Of a stretch of DNA of 35,803 bases, positions 1 through 35,803 are shown in pieces. The first letter of the stretch is position 1. Every line of letters starts with the position of its first letter. The notes under the pieces were generated by a model. The model was not told the DNA's origin and ran no database searches. It was given only the letters and a program-made list of their open reading frames with translations. Source of the stretch: Gemmatimonadota bacterium (GTDB lineage: Bacteria > Gemmatimonadota > Gemmatimonadetes > Gemmatimonadales > Gemmatimonadaceae); contig JAGWYS010000009.1 of NCBI GenBank assembly GCA_018969225.1, forward strand, positions 1 through 35,803. The letters run 5' to 3'. Both the position numbers and the translations under genes were made by a program.

Positions 1-1
1 C

Positions 2-628
2 GGTGACGTCTTCGACGTGCGGCGCCCCCTGTTTGTCTGGCGCGCCGCGCGGGTGGCGCCTGCCGCCGGGGCATGGCGCTTCGACCTGGAGATCATCACA
101 GGGGGCCGTCCGGCGGTGAGCTCCGGCGGGCTGGTGGACACGCTCTTCCGGCCGCCGGTGGACCTGCAGGCGAACACGTCATACCGATGGGCCGTGCGCG
201 CCTATCGCCCGGGAGGGGAGTCCGTGCGGGTGGCCAGCGCGGGGTCGTTCAGCATCGTGGATCCGCCGCTCCCCACCAGCACGCTCCTCTACCAGAACTT
301 CCCCAACCCCTTCCCGTCGGCATCGGGGTTCGCCACCTGCTTCTGGTTCGACGTCGGGGAGCCGGGGGCGCGCCTCCGGCTCGACATCCGCAATCTCCGG
401 GGGGAGTTCGTGCGCACCATCATTCCGGCCGAGGACGGGGTCGAGCGGTTTGCCGCGGGGCGGTACGGTCGCGGCGCGCCGGGGGCCGGGAGCAGCTGCG
501 ACAACCGCTTCACGTGGGATGGCACGGCTGCCGATGGTCGCACCGTGGACGCCGGCGTCTACCTCGCGCTGTTCACGGTGGACGGTGGCCGCCCGACGGT
601 GCGGCGCATCCTGTTCCGGGGACGCTGA
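2..628 (+). CDS. C-terminal part of a secreted protein with a FlgD-like / T9SS type A-like C-terminal module (5' truncated by window)
   Basis: Frame stays open to the window edge (GDVFDVRRPLFVW...). Motifs LYQNFPNPFP, LRLDIRNLRGEFVRTI, FTWDGTAADGRTVDAGVYLALF, ending RRILFRGR. Confidence 0.7.
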   Translation, partial: GDVFDVRRPLFVWRAARVAPAAGAWRFDLEIITGGRPAVSSGGLVDTLFRPPVDLQANTSYRWAVRAYRPGGESVRVASAGSFSIVDPPLPTSTLLYQNFPNPFPSASGFATCFWFDVGEPGARLRLDIRNLRGEFVRTIIPAEDGVERFAAGRYGRGAPGAGSSCDNRFTWDGTAADGRTVDAGVYLALFTVDGGRPTVRRILFRGR

Positions 629-694
629 GCCGGGGGCGCCTGTGGCGGGCTATATTGGGGCGTCTTCCTCCCCTTTGACCTCCGAGGCGGTTCC

Positions 695-1732
695 ATGCTG
701 GTCGTGATGTCCCCCCGCGCGCTCCCCGCCGACATCGAACGCGTCTGCGACGAGATCACCCGCCAGGGGTTCAAGCCACTCCCCATGCCCGGCGCCACGC
801 GCACGGCCATCGGCCTGCTCGGCGACGATGCCAAGGTGGACTGGGGGTATATCGAGGGGCTCCCCGGGGTGGCGAGCGTCCTCATCGTGCAGAAGCCGTT
901 CCGGCAGGCGGCGCGGGAATGGAAGCCGGAGAACACGGTGGTGGAGATCGCCCCCGGGGTGCGCTTCGGCGAGGGGCCCATCCCCGTGGTGGCGGGGCCC
1001 TGCTCGGTGGAGAGTGAGACCCAGATCCTGGAGGCCGCGCGCGCGGTGCGTGCAGCCGGCGCGGTGGCACTCCGCGGTGGCGCGTTCAAGCCGCGCTCCT
1101 CCCCGTACGCCTTCCAAGGGCTGGGCGTGCGCGGGCTGGAACTGCTGGCGCTGGCGCGCCGGGAAACGGGGCTGGCCATCGTGACCGAGGCCATGGACGA
1201 ACGCGGCGCCGACCTGGTGGCGGAGCATGCCGACTGCATCCAGATCGGCGCGCGCAACATGCAGAACTACGCGCTCCTCAAGCATGTGGGGCGGTTGGGG
1301 CGCCCCGTCCTCCTCAAGCGCGGGCTGTCCGCCACCATCAACGACCTGTTGCTCTCGGCCGAGTACATCCTGGCCGAGGGCAACGCGAATGTCATCCTGT
1401 GCGAACGGGGCGTGCGCACCTTTGACAGCGCCACCCGCAACATGTTCGACCTCACCGCCATCCCGGTGGTGCAAAAGCTGTCGCACCTGCCCATGGTGGC
1501 GGATCCCAGCCATGGCACGGGGCTCAGGGGCATGGTGACGCCCATGGCGCGCGCGGCCGTGGCGGCGGGAGCCGATGGCATCCTGGTGGAGGTGCACCCC
1601 GCCCCGGATCAGGCGCTCTCCGACGGCGCCCAGACGCTGTTCCCGGACCAGTTCGCCGAGCTGGTGCGCCAGCTCCGCGCCATCGCCGCGGCCATCGGAC
1701 GGGAGCTCGCCACGCTGCCTTCACCGGCGTAA
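695..1732 (+). CDS. aroF: 3-deoxy-7-phosphoheptulonate (DAHP) synthase, AroF/KdsA-type
   Basis: 345 aa; [77 protein letters not shown] are DAHP synthase signatures. Confidence 0.95.
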
Positions 1733-1822
1733 GCCGGACGGCGCGCGCATGGTGCGCCGCGGCTGGCGCCGTGTCCGCCGCCACGCGGGGCACTTGGCGC
1801 GGTGGCGCGGGTATCTTGGATC

Positions 1823-2602
1823 ATGCACCTGATCCGCCGTGTCGTTCGGGCGTCCCGACCGGGGCGCCCCGTGAGGTGGCCGGTGGTGGCCGCCGCGTGC
1901 GCCCTGATCGCCACGGGCGCGCCACGCTCCGGAGCGGCCCAGGGGACCAATCCGGGCCCCGGGCCGGGAGGCCCCATGCCGGGGCCCTCTCCGGCGATGG
2001 CCCTCGCCGCCTATGAGCGGGTAGCCGCCACGTGGAGCGCCACGCGAAGCCTGGAGGCGCGCTTCGAACAGCAGGTGATCAACGCGTTGGTGGGGCGCAC
2101 CGCCACCTCGCGGGGGGTCTTTCGGCAGCAGCGTCCCAACAAGGTGGCCATCACCTTCACGGATCCGGCGGGCGACCAGGTGGTGGGGGACGGACGGTCG
2201 CTGTGGGTCTACCTCCCCAGTAGCGCCCCGGGGCAGGTGCTGAAGCTCCCCGCCGACGCGGACGGTGCGGTGGTGGCCGACCTGTTGTCGCAACTGCTGG
2301 AGACGCCGCGGCAGGCGTTCCAGGTGGGGGGCGGCGAAGCCGTCGAGGTGCTGGGGCGCCCCACGCGACGGGTGGTGCTCCAGCCGCGGTCGGGCGCGCG
2401 AGTCCCCTTCACGCGCGCGGTGCTGTGGCTGGATGAAGGGGCGTCGCGCCCGCTCCGGGTGCAAGTGGCCGATCCGCAGGGCGTGGAGCGCACCATCACG
2501 CTCACCAGCTGGCAGGCCGACGCAACGCTGCCGGCCGACGCGTTCCGCTTCGTGCCCCCCCGGGGGGTGCGAGTCGTGACCTCGCTGCCTGGCGGCGTGT
2601 AG
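1823..2602 (+). CDS. lolA: Outer-membrane lipoprotein carrier protein LolA family
   Basis: N-terminal signal region, then SLEARFEQQV...GVFRQQRPNKVAITFTDPAGDQVVGDGRSLWVYLPSS, typical LolA-like pattern. Start taken at ATG 1823 (MHLIRR). Confidence 0.8.
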   Translation: MHLIRRVVRASRPGRPVRWPVVAAACALIATGAPRSGAAQGTNPGPGPGGPMPGPSPAMALAAYERVAATWSATRSLEARFEQQVINALVGRTATSRGVFRQQRPNKVAITFTDPAGDQVVGDGRSLWVYLPSSAPGQVLKLPADADGAVVADLLSQLLETPRQAFQVGGGEAVEVLGRPTRRVVLQPRSGARVPFTRAVLWLDEGASRPLRVQVADPQGVERTITLTSWQADATLPADAFRFVPPRGVRVVTSLPGGV

Positions 2603-2631
2603 GACCCGATTCTCCGCGAGCATCCGGGGGT

Positions 2632-2654
2632 GGGAAGGGCGCGTCGCCCTCCCC
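2632..2654. terminator. Candidate bidirectional hairpin between convergent lolA and S41 protease genes
   Basis: gggaagggcg-cgt-cgccctcccc: 10-bp stem with one mismatch, 3-nt loop, in the convergent intergenic gap. No clear T-tract. Confidence 0.45.
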
Positions 2655-2666
2655 GCCCGGCCGTGG

Positions 2667-4280
2667 TCAGGGGGGGGACTTCGGGAAGGCGTCGGCCGGC
2701 ATCCGCGCCTGCTGCAGCAGCGATGCGGCGCGCAGGAGCGCGGCATCGTCGCGACTGCGCCGCCGGAACTCCCCGTCGGCGCCAAACGCCACCCGTGCCA
2801 TCTCGTAGCCCAGCGACCGCGCCACCCACGGCGCGGCCCCGTCAAAGACGGCCTTGGGGGGCGCCACGCCGCGACGCTCGAGGTCGCGGTAGACGGCCGC
2901 CAGCATGGCCGCCGTGACGGAGTCATCGGGGGTGCGCATGCGCGACCGCTCCTGCTGCGCCTGACGGGCCAGCGCGTCGCGATAGGCCCCGAAGTGGCGC
3001 CCCATCGCGCGGGCCAGCACCTGCACCGGCAGGGGCAGCGCCGAGTCGCCCACCGCCACGTCGGGGCTGATGCCGCCACCGCCGACCACGGTGCGTCCCC
3101 CCGCCGTGCGGAAGCGCGGCCGAATGGTGTCGGTGCGGGCCGCATCCTCTCCGGCGCCCGAATCGGCTGAAGGGGGGGCCGGCGGATTGATGCTGCGACC
3201 GAGGGGCGTGTACCACCGGGCCGTGGTCAGCCGCAGGGCTCCTCCTGCCGTGAGGGGATACACCTGCTGCGCGCTCCCCTTGCCGAAGGTGGTGGCGCCC
3301 ACCACCACGGCGCGGTCATGGTCCTGAAGGGCGCCGGCCACGATTTCCGAGGCGCTGGCGCTGGCGCGGTCCACGAGCACGGCCAGCGGCAGGGTGGGCC
3401 AGCGCTGGGGCTGGCTGTCCGCAAAGACCTGGGGCGGTACCCCAGGCCGACCGCGCAGCTCGACGATCTGCTGTCCGCGATCGAGGAACAGGTCGGCCAC
3501 CGCCACCCCCTGCTCGAGCAGCCCGCCGGGATTGCCCCGGAGGTCCAGCACCAGCGCGCGCGCGCCCAGCCGCACCACCGAATCCACCGCGGCCGCCACC
3601 TCGGGCGCCGTCTGCGCACTGAAGGCGTTGACGTCCACGTACCCCACGCCGCCCGGAAACAGCGCGACATGCTGGACGGCACGCCAGTGCACGGCATCCC
3701 GCACCAACGTGAAGGAGAGCGGCTGGCCTCCCCGATCGACCGTGAGGGCCACGGACGAGCCGGCGGGGCCGCGAATGGCCCGCAGGACCTCCTCCAAGGT
3801 CCAGCCGACGGTGGACTCGCCACCCACGGCCACGACGCGATCGCCGGGCTGCATGCCGGCCAGGTGGGAGGGCGCCCCTGGCGCCGTCTCGATGACCACC
3901 GGCCATCCATCACGGACGTCCACCTGCAACCCCACGCCGGCGTACGTGCCGGCGATCCGCTCGTTCAGCCGCCGCACCCGGGATTCGGACAACAGGACGG
4001 TATAGGGGTCGTCGAGCTCCCGCAGCACACCGCGCGCGGCGCGCGCGAAGAGCGCGCTGTCGGTCAGCGTGTCCACGTACCGGTTGCGGATGGTGGAGAA
4101 GACCTGTTCAAACAGCTGGGGCCCCGCCACCGGCCGTCGCCTCGGCTGGGGTACCTCGGCCAGGTCGCGGCCCACCCACCACCCACCAAAAGCCAGCAGG
4201 GCCAGGAACGCCCCGCCAGCGGCCAAGGCCCGTCCGCGCCGGCGCGGCGCGCCGGGAGTTGCCGGAAGCTCGTCAGGCAC
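2667..4280 (-). CDS. S41 family C-terminal processing peptidase (CtpA/Prc-like) with PDZ domain
   Basis: N-terminal TM segment; PDZ GVGLQVDVRDGWPVVIETAPGAPSHLAGMQPGDRVVAVGG; catalytic region ALVLDLRGNPGGLLEQGVAVADLFL, DRASASASEIVAGALQDHDRAVVVGATTFGKGSAQ. GTG start at 4280 overlaps the tmk stop. Confidence 0.92.
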   Translation of the reverse strand: MPDELPATPGAPRRRGRALAAGGAFLALLAFGGWWVGRDLAEVPQPRRRPVAGPQLFEQVFSTIRNRYVDTLTDSALFARAARGVLRELDDPYTVLLSESRVRRLNERIAGTYAGVGLQVDVRDGWPVVIETAPGAPSHLAGMQPGDRVVAVGGESTVGWTLEEVLRAIRGPAGSSVALTVDRGGQPLSFTLVRDAVHWRAVQHVALFPGGVGYVDVNAFSAQTAPEVAAAVDSVVRLGARALVLDLRGNPGGLLEQGVAVADLFLDRGQQIVELRGRPGVPPQVFADSQPQRWPTLPLAVLVDRASASASEIVAGALQDHDRAVVVGATTFGKGSAQQVYPLTAGGALRLTTARWYTPLGRSINPPAPPSADSGAGEDAARTDTIRPRFRTAGGRTVVGGGGISPDVAVGDSALPLPVQVLARAMGRHFGAYRDALARQAQQERSRMRTPDDSVTAAMLAAVYRDLERRGVAPPKAVFDGAAPWVARSLGYEMARVAFGADGEFRRRSRDDAALLRAASLLQQARMPADAFPKSPP

Positions 4281-4974
4281 GTGAGGCCGCTCCCGCCGCC
4301 ATGGCGTCGACGTTGACCGGCACCACGCCCTCGAGCGCACGGCGGCACCGCGCCGTGACCTCGTCCGGCGTCCCCGAGGCGTCCACCCCGGTCACCGGCC
4401 CCACCTCGGGGTGCGCCGCCTGCCACGCGGGGTGCAGCGCCTCGGCAAACGCGGCCTCGACCCGCGCGTGAAACGCCAAGTCCTCCCGCTCCATCCGATC
4501 CGCGCCGCCGCGCGCGCGGGCGCGATCCAACGCATGCGGCAGCGGCAGCCGCAGCACCAGGGTGCGGTCGGGGACGAGCCCGTCGGTGGCGACGGCATTG
4601 ATGGCGCGCAGGGCAGGCACCGGGATGCCGCGACCCGCCCCCTGGTACGCATACGTGGACAGCAGGAACCGATCCACCAGCACCACCGCTCCTCGAGCCA
4701 GCGCCGGGCGGACGACCTCGCGCACCAGCTGCGCCCGGGACGCCGCAAACAGGAGGGCCTCGGCCTCAGGCGCCAACGCCGCCTCCGGATCCAGCAGCAG
4801 CGCGCGCACCCGGTCCCCGGCCGCCGTTCCCCCGGGTTCCCGCACGGCCACCACGTCGTGCCCATCCGCCCGCAGCGCCGCGCCGACCCGCTCCCACTGG
4901 GTGGTCTTTCCCACCCCTTCCCCGCCCTCGAGGACCAGCAGGCGCCCCCGCCCCTCGCGCACGGCCCCGGTCAC
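4273..4974 (-). CDS. tmk: Thymidylate kinase
   Basis: P-loop LLVLEGGEGVGKTTQWERV; VREPGGTAAGDRVRALLLD; VLVDRFLLSTYAYQGAGRG. GTG start at 4974 overlaps the upstream stop by 4 nt. Confidence 0.93.
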   Translation of the reverse strand: MTGAVREGRGRLLVLEGGEGVGKTTQWERVGAALRADGHDVVAVREPGGTAAGDRVRALLLDPEAALAPEAEALLFAASRAQLVREVVRPALARGAVVLVDRFLLSTYAYQGAGRGIPVPALRAINAVATDGLVPDRTLVLRLPLPHALDRARARGGADRMEREDLAFHARVEAAFAEALHPAWQAAHPEVGPVTGVDASGTPDEVTARCRRALEGVVPVNVDAMAAGAASRA

Positions 4975-5321
4975 GCGAGGATGATCGGGCTGGCGGCCCC
5001 GGTGCGGATGCCCTCGCTGATCCACTGGTTCACGCGCAGCATCAGCTTGTCGAAGTTCTCCTGCGCCGCCACCGCCCGCTGGTAGGCGGGGTTCCCCTGC
5101 ACCTGCTGCAGCAGGTCATCCAGCTGCGCTTCGGCCTCTTCCGGGGGGTGCCCGCCACGGTCGATCACCGATTGCGCCTCCTTGCGGATCTGCTCCATCT
5201 GGCGGAGGATCGTCGCCGCCTCGCGGTCGTTGCCCAGCGCCTCGCTGGTGCGCCGCATGGCCTTGTACTCCTCACTCTGGCCGATGCTCCGGCCGAGGTC
5301 CTTCGCCTTGTCTTCGAGCAT
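4971..5321 (-). CDS. YlbF/YmcA-family protein (com_ylbF domain)
   Basis: MLEDKAKDLGRSIGQSEEYKAMRRTSEALGNDREAATILRQMEQIRKEAQ...NPAYQRAVAAQENFDKLMLRVNQWI matches the helical YlbF pattern. Confidence 0.75.
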   Translation of the reverse strand: MLEDKAKDLGRSIGQSEEYKAMRRTSEALGNDREAATILRQMEQIRKEAQSVIDRGGHPPEEAEAQLDDLLQQVQGNPAYQRAVAAQENFDKLMLRVNQWISEGIRTGAASPIILA

Positions 5322-5343
5322 GCGTGCGCCCTCCCGGGGGCGT

Positions 5344-6278
5344 TCAGGGTGTCGTGAAGGAATCCGTCGCGTCGCCGGGGAGCCCGGCACGACGCGCCAC
5401 CAGCACACGGTCGCGACCAGCGAGGTCACGGACCAACCGCTCGACGGTCAGCCCCGCCCCGCGGGCCAGCGCCGCCGTGTCCGCCGCGCGTCGGGCGTCC
5501 ACTTCCAGCACCAACCAGCCGCCAGGCTCGAGGTGCGCGGCCGCCCCGGCACACAGGGCCCGATACCGGGCCATGCCGCCGTCCGCCGCGAACAGTGCCA
5601 CCGGCGGTTCCCAGTCGCGCACGCCGGCCGACAGCGCCGTCGCCTCGTCATACGCAATGTACGGTGGGTTGGCGACAATGATGCGCGCGCGGACACCGGC
5701 GAGCGGCGCGTAGTCCGCCCCCAGGCGAAACTCGACCGGCGCCATCGGGCGCCCGGTCGGGGGGCGGCGGGCCACGGCGTCAGCGTTGACGCGGGCCACC
5801 TCCAGCGCGTCGGCGGACACGTCCGTGGCGATGACCCGGGCTAACGCCCCCTCGGTCGCCAGGCTGAGCGCGATGGCCCCTGAGCCGGTGCCCACATCCA
5901 CCGCCACCCCGCCGGGGTGGGCGACCACGCACGCCAGAGCCTCCTCCACCACCCCCTCGGTCTCGGGGCGGGGGATCAACACCCGGGGATCCACCCGAAG
6001 CTCCAAGTGCCGGAACGCGGCCGTCCCCACGCAGTAGGCCAGCGGCTCGCCGGCGGCCCGCCGCACGGCGGCCGCCTCCACGCGCGCCACCGCCTCCGGC
6101 GTGAGGTCGTCGTCGGCCGACCGCCAGGCGGCGGGGGCGCGCCCCAGCACCGCGTCCACCAGCCAGCGCGCCTCGCGCGCGGCATCGGCGCGCACCTCCG
6201 GTTCGAGGCGGGGCGCCTGCGCCAGCCGCGCCGCCACGGCGGCGCGCAGCCCGGACAGGGTCGGGGGCGCCGCCACCG

Positions 6279-6282
<4 letters not shown>
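5344..6282 (-). CDS. prmC: Peptide chain release factor N5-glutamine methyltransferase
   Basis: VLIPRPETEGVVEEAL, VDVGTGSGAIALSLA, IIVANPPYIA (NPPY motif), directly downstream of prfA. GTG start at 6282 gives a 4-nt overlap with the prfA stop. Confidence 0.93.
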
Positions 6283-7349
<1,067 letters not shown>

Positions 7350-7520
7350 GCGGGGGCGGTGCGGGGAATGGGCGCGGGGCGCGACGGCGCACCTGCGCGA
7401 CGGCGCACCGGAACGGCGCGGAGGAACCGGGGCACGTGTCGTGCAACGCCACGCCCGGACCGGGGAGCGCGACTCCCGTCAGCCGCAGCCTCACCCAACG
7501 CGCCACGACAGCCGGATGCC

Positions 7521-8258
7521 GTGAAAGATAACGACCGCCACCCTGCGGCCGGCATCCCCGGCCTTCCCCTGGATCGCGTGGCCGAACTGCTGGCCACCGC
7601 GCCGCTGTTCCGCGAGCTCGACCGGGACGCGCTGCGCGCGCTGGCGCTGCGGGCCCGCGAGCAGAAGGTGCCGGCCGGGACCGTGGTGGTGGCGGCGGGG
7701 GAGCCGCCCGAGTGGCTGTCGCTGCTGCGCAGCGGGCGTGCGGAACTGTCGGTGCCCGCCGACGCCGGCGGCGGGGCGGTGCGGTTGCAGGAGCTGCACC
7801 CCGGGGCAGTGCTGGGCGAGCTGTCGATGCTGACCGGGCGGGCCGCGCTCACCCAGGTGGTGGCCACCGCGCCGGCCACCCTGCTGCAGCTGCGGCGCAG
7901 CGACCTGCGCCGCGTGGTGGACGAACAGCCGCGCGTGGCGTGGCACCTGGTGCGCGAGCTCGCCCGCCGCCTGCAACGCGCCGACGCCACCATCGGCAGC
8001 CTGGTGCTCCTGGATGCGCCGGGGCGCGTGGCGCGGCTGCTGCTGGAGCAGGCGCCCGCCGGAGAGCCGGCGCCGCTGGTGCGGCCCTTCACGCATCGGG
8101 CCATCGCGCGGCAGGTGGGGGCGCGCCGGGAGACCGTGACGCGCGCCCTGACCCGCTTCCGGGCGGCGGGGTACATCCGGACGGACCGGCGCCAGATCAC
8201 CATCACCAACCGGGGGGCGTTGGAGGCGCTGGCCACCCCGCGTGGGCGGACCCGCTGA
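7521..8258 (+). CDS. Crp/Fnr family transcriptional regulator
   Basis: cNMP-binding fold (LFRELDRDALRALALRAREQKVPAGTVVVAAGEPPEWLSLLRSGRAEL...GAVLGELSMLTG) and Crp-type HTH (IARQVGARRETVTRALTRFRAAGYI). GTG start assumed. Confidence 0.88.
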   Translation: MKDNDRHPAAGIPGLPLDRVAELLATAPLFRELDRDALRALALRAREQKVPAGTVVVAAGEPPEWLSLLRSGRAELSVPADAGGGAVRLQELHPGAVLGELSMLTGRAALTQVVATAPATLLQLRRSDLRRVVDEQPRVAWHLVRELARRLQRADATIGSLVLLDAPGRVARLLLEQAPAGEPAPLVRPFTHRAIARQVGARRETVTRALTRFRAAGYIRTDRRQITITNRGALEALATPRGRTR

Positions 8259-8282
8259 CTGGCACGGGTGCCGCGCCGACGG

Positions 8283-9878
8283 TCAGGGGAGCGGCGCCCC
8301 CCACCCTCCGCCTCCAGGCGTCTCGATCGTGAGGCAGTCGCCCGGTTGCATGGTCACGCGGCACTTGGCCGGGAGCACCGCGTCATTGAGGCGGTTGATG
8401 CCACAGGCGCCTGGCAGGCCGCCGGCGGCGCCGGGGGGCGGGCGGCGACGCCGCTCGGACAGCACGGTGGCCACGCACGGCTCCAGCGCCTCGTAGCAGC
8501 GCACCACGCCGTCCCCGCCGCGGTGCCGCCCCTCCCCCCCGCTGCCGCGCCGCACCGCATAGGCCGCGACCCGCAGGGGATACGCCCGCTCCAGCGCCTC
8601 GACAGGGGTATTGCGGGTGTTGCTCATCCCCACGTGCACCGCCGAAGGCCCTGGGCCGGCAGCGCTTGCCCCCTGCCCGCCGCCCAAGGTCTCGTAGAAG
8701 CTCCATCCGGGAGCGCCCAGCGTGACGTTGTTCATGGTCCCCTGCCCAGCCGCCGGGATGGCCAGCCCCTCCACACCCCGCGACGCCGCCGCGCGAGCCA
8801 GCGCGGCCAGGCAGGTGTCGGTGAGCCGCTGTGACAGCTCCACGTTGCCGGCCGCCACCGCACTGGGGCGCCGCGCATTGGCCACGCAGTCCACGGGGAT
8901 CGACAGGCGCAGGGCGCGGGCGATGCCGTCGTTGACGGGCACTTCATCATCGCACAGCACCCGCAGCACGAACACCGCCGCGGCCCGGGCCACGGCGGCC
9001 GGCGCATTGACATTGCCGGGCACAGCCGGGCTGGTCCCCGTCAGGTCGAGGTGCAGTGTCGCCTCCCGCACCGACGCCCGCACCACCACCGGGATCTCCC
9101 GGTCACCGACACCGTCCCCTTCCAGTGCGTCTTCGGCCGTCCCGTCGGCCCCCTCCAGCCCCGCCAGGCGGGCGCGCACGCGCCGTTCGGTGTAGTCCAG
9201 CAGCGCGTCGATGGCGCGGGTCAGGGGCCCGCCACCCAGCCGCCGGTGTAGCGCCCGCCACCCCTCGCGCCCCGCCGCACAGGCGGCGCGCTGGGCGCGC
9301 AGGTCGCCATCGCGCTCGGCCGGCGTGCGCACGTTGGCGAGCAGCAGGCGGCGCACATCGTCCTGGGGGCGCCCGGCACGCTCCAGGCGCACGGGCGGCA
9401 CGATGATCCCCTCCTGGTACAGCTCGGTGGCGCCGAAGGGCATGCTCCCCGGGCTCATCCCCCCCACGTCGGCATGGTGCGCCCGCACGGCGGCGTACCC
9501 GATGACGGCCGTCGGATCGCCGGGATCGGCGATGGCCTCGACCATCGTGAGGTCGGGGAGGTGCGATCCCCCATGGGCGGGATCGTTGAGCAGGAACAGG
9601 TCGCCCGCCTCGGCACCCGCCGCGCGTACGGCCGCCACCGCCTCGGGCATGGCCCCCAGATGCACGGGAATGTGGGCCGCCTGCGCCACCATCCGACCGG
9701 CGGCGTCGAAGAGCGCGCAGGAGGCGTCGCGCCGCTCACGGATGTTGGGGGAGAGGGCGCTGCGCTCCAGCAACGTCCCCATCTCCTCGGCCAGCATGGC
9801 CACCCCCTGCGCAAAGACGGTGAGCTCCAGCGGATCGAAGCGATCGGCCAGGGCCGGTTCGGCGACGTCGCCCGTCAT
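8283..9878 (-). CDS. hyuB: Hydantoinase B / oxoprolinase family subunit (HyuB)
   Basis: 531 aa; DPLELTVFAQGVAMLAEEMGTLLERSALSPNIRERRDASCALFDAAGRMVAQAAHIPVHLGAM, NDPAHGGSHLPDLTM, C-terminal GDCLTIETPGGGGWGAP. Confidence 0.93.
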   Translation of the reverse strand: MTGDVAEPALADRFDPLELTVFAQGVAMLAEEMGTLLERSALSPNIRERRDASCALFDAAGRMVAQAAHIPVHLGAMPEAVAAVRAAGAEAGDLFLLNDPAHGGSHLPDLTMVEAIADPGDPTAVIGYAAVRAHHADVGGMSPGSMPFGATELYQEGIIVPPVRLERAGRPQDDVRRLLLANVRTPAERDGDLRAQRAACAAGREGWRALHRRLGGGPLTRAIDALLDYTERRVRARLAGLEGADGTAEDALEGDGVGDREIPVVVRASVREATLHLDLTGTSPAVPGNVNAPAAVARAAAVFVLRVLCDDEVPVNDGIARALRLSIPVDCVANARRPSAVAAGNVELSQRLTDTCLAALARAAASRGVEGLAIPAAGQGTMNNVTLGAPGWSFYETLGGGQGASAAGPGPSAVHVGMSNTRNTPVEALERAYPLRVAAYAVRRGSGGEGRHRGGDGVVRCYEALEPCVATVLSERRRRPPPGAAGGLPGACGINRLNDAVLPAKCRVTMQPGDCLTIETPGGGGWGAPLP

Positions 9879-10534
9879 GTGCCCCCCGGTGTGGAGATGG
9901 GCCGTGCGCCATGCGGCAGGCCGGCGCGGTGCAACGCCTCCTCGCAGCGCGCCATCCAGAGGGCCTGCAGCTCCGCCATGCGCGCCCCGCGCCCTCGGTC
10001 AGGAGCCATGGACAGGAGCCCCTGCGCCGATGGGTGCGGCAGTGGTGCCAGCACCAGCCCCTGGGAGCCCTCGGTGTCCATCACCCGGGCCATGGTGCGT
10101 GCCGCCACCCGCCCCAGCGCCACCACGCCCTGCACTCCCCGGGCGCGCAGCGCCGTCAGGTCGCGGTCGAGCCGGGAGAGGTTGGCCGGCCCCTCCAGCT
10201 CCGCGCGCGTGGGGGCGCGGAAGCGGTGTCCGTCATTGGTGGGACAGGCAGGCCAGGCGTTACCCACGGCCACCCCGTGCAGCAGCGGCTCCAACCCGTC
10301 GGCCGCCAGCCGGGCGCCATCCCACGGCCCGTCAGCGACCCTGGCTGGCACCGTGGCAGCGCCCACGCGCTCCAGCACGGCATAGAGCAACGCCCCCGCC
10401 GCATCACCCCAGAACGGGATGCCGCTCTTGTCGGCGCCACGCGGTCCCGGCGCCTCTCCCACCACCAGCACGTGCACCGGGCCGGTGGACGGGGCATGCA
10501 TGGGCACCGCGGCGCCGCGGATGCGCCCGCTCAC
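9875..10534 (-). CDS. Uracil-DNA glycosylase superfamily protein (UDG-like, no complete Fe-S cysteine set)
   Basis: HVLVVGEAPGPRGADKSGIPFWGDAAGALLYAVLERVG (motif A type), GNAWPACPTNDGHRFRAPTRAEL, VVALGRVAA, LPHPSAQGL (motif B type). Start chosen at GTG 10534 (4-nt overlap with hyuA). Confidence 0.78.
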   Translation of the reverse strand: MSGRIRGAAVPMHAPSTGPVHVLVVGEAPGPRGADKSGIPFWGDAAGALLYAVLERVGAATVPARVADGPWDGARLAADGLEPLLHGVAVGNAWPACPTNDGHRFRAPTRAELEGPANLSRLDRDLTALRARGVQGVVALGRVAARTMARVMDTEGSQGLVLAPLPHPSAQGLLSMAPDRGRGARMAELQALWMARCEEALHRAGLPHGARPISTPGGT

Positions 10535-12501
10535 CGGTCCGCCTCCAGCATCCAGCCGCCCTGCGGCATGGCGCGCCCGGTCCACCCGGCGGGGATGTGC
10601 ATCGTGGCATCTGGGAGGCGCACCACGGCTGGTCCGCGCACGGTGCGGTCCATCATCCGCCCATCATCAACCTCGGCGGGCATCGTCCCCGCACGCTCAG
10701 GGCGCCGCCACGCCACCGGCCAGGGCGTCCCTTCCAGCGCCACCCGCACGCTGATCGCCTCCACGGGCCTCGGCAGTACGAAGCCCGTGCGCGCCGCATG
10801 CCGTTCGGCAAACCGGCGGGCGATGGCCGCCCCGTCGTCACCAGGGGCCACGGGGAGGTCGATCTCATGCCCCTGCCCTTCGTAGCGCACGCGCATCCAC
10901 CAGCGGGGGATGGCGCCCGGGGCGACGCCCAACCCGGCCGCTGCCGCCGTGAGGAGGCGCGCCAGCGCGTCGGCCTCGAGGGCGTCGGTGCGCGCCAGGC
11001 AGCTGACCAGCGCCTCGCGGCGCTCCGGTGCCATGGCCAACCCGAGTGCGCTCAGCACCCCCGCGTGGGGCGGCACCACCACGCGAGTCATCCCCAACCG
11101 CTCGGCGAGTCCGCAGGCATGCAGCGGGCCGCCCCCCCCGAATGCGACCAGCGGCACCTGCCGCGGATCGATGCCGCGCTCCACCGACACCCGGCGCAGG
11201 GCGCGCGCCATCGTGGCATCCGCGGTGGCCACCAGCGCCTCGGCGGCCCGTGCCACCGTCACCCCCAACGGGTCCGCCAGGGTGCCGATGGCGGCGGCCG
11301 CCCGGTCCACATCAATGGTCACCCCGCCGCTCCAGCCGCCCGGCGGGATGCGCCCCAACACCACGTGGGCATCGGTGACGGTGGGGCGCACGCCGCCGCG
11401 CCCGTACGCGGCCGGCCCGGGCGCCGCCCCGGCGCTCTCCGGACCCGCCCGCAAGGCGCCGCCTGCGTCTATCCATCCCAGGCTGCCGCCTCCGGCCGCC
11501 ACCGCCTCCACCAGCACCCGAGGCAACGCGATCGGGATGCCCGCCACGCCGCCGCCGCGCTCCACCAGCGGCTCCCCCTCGTCAATCAACCCGACATCGG
11601 CGCTGGTGCCGCCGATGTCGATGGTGAGGGCGCGAGGAATGCCAAGGGCCCGCGCGACGGCGGCCGCGCCGGTCACCCCACCGGCAGGCCCCGACAGCGC
11701 CAACGCCGCCGCGTGCCGGGCAGCCTCGTTGGCCGCCAGCGTGCCGCCCGCCGACGTCATCACGCGGGGGGCGGGGAAGCCACGCGCCGCCAACCGCGCG
11801 CCCAGCGCCTCGAGGTAGCGTCGCACGGCGGGGCGCGCGTACGCCTCCGCCACCGTCGTGGCCATCCGCTCGTACTCGCGAATCTCGGGGAGCACCTCGT
11901 GCGAGCAGATCACGTCGGGGGGCGACGGCAAGTCGGCACAGCCGTCCACCAGCGCGTTGCGCAGCTGCCGTTCGTGGCGCGGGTCGGCGTAGGCGTGCAG
12001 CAGGGTGATGGCCACCGTGTCCGGGACCGCCGCACGGACCGCCGCCACCACCGACGCCGTCGCCTCCGGCGAGAGGGGGCGCAGCACACCCGTCTGCACC
12101 AGCCGCTCGTCCACCGGCACCACGGCCTCCGACGGCACCAACGGCGACGGATGATGCCGCGTGAGATCGTACAGGTGGGCCCGCTCCTGCCGGCGCAGCT
12201 CCAGCAGGTCGGTGAAGCCCGCCGTCGCGCACGCCGTCACGCGGGCCCCACGCCGCTCCAACAGGAGGTTGGTGACCACCGTGGTGCCGTGCGCCAGGTG
12301 GGCGATGGCCCCGCCGTCGATGCCCGCGGCATCCAGCGACGCCAGAACCCCCGCGGCCCGATCTTCTGGGACCGACAGCACCTTGGCGGTGAAGACGGTG
12401 CCGTCGGGGTGCACGGCCGCGAGATCCGTGAAGGTGCCCCCCACATCAATGCCCACCGCGACCCCGTGGGTGGGGGCCGCTCGATGCGCGGGAGCGGTCA
12501 C
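10531..12501 (-). CDS. hyuA: Hydantoinase A / oxoprolinase family subunit (HyuA)
   Basis: GVAVGIDVGGTFTDLAAVHPDGTVFTAKVLSVPED, HGTTVVTNLLLERRGARV, ALTIDIGGTSADVGLIDEG, LVAFGGGGPLHACGLAERLGM. GTG start at 12501. Confidence 0.94.
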   Translation of the reverse strand: MTAPAHRAAPTHGVAVGIDVGGTFTDLAAVHPDGTVFTAKVLSVPEDRAAGVLASLDAAGIDGGAIAHLAHGTTVVTNLLLERRGARVTACATAGFTDLLELRRQERAHLYDLTRHHPSPLVPSEAVVPVDERLVQTGVLRPLSPEATASVVAAVRAAVPDTVAITLLHAYADPRHERQLRNALVDGCADLPSPPDVICSHEVLPEIREYERMATTVAEAYARPAVRRYLEALGARLAARGFPAPRVMTSAGGTLAANEAARHAAALALSGPAGGVTGAAAVARALGIPRALTIDIGGTSADVGLIDEGEPLVERGGGVAGIPIALPRVLVEAVAAGGGSLGWIDAGGALRAGPESAGAAPGPAAYGRGGVRPTVTDAHVVLGRIPPGGWSGGVTIDVDRAAAAIGTLADPLGVTVARAAEALVATADATMARALRRVSVERGIDPRQVPLVAFGGGGPLHACGLAERLGMTRVVVPPHAGVLSALGLAMAPERREALVSCLARTDALEADALARLLTAAAAGLGVAPGAIPRWWMRVRYEGQGHEIDLPVAPGDDGAAIARRFAERHAARTGFVLPRPVEAISVRVALEGTPWPVAWRRPERAGTMPAEVDDGRMMDRTVRGPAVVRLPDATMHIPAGWTGRAMPQGGWMLEADR

Positions 12502-13874
12502 GCCTGGCCCGGGAGGCGCCCGGACGGGCGGTGCCAGAGCGCCGCCAGCAGCGCCACCAGAACGGGTGCCACCAGCGCCGGCACCTCGTGACCCCCTTGC
12601 CGCCACGCGGGAAGCTGGGCGGCTGCGGCCCCCGCCAGGGAGAGCGCCACCAGCAGGGCCATCACGCCTCGCGCACTGCGGGCGCTCCCGCCGGGGCGCC
12701 ACAGGGCGGCCGGCACCAGCACCGCCGCCACGAGCCAAAGCGGATGCACCTGCAGCAGAGCCAGGTTGCGACCCATGTAGGGGGCATGCCGAGTTACGGT
12801 GCCGGCCAGCAGCAGGGCGGTCCCCAGGACACCGCCCATCCCAAGCCAGGCTCCGGCCAGCACCGCGGCCAGCTGCGCGCCGCGGCGGCCGCCCCGCTCC
12901 GCCAGCCCGAGCACCAGGGTGCCCAGCAGCGCGCCAACCAGCAGCGCCTGCGGCCACCGGCGCGGCGGGGCCGCGGGGAGCGGTGCGCGCGCCGATGCCG
13001 CAAGGACCGAGTCGGCCGCCACCAACAGGCGCCCGGGCACGCCACCGGTCCCGTCGGGGCCGGGCTCCCCCTCGGCAAGGCGCAGCTGCGCCAGCTGGTC
13101 CGCCAGGTGCTCCGGCAGGAAGGCCGCCTGCCACCGCGTGAGCGGGAGGTCCGCATCGCGCCCCAGCGCGAGGTCGATCCCCGCCCAGGCGGAGAGACTG
13201 ACGGCGGTGACACGCACCGACTCGCCGCGCCACGTGAGCCCGGCCGGGTGGGTGACGGCCCACGCGCGCCGGAGGACCCCTCCCAAGGCCCAGTCGAGGA
13301 GGTCGCGCACGCGGGTGCTGCAGTTGTCGTTGTAGTAGTCGTACCGGTAGTAGCGGTTCTCCTCGGCGGCGTTCCACGCGACGTAGTCGGCCACCGCCCC
13401 GCGTTGCAGCGGCGTCAGCGCCAGCGCCTGCGCGCGGATGCGCCGGTCCCGCTCGGCGTACACCGTGTTGAACAGCAGCATGGGGTAGCCGGCCATCCAG
13501 TACCGCGTGTCGCCGGTGAGGAAGCGCCCCACGAAGTTCGGCTGGTTGAAGTCGAACATCCCCCAGTTGTAGGCAACCGCCTCGCCCGTGACGGTGTCCT
13601 CGACCGCCAGCGCCACGTGGCCGAAGCGCTCGAAGACGGCGTCACCGGGGCCGTAGGTGTACAGGGTGATGCGCAGCCGAGCCCCGCGCGCCGCGCGGGC
13701 GCTGTCGAGGGACGGGAACGTTCCCGGCGGGGGCGGCGGCGCCGTGGCCGGCACGTTGTCCGGCCGGACCGCCGCCTGCGGGGTGGCCTCCGCCATCACG
13801 GGCGCGACCAGCAGGGGCAGGGCGCCCACCGCGCGCCGGAGGCGCGCCAGCAGCCCCGCGCTGGGGCGCCGCAT
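12498..13874 (-). CDS. DUF4105 (Lnb N-terminal-like) protein with C-terminal multi-TM region
   Basis: Signal peptide; LRITLYTYGPGDAVFERFGHVALAVEDTVTGEAVAYNWGMFDFNQPNFVGRFLTGDTRYWM...YYRYDYYNDNCSTRVRDLLD; hydrophobic C-terminal helices. Confidence 0.82.
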   Translation of the reverse strand: MRRPSAGLLARLRRAVGALPLLVAPVMAEATPQAAVRPDNVPATAPPPPPGTFPSLDSARAARGARLRITLYTYGPGDAVFERFGHVALAVEDTVTGEAVAYNWGMFDFNQPNFVGRFLTGDTRYWMAGYPMLLFNTVYAERDRRIRAQALALTPLQRGAVADYVAWNAAEENRYYRYDYYNDNCSTRVRDLLDWALGGVLRRAWAVTHPAGLTWRGESVRVTAVSLSAWAGIDLALGRDADLPLTRWQAAFLPEHLADQLAQLRLAEGEPGPDGTGGVPGRLLVAADSVLAASARAPLPAAPPRRWPQALLVGALLGTLVLGLAERGGRRGAQLAAVLAGAWLGMGGVLGTALLLAGTVTRHAPYMGRNLALLQVHPLWLVAAVLVPAALWRPGGSARSARGVMALLVALSLAGAAAAQLPAWRQGGHEVPALVAPVLVALLAALWHRPSGRLPGQA

Positions 13875-14878
13875 CAGAAGCGGTGCTCCTTCCCGTCGTC
13901 GGCCGCCTTGTAGCTCGCGTCCACGATGCGCTGCAGCTGGAGCTGGTCCACGGGGGGCTCGTAGGGCGCGTCGCCGCGGATCACGGCCACGAAGTGCGCC
14001 AACTCCGCCCGGTAGCTCTGGAGGAAGGGGCTCTCGCGCGCCGCCGCCCCGGACGGGGACACGTCCACGGGGCGCCCGTTGAGCTCCTTGGTCACGCGCA
14101 GCGGAGCCAGCCGGCCACTGCCGCGCGTGCCGTGCACCTCGAACCACCAGCGGTCCTCGTCCCCGACGTACGCCCACGACACCGAGAGGTCCACCACGAT
14201 GCCGCCGTCGCACTCGAGGAACAGCTGCAGCCCATCCTCCACCGCCGCCGCCCCGCGCGCCCGGCGCACGGCGGCGGAGAGGCGCACGGGCGCCGGCTGG
14301 TCCGCCAGCCACAGCGCGAGGTCAAGGAGCGGGATCCCCAGCTCCTGCAGCGCGCCGCCCCCCGATTCCGGGCGGTTGGCGCGCCACCCCGGGGTGGCCG
14401 CCCGCCGCTGCAGCGCCCCCGCGCGTATCGCCACGATCTCGCCCAATTCGGCGTTGCGCAGGAACTGCCCCAGCGCCTGCACGTCGGCGCGGAACCGGTG
14501 GTTGTGCCCCACCACGAGGCACCGGTCCGCCTTCTGCGCGGCGGCCAGGCACCGTTCCACGCCCCGGCCGCCCAGCGCGAGCGGACGCTCGCACAGCACG
14601 TGCAGCTTCTTGCGGAGCGCGCTGAGGACGTGGGGCTCGTGGAGGTGGTTGGGGGTGGCGATCACGACGGCGTCCGCAACGTCGCTGTCGAGCAGCTCCT
14701 CGACATCGGTGAACACGTCGGGCACCCCGAACCGGTCGGCCAGGGCGCGGGCCTTGGCCCCGTCGTTGTCGCACAGTGCGGCCAGCACGGCGCCCTTCTG
14801 CCGCGCCAGCAGCGGGATGTGCGTGAGCTGGGCGATGGCGCCCGCGCCCACCACGGCGATGCGCACGCCGTCCTTCAT
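13874..14878 (-). CDS. Gfo/Idh/MocA family NAD(P)-dependent oxidoreductase
   Basis: MKDGVRIAVVGAGAIAQLTHIPLLARQKGAVLAALCDND, DAVVIATPNHLHEPHVLSALRKKLHVLCERPLAL. Purine-rich ggagga just upstream of ATG. Confidence 0.9.
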   Translation of the reverse strand: MKDGVRIAVVGAGAIAQLTHIPLLARQKGAVLAALCDNDGAKARALADRFGVPDVFTDVEELLDSDVADAVVIATPNHLHEPHVLSALRKKLHVLCERPLALGGRGVERCLAAAQKADRCLVVGHNHRFRADVQALGQFLRNAELGEIVAIRAGALQRRAATPGWRANRPESGGGALQELGIPLLDLALWLADQPAPVRLSAAVRRARGAAAVEDGLQLFLECDGGIVVDLSVSWAYVGDEDRWWFEVHGTRGSGRLAPLRVTKELNGRPVDVSPSGAAARESPFLQSYRAELAHFVAVIRGDAPYEPPVDQLQLQRIVDASYKAADDGKEHRF

Positions 14879-14900
14879 GCGTCCTCCGGGAGGTTGCGTG

Positions 14901-16370
14901 TCAGTCGGCGGGGCCGACCGCGGTTCCCGGATAGTAATGCTGGAGAATGGAACGGGCATCCTGCCCGGCGCGGGCGCGCCCGATGGCGCCCCACTGACAC
15001 ATCCCCACCCCGTGTCCGTGCCCCACCCCGCGCACCCGGATGCTGGCCAGCTGTCCATTGGCGTGGGTGGCGCCCTCCACCGAGAAGTAGGTGCTGGCCA
15101 GCGCGGAGCGGCGGGAGTGGAGCAGCCAGGTGCGGAGCGCCGCCGCGCGCACGGTCACCTCCCCCTCGTCGGTGGTCACCACCAGCGTCCCGATGCGGCC
15201 GGAGCGGCCGCGGGAGGCCACCCGGACATCCCGCACGGGGATCCAGGCGGCCGGGGCGGGCGCCCCTTCGTCCACGCGGCCTCGGGCGGGCGCGCGCGCG
15301 AGGGTGCGCCGCACGGCGTCGGACAGCACCGCCGCGTCCAGGTCGCGCGTCCACCGACCCTGGGGGGCGATGTCGCACCACGCGCGCCCGGTGACGGGGT
15401 CATGGTCGTCCACCGGGCGCAAGAACGGGGCGTCGGGCGCCTCGGCCCATGCCTCAGCCGGGGCGGCCGTGCGCCCGCCGCACGCGGCGGAATAGGGCGC
15501 CGAGACGATCCGCCCGGCATAGCGGAGCACCAGTCCCGCTGTCGCGTCCACCGCCACGCTGGCCAGCGGGAACTCGGCGTCCACCCCGCCATACGCCTGG
15601 TCGTCCACACCGGCCCGCAGATGCCAGGGGCGACGCGTCCGCCCCTCGTCACGGGGGACGCGCACCATGGCATAGCTGCGCGCGGCGATGGCCTGCGCCT
15701 CCAGCGCGGCCAGGTCGCTCGGCGCGCGGGTCCCCAACTCCTGGGGGACCACCCCGCGAAGGTACGCCTCCATGGGCAGGCGATTCACCACGGTGAGCCC
15801 TTCACCTCCGGGGATGATCCACAATTCCCCACGGTAGCGACGCCCCCCGAACGTGACGAAACCCTTGGGGTCCCGTGCGCGCACCACCAGCGGGACCGGG
15901 CGCGCGGGGGAGCGCACCCCCGGGGGGCCCACCAGCCGCAGCCCGGCGCCCCGCTGCTCGACCCGCATGGGCTCATCCCCGCCGCCACGACCGAGCACCC
16001 GCCCCCCCTCCGCTTCGGCCACCTCCCACGGGGCCGTGGCCGATACGGCGGCCGACCGGACGCCGATGGCGAGGGCCACCCGCACGATCCGCTCCGCCGC
16101 AAGGACCGCCCCGGGGATCGACGCCGGGGGCAGCACCGGATGCCGCGCCGAGCCCGCGGCCGGAGCGACCGCCGCTGAGGCGACCGCCGCTGAGGCGACC
16201 GCCGCTGAGGCGACCGCCGCGGGGCCCGCCACACCGCCAGGGGGCGGCGGGGCGCCGGCCCCCAGGGCGCCGACGGTGAGAAGCACGGCCGCGATGGCCC
16301 GACGAGGCGTCGGGACCTCGACCCGGGAGACCTGCCGACCCGGTCGCGCGTGCGGGACGGGGGGCCTCAC
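14901..16370 (-). CDS. SpoIID/LytB domain-containing protein
   Basis: YRGELWIIPGGEGLTVVNRLPMEAYLRGVVPQELGTRAPSDLAALEAQAIAARSYAMV...SVEGATHANGQLASIRVRGVGHGHGVGMCQWGAIGRARAGQDARSILQHYYPGT. Start uncertain. Confidence 0.9.
   Translation of the reverse strand: MRPPVPHARPGRQVSRVEVPTPRRAIAAVLLTVGALGAGAPPPPGGVAGPAAVASAAVASAAVASAAVAPAAGSARHPVLPPASIPGAVLAAERIVRVALAIGVRSAAVSATAPWEVAEAEGGRVLGRGGGDEPMRVEQRGAGLRLVGPPGVRSPARPVPLVVRARDPKGFVTFGGRRYRGELWIIPGGEGLTVVNRLPMEAYLRGVVPQELGTRAPSDLAALEAQAIAARSYAMVRVPRDEGRTRRPWHLRAGVDDQAYGGVDAEFPLASVAVDATAGLVLRYAGRIVSAPYSAACGGRTAAPAEAWAEAPDAPFLRPVDDHDPVTGRAWCDIAPQGRWTRDLDAAVLSDAVRRTLARAPARGRVDEGAPAPAAWIPVRDVRVASRGRSGRIGTLVVTTDEGEVTVRAAALRTWLLHSRRSALASTYFSVEGATHANGQLASIRVRGVGHGHGVGMCQWGAIGRARAGQDARSILQHYYPGTAVGPAD
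16165..16220. repeat. 15-bp tandem repeat (about 3.7 copies of gcgaccgccgctgag) inside the SpoIID-domain CDS
   Basis: Perfect copies at 16165-16179, 16180-16194, 16195-16209, partial 16210-16220. On the minus strand it encodes an A/S/V-rich linker (VASAAVASAAVASAAVAP). Confidence 0.95.
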
Positions 16371-16391
16371 GGCCCCACCGCCCGGGACTCG

Positions 16392-17714
16392 TCAGTCCCG
16401 CCCGGCCACCGCCGCCCCGAGCGCGCCGTCCAGTCGCTCCAGGGTGGCGTCGATCTCCGCGTCGCCGTGCGCCGCCGACATGAAGGCCGCCTCGAAGGCC
16501 GATGGCGCCAGCGACACCCCCCGCCGCAGGGCGGCGTGGAAGAAACGCTTGAACTGGGCGACATCGGACTGCTTCGCGTCATCGTAGCTGCGGACCTCCC
16601 CGTCCCGGAAGAAGAACCCCCACATCGAGCCGGCATGCCCGGCCGTGAAGGGGACGCCGTGACGGGCCGCGATGTCACGCAGCCCCTGCACCAGCCGCCC
16701 GGTGCGGGCGGTGATGCCGTCGTGCACCTCGCGCGTGAGCGCCCCCAGGGTGGCCAGCCCCGCCGCCATGGCCAGCGGGTTCCCCGACAGCGTCCCCGCC
16801 TGGTACATGGGCCCCGCCGGGGCCACCTGCTCCATGATGGCGCGCGCGCCGCCGTAGGCCGCCACGGGGAGTCCGCCGCCGATGACCTTCCCCAGCGCGG
16901 TCAGGTCGGGGGTGACCCCGAAGCGCTCGCGCGCGCCGCCGTAGGCGATGCGGAACCCCGTCATCACCTCGTCGAACACCAGCAGCGCCCCGGTCTCGTC
17001 GCACAGCGCGCGCAACCCGGCGATGAACCCGGGGGCGGGCTCAATGAAGCCGCTGTTCCCTACCACCGGCTCCAGCATGATGGCCGCCAGCGGCACCGAG
17101 CGCGCCACGGCGGCGGCCGCCTCGAGGTCGTTGTACGGGCAGGTGAGGGTCAGGCGCGCCAGCGCATCGGGGACGCCGGGGGAGTCGGGGAGCCCCAGCG
17201 TGGCCACCCCGGAGCCCGCGCGCACGAGGAAGGCGTCGGCGTGGCCGTGATAGCACCCCTCGAACTTGAGGATGTGCTCGCGCCCCGTCACCGCCCGCGC
17301 GAGCCGCGCGATGGTCATCGCCGCCTCGGTCCCGCTGCTGGTGAAGCGCACCATCTCCAGGTGCGGCATCCGTTCGGCAATGCGGTCGGCCAGCTCCACC
17401 TCGCGCTCGGTGGGCATCCCGAAGCTGGTGCCGTCGCGCATCGCCACCGCGAGCGCCTCCAGCACCACGTCGGGGGCGTGCCCCAGCACCAGCGGCCCCC
17501 ACGACAGCACGTAGTCGAGGTACGCGTTCCCGTCGGCGTCCCACACCGTGGCGCCCTTGCCGCGCGCCGCCACCACCGGGTCGCCCCCCACGCCGCGGAA
17601 GGCGCGCACGGGGGAGTTCACCCCGCCCGGGAAGCGCTGGCGCGACCGCGCCATGATGGCCTGCGAGCGGCGGGTGTCGAGGGGCGGGACGGCGCCCCCG
17701 GTCGGTGCGGTCAT
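16392..17714 (-). CDS. hemL: Glutamate-1-semialdehyde 2,1-aminomutase
   Basis: [79 protein letters not shown]. Confidence 0.96.
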
Positions 17715-19138
17715 CGGCCAAAGCTCCCTGCGCTGGCGGGTCCCTCGCCCACCAGCGGCAGCGCGCGCGTCGGTCGGCGGCCGGGCGCCGCAGGGGCGTC
17801 CGCCACCCGCCGCAGCTCGGCATGGAAGTCGAAGTCGTCCACCACCTGCGTGATCCGCACGTCCGCCAGCGCGCCCGGCACCAGCGCCCCGGCCGATGGG
17901 TCCCCGGTCAGGGTGGATGCCGCCACGTGCACCACGCCATCGATGTCATCCGCCTGCCAAGGGGCCCGCGTCTGCCACCACCCGGCGCGCTCCCCGGGGC
18001 GCTCCACCAGCACCCGGGCCTCGCGCCCCACGTGCGCCTCGTAGCGGTCGGCGGTGATGGCGCGCTGCAGCTCCTCCACCCGCTCCTTCCGCTCGCGCTT
18101 CACCTCGTCGGGGACGTCGTCGGCCAGCGCGTGGGCCCGCGTCCCCTCCTGCGGCGAGTACGTGAACACCCCCACCCGGTCCAGCTGCAGCTCCTCGAGG
18201 AAGTCGCACAGGATGCGGAAGTCCTCGTCCGTCTCCCCCGGGAACCCCACGATCACCGTGGTGCGCACCGCGAGCCCCGGGATCACCTCCCGGTAGCGCG
18301 CCAGCCGCTCGCGGATGGTGCGCTGCCGCTCGGGGCGCCGCATCCGCGCCAGCACCGCGTCGCTGCCGTGCTGCATGGGCGTGTCCAGGTAGGGCACCAT
18401 CCGGGGCGACGACGCCATCACCTCCAGCAGCCGCGGCGTGATCCCCGCGCTGTAGAGGTACAGGTTCCGGATCCACGGGATGGACGTCTCCCGCAGCAGC
18501 GCCTCCAGCAGCTCGGGGAGCCCGGTGCCGTCGCGCCGGTCGCGCCCGTAGTGCGCGAGATCCTGCGCCACCAGGTTGAGCTCGCGGCACCCCTGCGCCT
18601 CCAGCAGCTGCGCCTCGCGCACCAGCTCGGGGAGCGCGAAGGAGCGATGCCGCCCCCGCATGAGCGGGATGGCGCAGAAGGCGCAGCCGTGGTCGCACCC
18701 CTCGCTGACCTTGAGATAGCGCACGTGCGGCGTGTCGCCGCCGAAAAGCCGCACGCCGGGGTGCTCCACCAGCGCGCCGCCCAGCAGCCCCCGCTCCACC
18801 AGCTCGGGAACCAGCCGGTCGGTCTCCGACGTCCCCAGGAACACGTCCACTTCGGGGAGCGCCGCCACCAGCTCGCCCTTGTGCCGTTCCACCATGCAGC
18901 CGATGGCGAACACCGCCCGGCACGCGCCCTCGTCCTTGAGGCGCGCGGCGCCCAGGATGGCCTCCAGCGACTCCTGCTTGGCGGCGTCTATGAAGCCGCA
19001 GGTGTTCACCACCACCACCTCGGCCTCGGACAGGTCGGCCACCGGCGTCCCGCCGTGCGCCACCAGGTCGGCGAGATACCGCTCCGAGTCCACCGTGTTC
19101 TTGTCACACCCGAGCGTGACCAGTCCGAACTTGAGCAT
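17711..19138 (-). CDS. rimO: Ribosomal protein S12 methylthiotransferase
   Basis: [37 protein letters not shown] (radical SAM CxxxCxxC), [18 protein letters not shown]-terminal TRAM-like region. Confidence 0.96.
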
Positions 19139-19143
19139 CCCCG

Positions 19144-19149
19144 AAGCTA
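19144..19149 (-). promoter_or_regulatory. Candidate -10 box TAGCTT 5 nt upstream of rimO ATG (possible leaderless start)
   Basis: Minus strand reads gcTAGCTTcggggATG. Confidence 0.45.
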
Positions 19150-19191
19150 GCGCCGGCCACCGCGGCCGGTAACCGCCGTGAGCCGCGGGCC

Positions 19192-19692
19192 CTATCGGTA
19201 GTTCCCGAACTGCAGCTCCACCCCGAAGTCGCCCCGGCGCAGCAGCGTGATCGCCTCCTGCAGCGCGTCCTTGTCCGGCCCCGCCACCCGCACCTGCTCC
19301 CCCTGGATGCTGGCGGTCACCTTCTTGAGCTTCGCCTCCTTGAGCGCGGCCGCCACCTTCTTCGCCGTCTCGGCGTCCAGCGCCATCTTGAGCTTCACGT
19401 CGCGCCGCAGGATGTCCCCGCTGCCGGGCTTCGCCTCGCCGATGTCCAGGTTTTTCACCGGGATCCCGCGCTTCACCAGCTTGCCGCGCAGCACGTCCAG
19501 CAGCGCCTCGCTGCGCATCTCCCCCTCGGCCTCCAGGTGCACGAGGTTCTCGGCGCGCTTGAACTCCACCACCACGTGGGAGCCCTTGAAGTCGAACCGC
19601 TGGGCGACCTCCTTGGCCGCCTGGTTGACGGCGTTGTCGACCTCCTGGAGGTCGCAGCCGGTGGTCACGTCAAACGAATAAGTGCCAGCCAT
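19192..19692 (-). CDS. yajQ: YajQ family nucleotide-binding protein
   Basis: SFDVTTGCDLQEVDNAVNQAAKEVAQRFDFKGSHVVVEF...VRVAGPDKDALQEAITLLR. Confidence 0.95.
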   Translation of the reverse strand: MAGTYSFDVTTGCDLQEVDNAVNQAAKEVAQRFDFKGSHVVVEFKRAENLVHLEAEGEMRSEALLDVLRGKLVKRGIPVKNLDIGEAKPGSGDILRRDVKLKMALDAETAKKVAAALKEAKLKKVTASIQGEQVRVAGPDKDALQEAITLLRRGDFGVELQFGNYR

Positions 19693-19701
19693 GGGGAGTG
19701 G

Positions 19702-20652
19702 TCAGCCGAGGAAGCTTTGCAGGGCCTTGGCGCGGGAGACGTGCCGGAGCCGGGAGAGCGCCTTTTCCTTGATCTGGCGCACGCGTTCGCGCGTGATCCC
19801 CAGCAGCACGCCGATCTCCTCGAGCGTCATCGGCTCGCTGTTGTCGATGCCGAAGTACAGGCGGAGGATGCGCGCCTCGCGCTCCTTCAGGCTCCCCAGC
19901 GACGCCGCCACCGCCTCCGTGAGCGCCTTCCCCACCGCCTGCTCGTCGGGGGTGGGCTGCTCGGTGTCGGGGAGGTAGTCCAGCAGCCGGTTGTCCTCCC
20001 CCGGCGTGATGGGCGCGTCCAGCGACAGGTGCACCTGGGAGATGGACATGGTCCGGGCCACCTCCTCCTCCGTGATGTCCATCCCCTCGGCGATCTCGGC
20101 GTGGGTGGCCTCCCGTCCCAGCTCCTGCAGCAGGAGGCTGGCCCGCTTGCCGATGCGGTGCAGCGTGCCCGCGCGGTTGAGCGGCACCCGCACGAGGCGC
20201 GACTGCTCGGCCAACCCCTGGAGGATGGCCTGCCGGATCCACCACACGGCGTAGGAGATGAACTTGATCCCCTTGGTCTCGTCGAACTTGCGGGCGGCGC
20301 GGATGAGGCCGAGGTTGCCCTCGTTGATGAGGTCGGCCAGCGACACCCCTTGGTTCTGGTACTTCTTGGCCACCGAGACCACGAAGCGCAGGTTGGAGCG
20401 CACCAACCGGTCGAGGGCGTCCTCGTGCCCCTGCCGGATGCGCCGGGCCAGCTCGGCCTCCTCCTCGCGGGAGATGAGCGGGTAGGCGCTGATCTCCCGC
20501 AGGTACTGGTCCAGCGAGCCCTCGTCCTGCGGCGAGCGGCGCCGCCCCGTGGCCCCGCGGCGGAGCGAACGGCCCGGACGGCTCTCCTCGGCGTGCGCCT
20601 CCTCGCCGGACGCCGCGGCGTCCGGCGAGGGGTCGGTGGGTCGGTCAGTCAC
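19702..20652 (-). CDS. rpoD: RNA polymerase sigma factor, RpoD/SigA-like (compact primary-type)
   Basis: SLDQYLREISAYPLISREEEAELARRI, SNLRFVVSVAKKYQNQGVSLADLINEGNLGLIRAARKFDETKGIKFISYAVWWIRQAI, MTLEEIGVLLGITRERVRQIKEKALSRLRH. Confidence 0.93.
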   Translation of the reverse strand: MTDRPTDPSPDAAASGEEAHAEESRPGRSLRRGATGRRRSPQDEGSLDQYLREISAYPLISREEEAELARRIRQGHEDALDRLVRSNLRFVVSVAKKYQNQGVSLADLINEGNLGLIRAARKFDETKGIKFISYAVWWIRQAILQGLAEQSRLVRVPLNRAGTLHRIGKRASLLLQELGREATHAEIAEGMDITEEEVARTMSISQVHLSLDAPITPGEDNRLLDYLPDTEQPTPDEQAVGKALTEAVAASLGSLKEREARILRLYFGIDNSEPMTLEEIGVLLGITRERVRQIKEKALSRLRHVSRAKALQSFLG

Positions 20653-20662
20653 GCGGCGCGCC

Positions 20663-22147
20663 TCAATAGTTGTCGATCTGGGCGCGCTGCAGCGCGCCGG
20701 AGTAGTCCACGTACCCCACCTTGGTCTCCGAGTAGAACTCGTACACCTCCCAGCCCCCCTCGCGGTGGCCGTTCCCGGTCTGCTTGACGCCGCCGAAGGG
20801 GAGGTGCGCCTCCGCGCCGATGGTGGGCGCGTTGACGTAGGTGATGCCGTTGTCCAGCTGCTGCAGCGCCCGGAAGGCCACGTTCACGTCGCGCGTGTAC
20901 ACCGACGACGACAGCCCGTAGCGCACCCCGTTGTTCACGGTGAACGCCTCCTCCGCGGTGCGCACGCGCACCACCGACAGGACGGGGCCGAAGATCTCCT
21001 CCTGCTCCAGCCGGGACCCCGGCGCCACGCCGGTGAAGATGGTGGGCTGGAAGAAGTGCCCCTGGTCGAGCGCTCCCCCGACCGCCCGGGCGCCCCCGAG
21101 GCGCAGCACCGCCCCCTCGGCCAGCCCCACCGCCACGTACTGCTCCACCTTCTCGCGCGCCGCCGCGTTCACCAGCGGCCCCACGTCGGTGCCGGCCGCG
21201 CGGCCGTCCCCGAGGCGCAGCTGCGCCGCGCGCGCCACCAGCCGCTCGATGAACGCGTCATGAATCCCGTCCTGCAGGATGAGCCGGCTGGTGGCCGTGC
21301 ACCGCTGCCCCGTGGTGCCGAAGGCGCCCCACAGCACGCCGTCCAGCGCCAGGTCGAGGTCGGCGTCGTCCAGCACGATCTGGGCGTTCTTCCCGCCCAT
21401 CTCCAGCGACAGCCGCTTGTGCATCCGCCCGCAGGTCTCCCCCACCAGCCGCCCCGTCTCGGTGGACCCCGTGAACGAGATCACCGGCACGTCGGGGTGC
21501 TCGACCAGCGCCTTCCCCACCACCTCCCCCATGCCGTGCACCAGCTGGATCACCTCAGGAGGAAGCCCCGCCTCCAGCAGGATCTCCACCAGCACGGTGG
21601 CGGTGTGCGGGACGTCCTCGGCGGGCTTCAGGATGACCGCGTTGCCGCACAGCAGCGCGGGGAACGCCTTCCACGTGGGAATGGCCAGCGGGAAGTTGAA
21701 GGGGGTGATGAGCCCGCACACCCCGATGGGGCGGCGCATGGTCATCGCCCACTTATTGGCCAGCTCGCTGGGCACGGTGTGGCCGAAGAGGCGGCGCCCC
21801 TCGGTGGCGGCGTAGTAGGCGGTGTCGATCCCCTCCTGCACGTCGCCGCGGGTCTCCGCGAGCGGCTTCCCCATCTCCCGCGTCATGAGGTCCGCCAGCT
21901 CCTCCTTGCGCGCCGCCAGGAGGTCGCCCACGCGGCGCAGGACGTCACCCCGGGCGGGCGCTGGCGTGGCCTTCCAGCGCGCGAAGCCGCGCACGGCGCT
22001 GGCCACCGCCGCCTCCACGTCCGCCACCCCCGACGCGGGGAAGCGGCCAATGAGGTCCGTGTGCTGCGCGGGGTTGCGATTCTCGAAGTACTCGCCGGTG
22101 GAGGGCGCGACCCAGCGCCCGCCAATGAAGTTCTGGAAGGTCGTCAT
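20663..22147 (-). CDS. Aldehyde dehydrogenase family protein
   Basis: MTTFQNFIGGRWVAPSTGEYFENRNPAQ, FNFPLAIPTWK, VISFTGSTETGRLVGE, SLEMGGKNAQIVLDDADLD, FGTTGQRCTATSRLI. Confidence 0.95.
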   Translation of the reverse strand: MTTFQNFIGGRWVAPSTGEYFENRNPAQHTDLIGRFPASGVADVEAAVASAVRGFARWKATPAPARGDVLRRVGDLLAARKEELADLMTREMGKPLAETRGDVQEGIDTAYYAATEGRRLFGHTVPSELANKWAMTMRRPIGVCGLITPFNFPLAIPTWKAFPALLCGNAVILKPAEDVPHTATVLVEILLEAGLPPEVIQLVHGMGEVVGKALVEHPDVPVISFTGSTETGRLVGETCGRMHKRLSLEMGGKNAQIVLDDADLDLALDGVLWGAFGTTGQRCTATSRLILQDGIHDAFIERLVARAAQLRLGDGRAAGTDVGPLVNAAAREKVEQYVAVGLAEGAVLRLGGARAVGGALDQGHFFQPTIFTGVAPGSRLEQEEIFGPVLSVVRVRTAEEAFTVNNGVRYGLSSSVYTRDVNVAFRALQQLDNGITYVNAPTIGAEAHLPFGGVKQTGNGHREGGWEVYEFYSETKVGYVDYSGALQRAQIDNY

Positions 22148-22781
22148 GCGGACAAAAGTAGCGATGGGACCAGCGCAAGCGGGGGGGTGGGGGCGCCCAC
22201 CGCCGACGTCCCCCCCGTCGGCGTGGCCGAGGGCGAAGGCGCGGCGGGGGCGGACGGCGATGGCGCCGACGGCGCGGACGGTGACGCGGGCGCCGCGAGC
22301 TCGCAGCGCCAGGCCGCCGGATGCGCCGTGCTGGGAATGGCGTAGCCCACGCGCGGCAACACCTCCCGCGCCGCCATGACGCCCCCCCAGAGCGCGGCCA
22401 GCAGCGACACCACGTGCAAGGCGGCATGGCGCTGGCGCCAGGTGCCGACCGCGCTCCACACCCCCAGCCCCGCGGTCGCGACGGCGGCCGACACGAGGCC
22501 GACCACCGGAGCGCCGCAGGTGCCGGGCCACGGCCAGTACCACACGCCGACGGCGGCCCCCACCGCCACCCCGGTCCGCACCCACCCCTGCCAGCGCGCC
22601 ACCGGTGCCGTGCCTGTGCCCGCGCGACGCGGGGCCGCGGGCGCGACAGGCGGTGGGGCGGCGGGTGCGGAACCCGCGGGCGCGGGGCCGGCGCGGGGCG
22701 AGCCCCGCAGCAGCGCATCGTCGGAGAGCGACGCCAGCTGGCGGTCGATCTTCGCCAGCTCCGCGTCCCAGTTCCGGTCCG

Positions 22782-22785
<4 letters not shown>
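22144..22785 (-). CDS. Hypothetical membrane protein with Pro/Ala/Ser low-complexity tail
   Basis: MTDRNWDAELAKIDRQLASLSDDALL, hydrophobic helices, PSAPSAPSPSAPAAPSPSATP tail. 4-nt overlaps with genes on both sides support it being a real gene. Confidence 0.7.
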
Positions 22786-24184
<1,399 letters not shown>

Positions 24185-24188
<4 letters not shown>

Positions 24189-24940
24189 CGCGGCACCGCG
24201 CGGTAAAAGACCACGCGTCCATCGGCAATGCGCACGTCGGCCACCGCCGCGGGGATCCGCAGCGGCAGCGCGTCCTCGGGGAGCGGGGGGCCCGCCGCGC
24301 TGTCGCGGCCGTCACCGGGCGCCTCCTGCCGGAGTCGCACCAGCACGGCGGGGTGGAGCGGATCCGGGACGGCCACCGCCCCCAGCCGGATGGCACGCAC
24401 CTTGTACACCAGCACCCCGGGGCGAGCCAGCGTCAGCCCGCCCTCCAGCAGCAGGGTGTCGCGCCCCTCGACGACACCGCCCAGCAACGACGCCAGCGCG
24501 CCCGCGCCCAGGAGGTCGCTCCGTTCCACCACGCCGCGGAGATAGAGCCGTTCCCCCTGCAGCGCGAGCGCCCGGTCGGTCACCAGCCCACTGGGGAGCA
24601 TGGCCGCCAGCGCGGGCCCCAGTGCGACGGCCAGCGAATCCGCCCCCACGCTCACGTACGCCGGCCCCCCTCGCCGTCCCAACCGCACGAGTGCCCCTCC
24701 TGGGCGCGCCGACGGTGCGGCGAGCGGGACCCAGCGCCGCAACGCTTCGGCGGCACGGCGGGCGGAATCGCCGGCGGTCAGGCGCGCACCGGCGTCCTCG
24801 GCGGCCTTGGCCACGGTGCCGGCCGCCTTGGCCGCCACGCGCCCGGCCACGACCGGAAAGCGATCGCCATACCACCACGCGCCGACCGCGGCGAGCACGG
24901 CCAGCGACACCAGGCAACCGATGCGGGGAAAGCAGCCCAC
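24185..24940 (-). CDS. Hypothetical membrane-anchored protein
   Basis: GCFPRIGCLVSLAVLAAVGAWWYGDRFPVV N-terminal TM helix; 4-nt overlap with the downstream regulator. GTG start at 24940. Confidence 0.65.
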
Positions 24941-25028
24941 GGGCAGAGGGGGTGAGGGGACTCCCGAAGCTATCGGATGGCACTGGCGGGCGGCAGATTG
25001 GCGGCACCCTCCTCCCCCGCCCCCGCCC

Positions 25029-26306
25029 ATGGACCGTCGCCGCTTTGTCCACGCCCTGACCCTGTCCGGATCGGCCGCCACGCTGTCCCCCGACGCGCTC
25101 CGGCGCCTGCGTCCTGTGCTGGACCGGGCGGCGGGGACCGCGCCGCAGGCCGTGGCGGACGACGAGGCGTTCTGGCTGGGGGTGCGGCAGGCGTTCACCA
25201 TCGACGCCAACCACGTCAACCTCAACTCCGGGTCGGTGAGCCCCGCGCCGCGGGTGGTGGCGGAGGCGATGGCGCGCTACTGGACGCTCACCAACATGAG
25301 TCCGTCGCTGTACGTGGACGAGCTGCTGATCCCCGAGGTGGAGTTGGTGCGGCAGCGCCTGGCCGCCGAGTTCGGGTGCGACCCGGAGGAGCTGGCGCTG
25401 ACCCGGAACACCAGCGAGTCGCTGCTGACGGCGCAGTTCGGCCTGCCGCTGTCGCGCGGCGACGAGGTGCTGATCACCACGCAGGATTACCCCCGGATGA
25501 TCATGGGGTGGGAGCAGCGGGCCCGGCGCGATGGGATCGTGCTGAGGCAGGTGGCCATCCCCACCCCGGCCCCGTCGCTGGAGGCGCTGGTGGAGCGGGT
25601 GTGGGGGGCGGTGACGCCGCGCACCCGGGTGCTGCACGTGTCGCACATGACGTACACGGCGGGGCAGATCTTCCCGGTGCGGGCGTTGGCCGACCGGGCG
25701 CGGGCGCGCGGCATCTGGTCGGTGGTGGACGGCGGGCACACGTTCGGGCAGTTCCCCTTCACATGGCGGGAGTTGGGATGCGACGTGTACGGCACCAGCC
25801 TGCACAAGTGGCTCACCGCCCCGGTGGGGAACGGGTTCCTGGCGGTCCGGCGTGAGCGGATCCCCGAGATCTGGCCGCTGTTTGCCGCGCCGACGGCGCA
25901 GGATGCCGACATCCGCAAGTTCGAGCAGATCGGCACCTACCCGGTCGCGCTGCGCACGGCCGTGACCGACGCGCTCACCTTTCACCAGGCGCTGGGCGGG
26001 GAGCGGAAGGCGGCGCGGCTGCGCTACCTGCGCGAGCGGTGGATGCGAGGGGTGGAAGGGGTGAAGGGGGTACGGCTGCTGACCTCCTTCGACCCGGCGC
26101 AGGCGTGCGCCCTGGGGGCGTTCGCGCTGGAGGGAATGGGCGCGCACGCGGTGACGGAGGCGTTGCTGTCCCGGCACCGCATCCACGTGCGCCCGCGGTT
26201 CGTGACCGGCGAGTGGGAGGGGGTGCGGGTGACGCCCAATGTGTTCACCACGGTGGAGGAGGTGGACCGGCTGGTGGCGGCGGTGCGACGGCTGGCGACG
26301 GGGTAG
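25029..26306 (+). CDS. Aminotransferase class V-fold PLP-dependent enzyme with Tat-like leader
   Basis: MDRRRFVHALTLSGSAATLS leader; NLNSGSVSPAPRVVAEAM, LTRNTSESL, VVDGGHTFGQFPF, YGTSLHKWLTAPVGNGFLAVR (PLP Lys). Confidence 0.9.
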   Translation: MDRRRFVHALTLSGSAATLSPDALRRLRPVLDRAAGTAPQAVADDEAFWLGVRQAFTIDANHVNLNSGSVSPAPRVVAEAMARYWTLTNMSPSLYVDELLIPEVELVRQRLAAEFGCDPEELALTRNTSESLLTAQFGLPLSRGDEVLITTQDYPRMIMGWEQRARRDGIVLRQVAIPTPAPSLEALVERVWGAVTPRTRVLHVSHMTYTAGQIFPVRALADRARARGIWSVVDGGHTFGQFPFTWRELGCDVYGTSLHKWLTAPVGNGFLAVRRERIPEIWPLFAAPTAQDADIRKFEQIGTYPVALRTAVTDALTFHQALGGERKAARLRYLRERWMRGVEGVKGVRLLTSFDPAQACALGAFALEGMGAHAVTEALLSRHRIHVRPRFVTGEWEGVRVTPNVFTTVEEVDRLVAAVRRLATG

Positions 26307-26313
26307 CACGGGG

Positions 26314-27882
26314 TCAGGCGGCGGCGGCCACGTCGGTGGCGGCGGGGCGATAGCGGAGCGCCTCTGCCACGTGGGGCATGGCTACGCCGTCGCTGTCATC
26401 CAGGTCGGCCAGGGTGCGCGCCACCCGGAGCACGCGGTGGAAGCCGCGGGCTGAAAGCGCCAGCCGGTCGGCCGCGCGCACCAGGAGGGCGCGCGCCTCG
26501 GGGGAGAGGCGAGCGGCCGCCCCGAGCGTCGCGGCGGGGACGGTGGCATTGGTGGGGGGGACGCCGTCGGGAAGGGCACCAGCCGGGGGGCGGTGCGTGG
26601 CATAGCGCGCGCCTTGCCGCGCCCGCGCCGCGAGGACGCGGGCCCGCACGGCGGCCGAGGATTCGCCTGCGGCCGTGGCGGCCAGTGCGTCCGGGGGGAC
26701 GCGGGCCACCTGCACGTGCAGGTCAATGCGGTCGGCCAGAGGACCGGACAGCCGGAGCCGGTGGCGCTCCAGGTCGGCCACCGAACAGCGGCAGGGGCGG
26801 TCACCGCAGCCGGCGAAGCCGCAGGGACACGGGTTGCTGGCCGCCACGCACATGAACTGGGCGGGGTAACGCACGGCGCGATGCGCGCGGGCGATGACCA
26901 CGGCGCCGTCCTCCAGCGGCTGCCGGAGCGCCTCCAGCGCGTGGCGCGGAAAGAGGGAGAGTTCATCGAGGAACAGGACGCCGCGGTGGGCAAGGCTCAC
27001 CTCGCCCGGGCGAGGCCCGCTGCCACCGCCCACCAGCCCAGCGAGTGACACGGAGTGGTGGGGGGCGCGAAAAGGACGGGGGAGCGCGCCGGGGGCGGCG
27101 ACGCCATCTGGCGCGAGCAGGCCGGCCACGCTGTGGACGGCGAGCACCTCCAGCGCTTCGGCGTCGGCCAGCGGCGGGAGGATTCCCGGGAGGCGCCGAG
27201 CCAGCATGGTCTTGCCCGCCCCTGGAGGGCCGACCAAGAGCAGGTTGTGTCCGCCAGCCGCCGCCACCTCCAGCGCGCGGATGGCCATGGGCTGGCCCAC
27301 CACGTCGGCGAGGTCTGGCGGGGGAACCGGAAGGGCCGCGGGGGGGCGCCCCGGGGGGTCGGCGGGGCGGACGCCGTCGCGCAGGAAGCGAAGGGTGTCG
27401 TGCAGGGTGTGGGGCGCCACCACCCGTACCCCGTCCACGCGGCGCGCCTCCGCGAGGTTGTCCGGGGGGACGAGCAGCAGGGTGTCACCGGTCGCGGCGG
27501 CGTGCCGCGCCGCAGTGAGCACCCCGCGCACCCCGCGCAGCGCCCCGTCCAGCCCCAGCTCGCCGATGGCGCACACCCCCCGCAGCGCGTCTGCGGGGAG
27601 GTGACCGCAGGCCCCCAGCACCGCCAGGGCGATGGGGAGGTCAAACGCCGTGCCTGTCTTGGGCAGGTCACCCGGCTGGAGATTGACCGTGATGCGCCGC
27701 GGGGGGACGGGGACGCCGCTGTTGGCCAGCGCCGCCTGCACGCGGTCGCGGCTCTCCTTCACTGCCGTGGCCGCGAGCCCGACGAGCGTCCATTGGGGGA
27801 GCCCATTGGCGACCTGCACTTCGACGAGGACATCAACAGCGTCGATTCCCAGGACGGCGACGGAGGCGGCGGCGGCAAGCAT
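26314..27882 (-). CDS. comM: YifB family Mg chelatase-like AAA ATPase (ComM-like)
   Basis: VEVQVANGLPQWTLVGLAATAVKESRDRVQAALANSG, GDLPKTGTAFDLPIAL, LLLVGPPGAGKTMLARRLPGILPPL, PCPCGFAGC. Confidence 0.96.
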   Translation of the reverse strand: MLAAAASVAVLGIDAVDVLVEVQVANGLPQWTLVGLAATAVKESRDRVQAALANSGVPVPPRRITVNLQPGDLPKTGTAFDLPIALAVLGACGHLPADALRGVCAIGELGLDGALRGVRGVLTAARHAAATGDTLLLVPPDNLAEARRVDGVRVVAPHTLHDTLRFLRDGVRPADPPGRPPAALPVPPPDLADVVGQPMAIRALEVAAAGGHNLLLVGPPGAGKTMLARRLPGILPPLADAEALEVLAVHSVAGLLAPDGVAAPGALPRPFRAPHHSVSLAGLVGGGSGPRPGEVSLAHRGVLFLDELSLFPRHALEALRQPLEDGAVVIARAHRAVRYPAQFMCVAASNPCPCGFAGCGDRPCRCSVADLERHRLRLSGPLADRIDLHVQVARVPPDALAATAAGESSAAVRARVLAARARQGARYATHRPPAGALPDGVPPTNATVPAATLGAAARLSPEARALLVRAADRLALSARGFHRVLRVARTLADLDDSDGVAMPHVAEALRYRPAATDVAAAA

Positions 27883-27888
27883 GGGCGC

Positions 27889-27894
27889 AACCTA
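27889..27894 (-). promoter_or_regulatory. Candidate -10 box TAGGTT 6 nt upstream of comM ATG (possible leaderless start)
   Basis: Minus strand reads ccgTAGGTTgcgcccATG. Confidence 0.45.
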
Positions 27895-27980
27895 CGGGCG
27901 CCCCGCCGGTGCAGCATCATCCTCGCAACGCGCGCGGTGTCATGCGAACGCGCGACGCGTCCACGCCCGCCGCGTCCGCA

Positions 27981-28025
27981 CGCGACGCGGCATCACGCGA
28001 CGCGGCATCACGCGACGCGGCATCA
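27981..28025. repeat. Three perfect tandem copies of a 15-bp unit (cgcgacgcggcatca), intergenic
   Basis: 27981-27995, 27996-28010 and 28011-28025 are identical. They lie between the comM start and the D-aminoacylase stop. Confidence 0.95.
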
Positions 28026-28061
28026 CGCCCCCGCCGTGGCGGGGGGCGGTGCGCGGCCAGG

Positions 28062-29714
28062 TCAGCGCCGAGGGCGCAGCAGCACGCGCCCGGCGCGCGC
28101 GCCGGTGGCCCGTCCGCCGTCCACCGCCACGACGCCGTTCACCAGCACCACGTCGATGCCCACCGGGTACTGGTGGGGTTCGGCGAACGTGGACCGGTCG
28201 GCCACGGTGGCGGGATCGAACACCACCACGTCAGCCATCGCCCCCACCCGCAGGACGCCGCGGTCGGTCAGCCCGAGCCGGGCGGCAGGCATGCCGGTCA
28301 TCTTGTGCACGGCCGTCGGGAGGTCGAGGAGCCGTTCCGTCCGCACGTACTGCCCCAGCACCCGCGGGAAGGTGCCATAGGCCCGAGGGTGCGGGTGCAG
28401 CTCCCCCGGCCGGGACAGCCGACCGTCGCTGGCGATCATGGTCACCGGCGATTGCATGATCCGGCGCACGTCCCCCTCGTCCAGCACGTGGTAGATGGCG
28501 TTGCCGCCGCCGCTGGTCATCGCCTCCAGCACCAGCGCCGCGCCGGTGGCGGGCGTGGGCGGCAGCCCCCGCCTCGCCGCCCAGTCGCGCAGCGTCTTCC
28601 CCTCCAGCGAGCGATCCCACGGCACCCGCGAGAACTGCACGCGCGACAGGTCGCCCCCCCCGCGATCGTTGAGGATGTTGTCCACGATCCCGCGCACGAT
28701 GCTGTCGCGCAGCGCCGGCACCGCCAGCCGCGCCCGGAACTCGGCGTCGCCACCGGCCATCGCCCAGCTGGGCACCAGCACGCTGATTCCCGTGTGGGTG
28801 GCGGTGTACGGATACTGGTCGATCATCACGTCGGTGCCCGCGCGCCGCGCGCTGTCCACCAGCGCCAGCGTGCGGACGCTCTGCCCCCACATCTGCCGCC
28901 CCACCACCTTGTGGTGCGTCAGCACCACGGGGATCCGCGCGCGCCGGCCGATCTCGAGCGCCTCGGCCACGCCGTCCAGCAGCCCGATCCCTTCCTTGCG
29001 CAGGTGCGACGTGTAGATGCCGCCGCTGTCGGCGGCCACTTGCGCCAGCGCCACCACCTCGTCCACGGTCGAGTAGGTCCCCGGCAGGTACAGCAGCCCG
29101 GTGCTCAACCCAAAGGCGCCGTCGGCCATCCCCTGCGCCACCAGCGTCCGCATCCGCGCCAACTCGGAGGCCGACGGCGCCCGCGCGGCCATGCCCAGCA
29201 CGGCGCGCCGCACGTCGTTGTGCCCCACGAGGTACCCCACGTTGATCCCGACCTTGGCGGTGCGCACCGAGTCGAGGTACGGGGCCAGCGGCAGCGGGGA
29301 GCCGCCATCGGGCCCCCCCAGCGCAAAGGTCACCCCCTGGCGCAGCGCACTCTCCGCCAGCGGCATCTCCAGCAGCGGCTCCAGGTGCGCGTGCAGGTCC
29401 AGGAACCCGGGCGCCACCACGCGCCCGCGGGCCTCGATCACCCGCCGCACCCCCGCCCTGGGGAGGGCCTCGGCGAGCGCCACCACGCGATCGCCGCGAA
29501 TCCCCACGTCCAACCGCCGCGCCGGCGCCCCGGTCCCGTCCAGCACCATGCCGCCGGCGATCACCACGTCCAGCGGCGCGGCCGGTTGGGCCGCGACCCC
29601 GGGCGGGGAGGTGGCCAGCCCCAGCGCGGCGAACAGCGCGGGCACCAGCGTCACCACCCGCCCGGCACGCCGCGGGGCGTGACTCCCCCGCCCACCCGGC
29701 GTGCGGCGGCTCAC
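28062..29714 (-). CDS. N-acyl-D-amino-acid deacylase / D-aminoacylase-like amidohydrolase, predicted exported
   Basis: LDVVIAGGMVLDGTGAPARRLDVGIRGDRVVAL, VAPGFLDLHAHLEPLL, GLLYLPGTYSTVDEVVALAQVAADSGGIYTSHLRKEG, MIASDGRLSRPGELHPHPRAYGTFPRVLG. GTG start at 29714. Confidence 0.92.
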   Translation of the reverse strand: MSRRTPGGRGSHAPRRAGRVVTLVPALFAALGLATSPPGVAAQPAAPLDVVIAGGMVLDGTGAPARRLDVGIRGDRVVALAEALPRAGVRRVIEARGRVVAPGFLDLHAHLEPLLEMPLAESALRQGVTFALGGPDGGSPLPLAPYLDSVRTAKVGINVGYLVGHNDVRRAVLGMAARAPSASELARMRTLVAQGMADGAFGLSTGLLYLPGTYSTVDEVVALAQVAADSGGIYTSHLRKEGIGLLDGVAEALEIGRRARIPVVLTHHKVVGRQMWGQSVRTLALVDSARRAGTDVMIDQYPYTATHTGISVLVPSWAMAGGDAEFRARLAVPALRDSIVRGIVDNILNDRGGGDLSRVQFSRVPWDRSLEGKTLRDWAARRGLPPTPATGAALVLEAMTSGGGNAIYHVLDEGDVRRIMQSPVTMIASDGRLSRPGELHPHPRAYGTFPRVLGQYVRTERLLDLPTAVHKMTGMPAARLGLTDRGVLRVGAMADVVVFDPATVADRSTFAEPHQYPVGIDVVLVNGVVAVDGGRATGARAGRVLLRPRR

Positions 29715-30196
29715 TGCACCCCCAGCAGCTCCACGTCGAACACCAGCGTCGAGTTGGGGGGAATGGGTCCGGAGCCGCTGCGCCCATACGCCAGCGCCGA
29801 ACCGATCACGAGCTTGCGCTTGCCACCCACGCGCATCCCTGCAACCCCCTGGTCCCACCCGGGGATCACCATGCCGGCCCCGAGCGTGAACGAGAACGGA
29901 GCGCCGCCCACGTTGGTGTCGAAGCGCTGGCCGTTGACCAGCCACCCGGTGTAGGTCACGCGGATCACGCGCCCCGCTACGGCCTCCGCCCCGGCACCCA
30001 CGGTGAGGTCCTGCACGTACAGCGCATCGCTCCGCCGGGTCATGGAGGCGATGGTCACCCCGAGCGCCGAGGCGTAGGTCTCGACGGCGGGATTCGAGGG
30101 GATGTCGGGGACGCTGCTGGCGTCGCCGCAGGCGGCGAACGCGGCCAGCGGGGCCGCCAACAGGGTGCGCAGGGTGCGCGAGAGGGAACGGGTCAT
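29711..30196 (-). CDS. FKBP-type peptidyl-prolyl isomerase, predicted lipoprotein
   Basis: Lipobox-like LAAFAAC; VTYTGWLVNGQRFDTNVGGAPFSFTLGAGMVIPGWDQGVAGMRVGGKRKLVIGSALAYGRSGSGPIPPNSTLVFDVELLGVQ. Confidence 0.95.
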   Translation of the reverse strand: MTRSLSRTLRTLLAAPLAAFAACGDASSVPDIPSNPAVETYASALGVTIASMTRRSDALYVQDLTVGAGAEAVAGRVIRVTYTGWLVNGQRFDTNVGGAPFSFTLGAGMVIPGWDQGVAGMRVGGKRKLVIGSALAYGRSGSGPIPPNSTLVFDVELLGVQ

Positions 30197-30309
30197 GGCA
30201 GTCCGGGAGACAAAGGGGCCGGGCGCCGCCGTCGATGGACGGCACGCGGGGGTGCGGCGAGGCCGCGGTGAAACATAGCCGGGCGGTTGCGCCCCGGAAC
30301 GGCCCCGCC

Positions 30310-30315
30310 TAGGCT
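30310..30315 (+). promoter_or_regulatory. Candidate -10 box TAGGCT 5 nt upstream of thrE GTG
   Basis: gcctaggctgcggcGTG. Confidence 0.35.
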
Positions 30316-30320
30316 GCGGC

Positions 30321-31583
30321 GTGGATCGTCCCCCTGCCGCCGCGCCGGCCCCTCCGCCCGAGGAGGCGCCGCGCTTCCTGCTGGAGCTGGCCCATGCCCT
30401 CCATGCCGCCGGAACGCCGGCGCACCGGCTGGAAGGGGCGCTGGCCGCCGTGGCGCGCCAGCTTGGGGTGGAGGCGTCCTTCTTCTCCACCCCGACCAGC
30501 CTGATGGTGGGGATCGGGTCGTTGGAGGCGCAGCGGGTGCACCTGCTCCGAGTGGAGCCCGGCGAGCCCAACCTGGCGCTGGTGGCCGGCTTGGGCGTCG
30601 TGATGCAGGGAGTCGCCGACGGCACGGTCTCGCCGGCGGAGGCGCGCCACCGCGTGCGGGCGCTCCAGGCGGCCCGGTCCCCCTATGGGCTGGGCCTGGA
30701 GCTGCTGGCGTTCGTGCTCGCATCGGCGGCCGTGGCCTGTTTTCTGGGCGTGCGACCGGTGGACGTGGCCATTGCGGCGGGGCTCGGGCTGATCACCGGG
30801 CTCGTTGCATGGAGAGCCGGGGCCTACGAGAGCACCCGACCCATGGTCACGCCGCTGGCCGCGTTCCTCGTGAGCGCCGTGGCCCTCGCGCTCGACGGCG
30901 CCCTGCATGGCACCGCGGGCTACGCCACCACGGTGGCGGGGCTGGTGGTCCTGTTGCCGGGGCTGGCCTTCACCGTCGGGCTGACCGAGCTGTCCACCCG
31001 CCACCTTTCCTCGGGGACCGCGCGCCTCAGCGGGGCGCTGGTGACCTTCCTGGGGCTCGGATTCGGGGTGGCGCTCGGCGCGCGCCTGGGGAGCACCGTC
31101 GCGCAGTGGCTCGTGCCGCTGGCGTCCACCCTCCCCCCGTCCATCACGGCGGCGCCCCTCCCCGGGTGGAGCCCGGCGGTGGCCCTGCTGGTGGCCCCCT
31201 TGGCCTTCACCGTGCTGCTCAAGGGCGCCCCGCGCGACGCCTTCGCCATCCTGTGCGCCTGTGCCGGCGCCTACCTCACGGCCCAGGTGGTGGGTGACGC
31301 CTTGGGCGAGGAGCTCGGCGCGTTCGCTGGCGCAGCGCTGGTCAGTGCCGGGAGCACCGTAGCCGCCCGGTGGCGGCGGAGCGTGGCCATGGTCACGCAG
31401 GTGCCCGGGCTGCTCATCCTGGTTCCCGGCAGCATCGGCTTCCGCAGCGTCACGTCGCTGCTGGGGCAGCAGGTGGAGGCGGGGATCGCCACCGCATTCC
31501 AGCTGGCGCTCGTGGGGATTTCGCTGGCGGCCGGGGTCGTGGCGGGGAACGCGTTGGCGCAGGTGGGGCGCCGCCGCGTGTAG
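30321..31583 (+). CDS. Threonine/serine exporter family protein (ThrE-like, both halves fused)
   Basis: FLLELAHALHAAGTPAHRLEGALAAVARQLGVEASFFSTPTSLMVGIG followed by many TM helices; LVPGSIGFRSV near the C-terminus. Confidence 0.9.
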   Translation: MDRPPAAAPAPPPEEAPRFLLELAHALHAAGTPAHRLEGALAAVARQLGVEASFFSTPTSLMVGIGSLEAQRVHLLRVEPGEPNLALVAGLGVVMQGVADGTVSPAEARHRVRALQAARSPYGLGLELLAFVLASAAVACFLGVRPVDVAIAAGLGLITGLVAWRAGAYESTRPMVTPLAAFLVSAVALALDGALHGTAGYATTVAGLVVLLPGLAFTVGLTELSTRHLSSGTARLSGALVTFLGLGFGVALGARLGSTVAQWLVPLASTLPPSITAAPLPGWSPAVALLVAPLAFTVLLKGAPRDAFAILCACAGAYLTAQVVGDALGEELGAFAGAALVSAGSTVAARWRRSVAMVTQVPGLLILVPGSIGFRSVTSLLGQQVEAGIATAFQLALVGISLAAGVVAGNALAQVGRRRV

Positions 31584-31604
31584 GGCGGCGGCGCCTACGC
31601 CGCC
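31584..31604. terminator. Candidate bidirectional hairpin between convergent thrE and MFS genes
   Basis: ggcggcg-gcgccta-cgccgcc: perfect 7-bp GC stem. The MFS stop codon lies within the loop/right arm. Confidence 0.45.
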
Positions 31605-32968
31605 GAGGCCGTGCCCCGCTCCTGCTCCTCCTCCATCTCGCGCACGGCCGTCACGGTGCGCTGATAGGCGGTCCGTCCCCACCCGAGCAGCAGCAGGGTG
31701 ACGGACATCCCCACGACAGCCACGGCGGCCAAGGACCAGCGGACGGCTGCAGGGTCGCGGAAGACGCGGTCGGTGAGAATGGCCACGGCGGCCGGCCCCA
31801 CGGCCCCCGAGACAAGGTTCTGCACCAGCTGGTACAGCGCACTCCCCTGTCCCCGCAACGTGGCGGGCATCGCCTCGGCCACGGCGGCGTTGGCGGCCCC
31901 CCAGGGCATGGCGGCAAACAGGTTCACGGGCACCAGCAGCGCCGCCGCCACCGTCGCCGACGGCACCACCGGATAGCTCCCGGCACAGACCAGCATCCCC
32001 AGGGCGGCCAGCATCCCCACCCGCAGCGGGGCGTCCACGCGGCCCCGCCGCGTCCACGCATCGCTCAGCCGACCGCCCAGCAACACCCCCACGGGGCCCA
32101 CGGTGAAAGTGAGCACCCCCTGCAGCGTCCCCGCCTCCGCCACGCTCCAGCCGTGCGTGCGCATCAGGAACGTCGCCAGCCAGAAGGCGATGCCGTAGTT
32201 CACCGCCGCCGAGCAGGCGTACCCCAGGCTCAGCGACGCCATCGTGCGCCCGTGCGCGCGCATGTGCTGCCATACCGCGGACAGGGAGGCCGCGTCCCTC
32301 GGGGGCGGGGCTGCCTGCTCGGCGCGGGGTTCGCGCATGGTCAGCGCGAGGAGCGCCACCAGCACGCCGGGGATCCCCACCAGCAGGAAAACCGCCTGCC
32401 AGGGGAAGACGCTCCCCAGCAGGGGCAGCTCCAGCATTCCCGGCCGGTCCAGCCGCCCCACCACGAAGGCCCCCAACGCGTAGGCGATCCCCGATCCGGC
32501 AAAGGTGCCGACCATGTACGTGCTCATGGCCAGCCCGCGACGCTCACTGGGGAAGGCGTCGGCAATGATCGACACCGCGGCGGGCGAGAGGGTGGCCTCC
32601 CCCACGCCGACGCCAATGCGCAGGAGAAACAGCTGGGCATACGAGCGGGCCCCTGCCGTGGCCGCCGTCAGCAGGCTCCAGACGGCAGCCCCCAGCGCCA
32701 CAATGCGCGGCCGGTGACCGCCGCCATCCACCCACCGGCCAATCGGCAGCCCCAGGAGCGAGTAGAACACGGCAAACCCGAGCCCGGCCAGGACCCCGAG
32801 TTCGGTGTCCGTGACGCCGAGATCCCGCTGGATGGGAGTCACGAGGAGGGCGAGGATCTGCCGGTCCACGAAGCCGGAGACGTTGGCCAGCGTGAGCACG
32901 GCCACGGCATACCAGGCGTGCGTCGCCGGCAGGCGGGGGGGACGGTGGGGGCGCGAGGAGTCCGGCAT
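31595..32968 (-). CDS. MFS transporter (spinster-like)
   Basis: NVSGFVDRQILALLVTPIQRDLGVTDTELGVLAGLGFAVFYSLLGLPIGRWVD, LFLLRIGVGVGEATLSPAAVSIIADAFPSERRGLAMS. Confidence 0.92.
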   Translation of the reverse strand: MPDSSRPHRPPRLPATHAWYAVAVLTLANVSGFVDRQILALLVTPIQRDLGVTDTELGVLAGLGFAVFYSLLGLPIGRWVDGGGHRPRIVALGAAVWSLLTAATAGARSYAQLFLLRIGVGVGEATLSPAAVSIIADAFPSERRGLAMSTYMVGTFAGSGIAYALGAFVVGRLDRPGMLELPLLGSVFPWQAVFLLVGIPGVLVALLALTMREPRAEQAAPPPRDAASLSAVWQHMRAHGRTMASLSLGYACSAAVNYGIAFWLATFLMRTHGWSVAEAGTLQGVLTFTVGPVGVLLGGRLSDAWTRRGRVDAPLRVGMLAALGMLVCAGSYPVVPSATVAAALLVPVNLFAAMPWGAANAAVAEAMPATLRGQGSALYQLVQNLVSGAVGPAAVAILTDRVFRDPAAVRWSLAAVAVVGMSVTLLLLGWGRTAYQRTVTAVREMEEEQERGTASAA

Positions 32969-32985
32969 GGACGAAAGGTGCGGCA

Positions 32986-33001
32986 GCGCGCGCGCGCGCG
33001 C
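32986..33001. repeat. (GC)8 dinucleotide run in the divergent MFS/PPTase intergenic region
   Basis: gcgcgcgcgcgcgcgc read directly. Confidence 0.9.
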
Positions 33002-33042
33002 ACCGGGCGGACGCGTCCTGCCGCTGGTCGGGACCGGGGCGA

Positions 33043-33048
33043 TACATT
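33043..33048 (+). promoter_or_regulatory. Candidate -10 box TACATT 7 nt upstream of PPTase ATG (possible leaderless start)
   Basis: gaTACATTcaccgcaATG. Confidence 0.45.
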
Positions 33049-33055
33049 CACCGCA

Positions 33056-33811
33056 ATGGCCTCCCCCCTCCCGCCGCCTTGGCCTGGCCACGCGCCCGGC
33101 CTCCTCGACGTCCCAAGCGTCCCCGGCGGCGTGCTGGCCGTCCTGGACGTGGGGGGGGACGTCCCCGCCCCCGATGAGGCGGCCCTCTCGGCGCTTTGCG
33201 CCTCGGGGTGGCTCCATCCGGAGGAGGTCGCGCGCGCCTCGGCGTTTCCCCTGCCACGGCGCGTGACGTGGGTGGGTGGACGGCTGGCGCTGCGGCAGGC
33301 CCGGCGACACCTCGAACCCGCGGCCCGCGACGGCGCCGTGCTGGCCACCGATCGTGGGGGACCCATGCTGCCGCCGCACCTGGCGGGGTCCATCAGCCAC
33401 AAGGGCACCCGCATGCTCGCGCTGGTCGTCCGCGCCGGCCCCGAAGTGCATTCGGTGGGCGTGGATGTCGAGGCGCGGCCGGCGCCCGACGCTCCCCCCT
33501 CCCCTGACCTCGCGCCCCGGATCCTGACCACGGCGGAACAGGAGCGGCTGGCCGTGCAGGCCCCCTCGCCCCGCGCGCGCCGCGAAGCCACGCTGGTGGC
33601 CTTCGCGCTCAAGGAGGCGGTTTACAAGGCCATCGACCCGGTCGTCCGTCGGTATGTCCGATTCACCGAGGTGGAAGTCGCTTTGGGGCCACCCGGGCCG
33701 GTGGCCGTCCGTTTGCGGCTCCCCGATCCCGTCCTCCGCGGCGCCACCGTGACCGCCGCGTGGCAGGTGGACGGCCCGTGGATCACTGCTGTGGCGAGCA
33801 TGCGCCGATGA
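33056..33811 (+). CDS. 4'-phosphopantetheinyl transferase superfamily protein
   Basis: WVGGRLALRQA, LAGSISHKG, SVGVDVEARPAP, LVAFALKEAVYKAIDP match EntD/Sfp-type PPTase motifs. Confidence 0.92.
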   Translation: MASPLPPPWPGHAPGLLDVPSVPGGVLAVLDVGGDVPAPDEAALSALCASGWLHPEEVARASAFPLPRRVTWVGGRLALRQARRHLEPAARDGAVLATDRGGPMLPPHLAGSISHKGTRMLALVVRAGPEVHSVGVDVEARPAPDAPPSPDLAPRILTTAEQERLAVQAPSPRARREATLVAFALKEAVYKAIDPVVRRYVRFTEVEVALGPPGPVAVRLRLPDPVLRGATVTAAWQVDGPWITAVASMRR

Positions 33812-34410
33812 CCTTGCCTTCCGAACCGTCACGCCCCCGCTCTCCGCGGCGAGGCGCGCTCCCCGCGTCCACCGCGTTCGTGCTGGCCCTGGGGGCCGGC
33901 TGCGCGGCCCTGCTGCTGCGCAACGTGATGACCGGCGCACCGACCTCCCGCGCCGTGCCCGGTGCATCGACGGAGACGCCGTCCGTGCAGGAGGCGCTGG
34001 GACGCTTCGCCGTGCGTGATGTCCGCGGGCGCACGGTCCCGCTGGTCCCGCAGGGGGAGCCGGCGGTGGTCATGATCAGCTCCCGCACCTGCGGGTGGTG
34101 CAAGCGGGCGCTGAAGGATCTCGGCGAGCTGGCGGGGGGACGTCCGCTGTCACGCCTGCGCTTGCTCACGCTGGAAGGGGCGGGGGAAGGAGGCCCGATG
34201 GTGGCCAAGGAAGGAATCACCGGCGCCGTCCTCCTGGGGCCGGCCGGGAGCGCCGACCAGGTGCAGCTGACCTTCCGATACCCGGGCACCCCCACCTTCC
34301 TCGCGGTGGACCGCCAGGGCCGGGTGGTGCGCACGCTCCCCGGCTACCCCATCCGCGAGGAGATGCGCCACTGGTTCGCGGTGATGGTCGGGGACGCGGA
34401 CGCGCCCTGA
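33808..34410 (+). CDS. Membrane-anchored thioredoxin-fold protein with CGWC motif
   Basis: N-terminal TM segment; AVVMISSRTCGWCKRALKDL; YPGTPTFLAVDRQGRVVRTLPGY. ATG overlaps the PPTase stop by 4 nt. Confidence 0.82.
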   Translation: MTLPSEPSRPRSPRRGALPASTAFVLALGAGCAALLLRNVMTGAPTSRAVPGASTETPSVQEALGRFAVRDVRGRTVPLVPQGEPAVVMISSRTCGWCKRALKDLGELAGGRPLSRLRLLTLEGAGEGGPMVAKEGITGAVLLGPAGSADQVQLTFRYPGTPTFLAVDRQGRVVRTLPGYPIREEMRHWFAVMVGDADAP

Positions 34411-34417
34411 CCGCACG

Positions 34418-34849
34418 CTACCCCAACCGCCCCAGCCGCCGACGGTCCAGCACCGCGAGCACCGCGCACAGGGTGATGGCCACCGCCGACACCACGCACC
34501 ACGGGCAGAAGCCCCGCAGCACCACGAACTCGCCGTACTTGAGCCGCACAGTGAAAAGCACGGCGGGCCAGATCAGCCCCTGCATCAGCGTGTTGGGCCA
34601 TCGCGCGTCGGCGAACCGTTCGGTCGTGCCGGCCATGGCGGCCAGGAACAGCAGCGCGTACCCCACCGTGCCGATGAGCGCCACATCCACCCCCAGGAAC
34701 CAGCCGTAGCGGCTCCCCTGCACGTAGGCGCATCCGTGCCCGCCGCCGCACGCCAGCGTGCCGGCCACCCCGATCTTCCAGAGGTGGAGGTACAGGGCCA
34801 CCAGCCCGGAGACCAGGCTGGCGAGAGCGATGCCCATCCGATGGGTCAC
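34418..34849 (-). CDS. Vitamin K epoxide reductase (VKOR) family protein
   Basis: CGGGHGCAYVQGSRYGWFLGVDVALIGTVGYALLF and GFCPWCVVSA (CxxC); four-TM-like profile. Start GTG 34849 or ATG 34837. Confidence 0.9.
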   Translation of the reverse strand: MTHRMGIALASLVSGLVALYLHLWKIGVAGTLACGGGHGCAYVQGSRYGWFLGVDVALIGTVGYALLFLAAMAGTTERFADARWPNTLMQGLIWPAVLFTVRLKYGEFVVLRGFCPWCVVSAVAITLCAVLAVLDRRRLGRLG

Positions 34850-34923
34850 GGTCGGTCCTGCGACGGGGGAGAAGCGGGGGCCGGGGGGCCGGCGGGGATC
34901 TATCGCGAAAGATGCCCCGCCCC

Positions 34924-34929
34924 TACCTT
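34924..34929 (+). promoter_or_regulatory. Candidate -10 box TACCTT 8 nt upstream of DUF485 ATG
   Basis: cccTACCTTcgcgcgccATG. Confidence 0.4.
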
Positions 34930-34937
34930 CGCGCGCC

Positions 34938-35252
34938 ATGACTCCCTCCCCCGCCCCGCCCGCCGCGTCCCCCGATGCCGCGGCGCTCGCCCGTGCTCGC
35001 TGGCGCGTCGCGGCCGCCCTGACGGCGGCCATGGTCTGCGTGTACTTCGGGTTCATCGGTCTGGTGGCCTGGCGCCGCGACTGGCTGGCCACCCCGCTCG
35101 GTGAAGGGCTGACCGTGGGGATCGTGCTGGGGGCGCTGGTCATCGTGGCCGCGTGGGGGCTCACCTGGCGGTACGTGCGGTGGACCCGGGCGCACTACGA
35201 CCCCGCGCTGGCGGCCCTGCGGGCGCACCGGCAGGGGAGGAAGACGCCATGA
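34938..35252 (+). CDS. DUF485-like small membrane protein
   Basis: [72 protein letters not shown], upstream of an SSS-family permease, the usual DUF485-ActP arrangement. Confidence 0.85.
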
Positions 35253-35803
35253 TCGCCGCCCTCCTGCCGCAAGCGGCGGCCCCCGGTTTCGGCACCCCGG
35301 ACGGGGTCGCCATCGCGTTCTTCGTCGGGTTCATCGCCCTCACCCTCGGCATCACCGGGTGGGCGGCGCGTCGCACCCGCACCACCGAACACTTCTACGC
35401 GGCTGGTCGCACCGTCACCGCCACCCAGAATGGCATCGCGCTCGCAGGGGACTACATGAGCGCGGCGTCTTTCCTCGGCATCGCCGGGCTCGTGGCCACC
35501 TCAGGCTTTGACGGGCTCATCTATTCCACCGGGTGGCTGGTGGGGTGGCCGGTGGTGCTGTTCCTCATCGCCGAGCCGCTGCGCAACCTGGGGCGGTACA
35601 CCTTCGCCGACGTGGTGGCGTCCAGCCTCGACCCCGTCCCGGTGCGGCTGGCCGCCGCGGGGGGAACGCTGGCCACCATCACCTTCTACCTCATCGCGCA
35701 GATGGTGGGGGCGGGGAGCCTCATCCGGCTGCTGTTCGGCATCCCGTACGAGACCGCGGTGGTCATCGTGGGGGCGGCGATGATGGCGTACGTGCTCTTC
35801 GGC
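35249..35803 (+). CDS. actP: Sodium:solute symporter, cation/acetate symporter ActP-like (3' truncated by window)
   Basis: Open frame to the window end: [106 protein letters not shown]. Confidence 0.9.

Follow-up and report, generated by a model that had tools for sequence, protein, structure and literature searches.

A probable DNA glycosylase gene inside a hydantoinase operon of Gemmatimonadaceae

Why would a gene of the UDG superfamily lie between the two genes that encode the subunits of an ATP-dependent hydantoinase/oxoprolinase? This arrangement was described by a first-pass annotation of the DNA analyzed here, a stretch of 35,803 nucleotides (the window) from a Gemmatimonadota bacterium. 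Two readings were offered with it: an insertion that the operon had kept, or a functional link in which base release by the glycosylase would be followed by opening of a hydantoin ring. The first of these stood up to our analysis and the second did not. The explanation we favor, to which we assign a probability of about 0.72, is that the gene encodes a competent, probably uracil-specific DNA glycosylase that hitch-hikes in the hyuAB operon, co-expressed with its neighbors and outside the HyuAB reaction. What the data show is the gene order and its conservation, one origin by the HyuB tree, the modeled fold, the invariant residues, and the selection on the gene; we infer the uracil activity, the coupling of the genes, and the absence of a shared pathway.

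Layout and conservation of the locus

The order hyuA–UDG–hyuB and the stop/start overlaps on both sides of the middle gene were borne out by the translations, the raw sequence, and Pfam. The features are as follows.

10531–12501, minus strand: hyuA, alpha subunit of the ATP-dependent hydantoinase/oxoprolinase, 656 aa, GTG start
9875–10534, minus strand: UDG-superfamily gene, 219 aa, GTG start
8283–9878, minus strand: hyuB, beta subunit of the hydantoinase/oxoprolinase, 531 aa, ATG start
10531–10534, minus strand: hyuA/UDG overlap, 4 bases (GTGA), comprising the hyuA stop TGA and the UDG start GTG
9875–9878, minus strand: UDG/hyuB overlap, 4 bases (ATGA), comprising the UDG stop TGA and the hyuB start ATG
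12498–12501, minus strand: 4-base overlap between the hyuA start and the stop codon of Lnb_N, the gene upstream, from the ORF coordinates

HyuA matched the Pfam families Hydant_A_N (139 bits) and Hydantoinase_A (278.5 bits) and HyuB matched Hydantoinase_B (583.6 bits), all above cut-off. An Rfam search of the window gave no match. Given that hyuA and the Lnb_N gene (PF13387, 68 bits) overlap, the operon probably begins further upstream. An alternative ATG start for the UDG gene lies at about 10497–10501. The UDG gene is probably both co-transcribed and translationally coupled with hyuAB.

To place the arrangement in context, homologs were searched for in 395 genomes of the phylum. Close homologs of the UDG protein turned up in 22 other members of the genus (53–62% identity) and in 4 members of a second one (52–57% identity). 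In all of these other loci (26/26) the gene was flanked by those for HyuA and HyuB, one to each side. The same sandwich also occurs in named contigs, mostly Gemmatimonas or Gemmatimonadaceae MAGs. It belongs to a longer syntenic block, hemL–SpoIID–Gfo/Idh–Lnb–hyuA–UDG–hyuB–prfA–prmC, as judged in the fetched genomes to the extent of their flanks. Its recurrence across two genera, in 26 genomes besides this one, indicates that the arrangement is more than chance and rules out a strain-specific oddity or an assembly artefact. The only other genus member without a match to the UDG protein, G366, is a case of missing data and not of gene loss, as the contig breaks off within hyuA and lacks hyuB as well.

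The tight junctions are also widespread. Among 25 loci, the hyuA/UDG junction was exactly −4 in 17 and the UDG/hyuB junction exactly −4 in 15, counts that are biased towards overlap because the start codon nearest the junction was chosen. Every sampled member of the two genera has kept the sandwich despite possible reordering; a functional link would be another explanation for this.

Origin of the insertion and distribution of the two partners

HyuB homologs were present in 96 of the 148 family genomes searched. The same block with hyuA followed directly by hyuB, and no UDG gene, was found at 7 loci in 6 other genera; further loci likewise have the two genes adjacent without it, and the two also lie side by side in outgroup families at the order and class levels. 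Of 12 distinct Gemmatimonadaceae loci, 9 have a 4-base overlap at this direct hyuA–hyuB junction as well. Sandwich and adjacent loci separate on a single branch of the HyuB tree (support 100/99). As this tree needs just one change, the most likely history is a single insertion of the UDG gene into a coupled pair, at an overlapping hyuA–hyuB junction in a common ancestor of the two Gemmatimonadaceae genera. Such an event would have left 4-base overlaps on both sides of the new gene. When the UDG tree was built with outgroups, its root came to lie within genus g1, with very long branches, and polarity was therefore taken from the outgroup adjacency. As for transport by mobile elements, a plasmid search with a Geothrix homolog gave no match, no relative was found in viral contigs, and a PHROGs search gave no match.

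Outside the two genera, homologs of the UDG protein occur in Verrucomicrobiota, Acidobacteriota, Myxococcota, and other Gemmatimonadaceae. A gene-neighborhood survey had been proposed as one way to judge the locus, and its outcome was mixed: the sandwich is not limited to one strain or species, but the homologs beyond the two genera were found elsewhere. No hyuAB genes were found beside the homologs of other phyla within the fetched flanks (up to 8 kb, shorter at contig ends), and the other Gemmatimonadaceae homologs were not found beside hyuAB either. Their neighbors are varied. Examples are an M16 peptidase, an RluA-type pseudouridine synthase, FabG, and MetH in Acidobacteriota, oligoendopeptidase F in Verrucomicrobiota, and a heptose epimerase in genus g18. 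In Myxococcota, an endonuclease IV gene lies near the UDG homolog in all three loci, once adjacent and divergent. Endonuclease IV acts right after a DNA glycosylase, so this proximity is a clue that points to base-excision repair, albeit a post-hoc one from one lineage.

This distribution bears directly on whether the three genes serve a joint pathway, in which the glycosylase would free hydantoin-type lesions from DNA and HyuAB would open the freed ring. The tight coupling of the three genes and its conservation in two genera would fit such a pathway, as would the retention by HyuAB of residues that mark an active hydrolase of cyclic amides. HyuA keeps the nucleotide motifs DxGGT and GxxPGP, and HyuB keeps the Asp-His-Asp-His metal tetrad, which is the metal site of caprolactamase and hydantoinases (PMC8453981). 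HyuAB is thus probably functional as an ATP-dependent hydrolase of cyclic amides. However, HyuAB is conserved without the UDG gene in other genera, the UDG gene is conserved without neighboring HyuAB in other phyla, and genome G031 carries both, far apart. The pocket of the UDG protein, moreover, has the uracil-type residues of family 4. The main hydantoin-lesion glycosylases are of the Nei and Nth types, and UDG-fold enzymes are not known to have that role. As a functional unit, UDG and HyuAB are kept together in two genera only and are apart elsewhere. We therefore regard the joint pathway as very improbable. The same grade applies to a real partnership in Gemmatimonas, in which a coupled three-gene unit would release a ring-damaged base for HyuAB to open and recycle.

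The UDG protein and its probable substrate

The predicted structure of the UDG protein (pLDDT 94.8) matched all UDG families in a Foldseek search. The best match was the Thermus family-5 enzyme 2d3y (E 1.2e-8, 26% identity, TM 0.63), which was also the best solved relative by sequence, and the second was UdgX. Membership of PF03167 is supported both by this fold and by a profile score of 48.2 bits against a cut-off of 24.3. Against the NCBIfam UDG models, the protein fell below the cut-off for every named family.

We compared the protein, by alignment, with proteins of family 4, family 5, and UdgX from its phylum, and assessed conservation in 53 homologs drawn from Gemmatimonadota, Verrucomicrobiota, Acidobacteriota, and Myxococcota. 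Residues G26, E27, A28, F41, D44, N92, C97, and H167 are invariant among the 53, C97 being the sole conserved Cys. All members have the GEAPG motif A, and all keep HPS, the DNA-intercalating start of motif B. In the family-4 enzyme Tth UDGa, E41, F54, N80, and H155 form the uracil pocket and stabilize the leaving base, and mutations show their importance (PMC5387724). These residues align with E27, F41, N92, and H167 of our protein. Tth UDGa N89 positions water (PMC5387724); its equivalent, by an uncertain alignment, is D101, where 47 members have Asp and 6 have Asn.

In comparisons of close pairs (Ks under about 0.8), dN/dS was about 0.08–0.36 for the UDG gene, 0.07–0.13 for HyuA, and 0.02–0.07 for HyuB. 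The UDG gene is under purifying selection, weaker than that on HyuA and HyuB, and these ratios together with the invariant residues rule out a pseudogene. The suggestion that the operon had kept an insertion thus holds in the form of a single ancient insertion that purifying selection has retained.

According to the explanation we favor, uracil in DNA would be flipped into the pocket of E27, F41, and N92, H167 would stabilize the leaving base, and the resulting abasic site would be passed to base-excision repair. The UDG protein would work on its own, apart from HyuAB, which would continue its own ATP-driven hydrolysis of cyclic amides as in relatives without the UDG gene. The genome from which the window derives carries a canonical family-4 UDG elsewhere, and sampled genus members each have two or more UDG-superfamily genes, so the enzyme of the sandwich is an additional one.

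The substrate may also be wider. A DNA glycosylase like that of family 5, one that removes hypoxanthine, xanthine, or further deaminated bases and for which uracil is not the main target, would be consistent with 2d3y as the nearest solved structure, with the family-5-like loop length and GD, and with a host that already has a family-4 UDG. However, the motif A Glu and the uracil-contacting Asn of family 4 are kept, in place of the Leu and Ala of family 5, and we consider this broader activity unlikely. More doubtful still is the idea that this UDG-fold enzyme has free nucleosides or nucleotides as its substrates and feeds HyuAB or another metabolic step. The position of the gene in a metabolic operon and the absence of the N-terminal extension seen in families 4 and 5 would suit such a role, but motif A and the HPS start of motif B are retained throughout the 53 members, and the relatives are not beside nucleoside-metabolism genes. 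A uracil-directed DNA glycosylase remains our preferred reading.

Significance and comparison with known enzymes

The finding is real, old, and tidy, and the functional novelty of the locus is modest. It is a clear example of insertion into the overlap of a coupled subunit pair, where the new gene now has overlaps on either side and has been kept across two genera, and it warns that operon neighborhood should not be read as shared function. In the papers searched, we found no account of a UDG gene in a hydantoinase operon, only passing mentions of the terms, and, judged by title, nothing pertinent for Gemmatimonas and UDG. The protein itself apparently belongs to an undescribed, Fe-S-free UDG clade near families 4 and 5 that mixes family-4 recognition residues with a family-5 loop, and this clade could show how the two families diverged and what the Fe-S cluster adds. 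Families 4, 5, and UdgX carry an N-terminal extension and the cysteines of a 4Fe-4S cluster (PMC10359453, PMC5295032). A family-5 enzyme truncated of its Fe-S N-terminus retains about 60% activity (PMC5295032), which makes an Fe-S-free enzyme credible.

With family 4 (Tth UDGa, 1ui0), the UDG protein shares the GE(A/G)PG motif A, in the form GEAPG, as well as the Phe of the PF motif, the Asn of the TN motif, and the His of motif B. However, it scores only 28.9 bits against the family-4 model TIGR00758 (cut-off 125.3), its loop is one residue longer and has GD, it lacks the N-terminal extension and the 4Fe-4S cysteines, and its motif B reads HPSAQGLL instead of HPAAVL. With family 5 (Tth UDGb, 2d3y), it has the identical spacing G..PG..G....G.PF.GD and the same loop length, but motif A has Glu in place of the Leu of GLAP, the uracil contact is Asn in place of Ala, and both the Fe-S cysteines and the N-terminal region with RKRA are missing. 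UdgX has the GE.PG motif A and the N.A motif in common with it. Identity with UdgX is nonetheless ruled out, as the protein has no KRRIH loop and its motif A has Ala where UdgX has Gln; the Fe-S cysteines are absent here too, and the score against TIGR03914 is 17.6 bits (cut-off 190).

For the hydantoinase, the closest parallels are the caprolactamase CapAB (6yra) and the N-methylhydantoinase 7hk5, to which HyuAB aligns over the full length and with which it shares the nucleotide motifs and the metal tetrad. HyuAB scores below the cut-offs of the named equivalogs of ATP-dependent lactamase and hydantoinase. In contrast to CapAB and 7hk5, the two subunit genes are here parted by a foreign gene.

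Genes flanking hyuA and hyuB

The genes on either side of the sandwich, in which a UDG-superfamily gene lies between hyuA and hyuB, are, in the window:
12498-13900, minus strand, Lnb_N-domain (DUF4105-type) membrane protein gene
7500-8258, plus strand, Crp/Fnr-type regulator gene

The start of hyuA shares a 4-base overlap with the 3' end of the Lnb_N-domain gene. This protein is quickly evolving, with approximately 50% identity across the two sandwich genera, and its gene has retained its position in the block despite the rapid divergence. The regulator gene is located between hyuB and prfA, convergent to hyuB; a like sequence occupies the equivalent site only in some relatives.

UDG homologs on other contigs

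Three Myxococcota contigs carry a UDG homolog with a nearby divergent endonuclease IV (nfo) gene:
L065, 4712-5809, endonuclease IV (nfo)
L071, 6962-7813, endonuclease IV (nfo)
L077, 5336-6241, endonuclease IV (nfo)

A more distant Gemmatimonadaceae branch (35% identity) belongs to the same UDG clade:
L153 and L154, about 5540-6240, plus strand, UDG-clade gene

No hyuAB was found near the UDG gene in these two loci, and GEAPG, GD, the Asn, and HPS are all retained.

Record titles

The sequences of four loci (L052, L060, L063, and L074) are at odds with their record titles (Candidatus Kuenenia, Akkermansia). These MAG names look wrong, since L052 is a Gemmatimonas-type locus carrying the sandwich.
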